Shown piece by piece: positions 1-64,000 of a DNA stretch of 64,000 nucleotides. The notes under the pieces are model-generated. The model had not been told where the DNA came from, did not search any database, and saw only the letters and a program-made list of their open reading frames with translations. The stretch comes from Bdellovibrio sp. BCCA. GTDB lineage: Bacteria; Bdellovibrionota; Bdellovibrionia; Bdellovibrionales; Bdellovibrionaceae. The DNA lies in NCBI RefSeq assembly GCF_037996825.1, contig NZ_JBBNAC010000001.1, positions 558,001 through 622,000 on the forward strand. Direction: 5' to 3'. Each line of letters starts with the position of its first letter. Position 1 is the first letter of the stretch. The position numbers were made by a program, and so were the translations under genes.

Positions 1-504
1 TGCACCTGTCTTTTTGATTTCGGCCGCTGTTTCAGGATCTTCACCAATGGTCACCGTGACTTTTTTATCACCCAGAACGCGCGCCAACAAAACAGGGGCA
101 ATACAACATGCGCCAATCGGTTTGCTTGCGCTGTGGAATTCTAAAATCACGCGTTTGACGTCGGGGTTCACGTCGCACTTGGCACCTTTTTCGGCCCAGT
201 TTGAAAGATTTTTTGCGGCTCCGTAGCCGCCGGGGAATGCCAAGGCATCAAAGTCTTTCACTTGAAGCTGATCTAGGCTTTGAATATTTCCGCGAGCAAT
301 ACGCGCAGCTTCGACAAGCAGGCGACGCTTTTCTGTTTGAGGTTTTCCCTCGATATGATTCATCACTGGAATTTCAATGTCGGGAGCAAAACAAGAAACG
401 TCTGCTCCGGCTTGGTGAAGAGCAATCAGCAAACTGACGGACTCCGTGATTTCACTGCCATCAAGATGCCCACAACCAGATAAAACAACGGCAATCTTTT
501 TCAT
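1..504 (-). CDS. ElbB-like DJ-1/PfpI family protein, 3' end cut by window edge
   Basis: The reading frame starts at an ATG (complement of 502-504) preceded by GGGAGG at 509-514 and runs off the left edge after about 168 codons. The protein opens MKKIAVVLSGCGHLDGSEI, then has ALAFPGG-type and KPIGACCIAPVL segments. These match the ElbB (enhancing lycopene biosynthesis protein 2) branch of the DJ-1/PfpI fold, whose E. coli member has glyoxalase activity. The cysteine pair in GACCIAP is the nucleophile-elbow region. The C-terminus is missing only because of the window edge. Function beyond family membership is inferred. Confidence 0.85.
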   Translation of the reverse strand, partial: MKKIAVVLSGCGHLDGSEITESVSLLIALHQAGADVSCFAPDIEIPVMNHIEGKPQTEKRRLLVEAARIARGNIQSLDQLQVKDFDALAFPGGYGAAKNLSNWAEKGAKCDVNPDVKRVILEFHSASKPIGACCIAPVLLARVLGDKKVTVTIGEDPETAAEIKKTGA

Positions 505-534
505 AAAACCTCCCGAAAGAGGTTTTAGATTACT

Positions 535-1410
535 CTAGGTTCCGCCCTTTTTAAAGTTCTTTAACTTAGTGCACGTCGTGACGAGAACTTTCTGATCTTG
601 CACTGTGTACAGTTGACGATAGCAATATTCGTTCATGCGCGAGAAGAACGGCATGTCAGGACTCAAAGCGATAGAGTAATTCACTTTTTGTGTCTCTACC
701 GATTCACCTTTTTTTAGAGAAATCGTCCAATTGAATTGAACCGTCTTCACATGATAAGTGCAGTCGGCAAAACCACCGCAATTAGGTTGCGCTTTGATCA
801 TGTCGGGAAGGGGACGCACTTCATCCGCTGTCTTAAGATTCGAGCATTGAATTTCACAGCTATCCATTCCCAAATCTTCTTTGCAGTATTTATCAAGAGC
901 GTCGCTCTTAACACAAGAACCTGCTAAACCATAAATGCGCTCAAAGCCCAAAGACATTTGATTGTCTTCAGCTAAAGTTTTTAACGAAGCGTAAGGCTTG
1001 GCCGCTCGTAAAGCATTCTGCGCCATTGTCACAGCTGCATTGGCTTTTCCAACAGTGCGATGATCTTCGCGAGTGGACTGCGCACCTTCTTGATCCTGCT
1101 TATAGACTTTTGTTTGATAAAGAAAAGTATAAAGCCAAGAGTCCGTCTGCTCTTCTTTTTTAGAAATCGTGATGCCTTCTTGTAGAACATAGAAAGGCTT
1201 TGGATTGTTTTCTATTGTTTGTTCTGTTTCTTGAAAAAGAAAATCATTCGGCGCCATCGTGAGGGGATCGGTATTGCCCCAACCTTGAGCCACGGCAGAA
1301 TAAACTTCTTGAGCTGTCGCGGGCGTTTCCGTTTCTTCAACCGGCTCCTTAATACAAGAAACCATACTGGCTGTGAGCGCCAGTAGCACGATGATTTTAT
1401 TTAAACTCAT
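535..1410 (-). CDS. putative lipoprotein of unknown function
   Basis: The 291-residue protein starts MSLNKIIVLLALTASMVSC, a short signal peptide ending in a lipobox-like MVSC, so it is probably lipidated at Cys19. I chose this ATG (complement of 1408-1410) because it overlaps the stop of the upstream acetyltransferase gene in an ATGA arrangement, which indicates translational coupling. An in-frame ATG eight codons upstream would put polar residues before the signal peptide. Several cysteine pairs in the middle suggest disulfides and a periplasmic or surface location. I do not recognise a domain. Confidence 0.8.
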   Translation of the reverse strand: MSLNKIIVLLALTASMVSCIKEPVEETETPATAQEVYSAVAQGWGNTDPLTMAPNDFLFQETEQTIENNPKPFYVLQEGITISKKEEQTDSWLYTFLYQTKVYKQDQEGAQSTREDHRTVGKANAAVTMAQNALRAAKPYASLKTLAEDNQMSLGFERIYGLAGSCVKSDALDKYCKEDLGMDSCEIQCSNLKTADEVRPLPDMIKAQPNCGGFADCTYHVKTVQFNWTISLKKGESVETQKVNYSIALSPDMPFFSRMNEYCYRQLYTVQDQKVLVTTCTKLKNFKKGGT

Positions 1411-2498
1411 ATAGAGTCCCATCCCCAGATCCACAGATTCAGTGGCAATACTTTTTCAAGTTTTTGAATGGTCTCTTCCTTGAACATTCCTAAAGCGCGG
1501 TAGTCCACCGGGCCAAAAAGAAGACGAACCATGTCGGTTTCATTATTGATAGTGAAAAGATCCTGGCCCACACCAAACACAAAATGTTGCGGGTGTTTTT
1601 CCAAGACGATATCCGCGACACCTTCCGCACGGAAAGCGCGTTTGATTTTCGCAGACAGTTGATCGAAGTTCACAAGTTTGATCATGCCCAAGAAACCTTG
1701 ATTCATCGTCACAGGTTTTTGCTGCAACTGTTGAATTAAGTTCTGCGCATGACGAGGGCAAATAATCGTATAAGGTTGGTTCTTATGAGCACGAATGAAA
1801 CTAAAAAGCGCCATCAATTTCGAAATAGAGCCACCCCATTCATGGATGTAACCACCAAGATCAACCCCCTTGCCTTCAATGGCATAAGCCGCAAGTTGAC
1901 CATTGGACTCCCAAGCCGTATAAACTTTCGTTTGCGGAATCGAGAGAAACTTTCGAGTTTCCTCAATAGTGCGAACCGAATTTACAGAGTGAGAAGAGTA
2001 AAGACGATAAATCGCATCCGGAGAAACTTTAGTGTCCGTTGAAAAACGAAGATTTATAGGTGGAATGTCATAATTTTCTTCCACCACAAAACTAATTTCA
2101 CTGCCAGCCAGCTCAAATCCCATCCGACGATAAAAATCAAAAAGATCCGTCCACAAAATAGCAATGTCACAAGACTGTTCCGTAGCCAGCTTCAAACAAT
2201 CCGAAATCACTTTTGTGCTTAACCCCTGACCACGATGTTGATCGTCAGTCACCACAGATCCAATCGCACCCACTTTAAAAATCACATGCGGCGACTTAAT
2301 AATAAGAGGCTTCAACACAGCATGAGAAAGAACATGCCCCTCATCCGCAATAATACGCATATTATGCAAGTTGTTAGAAGAAAACGCCGTCGGATACTCC
2401 GCCGCAATCGACCAAGAAGCCTCATTGCGCAATTTCTTATTTAAGAAATCAAGCACCGTGGGTAATTCATTTTCAGAGGGTGAACGAGGTCCTTCCAT
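1407..2498 (-). CDS. GNAT family N-acetyltransferase (two-domain, Eis-like length)
   Basis: This 363-residue protein carries a GNAT acetyl-CoA binding motif at about residues 75-110 (IGSVVTDDQHRGQGLSTKV, the Q/RxxGxG/A signature), followed by the helix IAILWTDLFDFYRRMGFE. The length is roughly twice a single GNAT domain and the C-terminal half is compatible with the second fold of Eis-like acetyltransferases, but I cannot name a substrate. AGGAGAG at 2504-2510 on the complement gives a good ribosome binding site for the ATG at 2498. The stop overlaps the start of the lipoprotein gene by four bases, so the two are likely cotranscribed. Confidence 0.85.
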   Translation of the reverse strand: MEGPRSPSENELPTVLDFLNKKLRNEASWSIAAEYPTAFSSNNLHNMRIIADEGHVLSHAVLKPLIIKSPHVIFKVGAIGSVVTDDQHRGQGLSTKVISDCLKLATEQSCDIAILWTDLFDFYRRMGFELAGSEISFVVEENYDIPPINLRFSTDTKVSPDAIYRLYSSHSVNSVRTIEETRKFLSIPQTKVYTAWESNGQLAAYAIEGKGVDLGGYIHEWGGSISKLMALFSFIRAHKNQPYTIICPRHAQNLIQQLQQKPVTMNQGFLGMIKLVNFDQLSAKIKRAFRAEGVADIVLEKHPQHFVFGVGQDLFTINNETDMVRLLFGPVDYRALGMFKEETIQKLEKVLPLNLWIWGWDSI

Positions 2499-2529
2499 TG
2501 GATCTCTCCTTTTAAAAGCTAAACTGTGT

Positions 2530-2643
2530 GGGGTAGGGAGTGGCTCTCATATTAAAATGCGAGTTCCGCAGCAGCGAGGCCCGAAGGGACCGCGTCAGCG
2601 AGGACTGTCTGAGTGTTTTAATATGAGAGCCACTCCCTACCCC
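2530..2643. repeat. perfect 28-bp inverted repeat around a 58-nt GC-rich core
   Basis: Bases 2530-2557 and 2616-2643 are exact reverse complements, running from GGGGTAGGG to TTTTAAT on each arm. The 58-nt core contains two copies of a CAGCGAGG-type motif. No protein is encoded. The block sits between the 5' end of the minus-strand acetyltransferase gene and the promoter of the ferredoxin gene. The perfect long arms suggest either a miniature mobile/repetitive element or a transcribed hairpin RNA. Confidence 0.8.
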
Positions 2644-2729
2644 TTATATAGTCTAGCGTTAAAAAGCAGAGGCCCATAGGACGGCAAAGTCCGAGGTGTG
2701 AAAAATGCGACCCAAGTCTGGAACTGGAT

Positions 2730-2757
2730 TTGACATAAAGGTCAAAAGTTTTATATT
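2730..2757 (+). promoter_or_regulatory. sigma-70-type promoter for ferredoxin-nth
   Basis: A perfect TTGACA (2730-2735) and TATATT (2752-2757) are separated by 16 bases, 25 bases before the ferredoxin ATG. An 8-bp inverted repeat, ATGCGACC at 2705-2712 and GGTCGCAT at 2760-2767, brackets the promoter and could be an operator, although it is short enough to be chance. Confidence 0.65.
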
Positions 2758-2781
2758 AAGGTCGCATATTTAGGAGACCTC

Positions 2782-3018
2782 ATGGCCGATAAGAGTCAGC
2801 AATGGAAAGAGAATAAACCGGGTAAAATGTTCGTGGATCAATCATGTATTGCCTGCGATGCCTGCGTTTTGACGGCTCCTAAGAACTTCTCAATGCATGA
2901 AGAAGACGGCCATGCTTTCGTGGCTAAACAACCGGAAACTCCTGAGGAAGAAGCTCTATGTAAAGAGGCGATGGAAGGTTGTCCAGTTGAAGCCATCGGA
3001 AACGATGGCGATCAGTAA
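2782..3018 (+). CDS. single-cluster [4Fe-4S]/[3Fe-4S] ferredoxin
   Basis: The 78-residue protein has C22-x2-C25-x2-C28 (SCIACDACV) and the partner CPVEAI motif at Cys67, the ligand set of a small one-cluster bacterial ferredoxin. Cys60 is an extra cysteine that could form a disulfide. An AGGAG ribosome binding site (2771-2775) precedes the ATG. The stop codon lies 14 bases inside the downstream nth gene, so the two are translationally linked. A ferredoxin next to an iron-sulfur endonuclease may simply be a shared operon; the electron partner is unknown. Confidence 0.93.
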   Translation: MADKSQQWKENKPGKMFVDQSCIACDACVLTAPKNFSMHEEDGHAFVAKQPETPEEEALCKEAMEGCPVEAIGNDGDQ

Positions 3019-3691
3019 AAAGAAATCCCCCTCCAAGAAAACAGCCCCTAAAAAGGTCGTCAAAAAAGCGGCTCCTATTTTGGAGACCATTGAGCTTTTT
3101 AAGCGCTATTACCCTGACGCTCATTGTGCCCTTAATTTCACAAATCCCTATGAGCTTTTAGTTGCCACGGTTCTTTCCGCGCAATGCACGGATGAACGCG
3201 TGAACATGGTGACTCCAAACCTTTTCAAAAAGTATCCGACCCCGCAAAAGATGGCGAAGGCCCCGGTGGAGGATATTGAAAACATCATCCGCTCCACAGG
3301 TTTTTTTAAGAACAAAGCCAAGAGCCTTAAAGGGGCTGCGATTGAGCTTGTTGAAAAGTACAAAGGCGAAATTCCGCAAAATCTCGAGGCTTTGGTCGAG
3401 CTGCCTGGAGTGGGACGTAAAACAGCGAATGTTGTTTTGGGAAATGCGTTTGGTATTGCCAGCGGTATTGTCGTGGACACTCACGTGACTCGTTTGTCCA
3501 ACCGTCTGGGTTGGGTGAAGACTGAAAACGCCGTGCTAATTGAAAAGGAACTTTGCAAGCATGTACCTGAGGAAGACTGGGTCATGCTGTCGCACTATCT
3601 GATCTCTCATGGCCGAGCTATCTGTAAGGCGAGAAAACCTGATTGCAGTCATTGTTTCCTAGAGGAGACTTGCCCTAAGAAGGGTGTCTAG
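3005..3691 (+). CDS. nth: endonuclease III (DNA glycosylase/AP lyase)
   Basis: Endonuclease III excises oxidised pyrimidines and cleaves the abasic site in base excision repair. The protein shows the helix-hairpin-helix LPGVGRKTANVVLG with the catalytic lysine, the catalytic aspartate in VDTHVTRLSNRL, and a C-terminal cluster loop with the C-x6-C-x2-C-x5-C pattern (CKARKPDCSHCFLEETC). I chose the ATG at 3005 because a longer frame from 2897 would only overlap the ferredoxin gene. This start gives 228 residues with a lysine/alanine-rich N-terminal tail of about 25 residues before the domain. Confidence 0.95.
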   Translation: MAISKKKSPSKKTAPKKVVKKAAPILETIELFKRYYPDAHCALNFTNPYELLVATVLSAQCTDERVNMVTPNLFKKYPTPQKMAKAPVEDIENIIRSTGFFKNKAKSLKGAAIELVEKYKGEIPQNLEALVELPGVGRKTANVVLGNAFGIASGIVVDTHVTRLSNRLGWVKTENAVLIEKELCKHVPEEDWVMLSHYLISHGRAICKARKPDCSHCFLEETCPKKGV

Positions 3692-3705
3692 TTCACAATG
3701 GTTTC

Positions 3706-4188
3706 ATGTTTGTTGCATTCTTTGAGAGCGTTAAATACGTAGGCCATCTTTTACCGATTTCTTTCTTAAGAATTTTCTTAGGTTATTATTATTTAGAACA
3801 AGCGATGATGAAGTTTCGCGGCGATTTTTTAACTCGTCCGCGCATTGCTGATCAAATGGCAGAGTGGTTGCCGGCAAGTCATGCTCCAAATTGGTTTAAG
3901 ATTTTTGCCAGCAGTCAGATGATTCCCAATTGGCAAACGGTGGCATTCATTATCCTAGGCCTTGAGTTCGCAATCGCGATCTCCTACATCATCGGTTACG
4001 TTGTCAGACCCGTGGCGCTTCTGGGTGTTCTTCTTTGCGTGACGATGTTGTTTATTTCCGGTCCCGGTTCAGAAGATCTTTATAAAACGTTTTTAGCGAT
4101 TCATCTGATTTTGGCATGGGTGGGCGCAGGACGCTGCTTGGGGTTTGATTATTATTTCTTCAAGCGTCGTCGCGGTTTGTGGTGGTAA
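3706..4188 (+). CDS. DoxX-like inner-membrane protein
   Basis: The 160-residue protein has about four hydrophobic segments and the DoxX-type opening LRIFLGYYYLEQAMMKF, in which an aromatic/charged helix precedes the first loop. DoxX/DoxD relatives are small membrane subunits linked to quinone-dependent oxidoreductases, but the family is functionally loose. It lies 14 bases after nth and 3 bases before the transporter genes, on the same strand, so it may be cotranscribed with the thiamine-type transporter. The ribosome binding site is weak. Confidence 0.7.
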   Translation: MFVAFFESVKYVGHLLPISFLRIFLGYYYLEQAMMKFRGDFLTRPRIADQMAEWLPASHAPNWFKIFASSQMIPNWQTVAFIILGLEFAIAISYIIGYVVRPVALLGVLLCVTMLFISGPGSEDLYKTFLAIHLILAWVGAGRCLGFDYYFFKRRRGLWW

Positions 4189-4191
4189 GAC

Positions 4192-5232
4192 GTGAAACAT
4201 TTCATCTTCTTCATGGCAGTTATCTTCTTGGGTTTGTTTCTGGCGGTTCTCAATAAAACCGAGCAGGGAGCGGCTTCAAATTCACTTCCGACAATTCGTG
4301 TGTTTGGTTATGCGTCTTTCACGGGACGTTGGGGACCAGGGCCTCTTTTAAAAGAGCAGTTTGAAAAAACCTGTAAGTGCAAAGTGGAATTCATCGAAGG
4401 CAGTGATTCAGGAATTCTTTTGCAGCGTCTGAAAATCGAAGGTGAAAGTTTAGGCGCTGACGTCGTTATCGGTCTTGATCAATTTGATTTATCAAAAGCG
4501 ATTGCCGAGCAGTCTTGGCGCAAGCTCAGCTTGGGACAACTCAATGTTTACGATTCGGTGAAACCTGCGTTGTCCAATAGCTTCTTTGTTCCCTATGATT
4601 GGGGAGCTTTGACGTTTGTGACGAGAAAAGGGGATCTTCCTCGCTTTCCGGCTTCTTTAGACGATTTGTTGGCACCCGAACTTGCGAAAAAAATTGCGCT
4701 TCAAGATCCGCGCACGAGTTCACCGGGCATGCAGTTTTTGTATTGGGTGATTCGTTCTAAAGGTGAAGACGAAGGTTTCAAATATTTGCAAAAATTGATG
4801 GGACAGGTTCACAGCTTCTCACCAACTTGGTCCGCGGCTTACGGGCTTTTCACGAATAAACAGGCGAAGCTGGTTTATTCTTACGTGACGTCGCCGCTCT
4901 ATCACGAGATTGAAGAAAAAAATAAAGACTATGTGGCATTGCCATTTAATGAACCACTTCCGGTGCAATTTGAATTTGTGGGAATCCCAGAATTTTGTCG
5001 TCACTGTGAATTAGGAGAGCAGTTTATTAACTTGATGCTGTCTCCTGAAGGTCAAAAAATCATCATGGAAAAAAACTATATGTTCCCGGTGATGAAAGGT
5101 GTGATGGAAAATACTCCTTTTGCGCCGTTGATGAATGTGAAAACGATGAGCCAAGTAGAAATTCTTTCTGCTGCTGAAGTCGATCGTCTTTTGCGACGTT
5201 GGACGGAAGTCCGCCGAGGCGAACTCAATTGA
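4192..5232 (+). CDS. thiB: thiamine-type ABC transporter periplasmic binding protein
   Basis: The protein (346 residues, GTG start) has an N-terminal membrane/signal segment, then IRVFGYASFTGRWGPGPLLK and a CKCKVEF segment followed by GADVVIGLDQFDL. These reproduce the pattern of E. coli ThiB/TbpA, where a YxSFTxxWGPG motif contacts thiamine. Two further cysteines lie in FCRHCE. The permease gene starts at the overlapping stop. A related iron-binding function of this fold is possible, but the permease and ATPase order is that of thiBPQ. Import of thiamine would suit an organism that feeds on prey contents. Confidence 0.75.
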   Translation: MKHFIFFMAVIFLGLFLAVLNKTEQGAASNSLPTIRVFGYASFTGRWGPGPLLKEQFEKTCKCKVEFIEGSDSGILLQRLKIEGESLGADVVIGLDQFDLSKAIAEQSWRKLSLGQLNVYDSVKPALSNSFFVPYDWGALTFVTRKGDLPRFPASLDDLLAPELAKKIALQDPRTSSPGMQFLYWVIRSKGEDEGFKYLQKLMGQVHSFSPTWSAAYGLFTNKQAKLVYSYVTSPLYHEIEEKNKDYVALPFNEPLPVQFEFVGIPEFCRHCELGEQFINLMLSPEGQKIIMEKNYMFPVMKGVMENTPFAPLMNVKTMSQVEILSAAEVDRLLRRWTEVRRGELN

Positions 5233-6692
5233 ATCTAAGACAGTGCCTGCGTCTCAGTTATGTTTTGTTTCTTTTGTTCCCCTTTCTGTTCTTATTCACA
5301 CAGTTTCGTGTGACCGAGATGCCGGATTGGGGAGAATTATTTTGGGCCTTTAAAAACAGTTTCATTCAGGCGTTCTTCTCTGCGTTTTTTTCTCTTCTGG
5401 TGGGTTTTTGGGTGTCATTGGGACTTCTCAGTCTGAATGAAGGTCCCCGCAAACAAGGCCGCTTTGTCCTTGAAATCTTGTGTTTGCTGCCGAATTTTCT
5501 TCCGCCGATATTTATTTTACTCTCCACGTTGAACATCATTGAGCCCTTCCCTATGGGAGTGGCTGGCATTGTGATCATTCACACTTTGATGAATTTTGGT
5601 CTTGTCGCCGTTTTGCTTGCGGGAATTATTGAAAACAAAACGGGTGGCATGGTGGAGCTTGCCTATGTTGAAGGCGCCAGTCGCAGGTACTTTTTGTGGA
5701 AAGGACTTTTTCCGACTCTTCGAAAAGATTTCTGGCTTTTAGGTCTTTTCATTTTTGTCGTGTGCTTTGGAAGTTTCGCCGTTCCACTGATTGTGGGCGG
5801 TGGCAAGGGCACGACTGTCGAAGTTTTGATCTACGAAAAAATCCGTCTTTCCAGTGATTGGGGGGACGCGGTCTTATTGGCCTTTCTGCAATCCACTTTT
5901 ATTTTTGCTTTATCTTTCATTGCCAGCCGTGGGAAGGGTTCGCACTCTACGCGTATTGCAAATTTAAGTCTTATTAAAAGCCATTCGGGAGTTGTCGTCG
6001 TCGCGGGGCTTTCGTTTTTGTATCTCTTCGGATATGTCCAAGGTTTCGTCTCTGGCCTTTCAATGATCTCGACGTTTTACGAAGTGCAATCGGCTCTTTT
6101 CTGGAATTTTTTAGGGAGCATGGCGCTTGGCTTGAGTGTGGGATTGCTTTGCTACGTTGGACTTTTGGGTATTGCTTATTGTTGGCCTAAAGCGTGGTTT
6201 GAAAAGTTCTTAAATGGTTATGTCGCTCCGTCGACTTCTTTGGCCTGTTTTAGTTTGTTAATCCTAACGCCGAATGAAAGTTTTTATCCGTTCATAAAAA
6301 TTCCCGTGGCGTTAACACTTTTAAGTCTGAACAGCCTTTTTCGCATGGGTTGGGACAGTGAGCTTCATGCTTTGCAATCGCAGATGACAGTGGCTTATGC
6401 GATGGGGGCTTCTCACAAACAAATTTTTAGAGATATTTTATTTCCGCAGATTTCAACGCGTGCGGGGCTTCTTGCCGGAATCGCCTCTGTTTGGGCGTGT
6501 GGAGATTTTGCGGTTTCCAGGATCCTCGCGCACCGGGATCTCAGCATTGCGATGATGACGGAGACCTTGATGTCAGGGTATCGCCTGAACCAAGCAATCG
6601 TTTTAAGCAGTTTGATTATTCTATCGGGACTTTTGTGTTTCACTGCATGTGTGGGAGGAAGTCGTGTCCTACGTCGAAAATTTGCACCGTGA
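5229..6692 (+). CDS. thiP: thiamine-type ABC transporter permease with two fused permease halves
   Basis: About twelve hydrophobic segments and two EAA-like cytoplasmic loops (around VEGASRRYFLWKGLFP and AMGASHKQIFRDILFP) show a tandem permease like ThiP, where one chain supplies both halves. I prefer the TTG at 5229, which overlaps the thiB stop as TTGA and is preceded by GAGGCG. It gives 487 residues starting directly at the first membrane helix. An ATG at 5199 would add ten polar residues inside thiB. The 3' end overlaps the ATPase gene. Confidence 0.75.
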   Translation: MNLRQCLRLSYVLFLLFPFLFLFTQFRVTEMPDWGELFWAFKNSFIQAFFSAFFSLLVGFWVSLGLLSLNEGPRKQGRFVLEILCLLPNFLPPIFILLSTLNIIEPFPMGVAGIVIIHTLMNFGLVAVLLAGIIENKTGGMVELAYVEGASRRYFLWKGLFPTLRKDFWLLGLFIFVVCFGSFAVPLIVGGGKGTTVEVLIYEKIRLSSDWGDAVLLAFLQSTFIFALSFIASRGKGSHSTRIANLSLIKSHSGVVVVAGLSFLYLFGYVQGFVSGLSMISTFYEVQSALFWNFLGSMALGLSVGLLCYVGLLGIAYCWPKAWFEKFLNGYVAPSTSLACFSLLILTPNESFYPFIKIPVALTLLSLNSLFRMGWDSELHALQSQMTVAYAMGASHKQIFRDILFPQISTRAGLLAGIASVWACGDFAVSRILAHRDLSIAMMTETLMSGYRLNQAIVLSSLIILSGLLCFTACVGGSRVLRRKFAP

Positions 6693-7296
6693 TTATGGCG
6701 ACTTTAAGTTGGATATTGATGCCTGGGACATTCTTGATGAAGGAGTCACGGTTTTAATGGGGCCTTCAGGCTCTGGTAAAACTTCGGTGTTTCGCATTCT
6801 CTTGGGACTTGAAGCGTGCCCGGGAATGAAGTGGACGTTTCAAGATGTTGATCTTGCGAAATTAAAAACGCCGCAAAGACGTTTGGGTGTTGTGTTTCAA
6901 ACTTTAGATCTTTTCCCTCATATGACCGCGGAAGAAAATATTCTTTTTGCGGCCAAAGCCCGCAATGTGAATGAAAAGAAAGTTTCAGAGCGCATGAAGG
7001 AACTGACCGAAGTGATGCAGATGGAAGGCTTTTTAAAACGCAAAGCCGCCGTCTTATCTGGTGGAGAAAAGCAGCGCGTGGCGATTGCCCGTGCGATTAT
7101 GGGTGAGCCTAGATTGTTGTTATTAGATGAACCCTTTTCTGCCTTGGATCAAGAACTGCGCGAGGAAAGTCGTAAGCTCGTGCAAAGAGTGATAGAAACC
7201 GAAAAAATTCCGACGTTATTGGTGACTCACGATCAGCGTGACGTAGATGTTCTTGCCAATAAAGTCACCCAGATCCGTCATGGACGGTTGGTTTAA
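6664..7296 (+). CDS. thiQ: thiamine-type ABC transporter ATP-binding protein
   Basis: All ATPase motifs are present: Walker A GPSGSGKTS, Q-loop in VVFQTLDLFPHMT, signature LSGGEKQRVAIARA, Walker B LLLLDEPFSALD and the H-loop THDQ. The GTG at 6664 is preferred over an ATG at 6649 because GGGAGG at 6652-6657 sits six bases before it. This gives a 210-residue protein, close to the short ThiQ length. The start lies within the end of the permease gene. The stop converges with the histidine kinase gene, overlapping by four bases. Confidence 0.8.
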   Translation: MSYVENLHRDYGDFKLDIDAWDILDEGVTVLMGPSGSGKTSVFRILLGLEACPGMKWTFQDVDLAKLKTPQRRLGVVFQTLDLFPHMTAEENILFAAKARNVNEKKVSERMKELTEVMQMEGFLKRKAAVLSGGEKQRVAIARAIMGEPRLLLLDEPFSALDQELREESRKLVQRVIETEKIPTLLVTHDQRDVDVLANKVTQIRHGRLV

Positions 7297-10016
7297 ATCG
7301 TATAGCGTTGAATCATTTCTAACAAAGCCGATTTCTTAATCGGTTTTGTGACGTGTTCTGTACAACCAGCATCCAAAGATTTTTGCACGTCTTCCGCCAT
7401 CGCATTCGCACTGACGGCAATAATTGGAATCGGTTTTCTGTTTTGTTCTATTTCCCATTGACGGATTTTTTGAGTGGCCGCATAGCCATCCATCACAGGC
7501 ATTTGAATGTCCATCAAGATCAGATCAAAGGGCTCGCGGAAAACCTTTTCAATCGCCTCAAGTCCGTTTTCAGCTTGGACGACATCAAACGGAAGCTTTT
7601 TTAGATAAGTCAGTAAAAGGAAACGGTTGTCTTCGGTATCGTCGACTATCAAAATGCGTGCATTGCGAGTGATGCTGGATTCTATGGGCTGGGTCGGTTG
7701 AGAAGGACGAGCGGCCTCCACCGTTTTTACGGATTCATGAGACGCATCCGCCGGCAAGAACGGAATTGTAAAGAAAAAGGAACTGCCTTTGCCTTCCGCA
7801 CTCTGGAACCAGATACGACCGCCCATAAGCTCCACAAGATTTTTGGAGATCGTAAGTCCAAGACCGCTACCACCGAACTTTCTAGTGATGGAACTGTCCG
7901 CTTGAACGAAATTTTGGAATAACAAGTGCTGTTTATCGCGCGGAATCCCCGTTCCTGTATCCTGAATGGCAAAGCGCACGAACTTTTTGTCGTCGCTTTC
8001 AAAATCCACGGCGACAGAGATTTCACCTGTTTGCGTGAACTTAATAGCATTGCCGATCAGATTAAAAAGTATCTGACGAAGACGGGTTGGGTCTCCGATA
8101 ACGAGATGGGATTCATCTTGATCTAAGCTCATGCGTAAATGGAACTGCAGATTTTTTTCTGCGGCTTTTTGTTTTAAAATGTCGCAGATATTTGTGGTCG
8201 TGGCTTCTAGGTCGAAAGCAATTCTTTCAAGACGAACTTCGCGGGCCTCGATTTTAGAAATATCCAAGATATCGTTGATCAGAGAAAGAAGATTTTCCCC
8301 GGCATTGGCGCAGACTTTCACCAACTGAGCCTGCTCTTGTTTAAGATCAGACTCTGCAAGAATGTCAGTGATACCGATAATCGCATTAAGTGGAGTCCTA
8401 ATTTCGTGACTCATACGAGCCAAGAATTCTGATTTTGCCTGGGAAGCTTTGACGGCTTGTTCACGCGCTTCAATCAAAGCCGTTTCCGCAGTGATACGGT
8501 CCGTGATATCGGTGCAGACGAAAACGAAAGTGAGGTCCTTGCTTGTACGGTTTGGAAGAGCGGCCCAGTTCATAAGCATTGGAACTCGTCGACCCTCATG
8601 ATTGACGATTTCAGCTTCAATACTGTGACGGGTTTGCAGGAGCCACATGTAGTTATTAAATTCAGGCTGCGCATGGATCACTGTTTTCAAATCAATCTGG
8701 GACATTTGATTTGGTGACAGGCCTAAAAGTTTTAAAGCCGATTCATTGGCTTGTGAAATCACGTAAGAACACTGGCGCCAATCCTCGTGATGAGAGACTT
8801 TCACGATGAACAAAAAAGCTTTAATAGACTGGATAACGCTGTCTAAGAACTCCTTGGATACCGTGGTAGTTTCCAGACGGTCAGCAAGCTGATTGTATTT
8901 GCTGACCAGAAGACCGATCTCGTCTTTGGAATTGTAGTTGATCTTTTGAGTAAGGTTGCTAGTTCCCAGCTTTTCCAGGCGATCTGTCAAAAGTTGAATA
9001 GGCTCGACAACTTTTCCTGTCGCTGCAAACGTCGCAAAGAAGAAAAGAATAAAGATCAATACCGCGGCAGCACTGGAGGCGATGGCGATACGATCAAGAA
9101 CGGCAAAGGCTTCGCTTTCGTCAATCTTTGTTTGGATGTACCAAAGTTCGCCATTGGGCAAATAAATTTTCCCGATTGAACGAATGACTTTCTGACCACG
9201 ATAGTCCGTGCCAAGTTCGCGCACCTCACTGAGGTTTTCGATTTTTTTAATGTCTTCATCGCCGCGATTGGAGGAAAGAATCTCTGCTTCATTGACGGCT
9301 TTGCTGGTTTGAATGCCTTCGACACGGAAACGTCCCGTGTTGCGCAAGCTCCAGTCTTCGCCGTAAATCAAGGTCTCTCCAGTTTGTCCCATTCCATGTG
9401 TTGCCCAGGCGAAGTTATCACTGGTGATGCGATCAATTTCTGAAATAGAAATTTTAAGCATCAAAACGCCGACGATATTGTTATTGCGATAGACGGGAGC
9501 CGCTACGTACCCTGTCGCCGAGTTGGGACTGAGGGTGTCTTTGTCAAAGTCCAAAAACAGAGTCGATCCCTCTTGAGCTTTCATTCCCCAAGTAAAAAGA
9601 TCTTTCAGTTTGCTGCTCGCAGCACCATTTTTTAAAAGAGACGTGCCGTCTTCGATATCTTTACGAGTGGTGTAGATCACAATGCCTTTGGGATTGACCA
9701 GAGCCATGTCGTAAATATTGAAATCCAAAACGTAGTTATCGAGAAGGCGGCGAAACTCTGGATGACTGTCCAGTCTGGATTCCATCATTAGGTTGTCTGT
9801 GAGTTCGTGTGAAGAAATGAGGTTGATCGCAGTCTGCAAATCGCGGAAATAATTTTCGATGGCGGTGGTTTTGCTGATGCGTATCTGTGTCAGTCTTTCG
9901 TAGGTGCTATCGATGACAGTGGATTCAACAATCTTGAGGCCAATTAGTGCGACGACAAATGTCGCAAGAAAGACCGAGATGAGATTGAATAAAAAGATCC
10001 TTAATCGTAGTGTCAT
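7293..10016 (-). CDS. membrane hybrid sensor histidine kinase with fused receiver
   Basis: Domains in the 907-residue protein run: membrane helix (about 5-28), a periplasmic Cache-like sensor (about 35-300, with YDMALVNPKGIVIYTT), a second helix (about 308-332), HAMP (333-385), a PAS-like domain (390-510), HisKA with phospho-acceptor His537 in MSHEIRTPLNAI, HATPase_c with N656 and GSGLGLTIS, then a C-terminal receiver with Asp836 in LILMDIQMPVMDGYAA. It presumably senses a small extracellular ligand and relays phosphate to an unlinked partner. No cognate regulator is adjacent. Confidence 0.92.
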   Translation of the reverse strand: MTLRLRIFLFNLISVFLATFVVALIGLKIVESTVIDSTYERLTQIRISKTTAIENYFRDLQTAINLISSHELTDNLMMESRLDSHPEFRRLLDNYVLDFNIYDMALVNPKGIVIYTTRKDIEDGTSLLKNGAASSKLKDLFTWGMKAQEGSTLFLDFDKDTLSPNSATGYVAAPVYRNNNIVGVLMLKISISEIDRITSDNFAWATHGMGQTGETLIYGEDWSLRNTGRFRVEGIQTSKAVNEAEILSSNRGDEDIKKIENLSEVRELGTDYRGQKVIRSIGKIYLPNGELWYIQTKIDESEAFAVLDRIAIASSAAAVLIFILFFFATFAATGKVVEPIQLLTDRLEKLGTSNLTQKINYNSKDEIGLLVSKYNQLADRLETTTVSKEFLDSVIQSIKAFLFIVKVSHHEDWRQCSYVISQANESALKLLGLSPNQMSQIDLKTVIHAQPEFNNYMWLLQTRHSIEAEIVNHEGRRVPMLMNWAALPNRTSKDLTFVFVCTDITDRITAETALIEAREQAVKASQAKSEFLARMSHEIRTPLNAIIGITDILAESDLKQEQAQLVKVCANAGENLLSLINDILDISKIEAREVRLERIAFDLEATTTNICDILKQKAAEKNLQFHLRMSLDQDESHLVIGDPTRLRQILFNLIGNAIKFTQTGEISVAVDFESDDKKFVRFAIQDTGTGIPRDKQHLLFQNFVQADSSITRKFGGSGLGLTISKNLVELMGGRIWFQSAEGKGSSFFFTIPFLPADASHESVKTVEAARPSQPTQPIESSITRNARILIVDDTEDNRFLLLTYLKKLPFDVVQAENGLEAIEKVFREPFDLILMDIQMPVMDGYAATQKIRQWEIEQNRKPIPIIAVSANAMAEDVQKSLDAGCTEHVTKPIKKSALLEMIQRYTI

Positions 10017-10198
10017 GTCCCCTGAAAGCCTGTTGTAAATTTAGTGATATCGTATCGGTCTTAGAGGGGCAATGAGTACTTACATACGACCTCTAAATCA
10101 GGCCCTTTAAAACACATCTGGGGCACGGATTTCATTACAAAATTTGAATCGTCAGCGAAGGCAAGCTGATCAAGGTTTAGACAGCCATGAAGCCTTTG

Positions 10199-10217
10199 CA
10201 AGGGAGCCTTGTTTTTT
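10199..10217 (+). terminator. short hairpin followed by six T
   Basis: CAAGG-GAG-CCTTG is followed by TTTTTT, on the plus strand in the 264-bp gap between the kinase and the 3D-domain lipoprotein. No gene on this strand ends just upstream, so it could terminate a short leader transcript or act as an attenuator. The rest of the gap shows no recognised riboswitch. The stem is only five base pairs, so support is weak. Confidence 0.3.
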
Positions 10218-10280
10218 GTCGCTGCCTCCGGAAAAAGTCACTAACTTTTGGTATAAAGAAAGCAAAGAAAGGAGCGAAAA

Positions 10281-10994
10281 ATGAAGGCATCCAAGTCGTT
10301 CGTCGTAGTGGCGTTGTTCGCTCTATTCTTTGCCGGTTGTGCAGTTTCTAAAAACTCTGATGGCATGTCGTTAAATCCAACAATTTATTATAAGCCCACG
10401 ATTCATCAAAATAAAACCAAGTGCTCAGCGAACGCTTTGCGTGACTTGCTTTCTCCGGATGGGCAGGTTCTAGTGACTTTGTGTGAATCCGACTACAAGC
10501 AATGTCTTTTGCAGGGATCTTGCTTTATTGAGGACGATGGTAAAATCACTTCCTACAATTACTATTCAACAAAAGAAAAGATACCGCGTTTTATTGAAGT
10601 CGATTTGAACTCCTGCCCTTATGGTTACGGTGTTCGCAATAGCTGTCTTGATCCTTACTTTTCAGCTGCCGCTGATCTTAAATATTATAATGCGGGCGAC
10701 GTCATTTTCATTCCGCGTTTAGTTGGAGCCGTGATGCCTAATGGAGAAGTGCATGATGGTTACATCGTCATCCGTGATTCCGGCGGTGGGGTTCTTGGGG
10801 CCAATCGATTTGATTTCTTCACTGGATTTTTCAATCATCTTGCGAAACAAAATACTCTGGCGCGTTTGGGATTTGGCGATCCTAAAAATCGTTTTGAATT
10901 TCGCTTAGCAAGTAAAGCCGAGGCTCAAGCCGCAAGAGCGCGTCGCAATTATCCGCGCCTCAAGCAGTCTGTGTTTGAAGAAGGCCGCCTTTAG
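10281..10994 (+). CDS. 3D-domain (double-psi barrel-like) lipoprotein
   Basis: The N-terminus ends in a lipobox (LFFAGC, Cys20), giving a predicted envelope lipoprotein of 237 residues. The region GDVIFIPRLVG ... YIVIRDSGGGVLGANRFDFFTG resembles the 3D domain (three conserved aspartates) shared by the C-terminus of MltA-type lytic transglycosylases and related wall enzymes. Several cysteines between residues 45 and 110 suggest disulfides. AAAGGAG precedes the ATG. A role in peptidoglycan modification is inferred from the domain only. Confidence 0.75.
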   Translation: MKASKSFVVVALFALFFAGCAVSKNSDGMSLNPTIYYKPTIHQNKTKCSANALRDLLSPDGQVLVTLCESDYKQCLLQGSCFIEDDGKITSYNYYSTKEKIPRFIEVDLNSCPYGYGVRNSCLDPYFSAAADLKYYNAGDVIFIPRLVGAVMPNGEVHDGYIVIRDSGGGVLGANRFDFFTGFFNHLAKQNTLARLGFGDPKNRFEFRLASKAEAQAARARRNYPRLKQSVFEEGRL

Positions 10995-11079
10995 AGCATT
11001 CATTCTATTTATATTTTTTGCCTTCCGCAGAGGGTTTTGCTAACTCTCGTTCACCAATATGCGGAAAAGGGGCACCTAT

Positions 11080-12120
11080 ATGATTAAAAAATCGGTTCTG
11101 TTTTTCTCTCTGCTTTTTGTTTCGTCTCTTTCGTTTGCTGACGTTGAGTATCTTCGCTTATCTCCGGGTAAAGTGATCGCTTACGAGCACATCGCAAAAA
11201 ATCAAAACAGTGGCACTCTGATTTTACTTCCGGGAGTGAATCGCGCACTCAATCCATCAGACCGTGCCGTGCGCGCTTTAGCGGAGCAAGGTTGGAATAT
11301 TTTGATGCCGTCTTTGCCAGCACATCCTCTTTCTGTGCGAGGCTTAGAGTCTTTGGAAGCTCCGTACTTCAGATATGATTCCACTGTCCGTGTGAAAGAC
11401 TTTGCGGGCGATATCGAAGCGCTGACAGCGTATTTGGGAATTAAAAAAGCCATTCCCGTCACACTGTCTTACAGTTCTTCTGTGGGTGCTTATTTGAACG
11501 AAAAACTTTTTCCTCATGTGATTGAAACAGTTCCTTTGGGAGTCGCTACAGAAGCCGATCCAGCGTCAGCAAAGAACGCAGAGCTTTGGGAAAATTGGCT
11601 TCGCTTAAATCCATTCATGGCTCCGTTCTGGATTCGTCAGTTCCGCGACACAGCCTATGCCACTCACTGGGGACAGACGGTGGATGCGAATTTAAAAGCG
11701 GATGCTGATTTCTATGGTGAAAATCCACGCGTTGCCGATATCAAATCCGGCTATGTGACGATTGCTCGCGCTGTGGAAGATTTCAATTTTCCGGAGTGGG
11801 ATTTTAGAAAAGAAAAACGCACGCGTGATTTTGTTTTTGCGGGCCGGGAAAATCCGGAGCGTCTTAAAAATCAAATTGATGTTTTAAAGCATTACTTAGC
11901 AAGCGGAAAACCAGCACGTGTGCTTGTGGTGGCGAATGCAGGGCACATTCTTCCGACGGATGATCCTACAGTATATGCAGGTGTTTTGACTTTACTCGCG
12001 ACCCAACCTCGACAAAGTTCAGTGCAGTTTGCAATTGTGAACTCCGCCGAGAGTTTAAAATCTTTGCGTTGGCAGGATGGTTCCGCTTTAGAGAACTGGA
12101 TTAAAGCGAACCAACGTTAA
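11080..12120 (+). CDS. secreted alpha/beta-hydrolase-like protein
   Basis: The start MIKKSVLFFSLLFVSSLSFA is a clean Sec signal peptide. The ATG at 11080 has AAGGGG eight bases upstream and is preferred over 11059. After the signal, TLILLPGVNRALNPSDRAVRALAEQGWNI reads as the first strands and helix of an alpha/beta hydrolase. The candidate nucleophile elbow is SYSSS rather than the usual GxSxG, and VVANAGHILPTDDP supplies the late histidine. The changed elbow leaves catalytic activity uncertain. The 3' end overlaps the next, convergent gene by 20 bases. Confidence 0.7.
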   Translation: MIKKSVLFFSLLFVSSLSFADVEYLRLSPGKVIAYEHIAKNQNSGTLILLPGVNRALNPSDRAVRALAEQGWNILMPSLPAHPLSVRGLESLEAPYFRYDSTVRVKDFAGDIEALTAYLGIKKAIPVTLSYSSSVGAYLNEKLFPHVIETVPLGVATEADPASAKNAELWENWLRLNPFMAPFWIRQFRDTAYATHWGQTVDANLKADADFYGENPRVADIKSGYVTIARAVEDFNFPEWDFRKEKRTRDFVFAGRENPERLKNQIDVLKHYLASGKPARVLVVANAGHILPTDDPTVYAGVLTLLATQPRQSSVQFAIVNSAESLKSLRWQDGSALENWIKANQR

Positions 12121-13348
12121 GCATAAAGGTCATTCCATCTAGGGGCTTTTCCATATCTTTTAGGATTTCGCCCCAAGTTGGATTGTCATTCACTTTAAAA
12201 AGCCGTTTCATGAATTGAATATGAATTGGTGCTTCGTAAGCGAAATAGCTTGAAAGACCGTTTGTTAGAATATCAATCTTGCCTTTGCTTTTTTGAGCTT
12301 CAAACATCGAAAGATAATACGAATAACTAGAACATCCATCGAAGAAAAAGATCTGATGTTTGCGGTTGTTAAACTCTAAAGGCCCGGCTTTCTCTTCTAA
12401 CGAGCCAATGTCAAGATTTCCACCAAGACCCGAGTGTCCTGCATAGATAATCACATCGGACTGTTTTACGGCCTCTTTAAAGAATTTAGCAAAGGTCACG
12501 TTCTTACTCATGACACCTGTTTCAGCGAGCAAACGAGTGACACGAATTTGCACCGTCGTGCCGTCCTTTTTGCGAACCGCCTTGTCAAACTGATGAACAG
12601 GACGGTTTTTGAATTTAGCGATCACAGTTTCCGTAAAGCCTGCTTCACGCAGCCATTGATTGACTTCTTCAAAGCTTAAGCGGCCATCGTCCCCAGGATT
12701 TGTAGCATCTTCGGAAAAACCATTGATCGTTGTGATTTGGAAAAGGTCTCCGTTACCATTGTCGCCGCGAACTTTATCTAATTGCGCATCGGCATCGTCC
12801 ATTTGTTTCAAAGCAGAGATCTTTACAACCACAGGGGAAGCCAGTGGAGCTTCACGCAATTGTTCACAGCCAAAGCGGAAAGGGTCATAGAAATACCAGA
12901 AATCACCGAAGCTATTGTAGTGCTCATCCGTGCATTTCTCGTCATAGAAATTATCTAGGTCTGAAGGCAAAGTAATCTGCCAAGTGCCCTGCGCTAAAAG
13001 ATCTTGCGCCACTTTTTTATTTAAAAGCAAAACGCCGGAAGTTTTATAAGCAATCGTGCGAACACCTGCGCGCTTTTTATTTTTTAAAATGTCATAACTC
13101 AACGGTAAACGGGGAGCCCCGACTCCAGGAGTCTCTGAGTTGATATTGTACTTCATGACCATGGAATGAGATTGCAAGTATCCAAAAAGATGCTGCATGT
13201 GAGAGTTCGCGAGTGTCACGGCATCAGAAGTGTCGGTCGTTTGAAATTCAGCGGAGTAAGAAAATTTAACTTCGATTGAGCTTGGAGACAGAACAGCCGC
13301 ATGTGCAGACAAGGCACCAAAGAGCAGGAAAAAAGCCAGAGATTTCAT
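12101..13348 (-). CDS. secreted protein with caspase-fold-like (clan CD) His-Cys dyad
   Basis: The 415-residue protein starts with signal peptide MKSLAFFLLFGALSAHA. The ATG at 13348 has GGGAGG just upstream, whereas the longer frame to 13411 lacks one. In the C-terminal third, a hydrophobic strand followed by H305 (DVIIYAGHSGLGG) and a second strand followed by C339 (HQIFFFDGCSSYSY) reproduce the strand-His-Gly and strand-x-Cys arrangement of clan CD cysteine peptidases (caspase, gingipain, clostripain). An EF-hand-like calcium loop (DATNPGDDGRLSFEEVN) lies at about 214-230. Protease function is inferred, not shown. Confidence 0.6.
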   Translation of the reverse strand: MKSLAFFLLFGALSAHAAVLSPSSIEVKFSYSAEFQTTDTSDAVTLANSHMQHLFGYLQSHSMVMKYNINSETPGVGAPRLPLSYDILKNKKRAGVRTIAYKTSGVLLLNKKVAQDLLAQGTWQITLPSDLDNFYDEKCTDEHYNSFGDFWYFYDPFRFGCEQLREAPLASPVVVKISALKQMDDADAQLDKVRGDNGNGDLFQITTINGFSEDATNPGDDGRLSFEEVNQWLREAGFTETVIAKFKNRPVHQFDKAVRKKDGTTVQIRVTRLLAETGVMSKNVTFAKFFKEAVKQSDVIIYAGHSGLGGNLDIGSLEEKAGPLEFNNRKHQIFFFDGCSSYSYYLSMFEAQKSKGKIDILTNGLSSYFAYEAPIHIQFMKRLFKVNDNPTWGEILKDMEKPLDGMTFMLNVGSL

Positions 13349-13390
13349 AACAAAATCCTCCCGTTTTTTAGACTGAAGGCATTTTGTAAA

Positions 13391-13420
13391 GGGGACTCTA
13401 TTTTCTGTCAATAGAGCCCC
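13391..13420 (-). terminator. hairpin after the beta-barrel gene
   Basis: GGGG-A-CTCTATT (13391-13402) pairs with AATAGAG-CCCC (13410-13420) around a 7-base loop. On the minus strand the stem is followed by TTTAC, a short U-rich tail. The position just after the stop of the 13446-14429 gene fits a terminator. Confidence 0.5.
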
Positions 13421-13445
13421 CGAGGGGGGTGTTAATCTTTCACTG

Positions 13446-14429
13446 TTAGAAGCTACCAGTGACGGATGCTGAGACCCAATAAGGCATATCTAAGCGAATA
13501 TCGTCCTTATTGATGGCATCTCTCCAGAAGGAGACGCCTCCTTCAAGAGCGCCATTAACGCCGTAATAGGCAGGGCTTGTCAGCTTTGCCACAAGCTCTG
13601 TATCCCAATTGATTTGCGGAGCATGGTAGTACTGATGGCCGTCGCCTTTGGCTGTGCCATTCCAGTTGTTATTGAGTTCGTATTTTGCATCACGACCTTG
13701 AACGGCATCGCGTGCTTTGTAGTTTCCAGCCACACCAAATTCAAAATATTTTGCGACTTGGTATTTGCTTGAAAGAGTCGTGACAAATTCATTTCCCAAA
13801 GCCCAACCGCTGGAGTTTCTTCCTCCTCGAACTGTGATTTGCCCGCGTGCTGAGTTCACCCATTTTGCTACAGGTGTGTAAGTGTATGTTGAACCCAAGA
13901 TCAAATCCGGAGTTCCTGAACCCAATTGCATATTGTAGGCGGCGTTTTGGGAAGGATTGGAAGTGAAAGTCTCGTCAATGCTTCCTGTTGGCAAAGTCAC
14001 GCTGATATCGCCTAAGACAAGATGTCTGTCAGCGGCGTGTAGAGCCGTCATCGCCATCAAGCGCACATCGCCAAGGCCTTCGGTGTAGTCACGAGTTTTG
14101 AAATTCAAACCACCCGGAATGGGTTCGTATTTTGTCTCGACCATGTTTTTGATATGCGGAACGAAAGCTAACAATGTCCATTGTGGGCTGTAAAGCCAGG
14201 TCGCTGTGATCATGTTCAAATCAACTGTCGAAGCATCAAATCCATAGATGCGTGTGTTGGCGTTGTTCGTTCCTTGCAAATCATATTTGTAGTAACTGTA
14301 AGTGAGAAAATAACTTGGCGCTTTGACCGTAGTCGAAATCTGTTGAGTTGCTTGTTCTTCCTGTGCGAACGCCGTCGGCATCGCAAGAGTTGCAAGCAAA
14401 GCACTCAAAACCAAAACTGTTTTTTTCAT
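13446..14429 (-). CDS. outer-membrane beta-barrel protein
   Basis: The 327-residue protein has signal peptide MKKTVLVLSALLATLAMPTAFA, an AGGAG ribosome binding site, alternating hydrophobic/aromatic strands throughout, and a C-terminal phenylalanine (SVTGSF), as required for Bam-mediated insertion. The segments resemble barrels annotated as transporter or MetA-pathway-type outer-membrane proteins (VTLPTGSID, DLILGSTYTY), but no substrate can be assigned. I chose the ATG at 14429 because upstream residues are acidic and would spoil the signal peptide. Confidence 0.75.
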   Translation of the reverse strand: MKKTVLVLSALLATLAMPTAFAQEEQATQQISTTVKAPSYFLTYSYYKYDLQGTNNANTRIYGFDASTVDLNMITATWLYSPQWTLLAFVPHIKNMVETKYEPIPGGLNFKTRDYTEGLGDVRLMAMTALHAADRHLVLGDISVTLPTGSIDETFTSNPSQNAAYNMQLGSGTPDLILGSTYTYTPVAKWVNSARGQITVRGGRNSSGWALGNEFVTTLSSKYQVAKYFEFGVAGNYKARDAVQGRDAKYELNNNWNGTAKGDGHQYYHAPQINWDTELVAKLTSPAYYGVNGALEGGVSFWRDAINKDDIRLDMPYWVSASVTGSF

Positions 14430-14770
14430 ACGAAAGTTCTCCTGAATGTTTTCTTCAAGGTTCGATTTGAATTCTTCTTTAAATTCAGTCAATCAAAATG
14501 CAACTACAGATGTTAGAGTAAAAACACTAATCCTCGAGGAGAAAATGCACTTTCCACTGTGATTAGAGGAGGTTCTCTGTGTTTTGCATTGTCTGATTTT
14601 GAAACATTAAAAATTGGATATGGGGCGGCAAGAGAAATACTCAGTTCGAAAAAAAATAGAAACACTTTGTTTGTCGAGTGCTGTCTCAATTTGAGTATTT
14701 GCTAAAGAATATCACCCAGACGTTCGATCTAATTCCTAACCGTTCATGTACTTGGGGAAAAGAGAAATCA

Positions 14771-16555
14771 ATGTCTTTGGGATCAAATAAGAAATCCATT
14801 TTTACTGTTTTCTTTTTATGTCTGGCTTGTACTTCTGCCAGCGCAGTCACGGTGTCCGAACCGTTGCTTTTAAAATATGTAAAACCCAGCGGCGATATTT
14901 CGAGCCCTCGCTCTGCCACTTTTTATCTGCAAACTGCGAGAAACGCGACCTGCAGGTATTCAACAGTAAAGCAGGATTTCGCGAAGATGCCATTCGGCTT
15001 TAAGACAACGGGCGGAACAATTCATGGTCATGGTCTTTCCGGTTTAACGCCGAAAAAGTCTTATACTTATTATATTGCCTGCCAAAGTGTGAATGACAAA
15101 GTCACCAGTGCCATCGAAACCGTGCAGTTCGCGACGGCCGCAGAACAAACTCCGACGCCGGCTCCATTTGATCTTACAGGTTTAGAGGAGTTGGGACCCG
15201 AGGCTTTCTTGCAAAGCCCTGCCGGTCAGTATTCGGCGGAGAGATCTTGTGCTCTCTATAAGTTTTATGACTCTTCACCTAGTTACAATATGTATGTTGT
15301 CGAAGATTTTTCTAAAGAGGCCACTGCCAGTGTCGCTAGTTGCAAGAAGTTTATTGAAAAGTACTATCTTTCGCACGAGGGTTGCGGTGTTGGTGCTGTC
15401 GATAATAAATATTGGTCCGTTGTTGGGGTTTTAAAAAACACGGCCGATGGCGTTTTGAAATTTAATACGGCCGGTGGCCTTAGAAATATTTCTCTGCAAC
15501 AGGGAAGCAGCGTTGTGGCAATGGGCGCTTCGAAGTGCGTGACCTCTGAAGAGTATCAAAAAAACAAAGGAACTCTTTGGAGCCAAGTCAGCTCCTGCAA
15601 TTATGCAAAAACAAAATTTTGCGTGAATCCTTCCGTTCCTTTATTATCCCAGTCGTCTCCGCAGCTTGCCAGTTATATAGCCAAAGCCACGGGTGACAGC
15701 ACGATCAAAAAAGATATGGGATGGTGTGGAGCGGTGTCTTTGACGATGTCCACATTGGGAGTGATTTATTCTTCTCCGGGTGAAATTTTGCAAGATCCGT
15801 TTTTTTGGAAACGTAATTTGCCGTCAGCAGAAAGGGGATTTGCGATCACGGATTTATATGAACGAACGGCGCACTATGCGAACTTCGTTTATCAGATTGG
15901 AAATATCGCGGGAACGAATTGGGCGAAAGGCGGCACGCTCACTGACAGAGGTTTGGATGTTATTTTAAGTCACCAAGATCCTTCCATTGGTAATTTGAAT
16001 AAAGCTTCTTATGAAGGTGAGGTTCTCACCAAAAGATTTAAAGTTCTCACCGACGAATGGAGCCAAGAGGCGCTCGTGCAAGGATTGACGGTGGGACAAA
16101 ACAATAACTTCGCTCGTGGTTCCGGCATTATCAGAGACTGTTACGCCCAAACAGTGAAGAAGGTGAATTCAGACGATAAACGCGACTATTGGGAGATGTC
16201 GAACTTCCAATGTGAGTGGAAAAGATCGGGCATGACTCACGCGCTGAGTGTGAATGGGATCGAAGACGGTTATGTGAAGATTTACGATCCCTGGGGAAAA
16301 GTTTATAACTTACGAATCATTGAAAATGCGCAGGTGCCGACACTCAATATGAAAGTGGCGCTGGGCATTCCTGTGGGTGATTCCGGTTATTTTAGGGACA
16401 GCGGTTTGATGGATGATTCTTTGGAAGGTTATACGCAGAAAATGGTCACGGCTAAAGGCGCACCGGCCCCTGTGGGAAGAAGGGCAATCAACTATTTTTA
16501 CATCGCCATTTACGGATATCAGACAGGTCTCGTCGGCAAAGCGAAGAACAAGTAA
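14771..16555 (+). CDS. secreted C39-like cysteine peptidase with N-terminal fibronectin-type domain
   Basis: The protein (594 residues) begins with a signal peptide ending near ACTSASA. Residues 28-122 look like a fibronectin-type beta domain (ATFYLQTARNATCRYS ... YTYYIACQS). A papain-like/C39-like domain follows: GWCGAVSLTMS with Cys319 as candidate nucleophile, then MTHALSVNGI and KIYDPWGKVY for the His and Asp/Asn. A proline/threonine linker (TPTPAP) joins the parts. The ATG at 14771 is chosen because the upstream in-frame ATG would bury the signal peptide. Substrate unknown; export suggests action on the envelope or on prey. Confidence 0.65.
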   Translation: MSLGSNKKSIFTVFFLCLACTSASAVTVSEPLLLKYVKPSGDISSPRSATFYLQTARNATCRYSTVKQDFAKMPFGFKTTGGTIHGHGLSGLTPKKSYTYYIACQSVNDKVTSAIETVQFATAAEQTPTPAPFDLTGLEELGPEAFLQSPAGQYSAERSCALYKFYDSSPSYNMYVVEDFSKEATASVASCKKFIEKYYLSHEGCGVGAVDNKYWSVVGVLKNTADGVLKFNTAGGLRNISLQQGSSVVAMGASKCVTSEEYQKNKGTLWSQVSSCNYAKTKFCVNPSVPLLSQSSPQLASYIAKATGDSTIKKDMGWCGAVSLTMSTLGVIYSSPGEILQDPFFWKRNLPSAERGFAITDLYERTAHYANFVYQIGNIAGTNWAKGGTLTDRGLDVILSHQDPSIGNLNKASYEGEVLTKRFKVLTDEWSQEALVQGLTVGQNNNFARGSGIIRDCYAQTVKKVNSDDKRDYWEMSNFQCEWKRSGMTHALSVNGIEDGYVKIYDPWGKVYNLRIIENAQVPTLNMKVALGIPVGDSGYFRDSGLMDDSLEGYTQKMVTAKGAPAPVGRRAINYFYIAIYGYQTGLVGKAKNK

Positions 16556-16573
16556 CGGCAAAGGATGACAGCA

Positions 16574-17356
16574 ATGAAAAAAGGTTTGATAGCTTTGGTC
16601 TTGATTTTGGGCGTAGTTTATTTGGCCATCAGCAAAATGAACTCCAGTGTTGATTTAGCATCCACAGAAGAAGAGGAGTCCTACACTCCGCACACTTTTG
16701 CAAACTCATCTCCACAGAAAAATCCAGCGCCCGTCGCCGTGGCGAGTGAAGCAAGGATTGAAGAATTTCGGGAAATGACCGTCGCTGATCCTTACTATGC
16801 TCACAATGCTTACCTTAAGCCGTTTATGAGTGATGAATCAGTGGCCAAGTCGTTTTATAAGGCCAAAGATCTTTTTAAAGAAAGTCCGAACGCGGAACAG
16901 ATCGCGGTATGGATCGCCATGGGTCATATTATGGATTCAAACCCGGCATACGGCGAACTCTTGGAATACTCGATGAATAAGATCAACGAAAACTCGCGGG
17001 TGAATTTATCCATTTTTGAAAACGCGACAAGATCTCTGACTCCTGACGATAGTTTTGTAAGAAGTCAGCTTCTTAATATCGTCAATCAAATGAGTGTCCC
17101 GCCGGAAGACAAAGTTCATTTTTTTGGAAAAGAAATATCCCGTCCCGCGTCCCTCGATGCCGAGGGACGATGGAGTCCTGATTCTTTGAATATCACGACG
17201 GCTCTTGTGTTCTTGAAAAATAACAATGCACCAAGGGAAGACGTCGTCGAGTACATGAAAGACAGCCTCAGGGTCAATCAAAGTCCTGTTATCAAAGGCA
17301 AACTCCTCACGCGTTTTGGAGCTTATTTTCCTGACGCTCTTGAAGATCTCAGATAA
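16574..17356 (+). CDS. membrane-anchored protein of unknown function
   Basis: The 260-residue protein has one N-terminal hydrophobic helix (KKGLIALVLILGVVYLAI) and an otherwise soluble, helix-rich C-terminal part with no domain I recognise. The ATG at 16574 is preferred because AAAGG lies nine bases before it and immediately abuts the alternative ATG at 16565. It follows the cysteine peptidase gene by 18 bases and ends at a strong hairpin terminator, so the two likely form one transcript. The helical periplasmic part could be a scaffold or inhibitor for the peptidase, which is speculation. Confidence 0.7.
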   Translation: MKKGLIALVLILGVVYLAISKMNSSVDLASTEEEESYTPHTFANSSPQKNPAPVAVASEARIEEFREMTVADPYYAHNAYLKPFMSDESVAKSFYKAKDLFKESPNAEQIAVWIAMGHIMDSNPAYGELLEYSMNKINENSRVNLSIFENATRSLTPDDSFVRSQLLNIVNQMSVPPEDKVHFFGKEISRPASLDAEGRWSPDSLNITTALVFLKNNNAPREDVVEYMKDSLRVNQSPVIKGKLLTRFGAYFPDALEDLR

Positions 17357-17386
17357 GTCTAAAAACTGTCGCAATGTCAAAATGAT

Positions 17387-17425
17387 ACACAGTATAGGGG
17401 CCTCTTTGGCCCCTATATGTGTTTT
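17387..17425 (+). terminator. rho-independent terminator
   Basis: TATAGGGGCC (17393-17402) pairs with GGCCCCTATA (17408-17417) around TCTTT, extended by ACAC/GTGT, and is followed by a T-run. It ends the transcript of the anchored protein. Confidence 0.8.
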
Positions 17426-17469
17426 TGGCGAGCCTTCTTTTTGCTCTGTGAGTTTGTGTTGAGGTGTCT

Positions 17470-18396
17470 ATGAAACAAACTCTTTTAGCGATGCTGATGG
17501 CTGTGAGCCTTTTGCCCGTATCAGCGTTTTCTTCTGCGGGAAGTGATGCCCCGAAGGAAGGTTTGTTTGTTCGTTCTGATGAAACCTTAGCCTCTATTTA
17601 CGCAAATTCGACGTCAGCCAATATTCTGTCGACTTCGGTCACGTCGCGTGTGAAGTACTACGCGAATATCTTTTTAGCGAAAAAATCTCCTTATGTCGTA
17701 GAGCCCTTGGGCGAAGGGGAAAACGGCGAATTCAACAAAGGACCTTTGTATCGTTTTGATGGTTTTGATTGCACAACCTTCGTTGAAACGGTTTTGGCTT
17801 TATCGCTTTCTTCAACTCCTGAACAGTTTAAACAGACGATCAATCAAATTCGCTATAAGAATGGCGAAGTCTCTTACCAAACACGCAATCACTTTCCGAG
17901 TGTGGATTGGATTCCCAACAATACTCGAGCGGGATTTGTGGAAGACATCACAGGCAAAGTCGGTGGTGAAAAGACGAAATGGTCACAAACGTGGATTGAA
18001 AAAGACAATTGGTTCCGCATGAAGGGTCCTGACTTTTTTCAACTCAGTACGGAGTTTGGCAAAGAGCTTGGCAAAATTCCTTATCTTTCTAAAGAAGATC
18101 TTCTTAACAACCGCGCTCTGGAAAATCGTATTCCCAGTGGAGCGATCTTTCATGTGGTTCGTCCTAATTGGGATTTGAAAAAAGCCATTGGCACTGAGCT
18201 CGATGTTTCTCACGAAGGTTTTTTTATTCGTGAAAATGGAGTGCTTTACATGGTTCACGCCAGCAACGGTCTTCGTGATGGTGGGGAAGACTATAAAGGC
18301 GTGAAGAAGGAAGCTCTTCGTGAGTACATTTCCCGCGTGATGATGAAGTCGCCTTCGATGGCGGGATTCAATATTCTTCGCATTCAAGCGCACTGA
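17470..18396 (+). CDS. DUF1460 family secreted amidase (NlpC/P60-like)
   Basis: The 308-residue protein has a Sec signal peptide (MKQTLLAMLMAVSLLPVSAF) and the DUF1460 core FDGFDCTTFVETVLAL with candidate nucleophile Cys101, followed by HFPSVDWIPNN and the SHEGFFIREN segment carrying the histidine. DUF1460 proteins have an NlpC/P60-like fold, and known members cleave N-acetylmuramoyl-L-alanine bonds in peptidoglycan. GAGG at 17461 precedes the ATG. It could act on the cell's own wall or on prey wall fragments; sequence alone does not decide. Confidence 0.85.
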   Translation: MKQTLLAMLMAVSLLPVSAFSSAGSDAPKEGLFVRSDETLASIYANSTSANILSTSVTSRVKYYANIFLAKKSPYVVEPLGEGENGEFNKGPLYRFDGFDCTTFVETVLALSLSSTPEQFKQTINQIRYKNGEVSYQTRNHFPSVDWIPNNTRAGFVEDITGKVGGEKTKWSQTWIEKDNWFRMKGPDFFQLSTEFGKELGKIPYLSKEDLLNNRALENRIPSGAIFHVVRPNWDLKKAIGTELDVSHEGFFIRENGVLYMVHASNGLRDGGEDYKGVKKEALREYISRVMMKSPSMAGFNILRIQAH

Positions 18397-18892
18397 TCTT
18401 GCGTAACATAACCCTTTGATAAAACGTCGCTTTCACGTCCTTAGTCGAGGTCATCCTGGACCTTTGTCGCAATATTTTTTGATCCTTAATATCCAGTAAA
18501 ATCAAGCACTAGGAAAGTTGTAATAAAAATTCCTGGACCAAGGGCCTAAAGTTTTCTGGACCATGGTCCGAAGAGTTTGCTGTTACTTGTTGGGAAATAA
18601 TGTTGCGGTCACCTCCTCCAGAAAAACTCTCCCAGAGAGAGTTCCTCAAAGAAGAGACCTCCGTGGCAAAGGGTTCCTCGACGATCGAGACTTCAGTCAC
18701 CTTGATCCCGAGGAGCTTTTTCCAACCTTAAATAAATAATTTGTTAGTGAGTTAGTACAAAAAAATAAATCGGATCATAGTACGTTGACGGGATTACAGA
18801 GTGTTCTGAAGGTAAGTGGTGCGACCTAGGTTCATGTCTCAATTCCATACAAAATCAGCGGAAGTGATCTCTCAATCCCTTAGGAGGTTCTC
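18397..18892. other. 496-bp gene-free leader before the first flagellin
   Basis: No credible gene lies here. The region contains three spaced CTGGACC-type motifs (near 18455, 18532 and 18559; the last is the palindrome GGACCATGGTCC), a hairpin AACTCTC/GAGAGTT at 18625-18643, and an A/T-rich stretch near 18730-18775. TGGTGCGACCTAGGT at 18817-18831 resembles the element in the same position before the second flagellin. TAGGAGG provides a strong ribosome binding site. A long structured flagellin leader is plausible. Confidence 0.5.
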
Positions 18893-19717
18893 ATGGGCTT
18901 AAGAATCGCTACCAATACTGCATCTATCGCAGCACAACGCGTGCTTTCGAAACAACAAAAACGTGCAGAGCACTCAGCGCAAGCATTAGCGTCGGGTTCT
19001 CGCATCGTTAACGCCGCCGACGACGCTGCCGGTTTGGCGATCTCAGAAAACTTTAAAGGACAGTTAAAAGGTATCGCGCAAGCGCGTAACAATGCGAATA
19101 ATGCGATTTCATTCTCGCAAGTGGGTGAGGGTGGTCTCAGCGAGGTATCAAATATCTTGATTCGTCTCCGCGAGCTCGGAGTACAAGCAGCTTCCGATAC
19201 TGTCAGTGATACGGAACGCGGGTTCCTCAACAACGAGGCCCAACAACTTATCCAAGAAGCGGACCGTATTGCAAAAACCACTACGTTCGGTAACACAAAA
19301 CTCCTTGATGGTTCCGGTGGTAAATTAGAATTCCACGTCGGTGCCTACGGTGGAGAAGAAAACATCATCGCATTCGATTTCGATGCCGACGCAACGACAA
19401 GTTCGTTGGGTATCAGTGGAATCGCGGTGGACGACAAGAGCAGTGCTCGTGACACGCTGGAGTCGGTGGATAAAGCCATTCAAAAAGTCGGTGCTTTGCG
19501 CGCGAACTTCGGTGCGATGCAGTCGCGACTTGAATCTACAGTAAGTAACCTCGACGTTTCTTACGAAAACTTGTCAGCTGCGAACTCTCGCATTCGTGAT
19601 ACAGACGTTGCGAAAGAAACAGCAGAAATGGCATCAGCAAGTATCTTGCAAAACACTGCGGTATCGGTTCTCGCGCAAGCGAACCAATTACCAAACGTTG
19701 CATTGAAACTAGTTTAA
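18893..19717 (+). CDS. fliC: flagellin
   Basis: The 274-residue protein shows the conserved D0/D1 termini: an N-terminal helix with [20 protein letters not shown] and RNNANNAISFSQVGEGGLSEV, and a C-terminal helix with [21 protein letters not shown] and LAQANQLPNVALKLV. The middle domain is very short, so the filament surface is minimal. TAGGAGG precedes the ATG. It is about half identical by eye to the flagellin at 20983, and the pair is now separated by a transposase element. It probably polymerises with other flagellins in a sheathed polar flagellum if this is Bdellovibrio. Confidence 0.96.
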   Translation: MGLRIATNTASIAAQRVLSKQQKRAEHSAQALASGSRIVNAADDAAGLAISENFKGQLKGIAQARNNANNAISFSQVGEGGLSEVSNILIRLRELGVQAASDTVSDTERGFLNNEAQQLIQEADRIAKTTTFGNTKLLDGSGGKLEFHVGAYGGEENIIAFDFDADATTSSLGISGIAVDDKSSARDTLESVDKAIQKVGALRANFGAMQSRLESTVSNLDVSYENLSAANSRIRDTDVAKETAEMASASILQNTAVSVLAQANQLPNVALKLV

Positions 19718-19789
19718 TCAAAGACATAATTTAAGAATCACCATTCGTACAAACTACGGATATCGGATGGGGCCTGTTCTGGGATATGG

Positions 19790-19870
19790 CCTCATTCGAG
19801 AATGAGGGGTCGCCCACATAAACCTCTCGTGTCTTAAGCCCACCCTGGGAGCACCCGCTCCCAGGGATTT
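19790..19870 (+). terminator. two hairpins after the first flagellin
   Basis: CCTCATTC/GAATGAGG (19790-19797 and 19800-19807) forms one hairpin. CCCTGGGAGC/GCTCCCAGGG (19843-19852 and 19857-19866) forms a second, strong stem with a 4-base loop followed by ATTTT. The second is a good terminator candidate and ends one base before the transposase element. Confidence 0.65.
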
Positions 19871-19871
19871 T

Positions 19872-19901
19872 AAAGGTGCCTGCTTCTTTTTTCTGGCTAC
19901 A
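19872..19901 (+). repeat. left 30-bp terminal inverted repeat of the RAYT element
   Basis: The 30 bases from AAAGGTGCC to CTGGCTACA are the exact reverse complement of 20632-20661. The right copy extends one A/T base further without a match on the left. Confidence 0.85.
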
Positions 19902-20535
19902 GCGCGGTATCTTCAAGGGGCGAAAGACGGCTGTCTTTCTTGCGTAACTTAAAGACAGGTTTTTTCAAGGCTACACGCACTTCTTCCCAGCTTTCTTTTG
20001 GTGGCTTCTCATTGAGCCATTTCAATGTTTCTTCTCTCGCCAATAAATTTCCCCAATTCCAATCGTCAAGAACCGGAATTTCTACTCGCGAATTTCCTAA
20101 AAGTGCCTGTATTGTCGAGTAGGGATATTCTTCCACCTTTTGACAAAGGCCTGCTTCAACTGGATTTCGATAAACATATTTATAAGCGTGAAGGTAGTAC
20201 TGTGGAGAGCCTAAAAGACTTCTGTGGAATCGAGATCCGTAAGTCTGGTTGATTCGCGAACTCAGCTGAGTGATGTCACGACTTGTTTCGCGCATGAAAA
20301 ATTGCATGGCTTGACTGAGATTTCCCTCGGGAGTTCTTACAATCATATGAAAGTGATTACTCATTAGCACAAATGAGTGCACGCGAATGTTGAAGGCAAG
20401 ATGAGTAAAGTGCAAATGAAGGCACATGATTTTCCAGACAAGTGGCATTTCGAGTGAAAACCAATCTCTGTTAATACATCGGGCTGTGACGTGATACGGA
20501 AGTTCGGTGTGATTTTCAAAAATTTTTCTAGGCAT
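19897..20535 (-). CDS. REP-associated tyrosine transposase (Y1_Tnp, RAYT)
   Basis: The 212-residue protein carries the HUH metal motif in LMSNHFHMIVRTPEG (H61, H63) and the catalytic tyrosine region YKYVYRNPVEAGL (candidate Tyr120) typical of IS200/IS605-related TnpA-REP proteins. These process single-stranded repeat hairpins. The gene is complete. It lies antisense to the flagellin genes and within perfect inverted repeats. The ribosome binding site is weak (ACGGA). Confidence 0.92.
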   Translation of the reverse strand: MPRKIFENHTELPYHVTARCINRDWFSLEMPLVWKIMCLHLHFTHLAFNIRVHSFVLMSNHFHMIVRTPEGNLSQAMQFFMRETSRDITQLSSRINQTYGSRFHRSLLGSPQYYLHAYKYVYRNPVEAGLCQKVEEYPYSTIQALLGNSRVEIPVLDDWNWGNLLAREETLKWLNEKPPKESWEEVRVALKKPVFKLRKKDSRLSPLEDTAL

Positions 20536-20631
20536 ATTTGTCCGTGAAGCAAGACGAAGACCTTGCTCCGTTTATGTTTTCATTTCTTTCGCACTATTCA
20601 GTGTCCGATCATCGACTTTTTCTTTTTGCGG

Positions 20632-20661
20632 TGTAGCCAGAAAAAAGAAGCAGGCACCTTT
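20632..20661 (-). repeat. right 30-bp terminal inverted repeat of the RAYT element
   Basis: This is the exact reverse complement of 19872-19901. About 97 bases separate it from the transposase start codon, and this interval may hold the transposase promoter. Confidence 0.85.
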
Positions 20662-20982
20662 TGTCGGGGTGGACCTTGTTCTGGGCTGGACGTTGGTCTT
20701 GAAATTTGCTGTGCGATGGGCCTGATTTCACAACCTTAGTCTAGCTTTTGCTGGATGATGGTCTAGTTTTGCAGGACGCGACTAAAGCCTTCCAGGACCT
20801 CGCCGAAAGGTATGTCACAAGCAACGACGAAACTAAGTCGAACGCTCTTGAGAAGCTCAAATGGAGTGACTGCCAGATGAGATTTCGCTTGCAGGGAGCC
20901 AAGACAAAAGTGGAGTCACCAACAAGTAACACGTGGCATGACCTAAGTAGGTATAAGGCATGCTCATAAATGGAGGTCCCAC
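20662..20982. other. gene-free leader before the second flagellin
   Basis: This 321-bp stretch has no convincing gene. It is rich in GGAC/GGTC-type motifs (GGTGGACC, GGCTGGACG, CCAGGACC), like the leader of the first flagellin. TGGCATGACCTAAGT at 20934-20948 is the counterpart of the 18817 element. TGGAGG precedes the ATG. Confidence 0.45.
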
Positions 20983-21816
20983 ATGGGAATGAGAATTTCT
21001 ACTAACGTATCAGCGATCAATGCACAGAGAACTCTTGTGAATTCTCAACGTCAGATCGGTAAATCCATGGAGCAATTGTCTTCTGGATCACGTATCAACA
21101 AAGCGGCGGACGACGCTGCGGGATTGGCGATCAGTGAAAACTTGAAATCGCAAATCAGATCATTGAGCCAAGCGGGCCGAAACGCCAACGATGGTATCTC
21201 AATGGTGCAAACAGCAGAGGGTGGCTTGAGTGAAATCTCTAACATCTTGACTCGTATGAGAGAACTAGGTGTTCAAGCTTCTTCTGATACTGTAGGTGAT
21301 ACTGAGCGCGGCTTCCTCGATAAAGAGGTTCAGCAATTGAAATCAGAAGCGCAACGTATCACGCAAACAACTAAATTCGGTACAACTAAACTTCTTGATG
21401 GTTCCGGTGATAAGTTCGACTTCCAAGTCGGTATCGGAAACTCTGAAGAAGCAGACAGAATTTCTTTCAACGCAGGCGAAACGAATGCGCAGATCGACAG
21501 TCTAGGAATTGCGGGTTTCGACTTCAGTTCTAAAGCAGGCGCGCAAGAAGCGTTGGAAATGGTGGATAAAGCGCAAACTCAAGTGAACGGTTACCGCGCA
21601 AATCTCGGTGCCCTTCAAAACAGATTGCAATCCACAGTGGACAACTTGGGTGTGCAACATGAGAACATCTCTGCTGCGAACTCTCGTATCCGCGACACAG
21701 ACGTAGCTTTGGCAAGCGCTGAATCTACACGTAACCAAGTTCTTCTTGCTGCGAACACAAGCGTGTTAGCTCAAGCGAACTCAATGCCAAACTCAGCGTT
21801 GAAATTGATTGGTTAA
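20983..21816 (+). CDS. fliC: flagellin
   Basis: The 277-residue flagellin has canonical termini: [23 protein letters not shown] and [17 protein letters not shown] at the N-terminal side, and [21 protein letters not shown] with [16 protein letters not shown] at the C-terminus. As in its neighbour, the central variable domain is short. TGGAGG supports the ATG. It is followed by a hairpin and then small genes and flaG-fliD, so it sits at the head of the filament assembly block. Confidence 0.96.
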
Positions 21817-21842
21817 TTTGAATTGAAATAAGAGTTTGATCT

Positions 21843-21866
21843 GAGAGGGCACCTCCGTTCCCTCTC
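21843..21866 (+). terminator. hairpin after the second flagellin
   Basis: GAGAGGG (21843-21849) pairs with CCCTCTC (21860-21866) around ten bases. There is no clear T-run, so it may stabilise the flagellin mRNA 3' end rather than terminate. A second imperfect stem, CCCAGG/CCTGGG, follows near 21880-21905. Confidence 0.45.
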
Positions 21867-21990
21867 GGTACCAACCTACCCAGGGGGATTTCGATCTTCC
21901 TGGGGTACTAAGTTTGCCAACTTGCATGTAACACGGCAGACGAAGTTTGATAAAATAGACGGTGTGAAACAACTCGCAAGAGAGGTTTGT

Positions 21991-22218
21991 ATGCCGGAGA
22001 AGATTCCGCAAAAGCAGGGTTTTTTTAAAAAGGTCGTTTCAAATTTGACTCACGCCACGGTCCCGCAGAAGCCTCAAGTCGAGCATCCTCCCGAGAGAAA
22101 TGAAGTGGAGGAGCCTAAGCGCGAAGAGGAAGAAGAACCTCAGATCACTGAGATTCTTGATAGCGAAGGACATCGTGTGCATCTCAATCGACATCCTCGC
22201 AATCCTTGGCAGCAATAG
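21991..22218 (+). CDS. small charged protein of unknown function in flagellar locus
   Basis: The 75-residue protein starts MPEKIPQKQGFFKKVV with AGAGG upstream. The middle is strongly acidic (RNEVEEPKREEEEEPQI) and the C-terminus is basic (VHLNRHPRNPWQQ). No signal peptide or membrane segment is seen. An in-frame ATG at 21922 lacks a ribosome binding site. It lies between flagellin and flaG on the same strand, so a flagellar accessory role is possible but unsupported by any motif. Confidence 0.6.
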   Translation: MPEKIPQKQGFFKKVVSNLTHATVPQKPQVEHPPERNEVEEPKREEEEEPQITEILDSEGHRVHLNRHPRNPWQQ

Positions 22219-22275
22219 CCCGACCAACATCCCGAAATTCAAGTTCCATTTCGAGAATTCCGATAAGTTCCTCGT

Positions 22276-22653
22276 ATGAATATCAAAGGACTTATCTCCA
22301 ACATTCTTCCAGAAACGAAGGTGCGCTCGGTAGAGAACATCGGGAAGACTATTAAGTCTGATGAGACTCATGATCGCGATGCGAATGGACAGGAAACTTA
22401 CAGTGGAAACCAAGGTGAACACCGTGAGCCGATGTCTGATGAACAGCTTGAGAAAGCAATGGAACATCTGCGCAATTTACCTGCGATGAAAGAGCACAAG
22501 TGGACCGTGCATCTTGAAGTCGAAGACAGCGGAAAGTTCGTGATCGTGAAAGACAACCTTGGCGCAATCATTCGCCGCATTCCTGAATTGGAATTGTGGA
22601 CTCTTCCCTCTGACAACTCTCCAAGAGGACAGTTGCTCAAGCGTTCTGCTTAA
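22276..22653 (+). CDS. flaG: FlaG-like flagellar protein
   Basis: The C-terminal half, HLEVEDSGKFVIVKDNLGAIIRRIPELELW, matches the FlaG pattern in which a two-strand VxVxDxxTGEVIRQIP segment is conserved. The N-terminal 55 residues are polar and variable, as usual. FlaG modulates filament length or assembly in several bacteria. The gene lies directly before fliD, the classical position. The ribosome binding site is not strong. Confidence 0.8.
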   Translation: MNIKGLISNILPETKVRSVENIGKTIKSDETHDRDANGQETYSGNQGEHREPMSDEQLEKAMEHLRNLPAMKEHKWTVHLEVEDSGKFVIVKDNLGAIIRRIPELELWTLPSDNSPRGQLLKRSA

Positions 22654-22825
22654 ATTTATTAGTAATCCAAGCATTTGCTTCCTAGATCGACGTCTAGAGA
22701 AATGCCCTTCTGTCAAAATTCCTGTGGCTTAAAACGTAGCTGAGCCTTGAAATCCGCTCTCCTGGCCCTTCTGAGAGACATTTAATTGACTCACGATTGG
22801 TGAATCATTTTGACACAATGAATTC

Positions 22826-24193
22826 ATGGCAGGATTTCGTATCACAGGCATGGCCTCTGGGCTCCCACCGAATATCGTCGATCAGCTGATGGATGCTGAG
22901 CGTATTCCTGTGAAACAAATGGAAGCCAAGAAGACTCAGCAAGAAGACAAGCTGAAACTTGTGGGTGAGTTGGAGACCAAGGTGAATGACATCACCAAAA
23001 ATCTCTCAGAGCTGACTTCGACAAAAGGATTCATCGATAAGAAATTCTTAAGCGGTGATCCGAACGTGATTGATGGACAAGTGGACCCGCAAACGGCGGT
23101 GCCTGGAGATTACTCTTTGGAAGTTGTGCAATTGGCGCAAAAACCGGGAGCGATTTCGAATGGATTTCCGGATAAGAACGAAACGCAAATTGGTGTGGGT
23201 TACATCAAGTTTGATACTCCGGAGGGAGTAAAGGAAGTTTACATCAACGGTTCGAACTCAACATTGGAAGGCGTTGCGAAACAAATCAATGCTGCCAATG
23301 TTGGATTGACGGCTCAGGTGTTGGAAGACCGTAAGGATGCAGAAAATCCTTTTAAGATTATGATCTCGGGTCTTTCAACAGGAAATGACAACCAGGTTAC
23401 GTTTCCAAAGATTTATCTTTTGGACGGGGATCAGGACATGTACTTCGAACAATCGCGTGAAGCTAAGAACGCGAAAGTGAAAGTGAACGGATTTGAAATT
23501 GAGCTTCCGGATAATAAAGCGACGGACATCATTCCGGGAGTGACATTGGATTTAAAAGCGGCAGCTCCAGGCCGTGAGATCCGTATGAGTGTAAAAGAAA
23601 ATCTGGAAGTGATCAGCGGCAAAGTAAAAAGCTTTGTCGATGCTTACAACGCTGCTTTGGAATTCATTCAAAAGCAGAGCAAGTTGCAGGGCAGTGACGG
23701 AAAGAATCCGCGCTTGGGGCCTTTGGGCGGCGACGGAATGCTTCGCTCGGTGGAAAACAGCCTTCGTCGCGTGATTTTAAACCCGCAGATGGGTGTGGAA
23801 ACTCCGATCCGTCGTATTGGTGAATTGGGAATTGAGTTTAACAGAAACGGTACTTTGAACTTTAGCCAAGACAAGTTCAACAAAGTATTGAACACAAATC
23901 CCGCAGGTGTTGCGGCCTTCTTCCGTGGAGATGGTTTTAACACAGGGTTTGTTTCTACTTTGAAAAGAGAAATTGGCAACTTGGTGAACGGACAATTCGG
24001 AACGATCTCAAATCGTAAGAAAGGTCTGCAAGACAGAATCAATCAGGCAAACACGCGGATTGAGACGAAGGAGCGCCAACTTGAAAGAAAAGAAGACAGC
24101 TTGCGCAAGAAATTCGCGGACCTTGAACAGAAGATGTCCGACATGAATGCGCAACAGGCGCGTGTGGCGGCAATGGCCTCCAAAGCGGGATAA
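22826..24193 (+). CDS. fliD: flagellar filament cap protein FliD
   Basis: The 455-residue protein begins FRITGMASGLPPNIVDQLMDAERIPVKQMEAKKTQQEDKL, the FliD N-terminal signature, and ends with a long coiled-coil segment (IETKERQLERKEDSLRKKFADLEQKMSDM). FliD caps the filament and promotes flagellin folding at the tip. Its length is normal for the family. It precedes fliS by 35 bases. Confidence 0.95.
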   Translation: MAGFRITGMASGLPPNIVDQLMDAERIPVKQMEAKKTQQEDKLKLVGELETKVNDITKNLSELTSTKGFIDKKFLSGDPNVIDGQVDPQTAVPGDYSLEVVQLAQKPGAISNGFPDKNETQIGVGYIKFDTPEGVKEVYINGSNSTLEGVAKQINAANVGLTAQVLEDRKDAENPFKIMISGLSTGNDNQVTFPKIYLLDGDQDMYFEQSREAKNAKVKVNGFEIELPDNKATDIIPGVTLDLKAAAPGREIRMSVKENLEVISGKVKSFVDAYNAALEFIQKQSKLQGSDGKNPRLGPLGGDGMLRSVENSLRRVILNPQMGVETPIRRIGELGIEFNRNGTLNFSQDKFNKVLNTNPAGVAAFFRGDGFNTGFVSTLKREIGNLVNGQFGTISNRKKGLQDRINQANTRIETKERQLERKEDSLRKKFADLEQKMSDMNAQQARVAAMASKAG

Positions 24194-24228
24194 GTGATTT
24201 GATTTTTTTAAGGATGTAGTGAGGGACT

Positions 24229-24636
24229 ATGAACAAAAATGCTTATCAGAAATATAAGACCACCTCGGTGCAAAGTGCGAGCCGGGAAAAAATTCTTTTG
24301 ATGCTTTATGAAGGAGCCATCAAATTCACGAAGCTGGCGATCAAAGCGGCTGAGGAAAAAAAGATCGCGGATCGCGGTATGAATATCGGTCGCGCTTTCG
24401 ACATCATCATGGAGTTGAACAACACTCTCGATCACAAAGTGGGCGGGGACGTGGCGGTTCAGCTTGAACAGCTTTATATGTTCATGATGGAGCAATACAC
24501 GAAAGCCAATATTTCTGGAGATCCGGAACCATTAAAGGCCAATCTGAAGCTGCTTCAGACGCTTTATGATGGATGGGTGCAAGCAGTTGAAAAATTGAAA
24601 AAAGAAACAGACGGCTCTGGGCAAAAAGCAGGCTGA
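24229..24636 (+). CDS. fliS: flagellin export chaperone FliS
   Basis: The 135-residue helical protein opens AYQKYKTTSVQSASREKILLMLYEGAI, the FliS signature in which the N-terminal region gates flagellin binding. FliS keeps flagellin monomers unfolded before secretion. It has the usual length and sits directly after fliD. GAGGGACT precedes the ATG. Confidence 0.95.
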   Translation: MNKNAYQKYKTTSVQSASREKILLMLYEGAIKFTKLAIKAAEEKKIADRGMNIGRAFDIIMELNNTLDHKVGGDVAVQLEQLYMFMMEQYTKANISGDPEPLKANLKLLQTLYDGWVQAVEKLKKETDGSGQKAG

Positions 24637-24654
24637 TTTACCACGGAGGGGAAC

Positions 24655-25080
24655 ATGACGAGAATTATCACCTTGTTGAACGAAAAAAATCATTACCTCG
24701 AAAAATTCTACTCTTTGAATGAAGTAGAATTGGCGAATTTTGCCCAAGGGCAATTCGACAACCTCGAGCATTTTTATCAAACGCGTGAAAGAATTTTGGA
24801 CGTCTTAAAATACGTCGACGCGCAAATTGAAAAAGCTCATGGGGAAGTCGCGCAAGGGGGCCTGATTCAAGAATCTGAACGCCGTGAAGTGAAAGAAGCT
24901 TTGGCGATCAAGGATGAATACGTGGCGCGTATCATTGAGCAAGACATTCAAGTGCTGTCCTGCATTGAGATGGCGAAGAATTCCATCATCAAAGAATTGC
25001 AGGAAGTTCGTCGCGGTCGTCAAGCGGTTGGCGGTTACAAAAGCAAGACCTTCAATCAACGCTTGAACGAAGAGGTCTAG
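24655..25080 (+). CDS. FliT/FlgN-like flagellar chaperone
   Basis: This is a 141-residue all-helical protein (MTRIITLLNEKNHYLEKFYSLNEVEL) with heptad-like hydrophobic spacing and no membrane segment. Position after fliS and size fit a FliT- or FlgN-type export chaperone, and the opening LLNEKNHYLEKF is FlgN-like. The sequence alone does not decide between the two. GGAGGGG lies before the ATG. Confidence 0.65.
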   Translation: MTRIITLLNEKNHYLEKFYSLNEVELANFAQGQFDNLEHFYQTRERILDVLKYVDAQIEKAHGEVAQGGLIQESERREVKEALAIKDEYVARIIEQDIQVLSCIEMAKNSIIKELQEVRRGRQAVGGYKSKTFNQRLNEEV

Positions 25081-25107
25081 GAAAAATTTTCCTGACAAAA
25101 TCATGAC

Positions 25108-25150
25108 GGCGAGTTCAGCAAAAGAGTCAAACTGACGGGCTGAACTTGCC
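25108..25150. other. 12-bp stem hairpin between chaperone and TPR gene
   Basis: GGCGAGTTCAGC (25108-25119) pairs with GCTGAACTTGCC (25139-25150) with one mismatch around 19 bases. No T-run follows, so it may be an RNA-stabilising or regulatory hairpin at the end of the fliD-fliS transcript, just before the sigma-54 promoter. Confidence 0.5.
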
Positions 25151-25179
25151 TCAGATTCAATAAAACACAAAAAGACCCA

Positions 25180-25196
25180 TTGGCATCTGTGTTGCT
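25180..25196 (+). promoter_or_regulatory. sigma-54 (RpoN) promoter
   Basis: TTGGCATCTGTGTTGCT has the invariant GG (25182-25183) and GC (25194-25195) separated by exactly ten bases, with TTGGCA and TTGCT boxes matching the -24/-12 consensus. Transcription would start near 25207, about 21 bases before the TPR gene, giving the glycosyltransferase block its own enhancer-dependent control. Confidence 0.8.
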
Positions 25197-25227
25197 CCTA
25201 TAGAAATTTCGAGGGAGACAAATTCAG

Positions 25228-26292
25228 ATGTTGGAAAATCAGATCGTTCAAAAGTCCAGTGATATTTCTGGAATCAATTCAAATGCCGAAGCTCATAATG
25301 TTGACGCTCAAAATGAAGTGACCGGCAGAGTTTACTTCGACCCGCAACAAGCGATCGCCGAATTCGAGGCAGAATCTCAAACGGAAAAAGAAGTCTCTAT
25401 TACTGATGCGCGTGTAGCGACGTTCATCAAAAATGCCCGCGTGCTTATGAAGCATAAAGAAATTCCGTTGGCGATGAGCCTTCTCCGTCAAGCGAGCAAT
25501 TTTGATTCGCGCAATCCTGTGACATTGGATTTATTGGCAACGTGCTTAGAACGCTCTTCTCGTGTTCAAGAGGCATTGATCGCGCGCAAAACTTTGATTG
25601 AAGTCGATTACGGTTTTGAAAGTCTTTATAAGTACGCAACGTCTTTATATAAGCTGGGGCGCGATCAAGAAGCTTTGGATAAATACTATGAAGCGTTGGC
25701 CGTGATCACGGAAGAAAACGATCAGCTTTTCGAAGTTTATAAGAACATGGGAAATATCTTCGTTCGCCAGGGCGATTTTGACGGTGCTGAAGAGTACTAC
25801 AATAAAGCTTACACAATGAATTCGCAATCCGACGTGCTTCTTGTGAACTTCGGTACTTTGGAAGTTCAACGCAACGATTTCGACAAGTCTCTTTTCTGCT
25901 TCCGCAAAGCTGTTGAGATCAATTCCAACAACGACAAAGCGTGGGTGGGGCTTGCCATGGTTCACAACCAGTTTGGTGACAACGAACTGGCGTGGGCAAA
26001 TATCGAAACGGCAATTGATATCAATCCGCAAAATAGAACAGCGGTTCATTTGGCAGCCAACTGGGGATTGCGTGATGGAAAAATTCAAAAAGCCATCGAG
26101 GCATTGCAATCTTATCTGGCGTCAGTTGAAGAAGACGAAGATATGTCTTTGGTTTTAATCAATCTGTTCTGTACAGCGGGGCAAGTTGATAAGGCTCTCC
26201 TTGAAATGGAAAGAGTTCTTTTGTGGAACCCGAATCACACCGAAGTTCGTAATCTCAAAAAGAAAATCCTTCAATCACAAAAGGCTGCTTAA
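25228..26292 (+). CDS. TPR-repeat protein in flagellar/glycosylation block
   Basis: The 354-residue protein has no signal peptide. From about residue 75 it is made of tetratricopeptide repeats (EVYKNMGNIFVRQGDFDGAEEYYNKAY and VLLVNFGTLEVQRNDFDKSLFCFRKAVE among others). TPR proteins next to glycosyltransferases often recruit acceptor proteins. Here a sigma-54 promoter stands immediately upstream, so the gene heads its own transcript. AGGGAGA serves as ribosome binding site. Confidence 0.85.
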   Translation: MLENQIVQKSSDISGINSNAEAHNVDAQNEVTGRVYFDPQQAIAEFEAESQTEKEVSITDARVATFIKNARVLMKHKEIPLAMSLLRQASNFDSRNPVTLDLLATCLERSSRVQEALIARKTLIEVDYGFESLYKYATSLYKLGRDQEALDKYYEALAVITEENDQLFEVYKNMGNIFVRQGDFDGAEEYYNKAYTMNSQSDVLLVNFGTLEVQRNDFDKSLFCFRKAVEINSNNDKAWVGLAMVHNQFGDNELAWANIETAIDINPQNRTAVHLAANWGLRDGKIQKAIEALQSYLASVEEDEDMSLVLINLFCTAGQVDKALLEMERVLLWNPNHTEVRNLKKKILQSQKAA

Positions 26293-26295
26293 CTT

Positions 26296-26907
26296 ATGTC
26301 GATGGTCACTTTTTCTGAAAATCACGAATCGTCTTTAATTGCTTTTGAAGCAGGTCAATCTTTGGCTTCTTTGCGTGATCCGCGCGGAGAAGGATTGAAA
26401 TGGGTTTACTCTTTGGGAGTTATCCCGGCTTCCAACGTTGTTGTGGTGGGATTGGGTTCTGGATTTCATATTGCCGCTTTAGCGGATGTAGATCCCAATC
26501 TTAAAATCACAGTCGTGGAATCCAGAGAATCTTTGCTTCCCGTTTTTCGTTCGCAATTTCCGGAACTTGCCGACCGTGTTGAAGTCGTCATTGTGCAACA
26601 GGGACAAGATATCTTCAAAACAGATCTTTTTCAGGAAGTATTAGAACAAAGGTCTTATGTGCTTTCATTCCGTGAATGCTGGGGAGAGCAAGTGAATTTC
26701 TTCTCGGAGATTTTTGCTCACCTTACGGGTCGTACGACAGAATCGGTCAAATACCACTTTGAAGAGTTCGGTATCAATATGAAGGCTTTATATCTTCAGC
26801 AAAACAAGATGCTTTCTATTAAAGATGTTTTGCCTGTTGTAGAAGCATCGGTGATGCCAGAAAATAAAAAACAAATTTTCCGCGTTCTTGGGGAATTGGT
26901 GAAGTAA
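26296..26907 (+). CDS. Rossmann-type protein resembling the N-terminal domain of MAF flagellin glycosyltransferases
   Basis: The core is NVVVVGLGSGFHIAALADVDPNLKITVVESR, a GxGxG-H Rossmann motif, in a 203-residue protein. This resembles the N-terminal part of motility accessory factors (DUF115 family), which transfer nonulosonic acids to flagellin, but the larger catalytic part is absent. A methyltransferase-like fold is an alternative reading. It begins four bases after the TPR stop and shares one base with the first GT9 gene (TAATG), so it is strongly coupled to both. Confidence 0.55.
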   Translation: MSMVTFSENHESSLIAFEAGQSLASLRDPRGEGLKWVYSLGVIPASNVVVVGLGSGFHIAALADVDPNLKITVVESRESLLPVFRSQFPELADRVEVVIVQQGQDIFKTDLFQEVLEQRSYVLSFRECWGEQVNFFSEIFAHLTGRTTESVKYHFEEFGINMKALYLQQNKMLSIKDVLPVVEASVMPENKKQIFRVLGELVK

Positions 26908-28502
26908 TGAAAATTCTTGCCGTCTCATTGCTAAGATTGGGTGATATTATTCAGCAGGTTCCTTTACTAAAGGGCCTTCGCGAAAAAAATCCGCAAGCGG
27001 AAATTCATCTATTGCTCAATCGTCAATTTGCAAATGTCGAGCGCATCTTGGAAGGTGTCGTAGATAAGTACATCTTCTTTGACCGTGAGGCTTTGCAAAA
27101 AGGAATGGGAGAAGCTTCTTACAATATTCTGTGGTCTTACACTCAGGTGGAAAACTTGGTACAGGGACTCAACCAAGAAGCTTACGATACGGCGATCAAC
27201 CTCACTCACAATAAACTGAGTGCATATCTTATCGGAGCTTTGAATATTGCCGATAAGCGAGGCCTTTACCAAGAGGACGGACGCTTTAAAGGACTTTCAA
27301 ATCGTTGGATTCGTTATTTCAACGACCGTTTTTCCGGAAATCAAAAATCTTTATTTCATTACGTTGAACTTTTGGGAAATGCTTTTGATATTCCGGTGGG
27401 TCCTGCTACAGCCTTGGTGTCTCAAGGCTCCGGCTCTGCAACCCGCCGGTCCAAATTGGTTCTTTTGCAATGCCTTACCAGTGATAAGAAAAAGAACTGG
27501 GGCTTAGAAAAGTTTTTTCAGCTCAAACGCACAATTGAAATTTCATTGGTGGACTACGAGGTTCTGGTTTTAGGAGCTTCGTTTGAAAGGGACTCCTTAT
27601 TGAAAGTTTTCTCTGAAAAAGATCTTTTGATCTGTGATCTTTTTGAAGCACGCAAACATTTGCAAAATGCAGCGTTGCTCGTCAGTGGTGACACAAGCAT
27701 CAAACACATGGCGGCGCAAGCGGGGACCCCGATTGTAGAAATCGCTATTGGTAGCAGCGATCCCACGAAGACGGCTGCCTTTTCAACACAATCTGTTGTC
27801 CTAAAGACGGCGGCACCGTGTGCTCCTTGCAATCACTCACAGGATTGTTCGCAAAGCAGTCACATCTGCGCGGATGACGTCACCGTTGAACAAGTCTTTG
27901 GAGCTGTCTGGGATCAATTAAGCGGTGAAAAAATCGCTGAACGCAATTTCCATCATCAAATGGAAAGAGCGGTTTGGAGTCTTTTCTTAGATAAAAACAA
28001 CAGCGCGGTGGAGCCGTTTTACGGTGAAGCTGCAGCAAATCTTCTAGAAAAAGTGTCAATCAACTCTTTGCAGGAAAACTCGGCAGTTTGGAACGCAAAG
28101 ACGTCGTTGTACCGTTCGTGGTTAGCAAAGGCCACAGCGGCTTTGCCGGCTCGTGAAGTTTTGGCAACACACAGGACCTTTCAGTCCTCAGACATTGCCG
28201 AAATGATTCTTTGTGCCCAAGATATTCTCAAATCTAAAATGGACGACGCTGGTTACTTCCAATCCTTTGTGGAAGCCCTGCTTTCTCGTTTTAGTCAACC
28301 GGTGCAAATCTATGACCGTGTTCATGCAGCTTTGCAAGAGGTTGAAGAGTTACTAACGATTCGTGAAAATTTCACTCATCATTTGCAAACACTCTCCACG
28401 GAAGGAGCTTACTATGCAAAAGGAATTGGACAATTACCTATCAGTGGCTTTGAAGAGGCTGGAAAAAGCGTACAACGAAATCTTGAAGACGCAGAGTTAT
28501 AA
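26907..28502 (+). CDS. GT9 (heptosyltransferase-type) glycosyltransferase with long C-terminal extension
   Basis: The N-terminal MKILAVSLLRLGDIIQQVPLLKGLREKNPQAE and the later LVSGDTSIKHMAAQAGTPIVEI are the two GT9 signatures. CAPCNHSQDCSQSSHIC is the cysteine segment found in many heptosyltransferases. The first 340 residues cover a full GT9 enzyme. About 190 additional helical residues follow and are not part of the usual family. Placement in the flagellar block suggests that it glycosylates flagellin or another flagellar/sheath component rather than LPS core. The last 89 bases overlap a small gene in another frame. Confidence 0.8.
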   Translation: MKILAVSLLRLGDIIQQVPLLKGLREKNPQAEIHLLLNRQFANVERILEGVVDKYIFFDREALQKGMGEASYNILWSYTQVENLVQGLNQEAYDTAINLTHNKLSAYLIGALNIADKRGLYQEDGRFKGLSNRWIRYFNDRFSGNQKSLFHYVELLGNAFDIPVGPATALVSQGSGSATRRSKLVLLQCLTSDKKKNWGLEKFFQLKRTIEISLVDYEVLVLGASFERDSLLKVFSEKDLLICDLFEARKHLQNAALLVSGDTSIKHMAAQAGTPIVEIAIGSSDPTKTAAFSTQSVVLKTAAPCAPCNHSQDCSQSSHICADDVTVEQVFGAVWDQLSGEKIAERNFHHQMERAVWSLFLDKNNSAVEPFYGEAAANLLEKVSINSLQENSAVWNAKTSLYRSWLAKATAALPAREVLATHRTFQSSDIAEMILCAQDILKSKMDDAGYFQSFVEALLSRFSQPVQIYDRVHAALQEVEELLTIRENFTHHLQTLSTEGAYYAKGIGQLPISGFEEAGKSVQRNLEDAEL

Positions 28503-28587
28503 TCAAGAAGCCGAGAGAGTGCAGCTTTTAAAAGAACTCGTAAAGGAACAAGTGAAGAATGAAAATTCTAGTAATACAACTCGCTAG
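28414..28587 (+). CDS. small overlapping gene bridging two glycosyltransferase genes
   Basis: A 57-residue helical, charged protein (MQKELDNYLSVALKRLEKAYNEI ...) begins at an ATG with a strong GGAAGGAG ribosome binding site at 28399-28406, inside the end of the first GT9 gene. It ends 29 bases inside the second one. The three genes use three different frames. The helical pattern resembles small FlgN/FliT-like or adaptor proteins, but no family is certain. The ribosome binding site and coupling argue that it is expressed. Confidence 0.55.
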   Translation: MQKELDNYLSVALKRLEKAYNEILKTQSYNQEAERVQLLKELVKEQVKNENSSNTTR

Positions 28588-30019
28588 ACTTGGCGATATT
28601 TACATGACTTGGCCTGCGTTGCGCGCTCTTCGCCGCACGCATCCGAATGCCGAAATTCATTTCCTGACACGTCCTCGCTTCGAAGGCGCTGTTGAGGGGT
28701 TGACCGCTATTGACTGTCATAAGTCGTTGCCAGTGAGCACGATCTTAGCTCCTCTTGTGCAAGAAGATGCTGATATCGATACTTCTTTGGAAAGATTAAA
28801 CGGTGTCATCGAAGATCTGCGTGCAGAAAACTATGATCACATCATCAATTTTACTTTTTCTCCGGTGTCGAGCTATCTGACCCATGCGATCAGTCAGCTG
28901 CACACGACAGTGACGGGATATTCTCGCTACAACGACGGCACTTTGTGTTTGCCTGATGAAGTGAGTTCTTATTTCTTTGCTCAAGTCGGAATTGGTAAAG
29001 CCAACCGCGTGCATTTGTCGGATGTCTTTGCTTCGATGTTAGATCTGCAATACACCGAAGAAGATTGGGCGGCTCCTCAGCTTGGCAATGCGGCGATCTC
29101 TTTGCCGGATTGTTATATGGCGGTGCATGTCGGTGCCAGTGAAAAGCACAAATCTTTAACTCCGCAAGCTTGGGGACGTGCGATTAATTATTTTGCGAAA
29201 CGCTATCAAGGTTTACCGGTCGTTTTGATTGGTGCTCCTAACGAAATCGCGTTGGCAAATGAAATTCAAAACGCAGCTCCGGATGCGCATTTCGTAAATC
29301 TTGTAGGACAAACGAAAATTTCTGAACTCTTTTCTGTCATTCAAGAGGCGGAAATTCTAGTGGGTTGTGATAGTGCTCCGATTCACATGGCTTCATTGAC
29401 GGATACTCCGACATTTAATCTGAGTATCGGAAATGTGAATTTCTGGGAGACGGGACCGAAAGCCACGCTTGGTTTTATCTATCGTATTGAAGATGAAACA
29501 AAATTGGTTCCTGAGCGTCTAGGCGAAATTTTAGCTATGTTGCTAGAAGGACAAGTGGCTCCCGAGCTTATCAATCGTAAAGGGGGTCTTGTCAGCTATG
29601 AAAGACCGGACACGGTTCTTGAGCGTTTTCAGTGGGACCTGGTGCAGGCTCTTTATTTGGGCGGCGCTTATCCCATGGCCGAAAGAATGGAAATTATTCA
29701 AGGAGCTATCCAGCTTCAGGACATCAATGCCTTTGCAATGGAGCAAATTGCTCTTGTACCTGAGAAAGGTTTGCAAATTATTGGGCCTTTATTGGATCGT
29801 GCGGAAGAAGTTATTCAAAATATTAGCCAGATGGTGCCCGAATTGAGTCCTCTTATTAGCTGGTATCAAGCGGAGAAAGTCCGCATTGGTCCAGGGACTT
29901 TAGAGGAAATCTGTACCGCTGCTTTGAATGTTCATGATCGTTGGGCTCGCCATTTGGAAGTCTACATTCCTCACGAAGCTCTTATGCAGGAAGAAGAGGG
30001 TGTCGATGGAACGCTTTAA
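28559..30019 (+). CDS. second GT9 glycosyltransferase with C-terminal extension
   Basis: MKILVIQLARLGDIYMTWPALRALRRTHPNAEIHFL and the NVGCDS-like segment ILVGCDSAPIHMASLTDTPTF are GT9 donor-binding signatures, and CYMAVHVGASEKHKSLTPQAW is the central motif. As in its neighbour, roughly 150 C-terminal helical residues exceed the family's usual 320-350. The acceptor is unknown; tandem GT9 genes behind a TPR protein point to stepwise addition of sugars to a flagellar protein. The stop overlaps the next gene by 14 bases. Confidence 0.8.
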   Translation: MKILVIQLARLGDIYMTWPALRALRRTHPNAEIHFLTRPRFEGAVEGLTAIDCHKSLPVSTILAPLVQEDADIDTSLERLNGVIEDLRAENYDHIINFTFSPVSSYLTHAISQLHTTVTGYSRYNDGTLCLPDEVSSYFFAQVGIGKANRVHLSDVFASMLDLQYTEEDWAAPQLGNAAISLPDCYMAVHVGASEKHKSLTPQAWGRAINYFAKRYQGLPVVLIGAPNEIALANEIQNAAPDAHFVNLVGQTKISELFSVIQEAEILVGCDSAPIHMASLTDTPTFNLSIGNVNFWETGPKATLGFIYRIEDETKLVPERLGEILAMLLEGQVAPELINRKGGLVSYERPDTVLERFQWDLVQALYLGGAYPMAERMEIIQGAIQLQDINAFAMEQIALVPEKGLQIIGPLLDRAEEVIQNISQMVPELSPLISWYQAEKVRIGPGTLEEICTAALNVHDRWARHLEVYIPHEALMQEEEGVDGTL

Positions 30020-30689
30020 AGTATCAGGTCAGGAACTTCGCAATTTTTATAAAGAGAACGTAGCATTGGGCCGTGTGTTCAGTGATATCGAACAGGATTT
30101 GCGTTCAACAAACCAAGTGGTGTGCCGTTACGTCATCAATGGTTTGGAAATCGCCGAGTCTGACGAAGCTCGTTTTTCGACTGTGACCTTGGCGGAAATT
30201 GAAACGCTGGAATACCTTACGGAAAACAGCCGTGACATCACAGCCATTGTTTTAAAAGGTTGGATCGAAGCATTGCCGGAGCTGATCGAGAGCACCGAAC
30301 ATTTGGCGCAAAGAATGCGCGCTCAAGGTTTGAGCGGTCTTTTAAAACCGATTCACGATCTTGTGCAAAACTGTGAGTTCCTTATCGACAGCACAATGAC
30401 GATTAAGGCCACCATGGGCGATCAATTCTTGGTCGCTAGTCCAGTGAACTGGTTCAAGGCCGAAGAAGAGAGCAAAAAAACTGTGACCGAGGCTTTGCGC
30501 GCCTTGGAAAACAAGGATTTTGTTCTTTTAGCGGATGTCCTAGAGTATGATTTGAACAATGTTCTGCAAATGTGGTTAGATCATTTGCGGGTGTTGGAGA
30601 AGTCACTTCATGGGGAATACGCAGGGTCTCATATCGATTCCGAACAAACTGGATCCCATTCTATGGGTCGGAAACGTATCGCCAATTAG
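30006..30689 (+). CDS. helical cytoplasmic protein of unknown function, end of glycosyltransferase block
   Basis: The 227-residue, mostly alpha-helical protein has no signal peptide or membrane segment. The ATG at 30006 is inside the end of the second GT9 gene, with AAGAGGG upstream; a longer upstream frame is only overlap. I do not recognise a domain. It is translationally coupled to the glycosyltransferase, so it probably serves the same pathway or its regulation. It is followed by two hairpins and overlapped by the kinase gene for 80 bases. Confidence 0.65.
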   Translation: MERFKVSGQELRNFYKENVALGRVFSDIEQDLRSTNQVVCRYVINGLEIAESDEARFSTVTLAEIETLEYLTENSRDITAIVLKGWIEALPELIESTEHLAQRMRAQGLSGLLKPIHDLVQNCEFLIDSTMTIKATMGDQFLVASPVNWFKAEEESKKTVTEALRALENKDFVLLADVLEYDLNNVLQMWLDHLRVLEKSLHGEYAGSHIDSEQTGSHSMGRKRIAN

Positions 30690-32646
30690 ACTTCCGCATT
30701 TCTTCCCGTTTCAAAAGCGGGAAGTGGAAATTATTTTTAGGGCCTCGTGCGAAGAGGCCCTTTTGCTTTTAAAAACCCAGAAATTTTCCTCGATCTTAGT
30801 CCAGGACATTGGTGTGGGCGAAGGTTTGGAATTTTTAGTCCAAGCTCGTCTGTATCAACCTATGGCTCCCAGAATTTTAATTGCCGCTGATCTCACAGAA
30901 CAAGAGGTGCGTGAGGGGATCAATAAAGCGCAGGTGTTCCGATTTATGCGCTGGCCTTTGAGTGAAAGAGAAGTATGGACACAGCTTGAAAATGCTTTGC
31001 AAAAGCATTCCACGTACTTGTCTCGTTCATTGCTTTTGAGAGAATCTTCGTATCAAAACAAACAGCTTGAAGCGTTGACCAATTCTCTTGAAGGAATGGT
31101 GGAAGAGCGCACGCAGTACATCGAGATGTCTCACCGTGAAGAAAGTGAAAAGCTCAATCGCGAAAGACAGCTTATTCGTTTTATTAAAGATCTCGCGACG
31201 CAAACTTCTTTTGAAGACATCTTGGGAATTTTAAGAAAAGAGTTGCGCAAGTTTCATAAAATGGGTGATCCGATCCTGGCGTATCGTTTGGGCGGTGGGA
31301 AGACTTTCTTTTTGAGTTTTCAGTTGGGGCATTTTACGCAGACTGAAACTATGACTCATTTCGAGTTTCCAAAAGCGGCGCAAGTTCCCAGTGCAGAGCT
31401 TGTGAGATACTTTGCCAATCATTTCGGCCGTCCTTTTATTAAAGCTTATGTTGTTCCGATGGAACTTCGTCTGACCAGTCACTTCGTTGGTGGCGAAGGT
31501 GAAGCCATTTTGTGTATTGAAAACTCCCTTTCCGATAAAGAGATGGGACCGTTTATCGATTTTATGGCAGACCGTATGCGCCCGCTCAGCATGGCTTTAG
31601 ACCGTGTGCTTTTAGAGAATCAGCTTTCCAGTTTTTCATATCGGTGGGAAAAAACATTCGATGGTATGCGCGATCCCATTGCGATTGTGGATGTGGAATA
31701 CAACGTGGTGCGCGCCAATCGCAAATTCACGGATAAGTTTTTGCAACATAAGTGTTACGAAAGTTTTGCGCATAAAAAATCAGTTTGCGAAGGATGTCCC
31801 GTGCCGCAAGCTTTGAAAGACGGTCGTCCACAAGCCGGGCAAATTCAAGTCGACGGTCGCGTGTACCAGGTGCACAGCTATCCGGTTTTGCTTGATCACG
31901 GCAGTCGTCCCACGAATGTTGTGAATCAATATGTGGATATCACGCAGTCGCGCGAGCTTTATTTGCAAATGCTTCAAAGTGAAAAAATGGGCGCGATCGG
32001 AATGCTCGCAGGAAATATCGCCCATGAACTTAATAACCCTCTGACGGGGCTTCGCTCTTTAACGCAAGTTCTTTTGCAGGAATCTCCGAAAGAGGGCAAT
32101 TTGCACGCCGATCTTTTGGAAATTGAAAAGGCCACGGCACGTTCGCAAAGAATTATTAAAAATCTTCTCGATTTTTCAAAAGGGGAAGATCAGCCTTCGG
32201 AATACATCAGCGTTGATGAAGTGATCGAAAGAACTTTGCCGATGTTGAAATCGGCTTTGCGCCTGCACCGTTTGGAAGTGGATTTAGAAACTTTAGGCAG
32301 CAGTGTCTTCGTTGAGCCGCATCTATTACAACAAGTCGTGTTTAATCTGATTAACAATGCTTGTCAGGCAATGAAAGACCCAGGTCGTTTGCGTGTCGTG
32401 ACAAAAGCGGAATCAGGAAAAATTTTGATTGAGATTGAAGACACGGGACCGGGCATTCCGCTTGAGATTCAACGACGCATCTTTGAACCTTTCTTTACGA
32501 CAAAAAAAGAGGGACATGGAACGGGTCTTGGGTTAAGTATGTCTAAGTCCATCATTGAAAAATTCGGGGGCACCATCCAGTTTCGTAACGTGGAACCTCA
32601 TGGCAGTTGTTTCACCATCGTGCTCCCACAAAAGCGTCCGGAGTAA
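30610..32646 (+). CDS. soluble sensor histidine kinase with degenerate receiver and Cys-cluster PAS
   Basis: The N-terminal 20-130 region looks like a degenerate receiver (DPILWVG, SSILVQD, PRILIAAD, with RWP where KP is expected). A coiled coil follows (150-190), then a GAF-like region, a PAS domain at 345-450 with a cysteine set (C382, C393, C396 in SVCEGCPVP), HisKA with His472 in GNIAHELNNPLTGL, and a HATPase ending in GTGLGLSMSKSI. It has no membrane segment. The cysteine cluster could sense redox or metal. The receiver gene 4 bases downstream is its probable partner. Confidence 0.9.
   Translation: MGNTQGLISIPNKLDPILWVGNVSPIRLPHFFPFQKREVEIIFRASCEEALLLLKTQKFSSILVQDIGVGEGLEFLVQARLYQPMAPRILIAADLTEQEVREGINKAQVFRFMRWPLSEREVWTQLENALQKHSTYLSRSLLLRESSYQNKQLEALTNSLEGMVEERTQYIEMSHREESEKLNRERQLIRFIKDLATQTSFEDILGILRKELRKFHKMGDPILAYRLGGGKTFFLSFQLGHFTQTETMTHFEFPKAAQVPSAELVRYFANHFGRPFIKAYVVPMELRLTSHFVGGEGEAILCIENSLSDKEMGPFIDFMADRMRPLSMALDRVLLENQLSSFSYRWEKTFDGMRDPIAIVDVEYNVVRANRKFTDKFLQHKCYESFAHKKSVCEGCPVPQALKDGRPQAGQIQVDGRVYQVHSYPVLLDHGSRPTNVVNQYVDITQSRELYLQMLQSEKMGAIGMLAGNIAHELNNPLTGLRSLTQVLLQESPKEGNLHADLLEIEKATARSQRIIKNLLDFSKGEDQPSEYISVDEVIERTLPMLKSALRLHRLEVDLETLGSSVFVEPHLLQQVVFNLINNACQAMKDPGRLRVVTKAESGKILIEIEDTGPGIPLEIQRRIFEPFFTTKKEGHGTGLGLSMSKSIIEKFGGTIQFRNVEPHGSCFTIVLPQKRPE
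30702..30770 (+). terminator. two hairpins, the second with a T-tract, inside the kinase reading frame
   Basis: CTTCCCG/CGGGAAG (30702-30708, 30718-30724) begins 13 bases after the stop of the upstream gene. AGGGCCTC/GAGGCCCT (30739-30746, 30754-30761) is then followed by TTTTGCTTTT. This is a textbook intrinsic-terminator shape, yet it lies within codons of the kinase, so it may act as an attenuator between the glycosyltransferase block and the kinase-receiver pair. Confidence 0.5.
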
Positions 32647-32649
32647 GTT

Positions 32650-33003
32650 TTGAAAATTCTGATCGTTGATGATGAAGCTTTAGTTCGCCGCTCTTTAAGC
32701 CGTGCTTTAAAAAGCAAAGGCTATGATGTGATGGAAGCTGTGAATGGAACCGAAGGCTTGCAGTCCTGGAAAACATGGCATCCGGATTTGGTTTTTCTTG
32801 ACGTTTTGATGCCGGGCTTGACGGGACCTGAAGTGCTGAAAGAAATCGGCGCTGAAGGAAACGCGAAAGTGATTTTGATGTCAGCGTTTTCTGGAGAGCA
32901 CAATATGCAAACGGCTCAGCAGATGGGAGCCAACCTTTTTGTGCCGAAACCTTTTGAGGATATTTTCGCCATCGTAAAAATGGCTGAGGAATTGTTAGCA
33001 TGA
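32650..33003 (+). CDS. single-domain response regulator (receiver only)
   Basis: The 117-residue receiver starts at a TTG with GGAG upstream (32639-32642) and shows the acidic pair in IVDDEA, phospho-acceptor Asp51 in LVFLDVLMPG, and the conserved lysine in VPKPF. There is no output domain, so it acts through a protein contact or as a phosphorelay node, as CheY-type proteins do. It lies 4 bases after the kinase and overlaps rsmD by an ATGA. Control of motility is possible from context. Confidence 0.9.
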   Translation: MKILIVDDEALVRRSLSRALKSKGYDVMEAVNGTEGLQSWKTWHPDLVFLDVLMPGLTGPEVLKEIGAEGNAKVILMSAFSGEHNMQTAQQMGANLFVPKPFEDIFAIVKMAEELLA

Positions 33004-33578
33004 GAATTATCGCGGGCAAGTATCGTGGACATCAACTGGTGGCGTTTAAGGCGGATCATATTCGCCCGACCACAGACCGCGTGAAAGAAACGTTGTTTAA
33101 TAAAATTCAGTTTCATATCGAAGGGGCTAAAGTTGTCGATCTTTTTTGCGGCACAGGCAACTTAGGGATTGAAGCTCTTTCCAGGGATGCAACCTTTTGC
33201 ACTTTCGTGGAAAAAAATCCAAAGTCATTGACGATCACTCGTCAGAATTTGGAAAAGCTCAAGGTTCCCAGTGATCAGTATAAAATTATTAACATGGATG
33301 TGATTGCGTATTTGAAATCCTACAAGGGCGAAGCCTTTGATGTGATTTTAGCCGATCCTCCATTCACGGAAAAAATGGCTCACGCCGTAATGGAAGCTGC
33401 TAGTCAAAGCGAAGGTTTTGGCGCGCATACAATTATGGCAATCGAGTCTGAGAAAAAAGAACGCATGGAAGAGCGTTATGGCGCTTTGGTTCGTTATAGC
33501 CAAAAGGACTACGGGGACAAGTATCTGAATTTGTTCTGTCACGAAAGCGCTTTGGAGGAAGGCGAAAGCAATGAGTAA
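33000..33578 (+). CDS. rsmD: 16S rRNA (guanine966-N2)-methyltransferase RsmD
   Basis: The 192-residue protein has the RsmD opening MRIIAGKYRGH and RPTTDRVKETLFN, a SAM-binding VDLFCGTGNLGIEALSR motif and the catalytic DPPF motif. RsmD methylates G966 of 16S rRNA in the assembled 30S subunit. The start overlaps the receiver stop and the end overlaps coaD by eight bases. The rsmD-coaD order is common in bacteria. Confidence 0.95.
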   Translation: MRIIAGKYRGHQLVAFKADHIRPTTDRVKETLFNKIQFHIEGAKVVDLFCGTGNLGIEALSRDATFCTFVEKNPKSLTITRQNLEKLKVPSDQYKIINMDVIAYLKSYKGEAFDVILADPPFTEKMAHAVMEAASQSEGFGAHTIMAIESEKKERMEERYGALVRYSQKDYGDKYLNLFCHESALEEGESNE

Positions 33579-34053
33579 AATCGCGGTTTATCCTGGAAGT
33601 TTTGATCCGATCACGATGGGACATGTTGATATCATCAACCGCATTGCTCGTCAGTACGATCAAGTGATTGTTCTCGTGGCGCAGTCTTCACAAAAACAAT
33701 CCATGTTCACAGCCGAAGAACGCAAAGCTTTGATTGAAAAATCTTTGTCGCATTTAAAGAATGTAAAGGTCGATATTTTTGGTGGACTCACTGTAGAGTA
33801 TATGAAAAAAGCGAACTCACAGGTCATCGTCAGAGGCCTTCGCGCCGTGGTGGATTTTGAATACGAAATGACGATGGCAAATATGAACAGAAAGATCGCG
33901 CCGGAAATTGAAACTCTATTGGTGTTTGCAAGCCCCGAGTACTACTACATCTCTTCTCGTGGCGTGAAAGAGTTGGCCATTAACGGGGGCGCTTTAAAAG
34001 ATCTGGTTCCTGAATGTGTGATCGATGCGTTAGAAAAGAAGATTAAAAAATAA
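33571..34053 (+). CDS. coaD: phosphopantetheine adenylyltransferase CoaD
   Basis: The 160-residue protein shows the nucleotidyltransferase T/HxGH-type motif in AVYPGSFDPITMGHVDIINRIA, then RGLRAVVDFEYEMTMANMNRK and the late YYISSRGVKELA. CoaD makes dephospho-CoA from phosphopantetheine and ATP. Length and motifs are standard. It overlaps rsmD. Confidence 0.96.
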   Translation: MSKIAVYPGSFDPITMGHVDIINRIARQYDQVIVLVAQSSQKQSMFTAEERKALIEKSLSHLKNVKVDIFGGLTVEYMKKANSQVIVRGLRAVVDFEYEMTMANMNRKIAPEIETLLVFASPEYYYISSRGVKELAINGGALKDLVPECVIDALEKKIKK

Positions 34054-34064
34054 AGGAGTGAGAG

Positions 34065-35267
34065 TTGATTCAGCTTTCAAAAAGAGCCCAAAATTTGAAG
34101 ACCTCTCCAACATTGTTCCTGGTCGCCAAAGCTCGTGAGCTGGCTTCACAAGGACATGACGTGATCTCCCTCACTGTCGGCGAGCCTGACTGGCCGACAT
34201 TCAAAGCTCCTTCGGATGCAGGTATCGAAGCTATCCAAAAAGGAATTACGAAATACACTCCTGCGAATGGCACGGTCGAACTTCGCAAAGCCATTTCTGA
34301 AAAAATTAAAACCGAGTTGGGATTTGATTATACGCCCAAAGAAATCACGGTTGCCTCAGGAGCGAAGTATATTATCTTCGCCGCCTTGCAAATGCTCTGC
34401 TCGCCTGGGGATGAAGTGATTGTCGCAACACCTTACTGGGTCAGCTATCCAACGATGATTGAATTGGCCGATGGCGTGCCTCACATTGTGGAGTGTGGTG
34501 AAGAGGAAAATTTCAAAATCACTCCGGCCTTGTTGGAAAAAGCGATCAACTCAAAAACGAAAGCGTTCTTATTTTGCTCTCCCAGCAATCCCACGGGACT
34601 TCAATATTCCGCTGAAGAATTGAAAGCTCTCGCGGAAGTTTTAAGAAAACATCCGCAGGTGGCGATTATTTCTGACGATATTTACAACCGCCTGGTTTTC
34701 GATGGCACCAAAGTGGCGCCGCATATTTTACAGGTGGCACCGGACTTACGTGATCGCACGGTTTTGGTGAACGGCGGGTCTAAAGCCTACTCGATGACGG
34801 GATGGCGTATTGGTTGGGCGGCGGGACCTGAAAGATTGATCACGGCGATGGCGGATTATCAAAGCCAGTCGACGGGATCTCCTTCGAGCATTTCACAGCA
34901 TGCATTGCTTGCGGGTCTTAAAGTCAGCGAATCAGATATTTCTGAAGTGGTTCATAAATTAATCGCGCGAAAAGAATCCGGCATGAAAGAGCTTTCTTCC
35001 GTTTCGCATTTTAAAGTGGCGGAACCACAAGGAGCTTTTTATTTCTGGGTGGATATTCGTTCCTGCCTTGGCAAAACATACAAAGATCGTTTGATCCGCA
35101 CTTCGAAAGATTTCTGCGATATCTTGCTTGAAACTTTTTACGTGGCGACGGTTCCAGGCGCTGAGTGCGGGACAGAAGGATTTATGCGTTTAAGTTTCGC
35201 CGTTTCTGAAGAGACTATGAAGCGAGCGATTGTGAGAATGAAAGACTTTGTAGGACAGCTCGTTTAG
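34065..35267 (+). CDS. PLP-dependent aminotransferase, aspartate aminotransferase family
   Basis: Motifs of class I aminotransferases are present: GEPDWPT, YTPANGTVELRKAIS, SNPTGLQYS, the PLP lysine in NGGSKAYSMTGWRIGW, and a terminal RLSFAVSEE with the carboxylate-binding arginine. The TTG start at 34065 has AAAGGAG upstream. At 400 residues it matches AspC/AspB-type enzymes; whether the acceptor is aspartate or another amino acid is not decidable here. It follows coaD by eleven bases and abuts the next gene. Confidence 0.88.
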   Translation: MIQLSKRAQNLKTSPTLFLVAKARELASQGHDVISLTVGEPDWPTFKAPSDAGIEAIQKGITKYTPANGTVELRKAISEKIKTELGFDYTPKEITVASGAKYIIFAALQMLCSPGDEVIVATPYWVSYPTMIELADGVPHIVECGEEENFKITPALLEKAINSKTKAFLFCSPSNPTGLQYSAEELKALAEVLRKHPQVAIISDDIYNRLVFDGTKVAPHILQVAPDLRDRTVLVNGGSKAYSMTGWRIGWAAGPERLITAMADYQSQSTGSPSSISQHALLAGLKVSESDISEVVHKLIARKESGMKELSSVSHFKVAEPQGAFYFWVDIRSCLGKTYKDRLIRTSKDFCDILLETFYVATVPGAECGTEGFMRLSFAVSEETMKRAIVRMKDFVGQLV

Positions 35268-35936
35268 ATGAAAAAACGGAATCTTTATTTTTTACTGATT
35301 GTGATCGCCGTTGGAATTTTATTTCTGATTTTGGGCGATGATGACTTTCAAGAAAAATGGGTTCCCCCATCCGTTCGCAAAAGTGTTTCAAAAAATATTG
35401 CGATCACTGCAGACACGGCCTCACAAGTTCAAGGTGGATCTTCTGAGGGGAATGAAGCCGCGAATGTTCCTAAAGTCAGCGCTGTCTTCATTCAGTGGTT
35501 TGAAAACGAAGCCCGAGATATGGAGAAATCCTCGATAGATCCGAAGGTCAAAGAGGCACAGCTTAAAGAAGCCGTTCAAAAGATGGAGCCTTTCGAAGTT
35601 CAGTTCCTTAAAGATACATCCTTAAATATGAAGGAATCCGCGAATAATCGCATTCTTGCAGTGTATTTGCTGACTTTGGCCCCTGAGGTGACGTCGGGGG
35701 CTTTGGGTGAAATCGTCGAAACTCCCTTGGCAATGCAAGGGGAACACCCCGTGCATTCTCCGGAAGAGACCTTGGCGGCTCAAGAAAAGTCTTTGCGTCG
35801 CATGGCGATCGATTCCTTGATTGAGCAGGCTCGTAAGGATGAACTCCGCCATGAGCAAGTAAAGAACATCATCAGTCAAATTACAGACCGCTCTTTGCGC
35901 GAATATGCGGAAAGAAGCTTTACCAAGCTCAAATAA
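35268..35936 (+). CDS. membrane-anchored protein of unknown function
   Basis: The 222-residue protein begins KKRNLYFLLIVIAVGILFLILG, a single N-terminal membrane helix, followed by a charged region and a helical C-terminal part with no recognised domain. It starts on the base after the aminotransferase stop, so it is in the same operon. A periplasmic role is likely. It shares the layout (N-terminal anchor plus helical domain) with the protein at 16574-17356, but I cannot claim homology. Confidence 0.7.
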   Translation: MKKRNLYFLLIVIAVGILFLILGDDDFQEKWVPPSVRKSVSKNIAITADTASQVQGGSSEGNEAANVPKVSAVFIQWFENEARDMEKSSIDPKVKEAQLKEAVQKMEPFEVQFLKDTSLNMKESANNRILAVYLLTLAPEVTSGALGEIVETPLAMQGEHPVHSPEETLAAQEKSLRRMAIDSLIEQARKDELRHEQVKNIISQITDRSLREYAERSFTKLK

Positions 35937-36059
35937 GTAATAGCTGAGATTAAAGATATTTATAATAATTTTGTACTGCTGCATTATTAGTCTTTTTTCG
36001 TGATCTTTTGAATCTTTTGACTAAGATCCCCTGCAAGTTTTCATAACAGAGGGGAAATT

Positions 36060-37421
36060 ATGAAAAGACTGGTTTTGCTATTAAGCTTTATCGTGGGCTT
36101 CACAGGTTCCACGGCTCTTGCAGCGGACTGCGTTTCTAAAGCAGAAATGTCAGAGATCGCTTCTCACTTCACACAATTCAGAAACCTTGCAAACAAAGAT
36201 TTCTGTTTTGATGGTTCACAAACTTCGAACTTGATTGCCACAATCATGTTCATGAGAAAAACGGCTTTCGAAGCCGATATGCCAAAAAGCTCCGATGAAC
36301 TTTTCTCAGGCCGTTTCTCACAAAGCTGGTACAACTACTTCATCGGTCGTATCGATGATCTTGATGTACAAAGCAGCTGTCCAAAAGGTGTAGGCGCTTA
36401 CGTTTACGGTTTTGGTAACACCATGTACATCTGCCCAATGATGTTGACGGATGCCTTCTCGGCTTTGGATCGTGCGAGCGTGTTCATGCACGAAGCTCGT
36501 CACATTGACGGTTATCCTCACACAACATGCTCTCGTGGTGCCCGCAAAGGTTTGCAAGGCGCTTGCGACGTGCGTATTTCTGACGGTGGCTCTTATGCGG
36601 TGACTGTTGAAACTTACGCTCAGCTTGCGAAATACGCGACAGATCTTCATCCGGCGTTGAAAGCTTACTCTTTGGCGTCGGCTGTGACTTATGCGGATGA
36701 AGCGTTTGAAACTCCGGCACGTGTAGACCGTCAGGATGAGCTTCTTTTGATGAGCAACACAAAAGGTTTCTTCTCTTTGGATGTGACAAAGAGCAACCGT
36801 GTAGAAACTTTGGGTAGCACTCCAGCTTTGGGTCACATTGTGTCTCGTGCTCAGCACTTGATCTTGTTCCCTGAAGATAAAAATCTTCCTGCGGAATATC
36901 TCTTCACTAAAAATGAAGGCAAGATTTCTCAAGCGGCAGGGGAAGCGGCGATTGAGTACAACTCACAAACTCCGGCACAAAGAGCAGAGCTTGTTGACTT
37001 GCACATCGGTGCTCAATGGATGGCGAAAGTTTACGCTGATAAAGTGAAGTTCACATGTGATCCGCGCGCGGCGACTGTGAATGAGCTTCCAATGAATGGC
37101 GCAAAAGCCGTTGGCATCTTGTACGTGAATGGTTACGACCGTACGTCTCGTTTGAATTACTTGATGGCGGACGATGGCAACGTTTACGAATTCGGTTGCA
37201 CAGAGTCTTTCAGACCGTTCCTACGCGCTTCTTCTATGAAGCTTGATAAGAACTTCAAACGCATCCACAAAGTGGGCAATATCGTTGTGGGTTTGACTTA
37301 CGACGGTCACTTGTTCCAAATCGATGGACCGAAAACAACAGCGATCCAAACGGCGATCGACGGCCAAATCTATGAAATTGCGCCTCGTCAGTCTTATGGA
37401 TTCTTTAATTCCGCAAACTAA
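36060..37421 (+). CDS. secreted HExxH metalloprotease-like protein
   Basis: A signal peptide (MKRLVLLLSFIVGFTGSTALAA) leads into a domain with the zinc motif H144-E-A-R-H148 in VFMHEARHIDGY. A glutamate in AVTVETYAQL is a possible third ligand. Paired cysteines (DCVSK, FCFDG, SSCPKG, YICPM, TTCSRG, ACDVR) indicate an exported, disulfide-bonded protein. The C-terminal region (about 310-450) looks like a beta-repeat segment. Proteolytic function is inferred from the motif. A strong bidirectional terminator follows. Confidence 0.7.
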   Translation: MKRLVLLLSFIVGFTGSTALAADCVSKAEMSEIASHFTQFRNLANKDFCFDGSQTSNLIATIMFMRKTAFEADMPKSSDELFSGRFSQSWYNYFIGRIDDLDVQSSCPKGVGAYVYGFGNTMYICPMMLTDAFSALDRASVFMHEARHIDGYPHTTCSRGARKGLQGACDVRISDGGSYAVTVETYAQLAKYATDLHPALKAYSLASAVTYADEAFETPARVDRQDELLLMSNTKGFFSLDVTKSNRVETLGSTPALGHIVSRAQHLILFPEDKNLPAEYLFTKNEGKISQAAGEAAIEYNSQTPAQRAELVDLHIGAQWMAKVYADKVKFTCDPRAATVNELPMNGAKAVGILYVNGYDRTSRLNYLMADDGNVYEFGCTESFRPFLRASSMKLDKNFKRIHKVGNIVVGLTYDGHLFQIDGPKTTAIQTAIDGQIYEIAPRQSYGFFNSAN

Positions 37422-37471
37422 TTGGTTTGTACAATTCCGATAAGGGTTGAGGGCTAAGGCCCGGAACAAAT

Positions 37472-37505
37472 AAAAAAGGCGAACCGAGTGTTCGCCTTTT
37501 TTATT
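37472..37505. terminator. bidirectional rho-independent terminator
   Basis: AAAAAAGGCGAAC (37472-37484) pairs with GTTCGCCTTTTTT (37490-37502) around CGAGT. A T-run on both sides lets it serve the plus-strand metalloprotease and the minus-strand VWA lipoprotein. Confidence 0.9.
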
Positions 37506-37518
37506 TTTAATCTTTATC

Positions 37519-38721
37519 TTAGAATAGATTTCTGAAGAATGCGAAGATACGGGCAAAGAAACCTTCCTCTTTCAGAGGAGTGGCTTTGTCCACTGAGCTT
37601 GGCGCGCGATCATCAGCACACTGATATTGAATATCGATTGTACGGCCCGCTGGAACCGGCGTATCGAAGACCAAGTTCATACCCTCAATACGAGACTGCA
37701 CAACACCAATTGTCGGCGTGATCGTCACAGTGAGGTTTCCGTTATAGGGAGCGCACTCCAACGGAACAGAACTCAAAGAATCTTGAATACGGTCAAAGAA
37801 CAAGTTCATGTTCGCAGAAAAGTCAGAATCACAGATACTTCCAACACCACCACCTGTGAGGTTTGAAAGTTCGGCGTATTTAAATCCGTAATGGCTTTTG
37901 TAACCGCCGCTGTCTTGGGCTGATTTACAAGATGTATCGCCCGGTTTCACAATGATGGAGTTCACAGTAAAGCGGCGAGTGGCTCCGAATGTGTCTTTTA
38001 CGTAATTCACAAATACATCCGGTTTGTCTTCATTTTCAAGAGGTTTAAGCTCGCCAGAGTAAACCTGTTGAGAAGCATCACCGCCGATACTTCTTTCGTC
38101 TTCGTCAGAGATAATGATGTAGGCGATCGCAGAGTCTGGACGATAACAGCCGCTATTTGGATTGTAACGGAGGTCACCATTGTAGACGTGACGGTAAGCT
38201 GCTTTGATGGCGCGTTCATCATCAGAGCCGATCCAACCTGCATTGATATAGTTGATGGTGTTTGTAAAAATCGAGGAAAGATTCGCAGTTCCTTTTTTAA
38301 GAACAATTCCTAAGCTTGAGGACGGAGTCGACGATTGCTGCCAGTAAATTGAGGCGCCCCAAGCAGTCGTATCTTTTGTAATTGGAAGTTCACGCGTCAC
38401 CGTCGCACACATCTGCCAATCAATATTTGAATTTTGAAGCTTCGTCACAAACCCAGCAAGATTCGCCGCAAGCTTTTGGTTATCAGGCAACATGGAGTTG
38501 GAATCATCCACCACAAGAACGATATCAAGCTTATTGTTCGTCGCCGTCACCGTATTATTGTAGTGAACGTCACGCAAACTTGTCGGTGGAGTCGTTGTGG
38601 GAGTAGGAGTAGGGGTTGATTCCGGATCGACTTTGACGTCTTCTTCTGATGATGCTGAAAACTTCACAGGCCCGCAGGCAGACAACAACAACACCATCGC
38701 CAATACTGATGCACGGAACAT
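37519..38721 (-). CDS. VWA-domain lipoprotein
   Basis: The 400-residue protein starts MFRASVLAMVLLLSACGP, a lipoprotein signal with Cys16. A Pro/Thr-rich linker (about 35-50) precedes a von Willebrand A domain whose MIDAS is DIVLVVDDSNSM (DxSxS). Several cysteine pairs follow. The ATG at 38721 has AGGGGA upstream, whereas the longer frame would bury the signal. The domain suggests metal-dependent binding of protein or surface ligands at the envelope. Confidence 0.88.
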   Translation of the reverse strand: MFRASVLAMVLLLSACGPVKFSASSEEDVKVDPESTPTPTPTTTPPTSLRDVHYNNTVTATNNKLDIVLVVDDSNSMLPDNQKLAANLAGFVTKLQNSNIDWQMCATVTRELPITKDTTAWGASIYWQQSSTPSSSLGIVLKKGTANLSSIFTNTINYINAGWIGSDDERAIKAAYRHVYNGDLRYNPNSGCYRPDSAIAYIIISDEDERSIGGDASQQVYSGELKPLENEDKPDVFVNYVKDTFGATRRFTVNSIIVKPGDTSCKSAQDSGGYKSHYGFKYAELSNLTGGGVGSICDSDFSANMNLFFDRIQDSLSSVPLECAPYNGNLTVTITPTIGVVQSRIEGMNLVFDTPVPAGRTIDIQYQCADDRAPSSVDKATPLKEEGFFARIFAFFRNLF

Positions 38722-38831
38722 ACACACTCCCCTTTCATGCAGGATAGCACACCGTTTTTTGTGTACCAAAGCGGTCCGGGGTCTAGTCCTGATTTGAAAC
38801 ACCCGTAAATACAGGCATTCCCGGCATTTTA

Positions 38832-38854
38832 AGACCTAGGTCTCATTGTGAGAC
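38832..38854 (+). promoter_or_regulatory. overlapping palindrome and hairpin before the DUF2802-like gene
   Basis: AGACCTAGGTCT (38832-38843) is a perfect 12-bp palindrome. GTCTCA-TTG-TGAGAC (38840-38854) is a perfect hairpin overlapping it. They lie about 50-70 bases before the start at 38902 and could be an operator or mRNA leader structure. Confidence 0.4.
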
Positions 38855-38901
38855 AGACCTTCGGCAGTTTAGAATTAAATCATATTAGGCGAGGAGGCCG
38901 G

Positions 38902-39810
38902 GTGAGCTTTTGGTTCTTACTACAAGTTCTAGTGAATTTGATTCTTTTAGCAGGCGTTGTAGGGATGTGGGTTCGCCTTAATCGTCCTCCCAAAGATGAT
39001 CCTCGTTTGAGCAAAGGCTTGCAGCTTTTGCAAAGCAAGATTGCCGTTCTTGAAGATCTCTCAGATCGCACGGAAACTCAGGTGAACCAACTGACGGCTT
39101 TGCTTGAATCGAAGGTCAAAGACATTCAAACAAAAATTCAAGCTTCGGATAAGCAGCTCGCAAAAATTGAACAGAGCATGCAAAAAAGTTTGGAAGTCGC
39201 CAAGATTTTCCAAGACCGTATCCCGCATACTGAAATTCTTGAACGCCAGAATACAATTAAGTATGTGAAGGCCGCGCGCTTAGCCCATCAAGGTTTGAGT
39301 GCAGAAGAAATCGCACAACAAGTGGATCTTTCCATGGGCGAGATTGAATTTATCGCGAAAGTGAATCGCGATCAGTTGATGTTCTGTGAAGAAAGTCTTC
39401 CAGAGTGGGTGCAAGAAGAAGCGCAAGTCGAATCCGCATCTGATTTAAGCGATGTCGATAACATTAGCTTTATGACTCCACTGCAAAGAGAGGCTCCGCA
39501 AGACATGAGTAATGTTTTCGAAGTTCCCAAAGCAGATCAAGATGCGCTGAAAAAACTAGGCGAAGCTTTCAAAGCCGCTTGCCAAGAAGTAAAACAACAA
39601 GAAGACGCCGCTCAACAAACGGCAAACAACGTTTCTGCGTTGTTCAACGTCACTCAAAATATCGCGCAAAACTTCTTGGGTGAAAAACCAATTCCTGCAG
39701 CACCGACGGCGGCTCCAGTGGTGACTGCAAAACCCATCAATACAAATAAAGAAGCTGTGATTCGTCCGGTGGAATTCCGCCGCATCGATATGGCGAAAGA
39801 TTTGGGATAG
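38902..39810 (+). CDS. DUF2802-like membrane-anchored coiled-coil protein
   Basis: I chose the GTG at 38902 because GAGGAGG lies four bases upstream. The product of 302 residues begins at a membrane helix (FWFLLQVLVNLILLAGVVGMW), then has a coiled coil (about 40-110) and the DUF2802-like helix-turn-helix segment AARLAHQGLSAEEIAQQVDLSMGEIEFI. DUF2802 genes often sit in flagellar/chemotaxis neighbourhoods of proteobacteria. The C-terminus is low-complexity. Cellular role unknown. Confidence 0.7.
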   Translation: MSFWFLLQVLVNLILLAGVVGMWVRLNRPPKDDPRLSKGLQLLQSKIAVLEDLSDRTETQVNQLTALLESKVKDIQTKIQASDKQLAKIEQSMQKSLEVAKIFQDRIPHTEILERQNTIKYVKAARLAHQGLSAEEIAQQVDLSMGEIEFIAKVNRDQLMFCEESLPEWVQEEAQVESASDLSDVDNISFMTPLQREAPQDMSNVFEVPKADQDALKKLGEAFKAACQEVKQQEDAAQQTANNVSALFNVTQNIAQNFLGEKPIPAAPTAAPVVTAKPINTNKEAVIRPVEFRRIDMAKDLG

Positions 39811-39813
39811 ACC

Positions 39814-40056
39814 TTGGCTTCAAGAGCATTTTTGAAATCTCTTGAGAAAGGTCAAATCCTTCTCGCCGTGGTGGAGGAAGCCGCGTCACCTTCAGAAGCT
39901 CTCTGCAATTTTCAAGGAGAGCTTTTGTTAGTTGCCAATCATACAGGACATCTTTTTAAAAAAGGGGACCCGATTCGCCTGCAAGTGAAGAGCGTCAACC
40001 CACTGCAATTTCACATTTTCGATCCCCGTAATTTGAAATTTGAACGGGTCGTCTAA
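39814..40056 (+). CDS. small protein of unknown function, coupled to DUF2802-like gene
   Basis: The 80-residue protein starts at a TTG (39814) three bases after the previous stop. It looks like a small beta-barrel (LLLVANHTGHLFKKGDPIRLQVKSV, similar to OB/S1-like strands). No signal peptide. I do not recognise the family with confidence. Confidence 0.6.
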   Translation: MASRAFLKSLEKGQILLAVVEEAASPSEALCNFQGELLLVANHTGHLFKKGDPIRLQVKSVNPLQFHIFDPRNLKFERVV

Positions 40057-40119
40057 ATTATCTATTCCCTTTAAGCGCATTCTCTTATTCTGAAGACAAC
40101 CTCATCAAGGCGGTGGCGT

Positions 40120-40554
40120 ATGAGTGAAGTCATTCAGAAATCCATAACTTTGCATGCAGAACCTTCGAAAATCTGGGAGGCTTTAACGACTCCTGAGGAG
40201 CTTTCAGAGTGGTGGAATGACGGCGTCGTTATCGAGCCTGAAATCGGCGGACTTTTTAAGGAACCTTGGGTGGATAGCGAAGGCGTCGCGCAAGTGGCTA
40301 CAGGAAAAATTCTGGAGGCCCGCGAAAAAGAAGAACTTAAATTCACCTGGCACGAGAAAGACTGGCCCGTTGAGTGGGAAACGGAGTGCTCTTTCAAGAT
40401 TGATGATAATGGTGAAGAACGCGTGCTTACTGTCACGCATGACGGATGGGAGCATCTTCCCGAAGATAAACGCGAAAACGTGATCAAAGATTTTGAGACA
40501 GCGTGGGCAATTCATCTCAAAGAATTAAAATCTTTTATTGATCTCAGTCCTTAA
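40120..40554 (+). CDS. SRPBCC/AHSA1-like protein
   Basis: The 144-residue protein follows the START-like AHSA1 pattern: the N-terminal strand with SKIWEALTTPEELSEWW, then GGLFKEPW and EWETECSFKIDDNG, and a C-terminal helix. Such proteins bind hydrophobic ligands or act as Hsp90 co-chaperone-like factors; substrate unknown. Its stop overlaps the convergent subtilase gene by four bases. Confidence 0.8.
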   Translation: MSEVIQKSITLHAEPSKIWEALTTPEELSEWWNDGVVIEPEIGGLFKEPWVDSEGVAQVATGKILEAREKEELKFTWHEKDWPVEWETECSFKIDDNGEERVLTVTHDGWEHLPEDKRENVIKDFETAWAIHLKELKSFIDLSP

Positions 40555-41462
40555 AAACATTTGTAGGCTTTATCGAAGAGACGACCAATATTCAAAAGAC
40601 GCCCTTCAAAAACATTGATTTCTTTAGAGTGGCAGGTCTTTGTTATCAGCATTTTCTTAAGATCGGCACCTTGTGCCTTCGGGAATTTTTCTTTTAGTAA
40701 AGCGGCAGCTCCGGCAACGACGGGAGCCGCTCCCGAAGTTCCATTGAAAGGATGCAAAGAAGTTGAAAAAGGGCTGTAGGTGGCAATGCCATCTTCGGCA
40801 TCTCCCGACGGTGCTGCGATATCCACATCAGGACCGTAAACGGAGTACGAAGTAGAATGAATCGGAAGATCCAGACCGATGGTGCCGACAACAATCACGT
40901 TGGGCCATCTTTCTTGTAAACTCGGGTAACGTTCCCCGGAGTTTCCGGAAGCTAAAACCAAAAGACTTTTCTTAAAACTTTCAGCACCGACAGTATCACG
41001 CACGCGTCTTAACATCTCTTCCGTGAACGTCACTGAAAGATTGATCACAGGGACGTTGTGTTTGATTGCGTAAACCGTGGCATCGACGATGTCATCTTGA
41101 GAACCATATTCCTTTATCACCAACAAAGGCATGATTTTAACGGAAGGAGCAATCAAGGTCACAATTCCTGCGACAGGAGTTCCGTGGCCGTCAAGATCCA
41201 TCGTCGAAGCATTGTCATCGATAAAATTCCAACCGGGAACCAAGTGCTTGGCTAAAGGTTTCGTGATAGCGGAAGCTCCCGTATCAATCACCGCAACGAC
41301 CACGTCTTTTCCGGAAACAGGAAGATTTTCGTGATCTAAGGAAATCAGTTTTTTAAGGCGAAGATTTTCGGGATCTTTCACAGGCCATGAGAGGTTTTCA
41401 CTCGAGGCAAAAGACACACTGGCAAACGCTAAGAATGTAAAAACAAATAACAAACTACGCAT
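40551..41462 (-). CDS. secreted subtilisin-like serine protease (S8)
   Basis: The 303-residue protein starts with signal peptide MRSLLFVFTFLAFASVSFA. The catalytic triad is visible: Asp in VVVAVIDTGAS, His in DLDGHGTPVAGI, and Ser in NGTSGAAPVVAGAAALL. The pro-region is very short, which is unusual for an exported subtilase and suggests either a compact protease or processing by another enzyme. Likely a digestive protease; the organism's other secreted hydrolases support this. Two closely spaced prolines precede the catalytic Ser region. Confidence 0.9.
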   Translation of the reverse strand: MRSLLFVFTFLAFASVSFASSENLSWPVKDPENLRLKKLISLDHENLPVSGKDVVVAVIDTGASAITKPLAKHLVPGWNFIDDNASTMDLDGHGTPVAGIVTLIAPSVKIMPLLVIKEYGSQDDIVDATVYAIKHNVPVINLSVTFTEEMLRRVRDTVGAESFKKSLLVLASGNSGERYPSLQERWPNVIVVGTIGLDLPIHSTSYSVYGPDVDIAAPSGDAEDGIATYSPFSTSLHPFNGTSGAAPVVAGAAALLKEKFPKAQGADLKKMLITKTCHSKEINVFEGRLLNIGRLFDKAYKCF

Positions 41463-41669
41463 AAGACACTGTTTATAGCCTCGATGTTTTGTACAGAGGG
41501 AAAAAACGAAACCCCGTGAAATAAAGACAGGACTGTCAATACTCTTGCCACCGGACCCCGAAACAAACCACATCTGATTTTAGGCAGGAACTTGTTTTTT
41601 CCTTCCGGAAAATTACTCTCGCATTTGAGAATTCAGGCACATCTTAAAAATGACTTTTAGGAGAATGCC

Positions 41670-43238
41670 ATGATCAAAGTTGTACGTTTTATGGTTCTTG
41701 TGTCTCTCGTGTCTCAGCTTTACGTTGTGAACGGTTGGGCTCAAATGAGAACAAACGCTTCGTCGGGAAATAAAGCTGATTACTCCAACGTGTTATCGCA
41801 GATTGATATTTTGGACATGAGAAACGCTATAATGAATGTTTGGCGCCACGGTTTAAATCCTCAAGCGTACTGGACAGAACGCTTAGAGAACATCTACGTC
41901 ACTGGAGGAAATCTTTCGCGCACGTTAAAACCACTTGCCGATCAAGCGTATTTAAAGATGCTCAATGATTTGCATCGGGGCAGTGTAGATCCGCAAAGCG
42001 TCGGAAGAGACGTCAAATTCATTCGCAAAGATTTTTTGTCACCGCAACAGTTGATGACTTTGTTTGTCACTGCAGGAAGAAGAAGTGCCGCCTTAGCGGA
42101 CATGGTGGCTCCGCAAAATGCTCCGTATCTGGCGGTGAAAGAGGCCTTTGAGAAGATCTATTCTGCTTGTCGGGACGGTTCGTGGCAGCCTATCACACCA
42201 TTAACTACGCCGATCCGTCTTTACTCACGTCACAAAACCGTCGTCGATATCAAACAACGCCTGGTTGTTCTAGGTTATCGCATTAGCAAAATGGATGATG
42301 CCTTTGATGGAGACATGTTGAGTGCTATCAGCGACATTCAATGGAATATGCGTATCAATCCTGACGGCGAAATCTCTCCGAATGGAAAAGTGTGGGCGTT
42401 TCTCAACGTCTCTTGTATGGATCGCGTGCGCCAGTTGCAGGTGGATATGGAGAAAATGCGCTGGTTCCCGCAATATTTTGAAAATCGTTATATCTTTGTG
42501 AACTTGGCGATGTCTTATTTTATGCTCGTCGATCGCACCAATGAATGGCCACGTATGATGAGCTTCAGAACGGTGAATGGTCGCCCTGCACGCAAATCTC
42601 CAACGATGCGAGATGAGGTTGTGCGTGTGATTATCAATCCATTCTGGGTTGTGCCACCAACGATATTTAGTGAAGACAAGGTCAACGACCTGAAAAAGCT
42701 CTCCAAAGCGCAAGTAGCAGAATATTTCACATCACATAATTACGAAGTGTGGGACAGTAGTTTCCGCCGCAAAATTGATCCAACGACTGTGGATTGGATG
42801 GGCATTAGTGAAGGACGCGTTCCTCCTGATATTCAAATCCGACAATTGCCACATTTGGGGAATGCGTTAGGAGTTTTGAAGTTTGATTTAACAAATTCGT
42901 TTGCGATTTATTTGCACGATACAAATCAGCGCGAACTTTTTGATACGCCGATGCGCCAAGTAAGTTCCGGATGTATTCGTCTCGAAAAACCATTGGATCT
43001 GGCAGAGTTTCTTCTTGAAGACACGCCTTGGGATCGCGCAACGATTCAGGCGGTGATGGCGCGCCCAGGAGAAGTTCTTACGAAGTCCACAGAGCTGCCA
43101 ATTCCCAAAGCCAAGATCACACCTGTCTACACGGCGTATTTGACGTCGACGATCAGTTCAGACGGAGTTGTTCGCTTTGTTGACGATATTTACGGACAGA
43201 ACGCGGCGGTCCGACGCAATTTAACAAACTCCTTCTAG
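41670..43238 (+). CDS. L,D-transpeptidase, YcbB/LdtD-like
   Basis: The 522-residue protein has a signal peptide, an N-terminal scaffold, a peptidoglycan-binding-like segment (VVDIKQRLVVLGYRISKMDDAFDGDM), and a C-terminal YkuD catalytic motif with HDTNQRELFDTPMRQVSSGCIRL, in which Cys435 is the nucleophile. The architecture matches E. coli YcbB (LdtD), which makes 3-3 cross-links. TAGGAG precedes the ATG. Predatory Bdellovibrio carries many L,D-transpeptidases that modify prey wall; this one could serve self or prey. Confidence 0.92.
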   Translation: MIKVVRFMVLVSLVSQLYVVNGWAQMRTNASSGNKADYSNVLSQIDILDMRNAIMNVWRHGLNPQAYWTERLENIYVTGGNLSRTLKPLADQAYLKMLNDLHRGSVDPQSVGRDVKFIRKDFLSPQQLMTLFVTAGRRSAALADMVAPQNAPYLAVKEAFEKIYSACRDGSWQPITPLTTPIRLYSRHKTVVDIKQRLVVLGYRISKMDDAFDGDMLSAISDIQWNMRINPDGEISPNGKVWAFLNVSCMDRVRQLQVDMEKMRWFPQYFENRYIFVNLAMSYFMLVDRTNEWPRMMSFRTVNGRPARKSPTMRDEVVRVIINPFWVVPPTIFSEDKVNDLKKLSKAQVAEYFTSHNYEVWDSSFRRKIDPTTVDWMGISEGRVPPDIQIRQLPHLGNALGVLKFDLTNSFAIYLHDTNQRELFDTPMRQVSSGCIRLEKPLDLAEFLLEDTPWDRATIQAVMARPGEVLTKSTELPIPKAKITPVYTAYLTSTISSDGVVRFVDDIYGQNAAVRRNLTNSF

Positions 43239-43329
43239 GTGACGAATTCGTAAATTGCGAAAGCTCAGCGAGTCCAATACAAATTTTAACACGAGTTCGA
43301 ATGATTAAACTAAGAAAGGGGTTCACAAA

Positions 43330-44610
43330 ATGTCTCTTCATTTTTTTCAGAAAGTTCTCATCGCAGTTCTCATGGGCGCACAAGTAGCGTTTGCGGCGGA
43401 ATTACCGAAGCCACCGGCTCCTCCGGTACAACCGTCTCCTCCGCCGGGACAGGCTCAGTATGAAGGCGTCGGTCGTATTGACCAGGTCACGCGCCAAGTG
43501 GGAGGAGAGATTTACCGTCTGGATCTTGCTCGTGCTTTGCCGTTGGTGCGCCTTGAAGCAAAATCAAAAATGGGTCGTCTTAAGATCTATTCGACAACTG
43601 TTGTAACTGATAAAGGTGATAAAATTCCTGTGCGCCAATTAGCAGGAGTTCTTGTTGATGAGCCAAGTCCTGCGATCAGTTCGGAGGCGCTGAATATTCC
43701 GACAGGCATTGCAGCCATTGAAGTTCTTGCCGAAGCGATGGGCGGGGAAGCGACTTTGGAAATCAAAGCGTTCTCGACAAAGGAAGCGCCGAAACTTTCT
43801 TTGGGCAGTCGTGTGCCGGAGTTTTCGTGTAAGAAAAATATCGACGCTCTTCTTAAAGATAAGCTAGAGCCGGTTCAGCTTTGGGTGTCTCGTGCGGAAG
43901 CCGCGGCTCCTGGGTCAGTACAAGAAAAATTCGCAGGCAATCAATTGAAAGATCAAGTGAACGACTACATTGCAACATTGCGCATGGGTGGTGCTTATAC
44001 GTCGACAACTTATCTTTTAACACTATTGAATTTCTTTGCAGATCAATACAATGCTGTGAGATCAGGCGGCGTTTCTGAACCCGCTTATAAAACATTGTTA
44101 ACGGCGACCTATGACGTTCTACAGTTGGCGATCCAAAACGAATTGCCATGCCGTCGTTTTCCAAGTGATTCGTTAATCCAAATCGCGTTGGATCTAAATA
44201 AGAAACAGCTTTCTATGACAGAAGGAAGCCGTGCGCGTCCTCTTTATATTTCTATCATGACGAAGGTGCGTGACATGATTCCTGGACAATATCGCAAAGA
44301 AATTTCTGCTGCGAACTGGAACTTCCGCCAAGCTGATACAGAAGGCACAAACTACTACAAACTTTATGTCGGTGCTAAAGATGATGCGTTCTTAAAAACC
44401 ACTCATCGTGATATGAGCGCTTACGCATTTGTGGTGGCTGAACAAGCCCTGCAAAAAGAAGTGAAACTCATGGATATCGAACAAAGATATCAACTGATCG
44501 TAGAGTATCAAGCTAAGTACAACGCCAACGCCGACTTCCCACAAGTTGTGGCGGGTCGCTACTTGGCGATCTTGTCAGATCAAAACTTGTATCTGCCGAT
44601 CTTTAAATAG
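43330..44610 (+). CDS. secreted protein of unknown function with proline-rich N-terminus
   Basis: The 426-residue protein has a signal peptide (MSLHFFQKVLIAVLMGAQVAFAAE), then a proline-rich stretch (KPPAPPVQPSPPPGQ), a probable beta-sandwich domain at about 45-165, and a helical C-terminal part. No known domain recognised. It follows the L,D-transpeptidase by 91 bases and ends in a strong terminator; a shared wall-related function is possible from context only. Confidence 0.75.
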   Translation: MSLHFFQKVLIAVLMGAQVAFAAELPKPPAPPVQPSPPPGQAQYEGVGRIDQVTRQVGGEIYRLDLARALPLVRLEAKSKMGRLKIYSTTVVTDKGDKIPVRQLAGVLVDEPSPAISSEALNIPTGIAAIEVLAEAMGGEATLEIKAFSTKEAPKLSLGSRVPEFSCKKNIDALLKDKLEPVQLWVSRAEAAAPGSVQEKFAGNQLKDQVNDYIATLRMGGAYTSTTYLLTLLNFFADQYNAVRSGGVSEPAYKTLLTATYDVLQLAIQNELPCRRFPSDSLIQIALDLNKKQLSMTEGSRARPLYISIMTKVRDMIPGQYRKEISAANWNFRQADTEGTNYYKLYVGAKDDAFLKTTHRDMSAYAFVVAEQALQKEVKLMDIEQRYQLIVEYQAKYNANADFPQVVAGRYLAILSDQNLYLPIFK

Positions 44611-44619
44611 GCTTGAACG

Positions 44620-44648
44620 AAAAAGGCTCTCGCAAGAGAGCCTTTTTT
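44620..44648. terminator. rho-independent terminator
   Basis: GGCTCTC (44625-44631) pairs with GAGAGCC (44636-44642) around GCAA, with A-run before and TTTTTT after, so it can serve both strands: the plus-strand gene and the minus-strand regulator whose stop lies at 44647. Confidence 0.9.
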
Positions 44649-45399
44649 ATTTCATCAGTTTGCGAACGACTTCGGGCATCCAGGTTTTTGCGCCGATCAG
44701 AATATTGATATTTGAATCCATCGCACCGTGAATATTGAGATCCATTTCGGACATGTGTTCAATCTCGCGTCCGAGTTCTTTTAATTTGCGCAAGACAATT
44801 TCCTGGGAATCCGATGATAGAGGACAGTTGAAAAAGAATTTAAAGGATTCCGGTGTTTGGTAAACATCTGCCGCGAAATCCACGGTCATTGGCACCATGT
44901 ATTTTTTGTGAAGCGGACCATTCATGTTCCAACGGACTTTGCGATAGACCATCATCTTTAATTTATTTTTCGGATGAAGTTCCAAAATACCAAATGATTC
45001 AAGCTCAAGCGCAATTTTGAGGATTTTTTCCTGGCTGAATTTAAATTTTTTGGAAATTTCATCAAAAGAAAATCCCATCACGGCCAAATAAAAAACCGCA
45101 AAGAGTTCATCGTCAGACGCCAGGGCTTTTTCCTGCTCCAGCGTTAAAAACGTCGTCGGTCCTTTGCTGCCAAATTTTGAAAGGCGGGCGAGTTCGTACA
45201 AGTCGATCTCTAAGATGTCGCATATTTCAGAAATTCTTTGCAGAGTAATAGGAATGCGACCATTCAAAAGACGTTTGATGGTGTCAGGACTCAGTCCCAT
45301 TTTCTTTCCAAGATCTTCATATGTGATGTCGGAACTTTTCACTAGACCCCGAAGAGCGTGAAGCATCGGAGACGCTTGGCTTTTTTCTTTTTCATTCAT
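44647..45399 (-). CDS. XRE/TIGR02147-like transcriptional regulator
   Basis: The N-terminal helix-turn-helix (SDITYEDLGKKMGLSPDTIKRLLNGRIPITLQRISEICDILEID) is XRE type. The C-terminal part ends in PESFKFFFNCPLSSDSQEIVLRKLKELGREI, resembling the DUF4423/TIGR02147 family. The ATG at 45399 has GGGG nine bases upstream. The stop lies in the terminator hairpin. It is adjacent to the fibre gene on the same strand, so it is a candidate controller of that gene. Confidence 0.75.
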   Translation of the reverse strand: MNEKEKSQASPMLHALRGLVKSSDITYEDLGKKMGLSPDTIKRLLNGRIPITLQRISEICDILEIDLYELARLSKFGSKGPTTFLTLEQEKALASDDELFAVFYLAVMGFSFDEISKKFKFSQEKILKIALELESFGILELHPKNKLKMMVYRKVRWNMNGPLHKKYMVPMTVDFAADVYQTPESFKFFFNCPLSSDSQEIVLRKLKELGREIEHMSEMDLNIHGAMDSNINILIGAKTWMPEVVRKLMK

Positions 45400-45427
45400 G
45401 CGGACCATCCCCAGCGGTTTCTTTCTA

Positions 45428-47686
45428 TTAAAGACCCAGCTTGGCTTTGATGGCTACCAATTCTTTTTCTTGCTGATCGAGTCGTTGGCGAAGTTCTTGA
45501 TTCTCGGTATTCAGACGCGTGATTTCTTTATTGAGATCTTGCACAGCATTGACAACCGCCCAATGGATGGGATCCACATTGAGTTCGAGGTAGCCGTCAT
45601 CCCTTACGCTGACAGCATCAGGAATGACTTTTTGAACCTCTTGCGCGATGAAACCTGTTTTTGAGTAGTCCGAAGGAAGTCCCAATGGATTTCCTTTTTT
45701 ATAGTTATATCTCACGGTGTGAAGCTGCAAAACTTCTTTAAGGCCGTATTCATAGTCACCTTGGATGTCTTTTAAGCGAATATCTGAGGCATTCGTCCAA
45801 GATGTTCCCGTGCTTAATCCGGCATTTCCGATGACGTGCAAGTTGTAATTCGGAGACGTTGTACCAATACCTACTTTGCCATTCGTTGAGATATAAAAAT
45901 AATTCAAGTTGCCACCAATGCCCGTGATATCCGATGTGGAGTTAGAGTGAGACGATGTTGGTTTGTAGTTGATGGCATAACCATCACCACCATAAGGAAT
46001 CCCCGCAAACCATTCATGGGCGGTATTGAAAGCGAAGTATCCATTGGCTCTCGGCATTCCTTGCGCAAGGAATCCGCCTCCGACGTAATCTCCTCCGTAG
46101 CCGCCTGTTGAGGTGATCAACGGCACTTTTGCCGATGAACTGACCTCAAGGATTTGTGTGGGACTGGAATTTCCAATTCCAATATCTCCATTGGTTCCGT
46201 AAATCCAATTTCCAATGTTCAGTTGATTGCTTCCGGTCGCTGAAGCAAAAGAGGTGTGATGGCCAATGGCTATATTATTTGAACCTGTCTTCGCGTTATC
46301 ACCGGCGTGCTCACCAATACCAATATTTTGTGTGCCCGAAGTGACACTATCCAGAGCGTTAATGCCGATAGCAATATTGCGGTAACCTGTTGTCAGTGAG
46401 TTTAAACTGCTATCTCCATAGGCTTCGTTGGAAGATCCGGTCGCGGTGCCATTGCTGTGGCCCGCGCCGACAAAGACATTGCGACTGTATCCATCAAAGG
46501 TGCCGACGGTGACGTAAGAACTTGTACTCGCCGTTGTTTGTATCGTGCCATCAGGGAATTTAAATCCGCCTGTTGTGGAATAAACAGTTCCCGCCACTTC
46601 CAGTTTGGCAGTCGGGGAGTTTGTGCCAATACCAACATTTCCACTGTTATAATAGATATTGGATGAAGATGTTGTCCACTGTGTGGCAACACCCGCAGGT
46701 AAATCCGCCGCGGCGATCGTTCTAAAGGAAGCATTCCCTGCGGAGCCATTAGGTGCTGCTAAAAAAGTATTCGCAGACTGAGATCCAAAGTTTGCGGCTG
46801 TAACAGTGATGTTATCGCAAGTCCAACTGCCTGTGGGCGAAGAAAACGTCAGTGTTTGATTTGCAGAGCAGTTCGTCGGCATCTGAGAAGCTTTTAGTAA
46901 ACTTGAACCGTCAGAAAGACTCGATGAGGAGAGACTTCCGTTCACCCAAGCACTGCCATTGTATTTAAGAACTTCGCCTGAATTAAGGGAGCTAAAATTA
47001 ACACTCACGCCTTTGATTTTATCCACAGTGTTGGCAGATAAAGTGCCACTGACGTCTCCGGAAAGATTTGTTGAAGGAGGAGCCGCTGGAGTCGCGCAAG
47101 TTAAAGCGCTGCCGTCCCAAGTAAGATAACTTCCCGAAGCACATGTCGGAAGCCCCGCTTTAACCAGGAAATCATTTGCAGCATAAGTTCCAAGTTTTTG
47201 GGCAGAAAGCGCGTAACCCGCAAAAGGCACCGTGCGAATGACGTTGTCAGGAGAAATCGTTTTCCAACCAACGCCATCAAAAAACTGCACGCGCAAGTTT
47301 CTTCCGTCGTCAGCTTTCGCGGCATAAGTGGAACTTCCGCTGCAAGTAAAAGAACGGGAATTGTTGAAAGCTTCCAGAAGACTTAAAGATCCATCCGTCG
47401 GGTAAGTGACCGTGCCATTGCCGATCGGAACGTCAAACACACCGTTGGAATTTGTCATATCATAACCGTTCACTTGCTCTTGATAAATAATGCAGGCACC
47501 GGAAGGGTCTGTGATTTTAAAAATAAAACTCACGCTTCCGAATTCCAGCGGAGATCCATCATCTTTAACGATACGACCTTGATACGTGAGAGTGGAAGGT
47601 GATGCGTAGGCCACGGTGTGCTGAAGGGACAAGGCGAGACTTAGCAGTGCTACAAGAAGACGATACCTATTCATGAAAAGACTCAT
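45428..47686 (-). CDS. trimeric fibre/adhesin with YadA-like head repeats and C-terminal S74 chaperone
   Basis: The 752-residue protein has a signal peptide, an N-terminal beta domain (about 30-165), then head repeats of YadA type (YRNIAIGINALDSVTSG, TQNIGIGEHAG, NNIAIGHHTS) interspersed with three NVGIGTxSP-type linkers, a beta head near 520-600, and a C-terminal intramolecular chaperone domain of S74 type starting S634-D-I-R-L-K639, with a terminal coiled coil (about 710-750). Such proteins form trimers and cut off the chaperone. The layout fits the mosaic adhesive trimer fibres reported for B. bacteriovorus, which bind prey surfaces. Confidence 0.88.
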   Translation of the reverse strand: MSLFMNRYRLLVALLSLALSLQHTVAYASPSTLTYQGRIVKDDGSPLEFGSVSFIFKITDPSGACIIYQEQVNGYDMTNSNGVFDVPIGNGTVTYPTDGSLSLLEAFNNSRSFTCSGSSTYAAKADDGRNLRVQFFDGVGWKTISPDNVIRTVPFAGYALSAQKLGTYAANDFLVKAGLPTCASGSYLTWDGSALTCATPAAPPSTNLSGDVSGTLSANTVDKIKGVSVNFSSLNSGEVLKYNGSAWVNGSLSSSSLSDGSSLLKASQMPTNCSANQTLTFSSPTGSWTCDNITVTAANFGSQSANTFLAAPNGSAGNASFRTIAAADLPAGVATQWTTSSSNIYYNSGNVGIGTNSPTAKLEVAGTVYSTTGGFKFPDGTIQTTASTSSYVTVGTFDGYSRNVFVGAGHSNGTATGSSNEAYGDSSLNSLTTGYRNIAIGINALDSVTSGTQNIGIGEHAGDNAKTGSNNIAIGHHTSFASATGSNQLNIGNWIYGTNGDIGIGNSSPTQILEVSSSAKVPLITSTGGYGGDYVGGGFLAQGMPRANGYFAFNTAHEWFAGIPYGGDGYAINYKPTSSHSNSTSDITGIGGNLNYFYISTNGKVGIGTTSPNYNLHVIGNAGLSTGTSWTNASDIRLKDIQGDYEYGLKEVLQLHTVRYNYKKGNPLGLPSDYSKTGFIAQEVQKVIPDAVSVRDDGYLELNVDPIHWAVVNAVQDLNKEITRLNTENQELRQRLDQQEKELVAIKAKLGL

Positions 47687-47890
47687 CGCTTTAACCTCAT
47701 CGTTAGACGTTCCGTTTTTTTATTTCGGTTTGAAAAGTCAGAGGCATAAGTTCTTTAGAGCACTTTGTAGAGCGCAATAAAGTTTGAACGAGAGTTGTGC
47801 TCCAAAAAAGAAATGCATTTTGGAACACTCTGGACAAACGGACTTAATCTGCCTCGCAGGAGGCTTGAGGTGCCTTCTTTGAACTAGTGC

Positions 47891-48463
47891 TTGAGAAAAT
47901 CTCGGGAAATGATTTTGCTACTTAAGCAGATGAAGAGATTCAACAGGGCCGTCGACATTCTAAAATACGATTACGAGTCGCGAAGGCAACGCAACCCGCG
48001 TTTTTCAAAAAGGTCCTACGCGAAATTTCTGGGAATCTCCAGTGGTCGACTTGCCGATCTCATGAATGAACGAATTCCTCTGAGCGAAAAAATGGCTTTG
48101 CTGGTTTATAAAAAACTTGATGTCACCAGCGAAGATCAAGAGCACTTTTTAAATCTTGTGCGCAATGAACAAGTTCACAAAATGGACCGCCGTCGCAAAA
48201 TCAATTTTGATAAGCAGGTGATCTTTCTTAAAGACACGAAAAAATCTTTGGAAGAAGCGCTGAAGATTTTAGAGTCTGGCGACACCGACTTATGTGACTT
48301 TACCTCCGTCACGGTCCCTGTGAGCGCAAAGAAGTTGGATCAGATTCGAGTTCTCGTAAGACAGTTTCAATTCAACTTAGCGGCTCTCGCGCACGAAGAA
48401 AATGTCGAGGACACTTATTGTTTAAGCATACAGCTTGTGCCGACCTCCAGAATTGAGAAATAA
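47891..48463 (+). CDS. TIGR02147-like XRE regulator
   Basis: The 190-residue protein shows the TIGR02147 helix-turn-helix (RNPRFSKRSYAKFLGISSGRLADLMNERIPLSEKMALLVYKKL) and the C-terminal VPVSAKKLDQIRVLVRQFQFNLAALA segment of the same family. It is shorter than usual (often about 270). The TTG at 47891 has no ribosome binding site; ATGs at 47909 and 47930 are possible. It is divergent from the fibre gene, 205 bp away, so both TIGR02147-like genes flank the fibre. Confidence 0.7.
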   Translation: MRKSREMILLLKQMKRFNRAVDILKYDYESRRQRNPRFSKRSYAKFLGISSGRLADLMNERIPLSEKMALLVYKKLDVTSEDQEHFLNLVRNEQVHKMDRRRKINFDKQVIFLKDTKKSLEEALKILESGDTDLCDFTSVTVPVSAKKLDQIRVLVRQFQFNLAALAHEENVEDTYCLSIQLVPTSRIEK

Positions 48464-48488
48464 AAAAGGCTCCTGTTGGAGCCTTTTT
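48464..48488. terminator. rho-independent terminator
   Basis: GGCTCC (48468-48473) pairs with GGAGCC (48478-48483) around TGTT, with A-run before and TTTTT after. It serves the plus-strand regulator and perhaps also the minus-strand gene at 48507. Confidence 0.85.
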
Positions 48489-48506
48489 CTTGTTCCATCG
48501 CTGGAT

Positions 48507-49019
48507 TTATTTTGAACTCTCTTTAATGAAAAGAGTCAGATAGTGGCGAACCATGTATTCCAATTTCACTGGGAGTCCTTGGTACGTCCACACAAGTTCT
48601 CCGAACGCGCCCCATTTTGCTTCGACGATGTGCTCGTCCATCACATTGGTCGCCGTTTGCTGAGCTTCTGTGGAGCCCGGAGTTGGAATGTAGTTTGTTC
48701 CGATAAAATTAAAACGGATGCTGATTTGCCCCGGAGCTTTCAATGAGAAAATCATTTTAAAGCCGTTACGGAAAAGCATGAAGTCCGCGTGAGTTTTTGC
48801 GATACCGTAGATTTTAATACGGCCAAGTGCGGAAGGTTTTAATTCATTGAACGAAGTGGAAGCATCAACGAATTCTGTCTTTAGTTCCAAAAGAAACTGA
48901 ATCGTTTCATTGATCAGAATTTTTTCTGAATCAAATCCGAAACTCATGTCCACGAGTCCCGACTCTTCCATCTGTTGTTCAGCCTTCACAAGTTCTTTAA
49001 TCCAGCTGATTTTTTCCAT
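48507..49019 (-). CDS. conserved-looking cytoplasmic protein of unknown function
   Basis: The 170-residue protein has no signal peptide or membrane segment. It looks like an alpha/beta fold with a helical N-terminus (EKISWIKELVKAEQQMEESG) and several beta strands. GGAGGG lies before the ATG. No family recognised. It ends near the bidirectional terminator. Confidence 0.65.
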   Translation of the reverse strand: MEKISWIKELVKAEQQMEESGLVDMSFGFDSEKILINETIQFLLELKTEFVDASTSFNELKPSALGRIKIYGIAKTHADFMLFRNGFKMIFSLKAPGQISIRFNFIGTNYIPTPGSTEAQQTATNVMDEHIVEAKWGAFGELVWTYQGLPVKLEYMVRHYLTLFIKESSK

Positions 49020-49138
49020 GAACCCCTCCAGGTCTACAACGCAACGTCCTCGCCGCTAGTTGTCGATATCTTCAATAATTTCGAGGGCCTCGCTCTTTGT
49101 CAAGATTGGTAAGTTTGGCTCGGCGCGAAAGGGGGACT

Positions 49139-49180
49139 CCCATCGCCCTCAGGAGGGGGATCCTTGGGACGGGCGATGGG
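49139..49180. other. strong hairpin in 203-bp intergenic region
   Basis: CCCATCGCCC (49139-49148) and GGGCGATGGG (49171-49180) pair perfectly around a 22-base loop. A further GCGAGGCC-type motif on each side (near 49085 and 49205) could extend the structure. It lies between the stop of the 49223 gene and the start of the 48507 gene, both minus strand. It is either an unusual terminator, an intergenic mRNA structure or a small RNA; no T-run is visible. Confidence 0.45.
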
Positions 49181-49222
49181 CCGCAACCGTCATCTTTAAG
49201 ACTTGCGGCCTCGCAAAAAAGG

Positions 49223-52156
49223 TTAAAACCCGACGATCTGTAAGGTTGTTCCCAAAGTGCCTTCGTTTCCTGTCGGTGTATTGAAGGCGACATAGTAACC
49301 AAAGATGATACTGACGGGGATCACGTAACCGATGGTGGTTTCAAGCTTCAACTCAGCCCCGGCACTCCAGAAAGAGCGCCTCATATTTACGACTTCGTAA
49401 ACCAAGTCCTTGTCATTGACGAAAAGTCCATCCGCGGCCGCTCCATCGGCGACAATCGCTCCCGAAAATCGACGTAAGAAAAGCGGATCGGTCCCTGAGC
49501 CCGCATAAATATTTGCAATTGGAAATCGGTACTCGGCATTGGCCGACACAAGATTACGCCCAAAGAGCTGCCCGCGTTTGTAGCCGCGCAAAATATATTG
49601 AGGCAACGGACTGTCAGGGATGAAAACCAAAGGCTCTGTGGAGACGCCATAGATAGACGCGATTTTTTCCGGAGTATAAACGCCGTTCACACGCAACATA
49701 AGGGCGTTGTGTTTGGGAAGAAATGAAGAAAAATAAACTTCTCCGCCCGCTAAAAATTGCGAATGGTTCAAGTAGCCATCTGTGTGAATGTAATTGTAAG
49801 CGCCAAGGTAAGCCCCAAGGCCGGACTCAGGGGAAATCTGCGCTCCTGATTTTGAATAATTGGTGTAATTAAACATGGTGAATGGACCGGTGCGCTTTGT
49901 TTCTGAATTTGTTGTTGAGCGCTCCAAATACTGCCAACCGATTTGCAAACTGGCGTATCGGGAAAGCCAAAAGACATCCGGAAGAACGGCGGCTGCGGCC
50001 CCGTAGTCGTTTAGTTCGTTGGAGGTTGTGCCAAGGTAAGAACTTCTTTTGTAAGCAATGGCGGCAAAAGGCAGGGACGTTGTTTGATTCAAGTAGGTTC
50101 CTTGAAGGCTTCCGCGATTCAGTCCCGTGTCCCAAGATCCAATCAGAGTGTAGAAATGTTTTTTTAGAGGATCAAATCCTGAAGTTTGCGCAGTTAAAAC
50201 AACGCCTGTTTCACTTGAAGAACCCGAGATAAATGGCATCCAGTACTGAGGCCACAAATATCCGTACGGAGAATAATCTTCAATCTTGGATTGATTCATC
50301 GCCATGCGGGCCGCATCGAGAGCTTCTTCATTTTTGCTGACCTTTTGATAACGATCAGCCATCAAAGGAGCAATCACAGGAAGCTCTTCAGGCGTGTTTT
50401 GCCAGTCTTGAGGCAAGATCGCTGCGACCTTTGGGCCTTGAGAAGTCATGTGAGTGGCAAAAACCTCTTTGCGAACAGGATCGATGTCGCCTGTGAAAAA
50501 AGCGGTGAGAGTGTGAGAAATCGGACGGGCGGTTTTCAGCTCACGATCAGCTAAATAAAGATTTAAAACGCCGTTCTTGCTCGAAGTAAAAATCAAACCT
50601 TCCGAAGTTTTTTTAGCAAAACGGACATTGGGATAATCTGTAAAAATCGTTTCTAAATTTTTTGAAGAAATCGTGAACCGCTGCAGCTGTTCACTGCCGT
50701 CTACTTTTCTCAAAGAGAACAAGATCGTGTCTTGATCCCAGAAAAGGGGATAAGAAATACGCTGCTGAATTTCTCCGGAGAAAAGAATTTCGGTGGTTTT
50801 ATCAGAAATTTTTAAAAGACCTAAATGTGTTTTGCCGCCCTCAAGCTTTACAAAAGTGATGAAGTCGCCTTGCGGGGAAACAGAAGGCTCACGGGCGCGA
50901 AGGCCTTTTGTTAAAGACTCTGTTTTCTTTGTCGTAAGATTGTACACGTGCAAATCCGCATAGCGCTCAATGCGATTGGTGTAATCAATTTTGTCATAGA
51001 CGATTTTTTGCGAATCCGGAAACCAACTGATGCGCTGAATACTTCCCGTTGGAGGGCCATCTTGAGGAGTGGAAGGTTCAAAAGTTTGATTAAACTTTTC
51101 CACCGTGTCAGCAGCTTTAGCGTCCAAGAAACTTTGTTGATCGTTTTCTTTGGTGATCAACTTCACAGAGCGAGAGTTCGCATCATCCTCAGTTACGACG
51201 GCCAAGTGTTTTCCATCCGGAGAAATCGCAGGTGCGGTGACTGAAGTAAAGGCATTTTTAGGGACAATCACATTGGTGACTGTTGCCTCCCGCAAGGTTT
51301 TCATCTGTTCTTGTGCACGCAGAGTGGTTTCCTCAAGCATGCGCTCGTATTCACTGGGATAACTTTTCCCAATGTGTTCGCGCGCCGGAGTTTCAATAAA
51401 ATAAGGAACTCGTCCGCCGTGACGCTCATTGAGAGTTCCAGCCAGAGCAGAGCCCTTGTCGGCCAGCATCTGACTCCACATCAAAGAGCCAAAAAGGTAG
51501 GGACGCATGCCTTCGGGCCATGTTGGAATCACTTCATTGGCTTCAGCGATGTCATAAGAATGAAGCGTGCCGTCTTCAACCATCGCGCGGATGGTGGCGT
51601 CTTGATAAAACGAACGCAGACGGCCGTGATTTCCCAGGCGTGTTTCCATCTCCACCGCCAAGCCTTCCTTCCACCAATTCGGCAGAAGAATATTTGGTGC
51701 GATGATATTTCCAAAAATGGAACGCAAAGGTTTCATGATTCCGTTGGCGGGTTCAAAATTGAGAATGTGAGTGTATTCATGCGCCAACAACTCAAACGCC
51801 CAATCCCCTGTGTCGGCAAGACTCTCTTCCGGACCCGGCAAAACGGGGTACGCCATAATGTGAGGATACGGAATGCGAGTCGCATACCCATTTGTGACAT
51901 CCGTTTTGTCATTTATAATCACCACTGTTGTTTCGGGAAGGGTGTGAAAGTAAGAGCGAAGTTCGTAGTAGGCTTTCTCTAGCTTTTCAGCGTAAAGCAG
52001 ACCTAGGTCCTGCTGCCGGGCATTAAAGATAATTTGAAAATGGGGAGTCGTAAGAGTTTTCCATTCAAGTTCGGGAGGCACTTCGAGTTGTGCTTTTACC
52101 GAGAGAGAAAAAAGAAAAATGGCGCTCCAAAGAAGATAAACAAGATGTTTTTTCAT
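49223..52156 (-). CDS. outer-membrane fusion: metallopeptidase domain, beta-propeller, beta-barrel
   Basis: The 977-residue protein has signal peptide KKHLVYLLWSAIFLFSLSVKA, then a peptidase-MA-like zinc domain with H126-E-Y-T-H130 and a third ligand at E164 in NWWKEGLAVEM. Residues about 310-600 contain TolB/PD40-like repeats (SPDGKHLAVVTEDD, SWFPDSQKIVYDK, SPQGDFITFVK). The last 350 are amphipathic strands ending in a C-terminal phenylalanine, a barrel. The ATG at 52156 matches the signal. A single chain with protease, propeller and barrel suggests a surface-displayed protease. The ribosome binding site is weak. Confidence 0.8.
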   Translation of the reverse strand: MKKHLVYLLWSAIFLFSLSVKAQLEVPPELEWKTLTTPHFQIIFNARQQDLGLLYAEKLEKAYYELRSYFHTLPETTVVIINDKTDVTNGYATRIPYPHIMAYPVLPGPEESLADTGDWAFELLAHEYTHILNFEPANGIMKPLRSIFGNIIAPNILLPNWWKEGLAVEMETRLGNHGRLRSFYQDATIRAMVEDGTLHSYDIAEANEVIPTWPEGMRPYLFGSLMWSQMLADKGSALAGTLNERHGGRVPYFIETPAREHIGKSYPSEYERMLEETTLRAQEQMKTLREATVTNVIVPKNAFTSVTAPAISPDGKHLAVVTEDDANSRSVKLITKENDQQSFLDAKAADTVEKFNQTFEPSTPQDGPPTGSIQRISWFPDSQKIVYDKIDYTNRIERYADLHVYNLTTKKTESLTKGLRAREPSVSPQGDFITFVKLEGGKTHLGLLKISDKTTEILFSGEIQQRISYPLFWDQDTILFSLRKVDGSEQLQRFTISSKNLETIFTDYPNVRFAKKTSEGLIFTSSKNGVLNLYLADRELKTARPISHTLTAFFTGDIDPVRKEVFATHMTSQGPKVAAILPQDWQNTPEELPVIAPLMADRYQKVSKNEEALDAARMAMNQSKIEDYSPYGYLWPQYWMPFISGSSSETGVVLTAQTSGFDPLKKHFYTLIGSWDTGLNRGSLQGTYLNQTTSLPFAAIAYKRSSYLGTTSNELNDYGAAAAVLPDVFWLSRYASLQIGWQYLERSTTNSETKRTGPFTMFNYTNYSKSGAQISPESGLGAYLGAYNYIHTDGYLNHSQFLAGGEVYFSSFLPKHNALMLRVNGVYTPEKIASIYGVSTEPLVFIPDSPLPQYILRGYKRGQLFGRNLVSANAEYRFPIANIYAGSGTDPLFLRRFSGAIVADGAAADGLFVNDKDLVYEVVNMRRSFWSAGAELKLETTIGYVIPVSIIFGYYVAFNTPTGNEGTLGTTLQIVGF

Positions 52157-52280
52157 AAGTCGTCTTAGCCCGTACAGCAACGCAACATCAATTAGGAAAT
52201 CTAAGGTTTGACAATGAGCCGCTATAAATTAAAGTTTTTATTTGTTAATGATAACTATAGGAACTTCATAGGAGGACATC

Positions 52281-52787
52281 ATGGTTCGTAAATTAGCTCT
52301 AGGTCTTGTTGCCTGCGCACTTGTTGCTGGTTGCAAAGGAAAACAAACTCAATCAGATCAATCAATTGAAACAATGCCGACAGGTGGACAATCTACAGCG
52401 ATTGACTCTGCACCTCTTAGTTTTGATCCAATGGGTTCTGACTCTGGAAAAATCGATGGTCTTGTGACTGTTCACTTTGGCTACGATAAATCAAACCTAG
52501 ATGCTGCAGCTAAAAAAGACGTTGCGACAAACATCCAATGGATGAAAGCTCACCCTGGTGTGAAAGTTCAAATTGAAGGTCACTGTGATTCTCGTGGTAC
52601 AATTGAGTACAACGTAGCTTTGGGCGAAAGACGCGCAAACGCAGTGAAAGCTTACATGATCAGCTCTGGTATCCCAGCAGATCGTTTGAGCGTGATCAGC
52701 TACGGTAAAGAAAAACCAATTGAGATGGGTGACTCTGAAGCTGCTTGGGCGAAAAACCGCCGCGCAAACTTCGTTCCTGCTCAGTAA
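52281..52787 (+). CDS. pal: peptidoglycan-associated lipoprotein Pal
   Basis: The 168-residue lipoprotein has lipobox LVAGC (Cys18) and an OmpA-like domain: VHFGYDKSNLDAAAKKDVAT, IEGHCDSRGTIEYNVALGERRANAVKAYM and KNRRANFVPAQ, with the Asp and Arg that bind diaminopimelate. Pal ties the outer membrane to the wall in the Tol-Pal system. GGAGG precedes the ATG. It heads the run with cpoB. Confidence 0.96.
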   Translation: MVRKLALGLVACALVAGCKGKQTQSDQSIETMPTGGQSTAIDSAPLSFDPMGSDSGKIDGLVTVHFGYDKSNLDAAAKKDVATNIQWMKAHPGVKVQIEGHCDSRGTIEYNVALGERRANAVKAYMISSGIPADRLSVISYGKEKPIEMGDSEAAWAKNRRANFVPAQ

Positions 52788-52811
52788 TCTCTAAAATAAA
52801 GAAAGGTGCGG

Positions 52812-53123
52812 ATGAGACTACAAAGACTTTTCATCGGAATTTTACTTTTCACGGTGATCGTTGGTTGTCAGACAGTTCCCGCACCCATTGAGGATTATTC
52901 CCTCGCACGAGCTGCACTAGATGCGGCTCGTTCTGTTCAAGCGGCCCGTCACTCTCCCGGATACTGGCATCAGGCGGAAGAGGCTTATCGCAAGGGCCGC
53001 ATCTATTTTGAAGATCGTGATTTTGGAAAAGCCAAAGAACAGTTTGTTCGTGCCCGAGTTGCTGCTGAAAAAGCAGAAAACTCCGCTCGTTTGATTCGCC
53101 AAAGAACTGGAGATGTTCTATGA
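52812..53123 (+). CDS. DUF4398-like lipoprotein
   Basis: The 103-residue protein has lipobox IVGC (Cys19) and a helical domain of DUF4398 type (SLARAALDAARSVQAARHSPGYWHQAEEAYRKGR). The ATG at 52812 has AAAGG five bases upstream. It lies between pal and cpoB and overlaps cpoB by four bases, so it belongs to the Tol-Pal accessory run. Confidence 0.8.
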   Translation: MRLQRLFIGILLFTVIVGCQTVPAPIEDYSLARAALDAARSVQAARHSPGYWHQAEEAYRKGRIYFEDRDFGKAKEQFVRARVAAEKAENSARLIRQRTGDVL

Positions 53124-53788
53124 AGTTCGCTATTGCTCTTGTTGCAACGACATTATTCCTTACAGGTTGTTTGAAAACTCGTAACGATGTTCGTGAAAAT
53201 GAACAGCGCCAAGTGATGCAACAACAAGTCGTTACTTTGCAAAGAACCAATGCGGATGCGGCGGGAAGAGTTTCTGATCTCGAAGAATCCATCCGTGAAC
53301 TCAATGGTCGCGTGGATGTGGTTGAAAATCGCATCGGTCAAGGAAACTCTGGTGTTGAAAACGCTTTGAAATCTTCTCAAGAGCAAAACCGTGACTTGAA
53401 TCAAAAAGTGATGATTTTGCAAGAAGCCCTCACAAAAATGGAAAAAGACATCCTGGCTTTGAATGCAGAACTTCAAGCCGTGAAAGCGCAGAAGGCGGCT
53501 CATGCGGAAGTGCCTGTAAAACTTTCGAAAAAAGATATCTACGAAGCGGCTCAAGGTTATTTTGAAAAGAAGGATTGGAAACAAGCGATCCTGAATTATC
53601 AAAAATACCGCGATGAGAACCCGAAAGGCGGCAAATTTGCCGATGCGACTTACAAAATCGGAGTATCCTTCCAAGAATTGGGCATGAAAGACGAAGCAAA
53701 AACCTTTTACGATGAAGTTGTGAGCAAATTTCCGAAGTCAGAAGAAGCTCGTCGTGCTAAGATCCGTTTGAAGGGTTTAAAAAAGTAA
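53120..53788 (+). CDS. cpoB: Tol-Pal accessory protein CpoB/YbgF (lipoprotein form)
   Basis: The protein (222 residues) shows the CpoB layout: N-terminal coiled coil (RENEQRQVMQQQVVTLQ ... IRELNGRVDVVENRIG) and C-terminal TPRs (KDIYEAAQGYFEKKDWKQAI, FADATYKIGVSFQELGM). Unlike E. coli CpoB it has a lipobox (LTGC, Cys17), so it is predicted to be membrane-tethered. CpoB coordinates wall synthesis and outer-membrane constriction. Confidence 0.88.
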   Translation: MKFAIALVATTLFLTGCLKTRNDVRENEQRQVMQQQVVTLQRTNADAAGRVSDLEESIRELNGRVDVVENRIGQGNSGVENALKSSQEQNRDLNQKVMILQEALTKMEKDILALNAELQAVKAQKAAHAEVPVKLSKKDIYEAAQGYFEKKDWKQAILNYQKYRDENPKGGKFADATYKIGVSFQELGMKDEAKTFYDEVVSKFPKSEEARRAKIRLKGLKK

Positions 53789-53792
53789 GATT

Positions 53793-54830
53793 GTGATTGA
53801 TCGAGTATTAGCCATTGAAACCAGTTGTGATGACACCTCTGTAGCGATTGTAGATCGCGGCGGATGGGTTCACTCTGTGGTGGCTGCCTCTCAAGATCTT
53901 GAACACGAAATGTACGGCGGTATTGTTCCCGAAATCGCCGCCCGCAATCACTCCATCGCTTTAATTCCGTTGATCGAAGAAGCTTTGAAAAAAGCCAATA
54001 TGAAATGGTCTGATATTCAGGGCATTGCCGTGACAAACCGCCCGGGTTTGATCGGGGCTTTGATTGTGGGTTTAGTAACGGCGAAATCCTTAGCTCAAGC
54101 TAAAAAAATTCCTTTCTTGGGTGTGAATCATTTGGAAGGTCATTTGCTTGCGCCTTTTTTAAAAGACTCTCAATACGCACCTCCCGAAGATTTTGATTAT
54201 CCTTATGTGGGCCTTGCCATCAGCGGAGGCCACACAAGTCTTTATCAGATCAAAGGACTTGGTGATTACCGCGTGCTTGGTGCCACCAAAGACGATGCGG
54301 CCGGGGAGTGTTTTGATAAATTCGCAAAAATGGCAGGCTTGGGTTTCCCAGGGGGCGTGCGCATTGATCAGATGGCAAAAACGGGAAATCGCGAAGCTTT
54401 CGAGTTTCCTCGCAGCATGATCCATGATGAAACTTTTGATATGAGTTTTTCAGGATTAAAATCATCAGGCCAAAGAATGCTCGAACAATTAGGCCCTGAA
54501 TTAGTTCAAGAACAATTGCCGGACTTGTGTGCCTCTTTTCAAGAAGCTATTGTTGACGTCCTCATTGCAAAACTGGATCGTGCCGCCAAAGTTTATAGAG
54601 CCAAACGTGTGATCCTCACGGGAGGCGTGAGTGCCAACTCTCGCTTACGTGCGCGTGCAGAAGAGTGGGCGCAGAAAAAAGGTTTAAGCCTTGTGGTTCC
54701 TCCAATTCGTTATTGCACAGATAATGCGGCGATGATTGGTTATGCAGGTATTTTAAGAATGAACGCTGGTGAATTTTCTTCTTTGGATTTGGGACCTTCT
54801 CCGCAGCCATTAGTTACGGATTTTAGATGA
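53793..54830 (+). CDS. tsaD: tRNA N6-threonylcarbamoyladenosine synthase subunit TsaD
   Basis: The 345-residue protein starts at a GTG and reads VLAIETSCDDTSVAIVDR, the ASKHA ATPase opening. NHLEGHLLAP gives the metal-binding histidines and ILTGGVSANSRLR with DNAAMIGYAG completes the TsaD motifs. It transfers the threonylcarbamoyl group onto A37 of ANN-decoding tRNAs. The stop overlaps rsmA by four bases. Confidence 0.96.
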   Translation: MIDRVLAIETSCDDTSVAIVDRGGWVHSVVAASQDLEHEMYGGIVPEIAARNHSIALIPLIEEALKKANMKWSDIQGIAVTNRPGLIGALIVGLVTAKSLAQAKKIPFLGVNHLEGHLLAPFLKDSQYAPPEDFDYPYVGLAISGGHTSLYQIKGLGDYRVLGATKDDAAGECFDKFAKMAGLGFPGGVRIDQMAKTGNREAFEFPRSMIHDETFDMSFSGLKSSGQRMLEQLGPELVQEQLPDLCASFQEAIVDVLIAKLDRAAKVYRAKRVILTGGVSANSRLRARAEEWAQKKGLSLVVPPIRYCTDNAAMIGYAGILRMNAGEFSSLDLGPSPQPLVTDFR

Positions 54831-55654
54831 GTCAATCCCGTGAACGTTTAGAGCAGACCCTTCAAGAACTAGGGATTCTTGCTAAAAAATCTTTAGGTCA
54901 AAACTTTCTTGTCAGTGATTTGGTCATTGAGCGCATCATCAACAAGGTCAAAGAATTTACTCCCGAAGCTTTAGTCGAAGTGGGACCCGGCCCGGGAGCT
55001 TTGACGTATTTCTTGCGCCAAATGAATGTGCCGCTGACTTTGATTGAATTAGATCGTGTGATTGCCGCTTATTGGAGAGAACAAAACATCCCAGTGATTG
55101 AAGAAGATGCTTTACGCTTGGACTGGTCCCAATTCTACTCTGATAAAAAATTAGTTTTCGTGAGCAACCTTCCTTACCAAATTTCTTCTAGCATTGTGAT
55201 TGATCGCTCGTTGGAAGATAAAGGTGTTGAGCACATGGTGCTCATGTTTCAAAAAGAAGTCGCGCAAAGAATCAGAGCACCCGCGCAGTCCGAGCATTAC
55301 GGTCTTTTAAGCGTGATTGCGCAGACCTTCTGGAAACCAGAAATGGTGACCGAGGCGGGACCTCGGGATTTTTCTCCTCCTCCGCGCGTGGCAAGCCGTG
55401 TTTTGGCGTTCTCACGTATTGAGTCGCCGGTGCAAAACCGTAAAGCTTTCTTAAACTTTGTTAAGGCGGCCTTTGCTCAGCGCCGTAAGCTCCTCAAGAA
55501 AAATTTAGCTGGTCTTTTAAGTCAAAAAAAGCTAACTGAAGAGCAATTGGTGGGCTGGATGGCCGAGATGGGTTTTAAAGAAACTGCTCGTGCTGAAGAA
55601 CTCAGCCCTGCGCAGTTTGTCCGTCTTTATAAGAACTTTGGATTTGAACCATGA
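54827..55654 (+). CDS. rsmA: 16S rRNA (adenine1518/1519-N6)-dimethyltransferase RsmA/KsgA
   Basis: The 275-residue protein has KKSLGQNFLVSDLVIERI, the SAM motif EVGPGPGALTYFL, the catalytic SNLPYQISSSIV (NLPY) and C-terminal FAQRRKLLKKNL. It dimethylates two adenines in 16S rRNA helix 45. It overlaps tsaD and smpB by four bases at each end. Confidence 0.96.
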   Translation: MSQSRERLEQTLQELGILAKKSLGQNFLVSDLVIERIINKVKEFTPEALVEVGPGPGALTYFLRQMNVPLTLIELDRVIAAYWREQNIPVIEEDALRLDWSQFYSDKKLVFVSNLPYQISSSIVIDRSLEDKGVEHMVLMFQKEVAQRIRAPAQSEHYGLLSVIAQTFWKPEMVTEAGPRDFSPPPRVASRVLAFSRIESPVQNRKAFLNFVKAAFAQRRKLLKKNLAGLLSQKKLTEEQLVGWMAEMGFKETARAEELSPAQFVRLYKNFGFEP

Positions 55655-56103
55655 GCATTTTAATTGTTCAAGAGAACAAAAAAGCCCGCTTTGATTATAC
55701 GATCGTAGAAACCTACGAGGCGGGACTTCAGCTTATGGGAAGCGAAGTGAAGTCTTTGCGTAACAAAGACGTGCAATTGAAAGACTCTTATATCAGTTTC
55801 CGTGGTGACGAAGCGTTTTTGCAGAATGCGCACATCGCCGAATACAAAGCTTCTAGTTACAACAATCACGCGCCAGAGCGTCTTCGTAAACTTTTACTGA
55901 ATCGCAAAGAGCTTGATGAAATTTTCGGAGCTTTGAAAGAAAAAGGTTACTCTTGCGTGCCACTCAAAATTTATTTTAAGAATGGCCGTGCAAAATTAGA
56001 GATTGCTTTAGTGAAGGGTAAGAAAACTCACGACAAGCGTGAAGCGATTAAGAAACGCGACGTTTCTGATCAAATTCGTTCAAGCTTAAGACGTTCTCGT
56101 TAG
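55651..56103 (+). CDS. smpB: SsrA-binding protein SmpB
   Basis: The 150-residue protein begins NKKARFDYTIVETYEAGLQLMGSEVKSLR, with later YSCVPLKIYFKNGRAKLEIALVKGKK and a basic C-terminal tail (KKRDVSDQIRSSLRRSR), the full SmpB pattern. It escorts tmRNA to stalled ribosomes. The 3' end overlaps the convergent HAMP gene by 56 bases. Confidence 0.97.
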   Translation: MSILIVQENKKARFDYTIVETYEAGLQLMGSEVKSLRNKDVQLKDSYISFRGDEAFLQNAHIAEYKASSYNNHAPERLRKLLLNRKELDEIFGALKEKGYSCVPLKIYFKNGRAKLEIALVKGKKTHDKREAIKKRDVSDQIRSSLRRSR

Positions 56104-56707
56104 TAATAAATTCTTCTTTAATACCAAGACGAGCGCGCTTTTCCGCCAAAAGATGTTTCCAAGCGGCATAGGCTTCACGGTTTTGTGGGTCGATGCTTAA
56201 TTTTTCCAAAAGTTTTAATTCTGTCTCTGTGTTGGCTTTGAGAGCGCGATAGAAATAATCGTAAGTCATCGCAAGGTCTCTAAAGTCATCTTCTTCCGGC
56301 AAGTGATAATCAGGAATATGCCACTGACCCAACATCAATTGATGCATGTGTCTTTCCATCGTTACTAGCGGAGCCAAAAGATTCTTTGTCATACGAACGC
56401 TTAAGAACAACGTCACACCTGTCAGAAAGACGAAGCTTGCGCCTAAGAAAATCCTTAGCCACGTGACTTCACGCTCAAGATGCTCGACCAAGTGAGGGTG
56501 GGTATCGTAAGCCAAGTTCTTAAAGAGATCATAGTTTTGATTGATAAAATAAAACGCCGGCAAAAGAAATAAAATCGCACCACCGGCCACCGCCGTGATC
56601 ATGTACCAGCAGTATTTATACTGAAAACTTTTGTTCAGAATAAATCGGCGGGAGCCTTCTCCCTGGGGTACTCGTTGTGGTTCGATCACTCTTCGTCCAT
56701 ATAACAT
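56048..56707 (-). CDS. two-helix membrane protein with HAMP-like domain
   Basis: The 219-residue protein has two membrane helices (YMITAVAGGAILFLLPAFYF and IFLGASFVFLTGVTLFLSVRM) around a short periplasmic loop, then a HAMP-like segment (TKNLLAPLVTMERHMHQLMLGQWHIPDYHL) but no kinase or methyl-accepting output. Such stand-alone HAMP proteins may be regulators of a partner. The ATG at 56707 is preferred, with AAGAGA upstream, over an earlier in-frame ATG. Downstream, it overlaps the smpB 3' end. Confidence 0.72.
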   Translation of the reverse strand: MLYGRRVIEPQRVPQGEGSRRFILNKSFQYKYCWYMITAVAGGAILFLLPAFYFINQNYDLFKNLAYDTHPHLVEHLEREVTWLRIFLGASFVFLTGVTLFLSVRMTKNLLAPLVTMERHMHQLMLGQWHIPDYHLPEEDDFRDLAMTYDYFYRALKANTETELKLLEKLSIDPQNREAYAAWKHLLAEKRARLGIKEEFITNENVLSLNEFDQKRRVS

Positions 56708-56793
56708 ATAGTCTCTTATCGGCCGGTTGTGTTTTCGAGAGAGTCCAATTATTCTCAAAAGTAGACTTTTTCCAGACAGCTAAGGAGAACTTC

Positions 56794-57579
56794 ATGAGCT
56801 TAACACGCGTAACTTCAGTCGAAAGGTCCTGCCTTCAAGAAACATACGGACGAAAGTCTTTGTTGTTCTTTGTGGGAGGTCTGATTTTGTTAGCAGCTTT
56901 TGCCACTCCTGTTTTTGCCGCGGATGAAGACACGACCTTGGTCGATGATAAGTATTCTTTGAAAGCCGACCGCGAAGCTCTGGAAGCTCTTCGTAAAAAC
57001 ATTCCTCCTGAAAGACAAAAAGAGAACGACGAAAAAGCCTTCATGGATCAAATGATGTCAGATCTTTCGCGCAACCCTTCCGAAGTGCGCAGCAAGTTTT
57101 CAAGCATCATGAACAAGAAGCGAGAGCTTTTTAACAAAGACATGAATAAAGCGCGCGAGCAGTTTTCAAAAGTCCAAAAGAAAGAGCGCGAAGACTTCAC
57201 CAAAGCACAAGCTGAAACCCGCAAAGATTTTGCTAAGAAAAAATCTAGTTCAGACGAACGCAAAGAGTTCTTTGAAGATATCGAAGCGAAAAGAAAAGAC
57301 TTTTACGCCGATCAAAAAGAAAAACGCGATGAATTTGAAGCGGATATGCGCGATAAACGAAAAAACTTTGAAGACTACACACGCGCAAAAACCGATGAAT
57401 TCAACCAGCTTCACCGCGATTACACAAAACGCTTTGAAGAAAACAAAAAAGCTCAAGCGGACTTAAAAAAACAAGCGGAAGAAAAACGTAAAAACATGCA
57501 AAAGAATCTGGATCAAGAATACGAAGTGATCCGTAAGAAAGATCCGACGGTTTTAGAGCCGAATACGATTGGTGAATAA
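56794..57579 (+). CDS. exported coiled-coil protein
   Basis: The 261-residue protein has an N-terminal hydrophobic segment (KSLLFFVGGLILLAAFATPVFAAD) preceded by 20 polar residues, consistent with an unusually long n-region signal peptide or an anchor. From residue 60 to the end it is a charged coiled coil with repeated KKREDF/ERKDF-like motifs and phenylalanine every 7-8 residues. AAGGAG precedes the ATG at 56794. Function unknown; a periplasmic structural rod is plausible. Confidence 0.75.
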   Translation: MSLTRVTSVERSCLQETYGRKSLLFFVGGLILLAAFATPVFAADEDTTLVDDKYSLKADREALEALRKNIPPERQKENDEKAFMDQMMSDLSRNPSEVRSKFSSIMNKKRELFNKDMNKAREQFSKVQKKEREDFTKAQAETRKDFAKKKSSSDERKEFFEDIEAKRKDFYADQKEKRDEFEADMRDKRKNFEDYTRAKTDEFNQLHRDYTKRFEENKKAQADLKKQAEEKRKNMQKNLDQEYEVIRKKDPTVLEPNTIGE

Positions 57580-57670
57580 CTTAGATCGAAACTATGTTCT
57601 TCAATCTGGTATTTTGTGGTTACCTTTGATTTTTATGGGTTAGTAAAATAGTAAATTGTTAAATATAAAC

Positions 57671-57739
57671 GCAGAGACAGTTGCGCGTTTTTCCGCCATC
57701 CGTGAGCAAGCTGTTTCCCGCTCTTCCTGAGCGGGAAAG
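57671..57739 (+). repeat. left 69-bp imperfect terminal inverted repeat
   Basis: Bases run from GCAGAGACAG to GCGGGAAAG. Compared with the reverse complement of 59101-59169 there are nine mismatches, with the outer ends identical. The inner part TTTCCCGCTC ... GAGCGGGAAA forms its own hairpin. Confidence 0.8.
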
Positions 57740-57756
57740 GAAAACACACGTATAGC

Positions 57757-58812
57757 TTAAGTCCGAGTTCCATTTCCATCTTTGATTGCCAATAATCCCC
57801 AGCGCTGAGCTGCGTGAAGATTGTGGGCTCGACACAGCACTCTTAAGTTTCCTGAGGTATCCAATCCACCAACGGCCAATGGTATAAGGTGATCGATCTG
57901 AAGTTGATAAGTACTTTCGCATTTCTTTCCGCTTTGAGGATGCGTATATTCACAACGTTGATTCGCTTTTTTCAAGAGCGCTCTTTTTAGAGTGACTTTG
58001 AGATTCTTTCTTTTTCGCTGAGCCAAGAAACTGTGCGTTGAGGTTAAGGACCCAGTAATCCCTAGTAAAGCATCCGAATGGTTCGACAGCTTTAGTTCAC
58101 GAATGTCGGCGTTATTAAAATTTTTAGTTTCTGACTTTTCCAATTCGTTAGCTTCAATGATTCGTTTAGGCGGTTTTATCCTTTGGTTCGATATTTTTCC
58201 CATTTCTTTCTGAATATGCTTTTCGGCCAGCAGGGTAATTAGCTCTGCCCAATTTCCATCCGGTAAAACATGAGACAACAAATCTTTAGCCTGTTGCAGA
58301 GTTTTCATTTGGTCTTCTGTGAAAGTTATCTCCAGACGAACACTATTATCTTGTTGAGGTTTGATCACTTCGTGAATTTGTATCGGCAGGTTAAATTCCT
58401 GAGCCAAATACTTTTGAGTTTCAAAGCTGGACTTGTTTTGAATCTCTTCTAAAATTTGAGTTGTTTGGTGAATATCAACTTTATTGCCAAGTTTGATTTC
58501 CTGCTTAATACACTTTTGAACTTGGGTGAGCTGAGTCAAATTCAATGAACCTTCTTCGAGCTTTTCCGCGACTGTCGGCACTTGTTTTAATACTCGAGCG
58601 GCCTGCAATCTGCGATAGGCACTATCTTCGCCATAACCTAAGTGCTTCGTGAGGTATTTAAACATAGAATCAAACCCTAGCTCGGCATAAAGCCTCCGAG
58701 CTTCTACTTCGTTGATGTGGCATAAAATCAAGTGTGTGATTTTCCTTTCCGTTCTGACGAGTTTTTCCAAACGAACTAACAATTCAGAATTAGTAACTTT
58801 TGAAAGATCCAT
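57757..58812 (-). CDS. HNH endonuclease (DUF222-type N-terminal domain)
   Basis: The 351-residue protein has a helical DUF222-like N-terminal region (LVRTERKITHLILCHINEVE, YLTKHLGYGEDSAYRRLQAARVLKQVP) and a C-terminal HNH domain: D307-H308 in LQIDHLIPLAVGG, N322, then C-R-A-H at 327-330, with the additional cysteines C287 and C298 that could bind zinc. The ATG at 58812 has GGGAGC five bases upstream. Genes of this type are widespread as selfish or repeat-associated nucleases. Here it lies between long inverted repeats. Confidence 0.88.
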   Translation of the reverse strand: MDLSKVTNSELLVRLEKLVRTERKITHLILCHINEVEARRLYAELGFDSMFKYLTKHLGYGEDSAYRRLQAARVLKQVPTVAEKLEEGSLNLTQLTQVQKCIKQEIKLGNKVDIHQTTQILEEIQNKSSFETQKYLAQEFNLPIQIHEVIKPQQDNSVRLEITFTEDQMKTLQQAKDLLSHVLPDGNWAELITLLAEKHIQKEMGKISNQRIKPPKRIIEANELEKSETKNFNNADIRELKLSNHSDALLGITGSLTSTHSFLAQRKRKNLKVTLKRALLKKANQRCEYTHPQSGKKCESTYQLQIDHLIPLAVGGLDTSGNLRVLCRAHNLHAAQRWGLLAIKDGNGTRT

Positions 58813-59100
58813 AATTGCTCCCACATTGCAAATCTAGTTTAGGTAGATTTCTTTTCGGAAAAAGTTGTATCACAGGTTTTAAATTTCCATTTTTGCGGTT
58901 TTTTGAAAGAACGAACTAAATTAGCAGAGAGTCTTCGGTAAGCTGTTAATGCTCATAAACATTCCGTGGTACAGACAAAATATTCAAAGTGAGATCCACC
59001 GTGTGTTTCGCATAATCGTTTATCCTCACGCATTTAAAAAAGTACGAAATACCGTCAAGCATTTTCTGCATTCAATGATTATGAATTTAAAATAAATATT
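58813..59100. other. gene-free 5' region inside the HNH element
   Basis: There is no credible gene. The stretch is A/T-rich, more so than neighbouring genes. It presumably contains the promoter for the minus-strand HNH gene. Between the right repeat (ending 59169) and the lipoprotein gene (59282), a further 112 bases also hold no gene I can see. Confidence 0.5.
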
Positions 59101-59169
59101 CTTTCCCGCTCAGGAGGAGCGGGAAACGGCTAGCACATGGATGGCGGAAGACCGTGCAATTGTCTCTGC
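59101..59169 (-). repeat. right 69-bp imperfect terminal inverted repeat
   Basis: It is the partner of 57671-57739, and ends ...TTGTCTCTGC. The distal ten bases at both ends are perfectly conserved, as expected for recombinase- or nuclease-recognised tips. Confidence 0.8.
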
Positions 59170-59281
59170 TGGATTAACGCCAAGTTTCTTGAAAGCGCGA
59201 ATTTCAAATTTTATAAAATAGATTTCACCTTTCACACAATGTGAGGCTCAAGATAAATTTTTTTCTTAATTTTAAAGACTA

Positions 59282-59572
59282 TTAGTTTGAAACAATATTC
59301 CCCTGAACGGAAATAAAGACTTTGTAACCGCCATTGGTTTTTGCGGAAAGTTTATTGGTGTAATTTCCTGTCGCACTTTCTACTGTGTAGCCATTAGATG
59401 TCGGTGAACCTTGCGAAGAACCGGACACGAATCCTGTGAGTTGACCTTTTTGCAGTTTCATTTCGGGTGGTTTGACTTCTCCAACCAGTTGTTCCAACGA
59501 CGCTTCCATAGAGCAACCCATAAGGCTGCTGCCAATTAAAGCGATCATCAGTGCTTTGCTGAAAAGTCCCAT
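59282..59572 (-). CDS. short lipoprotein, possibly truncated
   Basis: The 96-residue lipoprotein has lipobox SLMGC (Cys20) and then a beta-rich segment (GNYTNKLSAKTNGGYKVFISVQGNIVSN). It ends abruptly in what reads like the opening of a larger beta domain. The gene lies 112 bp from the right repeat of the HNH element, so the 3' part may have been lost when the element arrived. A genuinely short lipoprotein is equally possible. Confidence 0.55.
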   Translation of the reverse strand: MGLFSKALMIALIGSSLMGCSMEASLEQLVGEVKPPEMKLQKGQLTGFVSGSSQGSPTSNGYTVESATGNYTNKLSAKTNGGYKVFISVQGNIVSN

Positions 59573-59641
59573 AACGTCTCCGGTATGAAGAACTTATCGG
59601 AATATCGTGAACGACTCTAAAGTCTCAGAATGAAACAGAGC

Positions 59642-60325
59642 CTAGCTGGGACGCTTGAAAACTTCTTTATGAATTTCCATCGTGATTGCAAAAAGTTTAT
59701 TTTCGATAATCGGAATAAGGGGAGTGAACTCGATACCAAAAGTTTGAATGACCTTATTGCCGTCATCGACTTTGATATGACGGACAACACCTTGCACTTC
59801 AATCGGCGGACGTTTCGCAATAATCAAGTGACCCGTGACTTGGTCACCCACTTTCATCAAGGGATTGTCCATGCGATACACCACACGACACCCTTGGCTG
59901 CTTAAGTCCGCGAGCTGTCCTGTGATTTTTTGGGCTTGTCCATTCACTAAAATAATATTGTAAAACGCGTGATAACCGTCAGGAATGCGCACGCGATAAT
60001 TTTGACGACGTTGCAGGTGATACAACTCTTTAGGAATGGGAATGGCAACGCGGCCATGGTGAATCTGAGCTTTAGTTTGAAAGTAATATTTTTCTCCGCC
60101 TAAAAAGAAATGACCCAAGTATTCTTCTTGAGATTTCAAAGTCGTTGAAGATTCAAACACGCACTCTAAGCTTTGTGATTTTGAGTTGTAAGAGGAGACA
60201 CGCAGTTTACAAACGGCATCTTCTTGGCCTTTGCAAAGAAGTTCGCCTTTGGCTTGTGCCAAATCCTGCCACAGCTTGATTTTTTCTTCGTCTCGGCTAA
60301 TCAGGGCGAAGATGTCTTTATCCAT
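59642..60325 (-). CDS. PilZ-domain protein (c-di-GMP receptor)
   Basis: The C-terminal half shows PilZ signatures: LQRRQNYRVRI (RxxxR) and LADLSSQGCRVVY (DxSxxG), with a YcgR-like N-terminal region (about 1-100). The 227-residue size and two-part layout resemble flagellar brake YcgR and related proteins, which bind c-di-GMP. No flagellar gene is adjacent. The gene overlaps the upstream methyltransferase by 25 bases. Confidence 0.85.
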   Translation of the reverse strand: MDKDIFALISRDEEKIKLWQDLAQAKGELLCKGQEDAVCKLRVSSYNSKSQSLECVFESSTTLKSQEEYLGHFFLGGEKYYFQTKAQIHHGRVAIPIPKELYHLQRRQNYRVRIPDGYHAFYNIILVNGQAQKITGQLADLSSQGCRVVYRMDNPLMKVGDQVTGHLIIAKRPPIEVQGVVRHIKVDDGNKVIQTFGIEFTPLIPIIENKLFAITMEIHKEVFKRPS

Positions 60326-61200
60326 ACCGTGACCTCGTGCTTGTTGTGATGCAGATGTTGTATCCGAGCATTTTCCATCGACTGAAACTTTTTAAGTGTC
60401 GCAAAGTCCGTCTTACCTTGGAATTTTATCGTGCAAACGAAGTTTGAGCAAAGTCCTGAACTCTGCCACATCTGCACCAGCTCAAAAAGTTTTTCTGGAT
60501 AACAGATGATATCGGAATAAAACCAATCAATGGCCCCAATGTCCTCGGGTTTCACCGTGAAGGCATTAGTCTTCATAAAATGAATGCGGGGGAGTTTAGC
60601 AATGTGCGGCTCTAGGGGAGCACGATCAATGCTCACGACCTCACATCCCATTTTTTGCAATACCCACGTCCATCCTCCAGGACAGCTTCCGAAGTCGACA
60701 ACTCTTTGCCCGGCCTCAGGACGAATGCCATAGACTGTAAAAAGCTCCCACAGTTTCAGGTAAGCGCGCGAAGGAGGATTCTTTTTGTCTTCATGGAACT
60801 GCACTTCTCCCAAAGGAAAAGGCGAGTTGGTTTTGCTGGAGGCAATCAAAGTATTTTTATCAATCAAAGTCCAAGCGCCCAGATTGTCTTCAGGAAGAGG
60901 TCCTAAAAACTCCATCACACGGGGTTTGAGCTTAGGAAGTTGATCTTGAATCAGCTGCGCGCGACGATGATTTTCAAAAGTGTAGGGCGCCCAGAGTTTT
61001 CCGAGACCCTTTAAAGCTTTTGCGGCTTGGCTGATAGATTCAAAAGAAATGATTTCGGGGTTAAGCCAAATATTTTGGGCCCATACAGAGTTCTGCAAGG
61101 GCCCATCAGTAAGAACCAGGCTTCCATGAACGGACTTCACATTTTTAAGTTCTTCAAGAAGCTCTGGTAGAAATTGTTCAGTTGCAAGATAAGCGATCAC
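60301..61200 (-). CDS. RlmM/FtsJ-type rRNA methyltransferase-like protein
   Basis: The SAM motif VDFGSCPGGWTWVLQKMGCEVVSIDR matches the RlmM (YgdE) pattern, and the later CTIKFQGKTDFATL and HLHHNKHEVTVWIK give the K-D-K-E catalytic set of FtsJ-like enzymes. RlmM 2'-O-methylates C2498 of 23S rRNA. At 299 residues it is shorter than RlmM, and I do not see its THUMP-like part, so the target is uncertain. It overlaps both flanking genes (25 bases and 4 bases). Confidence 0.8.
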   Translation of the reverse strand: MIAYLATEQFLPELLEELKNVKSVHGSLVLTDGPLQNSVWAQNIWLNPEIISFESISQAAKALKGLGKLWAPYTFENHRRAQLIQDQLPKLKPRVMEFLGPLPEDNLGAWTLIDKNTLIASSKTNSPFPLGEVQFHEDKKNPPSRAYLKLWELFTVYGIRPEAGQRVVDFGSCPGGWTWVLQKMGCEVVSIDRAPLEPHIAKLPRIHFMKTNAFTVKPEDIGAIDWFYSDIICYPEKLFELVQMWQSSGLCSNFVCTIKFQGKTDFATLKKFQSMENARIQHLHHNKHEVTVWIKTSSP

Positions 61201-61499
61201 GCTGCCTTAGTTGCCACAGCTGGCGTAAGAAGTCCACGGTTGTTCCAGGTTGTCATGCAATCGGCCCAGAACTTTTCTTTCAGCTTCACCTCTGCCGGTC
61301 CCATTTTTACTTTTGGGAAGTCTTGCTTATCGAAATGCTCAGTGAATTGAGTCTCGTTGCAAGCGCGCACGACTTTCAACATCAAGTTGAAATGAGCTTC
61401 AGTGAAAGGTTTGTTATCTACGAGCATTTTTCTGAGCCCGCCCTCTGGTGTGTGAAGTAAGAAGTTGTAGAGGTTCGGTACATCATATTGTTGACTCAT
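61197..61499 (-). CDS. small protein of unknown function, coupled to methyltransferase gene
   Basis: The 100-residue protein starts MSQQYDVPNLYNFLLHTPEGGLRKML with GGGAG upstream on the minus strand; the longer frame to 61562 has no ribosome binding site. It is mostly helical with two cysteines. The stop overlaps the methyltransferase start by four bases. No domain recognised. Confidence 0.65.
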   Translation of the reverse strand: MSQQYDVPNLYNFLLHTPEGGLRKMLVDNKPFTEAHFNLMLKVVRACNETQFTEHFDKQDFPKVKMGPAEVKLKEKFWADCMTTWNNRGLLTPAVATKAA

Positions 61500-61692
61500 T
61501 TTGATACTCCCTTTTTTGGTGACATAAACATTATCGGTTAGACCGAAAGAGTTCTTAAACACCGTTTTCCGACCAACGTCCTAAGTGTGGCTGAACAATA
61601 ATTTTTCAGTTTTTCAGACTTTACCTTCTTCCAGAAAAAGTCGGGGAAAAATGGTCCAGGTAAAGTCCAGTTGATCTTAAGTCTTAAGACCT

Positions 61693-61710
61693 ACCTCCGA
61701 TCTGGGAGGT
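61693..61710 (+). promoter_or_regulatory. hairpin that pairs away the ribosome binding site
   Basis: ACCTCC (61693-61698) pairs exactly with GGAGGT (61705-61710), the putative Shine-Dalgarno, around GATCTG. A 10-bp palindrome GTCTTAAGAC (61681-61690) lies just upstream. The ribosome binding site is also only one base from the ATG, unusually close, so translation may be regulated or leaderless. Confidence 0.45.
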
Positions 61711-62928
61711 ATGAAAACACAAACAAACAAAACTAACATCCTGATGGCCTTCGTAGCAGCAACACTTTTTTCAAGCGCGACTTTGGCAATGTCCAAGCGC
61801 CCGGTGAATGACGGAGGCAGCTCGACTCCAGCGCCGAAGCCTCCAACAACAACTCCTCCGGTGACAACTCCACCAGCACCACGTGAACCGGCGGCAATTT
61901 CTGATTCCATCACGCCAGTTGGTTTTGATGCTTTCAACGAAGTGGCTTACCCAGTAGGAAACATCGTTGATACGACTTACAAACAATACCGCGAACTTTT
62001 GCCGCAAAGAAATGCGCAAGAGTCTTACCGCACTGACAACTGTGATGCGAATCTTGATAAGAACGATCGCTTTGCAGACCGCATCGCTTACGCTGTTGAA
62101 TTAAAAATGCAGCCGTCAAAAGCGCAATTAGGTTATGTCGCTTCCTACTTTGCTTTGAATAAAGATGTGAACACGTATTTGCCAAACAGTTTGATTTCGC
62201 ATCCTCTTTGTAACGTCACAAGTGATACGCTGAATACAACACTGAACGGTAAAAACGTTCCTTCCGCAGCGACAATCAAAAAAGCCAATGAGTTTGCCAA
62301 CAAGATGAATGCCTATCGTCGCGAAGCTCTTTCTGGCAGCAGAGAAGGTTACGTGAAAGCTTCAAAGCTTTGGTCAAAATACATGATGTGCTTGTCGTAC
62401 ATGGAATCACTGACGACGGCGGATTCTGCAAAAGCGCAACGCGTGGCTGAGAAATATGCTCCATCAGGTTATCGTCGTCCAGCTGGTGTAAACTTCTATG
62501 AAGACCCAGCGCAACCACCAGAGTCGCGTTTAAATATCGGTCTTTTCCAATTCACTCCGGATGCGGGCGGAAATATCCAAGCATGTATTCGTGAGTGGAA
62601 TATCCTTTATCCAAAATGCGGTATCTCACAAACGGCAAGTCAGTCTGAAATGATTCGCGTATTGGGAAGCTCTTTGCAAACGTTCAATGCTTTCTGTGCG
62701 GCGGCGAAAGTCACGGGCATGTTTGCCGTGCAAGTGAATGCTCAAAAAGCGTATAACACGCATCCTTATAACGTGAATGCCAACGGTACATTGAAAGCGC
62801 CAGCAGAGCGTTGCGTGAGCCCGCACATGGCAGTCGGTCGCTCGTACAATCACTTTGCACCTTTCCAAAACGGTTCTGGTTTTACGTTGGATAATATCTT
62901 GAGCTGTACACTTAATGGCGAGTACTAA
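61711..62928 (+). CDS. secreted protein with lytic transglycosylase-like motifs
   Basis: The 405-residue protein has a signal peptide (MKTQTNKTNILMAFVAATLFSSATLA), a Pro/Thr-rich linker (about 35-60) and a cysteine-containing globular domain. The stretch MMCLSYMESLTT ... SRLNIGLFQFTPDAGGNI resembles the catalytic-Glu and GLFQ/GLMQ motifs of SLT-type lysozymes. That similarity is motif-level only. Likely a periplasmic or prey-directed wall enzyme. A strong terminator follows. Confidence 0.62.
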   Translation: MKTQTNKTNILMAFVAATLFSSATLAMSKRPVNDGGSSTPAPKPPTTTPPVTTPPAPREPAAISDSITPVGFDAFNEVAYPVGNIVDTTYKQYRELLPQRNAQESYRTDNCDANLDKNDRFADRIAYAVELKMQPSKAQLGYVASYFALNKDVNTYLPNSLISHPLCNVTSDTLNTTLNGKNVPSAATIKKANEFANKMNAYRREALSGSREGYVKASKLWSKYMMCLSYMESLTTADSAKAQRVAEKYAPSGYRRPAGVNFYEDPAQPPESRLNIGLFQFTPDAGGNIQACIREWNILYPKCGISQTASQSEMIRVLGSSLQTFNAFCAAAKVTGMFAVQVNAQKAYNTHPYNVNANGTLKAPAERCVSPHMAVGRSYNHFAPFQNGSGFTLDNILSCTLNGEY

Positions 62929-62951
62929 GATTTAAATCGAAAATGAAAAGC

Positions 62952-62981
62952 AAAAGGCCCTTCATCGAAGGGCCTTTTTTT
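62952..62981. terminator. rho-independent terminator
   Basis: AAAAGGCCCTTC (62952-62963) pairs with GAAGGGCC (62967-62974) around ATC, then TTTTTTT. It serves the plus-strand gene, and the A-run on the other side may serve the minus-strand MarR gene. Confidence 0.9.
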
Positions 62982-63495
62982 ATTTTTCGCCAATTTTGTG
63001 AATGCTTTTAATTATTCTTTCCATGAAGTTATTCAATGTGTGTTTTTCACCTTCGTTGAATGCGGACCAGAAGTGACTGATGCGCTCATGGTAAAGAGGC
63101 ACGATCTCATTGCAAAGACGCTCGCCTTTTTCTGTTAAACGAATCACAAAAGAACGACCGTCTTTTTCGTGAGTCATTCTTTTTACCAACTCGGCCTTTT
63201 CCAAACTGTTGATCAGTCCCGAAATCGTCGCCTGCGTGACGCCTACTTTTTGCGCCAATTCAGAAGGCATCAAACCTCCTGGAGTCTTCTGCAACAACAT
63301 CATCAAAGTGAAGCGTCCTGAAGACAGGCTAAAGCGCGAGAAGAAACTATCGAGATTGATTTCCAGATCCGTTGTGACTTTTCTCAACAAAATGTGTGAG
63401 TACAAAGTGAGGTGATCTAACTCAGGATACAGAAGGGCTGCATTCTCTTGGAGTTCTTCACGAGTTGGAATCTCGGTAAAGAAGAGCTTCGCCAT
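62980..63495 (-). CDS. MarR-family transcriptional regulator
   Basis: The 171-residue protein has the winged helix of MarR type (LMPSELAQKVGVTQATISGLINSLEKAELVKRMTHEKDGRSFVIRLTEKGE) between dimerisation helices. No cysteine sensor is evident in the core, so ligand is unknown. A 6-bp inverted repeat just upstream could be its own operator. The regulated gene may be itself or a neighbour. Confidence 0.88.
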   Translation of the reverse strand: MAKLFFTEIPTREELQENAALLYPELDHLTLYSHILLRKVTTDLEINLDSFFSRFSLSSGRFTLMMLLQKTPGGLMPSELAQKVGVTQATISGLINSLEKAELVKRMTHEKDGRSFVIRLTEKGERLCNEIVPLYHERISHFWSAFNEGEKHTLNNFMERIIKSIHKIGEK

Positions 63496-63507
63496 ACTTA
63501 CTCCAAT

Positions 63508-63530
63508 CTTAATTAGGGTTCCAGATTAAG
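63508..63530. promoter_or_regulatory. candidate MarR operator
   Basis: CTTAAT (63508-63513) and ATTAAG (63525-63530) form an inverted repeat with an 11-base spacer, 13 bases before the MarR start codon, overlapping where its promoter should lie. The arms are short. Confidence 0.4.
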
Positions 63531-63671
63531 TACTGAAGTAGCTTAAGTGAGGGGCCCAATAGAGTGCAAGAAAAAGGACGCAGCTTTAGCGATAAAAAAC
63601 ATGTATGAGAGAATATCGCAAATTGTGGAATGAATGTGTCATCAAGATTCAGTCAAAGAATGAATTTCAGA

Positions 63672-63724
63672 GCAAAAAAAAAGACCTCTTTCATCAAATT
63701 GAAAATCAATTGAAAGAGGTCTTT
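63672..63724 (-). terminator. strong terminator for the gene at the right edge
   Basis: AAAGACCTCTTTCA (63680-63693) pairs with TGAAAGAGGTCTTT (63711-63724). On the minus strand the stem is followed by a T-run (the A-run at 63674-63682). It ends the gene whose stop is at 63742. Confidence 0.88.
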
Positions 63725-63741
63725 AAAAATTTCAGTCGCGA

Positions 63742-64000
63742 TTACTCAAGAGTGTACAAAACAACTTTCACAGAGTCTTTCGGCATAACTGCTTTTTCCA
63801 AGCAAGCGCGAGACGCTTCGAAAGTTGAAGGATTTTGTGCACCAGAGAAAGTGATTAAAAGAACACCGTTCATTGTCTCACCAACAACAGAGCATTTGTC
63901 GTCGATCAATTTGATCACGCGACCTTTGCTCACTGGAAGTTCTCCGTCAGTTGTGTATTTGATACCGCAAGAGAAAAAGCTTTTTGGCTTTGTTGTATCT
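63742..64000 (-). CDS. C-terminal part of an unknown protein, 5' end outside the window
   Basis: The reading frame is open across the right edge and no stop appears upstream to base 64000. The visible 85 residues read KSFFSCGIKYTTDGELP then SKGRVIKLIDDKCSVVGETMN and end KDSVKVVLYTLE. The residues SFFSCG could be a lipobox-like or disulfide-bonded segment; a full N-terminus is needed. No family recognised. It is terminated by the hairpin at 63672-63724. Confidence 0.65.
   Translation of the reverse strand, partial: DTTKPKSFFSCGIKYTTDGELPVSKGRVIKLIDDKCSVVGETMNGVLLITFSGAQNPSTFEASRACLEKAVMPKDSVKVVLYTLE

Follow-up and report, generated by a model that had tools for sequence, protein, structure and literature searches.

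A nuclease gene between inverted palindromic repeats in Bdellovibrio: one mobile element or two overlapping repeat families?

We asked whether an HNH endonuclease gene and the two long inverted repeats that frame it in a Bdellovibrio genome make up a single mobile unit, as proposed in a preliminary description of the locus, or whether they belong to different repeat families. The window (the whole stretch of DNA analysed, 64,000 nucleotides) comes from contig 1 (positions 558001-622000) of the 4.01-Mb genome G000. A repeat search placed the inverted arms, 69 nt each and identical at 60 of 69 positions, at 57671-57739 and 59101-59169. Ungapped inverted matching of the two flanks gave a best score of 51, against at most 14 in 60 shuffles, which confirms the repeats with nine mismatches that had been described. 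The parts of the locus, with R denoting the repeat that forms the arms, are as follows.

57580-57668, no strand: left junction zone, from the convergent coiled-coil gene to R arm 1, without alignment to the empty site
57669-57745, plus strand: R arm 1, a REP-like two-hairpin palindromic repeat (repeat search, covariance-model match of 85 bits, hairpin covariation)
57757-58812, minus strand: HNH endonuclease gene, 351 aa from ATG (ORF and Pfam; HNH residues invariant in 28 homologs)
57790-58008, minus strand: C-terminal HNH nuclease domain with C287, C298, D307-H308, N322, C327 and H330 (Pfam, homolog alignment, model)
58387-58761, minus strand: N-terminal helical domain (DUF222-like), modelled as a ParB/Noc/Spo0J-like DNA-binding domain (AlphaFold2 model and fold search)
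58813-59094, minus strand: 5' non-coding part of the mobile unit, with a TTGACG motif also found upstream in paralogs (paralog comparison)
59095-59171, minus strand: R arm 2, inverted, 60/69 identical to arm 1 (repeat search and covariance model)
59172-59281, no strand: right junction zone, from R arm 2 to the lipoprotein gene

The tip of arm 1, GCAGAGACA, points outward and its inner edge lies 12 bp from the HNH stop codon, while arm 2 has its inner edge 283 bp ahead of the ATG, at the position where paralogous units begin (an alternative GTG start at 58824 would give 355 aa). Between the arms, ORF and Pfam analyses found the HNH ORF alone and no transposase. The earlier reading of a single gene of the DUF222-like/HNH kind stands, with the Pfam HNH match above its cut-off (24.7 bits against 21.4) and the DUF222 match just below its own (21.1 bits, E 2e-4, against 24.4). 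Elsewhere in the window, a Y1_Tnp (RAYT-like) gene is located at 20236-20505 on the minus strand.

The distribution of R was determined with a covariance model built from ten R copies. The internal hairpins suggested for each repeat are present: all 10 pairs form in each of the 10 copies, and 7 of these pairs show compensatory changes. The model detects about 14 strong sites in G000, 57 matches in G022 and few in most other genomes, so the repeats are not unique, uniqueness having been named as a finding that would refute the mobile unit. Nine of the roughly 14 sites in G000 have no HNH gene, and R was found at just one of 80 HNH loci not chosen for R, in that case within the coding linker of an HNH gene of G020. 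Since most R sites are free of HNH genes and most HNH loci are free of R, R is neither needed for HNH dispersal nor restricted to it. Inverted R doublets with spacers of 20-121 bp and no HNH gene inside occur at four further G000 sites and at one in G018; the doublet at 1921732-1921897 of G000 has no HNH gene nearby, and the same applies to the other non-HNH R sites checked. R is thus not a terminal repeat of the HNH gene but an independent family of REP-like two-hairpin repeats. The R copy of the G020 gene (L105:2280-2356) preserves the reading frame, and a 90% identical paralog (L106) is free of the insert.

The two families do meet more often than by chance. R lies within 1 kb of an HNH gene at 5 of 14 R sites of G000, a genome with nine HNH loci (P about 3e-8), the same trend is seen in G022 (P about 5e-4), and R is usually upstream of the gene where both occur. 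R sometimes travels with the HNH unit: G000 has two pairs of paralogs whose duplicated segment runs from the R tip to the HNH stop codon, so that R, although outside the gene, was copied along. This co-occurrence, the close framing of the gene in the window, the duplicated segments that begin at an R tip and the presence of Y1 transposases in G000 would all suit a single R-HNH-R element, in which R serves as terminal inverted repeats and movement depends on the nuclease or on a transposase acting in trans. We nevertheless consider such an element improbable, given that the majority of R sites and of HNH loci lack the respective partner, that other HNH copies end at the stop codon, and that the locus in the window is the only one found at which inverted R copies closely frame an HNH gene (at contig 9 of G022, two R copies accompany an HNH gene in direct orientation). 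Moreover, a different palindrome flanks those Y1 genes that were inspected. R did not match the DNA around any of the three G000 Y1 genes, no listed Y1 position in the genus coincides with a listed R position, and no RAYT gene was found beside R; mobilisation of R by Y1/RAYT was accordingly rejected.

The conserved hairpin with its compensatory changes, the usual position of R upstream of the HNH gene and the closeness of the HNH domain to that of IscB/Cas9d would also be expected if R were a structured RNA that serves the nuclease gene as partner or regulator, in the way that omega-RNA works with IscB. This is very improbable, because most HNH loci lack R and R lies mostly away from HNH genes, occurs in either orientation and sits inside coding sequence in G020. 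The protein also lacks the RuvC part, with an IscB score of 24.3 bits against a cut-off of 175. R had no match in Rfam either, and its assignment to a known RNA family was rejected on that ground.

R has other neighbours in G022, where same-orientation copies lie between small BrnT/BrnA-like toxin-antitoxin gene pairs (L166:78-4965 and L167:2473-5853) in an arrangement that resembles a cassette array without an integron integrase. No match to the integrase IntI (TIGR02249) exceeded the cut-off in 24 genomes, and the integron/attC reading prompted by these arrays was rejected.

The HNH gene, for its part, is a dispersed family. Most of the 24 genomes of the genus contain between 1 and about 20 matches, with a range that starts at 0, and 92 loci were studied. 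G009 has twelve full copies that share a segment from about -265 relative to the start codon to about the stop codon. The upstream part of this segment contains a TTACCACCGC(A/T)TCGGT motif that is conserved, together with TGTCAT repeats and TTGACG. Paralog comparisons in other genomes gave similar limits, with the L105/L106 pair aligning from -290 to the stop and the L110/L200 pair from -270. The inner edges of the R arms in the window (-283 and +12) coincide with these limits, and the HNH unit therefore fills the spacer of an apparent R doublet. Between paralogs dN/dS is 0.08-0.20, so the protein is kept under purifying selection. Carriage by phages, plasmids or viruses was rejected, as no relatives were found in collections of such sequences.

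Genes around the insertion in the window were located by tblastn in 20 relatives. In none of the 20 is an HNH gene present beside the PilZ-type gene, so the site is not occupied in all relatives, as a second condition named for refuting mobility would have had it. The coiled-coil gene is found in the same order in nearly all of them. In the nearest relative, G020, the coiled-coil gene, a collinear lipoprotein gene and the PilZ gene follow one another without HNH, and only 48 bp separate the aligned end of the coiled-coil gene from that of the lipoprotein gene. This short gap takes the place of the whole R-HNH-R region and carries a GGTACC hairpin with runs of A and T on its sides. The 96-aa lipoprotein had been suspected to be a casualty of the insertion, but it is uninterrupted and collinear at the G020 empty site (76% identity, residues 8-96) and is thus not a product of HNH insertion. 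G020 is too diverged for the intergenic DNA to be aligned, and exact borders at the window site can therefore not be drawn. A Y1 gene of G000 (L134) is flanked by GGTACGGCGTACC-type palindromes, which are similar to the hairpin of the G020 empty site.

From an evolutionary viewpoint, multicopy dispersal and empty sites show the HNH unit to be mobile. The part of the preliminary description that proposed a mobile unit is thereby upheld for the HNH gene with its empty sites, but not for the 69-bp repeats as its ends, given their presence at 1 of 80 HNH loci. Likewise, the search of the genome and its relatives returned several HNH copies and empty sites as anticipated, but neither shared R ends nor a consistent short target duplication. 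One and the same site carries HNH genes in several species (L197, L203, L254 and L230), apparently of different subfamilies, which suggests repeated insertion or replacement there.

Occupied and empty sites in other genomes were compared in order to characterise the junctions (L236 was left out because its flank is rearranged in G003). At L195 of G016, a 1.09-kb insertion lies in the loop of an intrinsic terminator with 2 bp replaced relative to G014, the flanks being 90-91% identical. The L199 insertion, also compared with G014, comes right after the stop codon of the upstream gene and shows a 17-bp direct repeat with about 84 bp replaced. About 62 bp were replaced at L252 (G007, compared with G001 and G004), where a strong hairpin is absent, and about 16 bp at L235 (G006, compared with G003 and G010), at a small hairpin. 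The resolved junctions are hence imprecise, with 2-84 bp replaced, and often at hairpins. Apart from the 17-bp case of L199 there is no clear duplication at L195, L252 or L235. Such irregular junctions are unlike the products of a transposase, as judged from the sequences compared. HNH genes avoid divergent promoter regions, with divergent intergenic placement in 11/86 cases against 62/179 (P 1e-4). Exact inverted repeats of at least 12 nt frame 9 of 89 HNH loci, compared with 1.3 expected; their sequences are unrelated, and some include terminators. In two species (L246 in G017 and L231 in G005), HNH units lie between other long inverted repeats, among which is a CCCACATC...GATGTGGGTTTTTT terminator.

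Microsatellites are a further feature of the unit borders. Exact arrays (period 3-9, at least 20 nt, at least three copies) were scanned at the 92 HNH loci. Nineteen arrays lie within 250 bp past the stop codon, 27 lie 250-500 bp before the start codon and 11 more further upstream, out to 1,250 bp, with none beyond on either side. Within 400 contiguous kb of G009, all 10 arrays are at most 1 kb from one of the three HNH genes of that stretch, and as a control, 321 kb of other DNA contained one array. In 24 genomes, 10 of 12 (GATA)5 array sites are beside HNH genes (P about 1e-21, a rough count). The remaining two belong to genomes without a detected HNH gene (L275, G001:829154-829189, and L276, G002:2290755-2290790), and these (GATA)n arrays are possibly scars of lost HNH units. 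Many different array units occur at both borders of HNH units (L093, L094, L100, L102, L023, L019, L196, L203, L219, L236, L239 and others). As the left and right arrays of one locus mostly differ in unit, they are not remnants of one invaded array, and insertion of HNH into pre-existing microsatellites was rejected. A contig search was run with a profile of 8 closer homologs, the 28-homolog profile being too diverse. Microsatellites were rare at the 19 HNH loci that it returned, all from metagenome-assembled genomes, a scarcity that may reflect assembly. An array does occur at -313 in L303, a locus from a different lineage. The HNH copy in the window carries the R arms at its borders in place of microsatellite arrays.

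These arrays also bear on the idea that the HNH gene has a host role in defence or restriction and spread by ordinary duplication, with repeats gathering in its neutral surroundings. Purifying selection on the gene and the weak similarity of its HNH domain to McrA-type restriction enzymes would agree with it. Arrays are, however, almost absent from the remaining DNA of these genomes, including intergenic DNA, the position and number of copies vary between species (0 to about 20 matches), and a conserved partner gene was not noticed, so we regard a host role of this kind as quite unlikely.

The protein itself offers a possible basis for the choice of sites. Residues C287, C298, D307-H308, N322, C327 and H330 are invariant in the 28 aligned homologs. 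In the AlphaFold2 model (mean pLDDT 76, pTM only 0.42), the helical and HNH domains are predicted with confidence and are joined by a disordered linker. The modelled HNH domain is similar to that of IscB/Cas9, to nicking HNH enzymes and to enzymes of the McrA type; IscB/Cas9d is the closest, and the McrA-type similarity is weak. With residues 18-142, all top ten VIA-align matches were ParB, Noc or Spo0J, at Z 7.8-9.1 over ~100 residues, although for a helical domain Z scores below 13 possibly reflect a common arrangement alone. The model is thus suggestive of a ParB/Noc-like DNA-binding fold in the N-terminal domain. The DNA-binding domains of ParB, Noc and Spo0J bind palindromic sites.

Overall, we favour, with a probability of about 0.5, a reading of the window site as two nested repeat families, with the HNH unit inside R arms because such units land in palindromes via break repair. 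The HNH gene with its own 5' region of about 283 bp is one copy of a dispersed transposase-free nuclease unit, and the 69-bp arms belong to the independent R family and are arranged as in its inverted doublets elsewhere in G000. The unit would most likely have come to lie between the arms by landing in palindromic intergenic DNA, such as terminator hairpins and REP-like doublets. We infer that targeting of palindromes by the protein, cutting and repair-driven copying account for its spread: the ParB-like domain would bind palindromic DNA, the HNH domain would nick or cut at the bound palindrome, and host repair would install a new HNH copy at the break. This repair would be imprecise: short stretches of the target would be lost, a duplication of fixed length would not arise, and new simple repeats would form at the junctions. 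Dispersed R copies may also act as portable homology. For the HNH unit, the mechanism that appears most likely is that its own nuclease acts on palindromic DNA and that the damage is then repaired imprecisely; the lack of a strong hairpin at the L252 empty site counts against landing in palindromes. In its general form, the proposal that the ParB-like and HNH fusion targets palindromes (terminators and REP-like doublets) and that error-prone repair copying creates the border microsatellites is put forward tentatively, as one possibility. If true, one gene family would account for nearly all simple-sequence repeats of these genomes.

The type of the arms sets a limit on the nested reading. In the R doublets examined at other sites, one hairpin is of A type and the other of B type. 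The arms in the window are both of B type, and simple insertion into an existing doublet is therefore not certain. Since R can enter HNH loci, as in the G020 gene, the arms could instead be later arrivals: the HNH unit would have come first, and two R elements would have been added at its repeat-prone borders, either independently or by inverted copying. We keep this order of events as a strong rival because both arms are of B type (they are 87% alike), and it is consistent with the move of R into the linker of the G020 gene, with R on one side alone in G000 and G022, and with the unrelated repeats that unit borders gather (two-sided microsatellites, and the inverted repeats and terminators of L246 and L231). 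On the other hand, the arms have the outward-tip doublet layout of HNH-free R pairs and both sit at the unit edges, and two independent arrivals with matching orientation are less economical than one insertion. A later arrival of R thus appears less likely, and we retain the nesting of the unit within an R doublet as the preferred reading. Palindromes and nuclease units are in either case to be told apart, their overlap being easily misread as one transposon.

Several known systems share features with this locus. REP13E12 of Mycobacterium is listed as a repetitive element (PMC10589994). Like the HNH gene of the window, REP13E12/13E12 is a dispersed repeated gene of the DUF222-HNH kind, but the hosts here are Bdellovibrio and the DUF222 match of the window protein is below the cut-off. 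To our knowledge, the mobility of the REP13E12/13E12 family has no explanation, and we know of no report of palindrome framing or microsatellite borders for it. Our results suggest, in testable form, how DUF222-HNH genes, which are repeated in mycobacteria and in these predatory bacteria, may spread without a transposase. They also tie bacterial microsatellites to one nuclease family, a link for which the literature searched held no report.

R shares with REPINs (PMC3116915) the inverted doublets with a short spacer, the palindromic and extragenic nature and the compensatory changes. It differs in arms of about 70 nt with a large second hairpin, in a low copy number in G000 and in that no RAYT (Y1) transposase gene was found beside it. 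A mobile unit in a REP-like palindrome is also known from REP-targeting insertion sequences such as ISPpu9, ISPsy8 and others (PMC1525189), whereas the HNH unit has no transposase, no terminal repeats and imprecise junctions. It shows neither the shared terminal inverted repeats of insertion sequences and MITEs nor a transposase within the element, and it is not an IscB, which would be a full RuvC and HNH protein, as its HNH part alone matches. Free-standing HNH homing endonuclease genes have no transposase and presumably spread via break repair. The HNH unit resembles them in being a transposase-free nuclease gene with presumed spread by break repair, but it occupies many unrelated intergenic sites instead of one cognate site and is predicted to carry a ParB-like domain.
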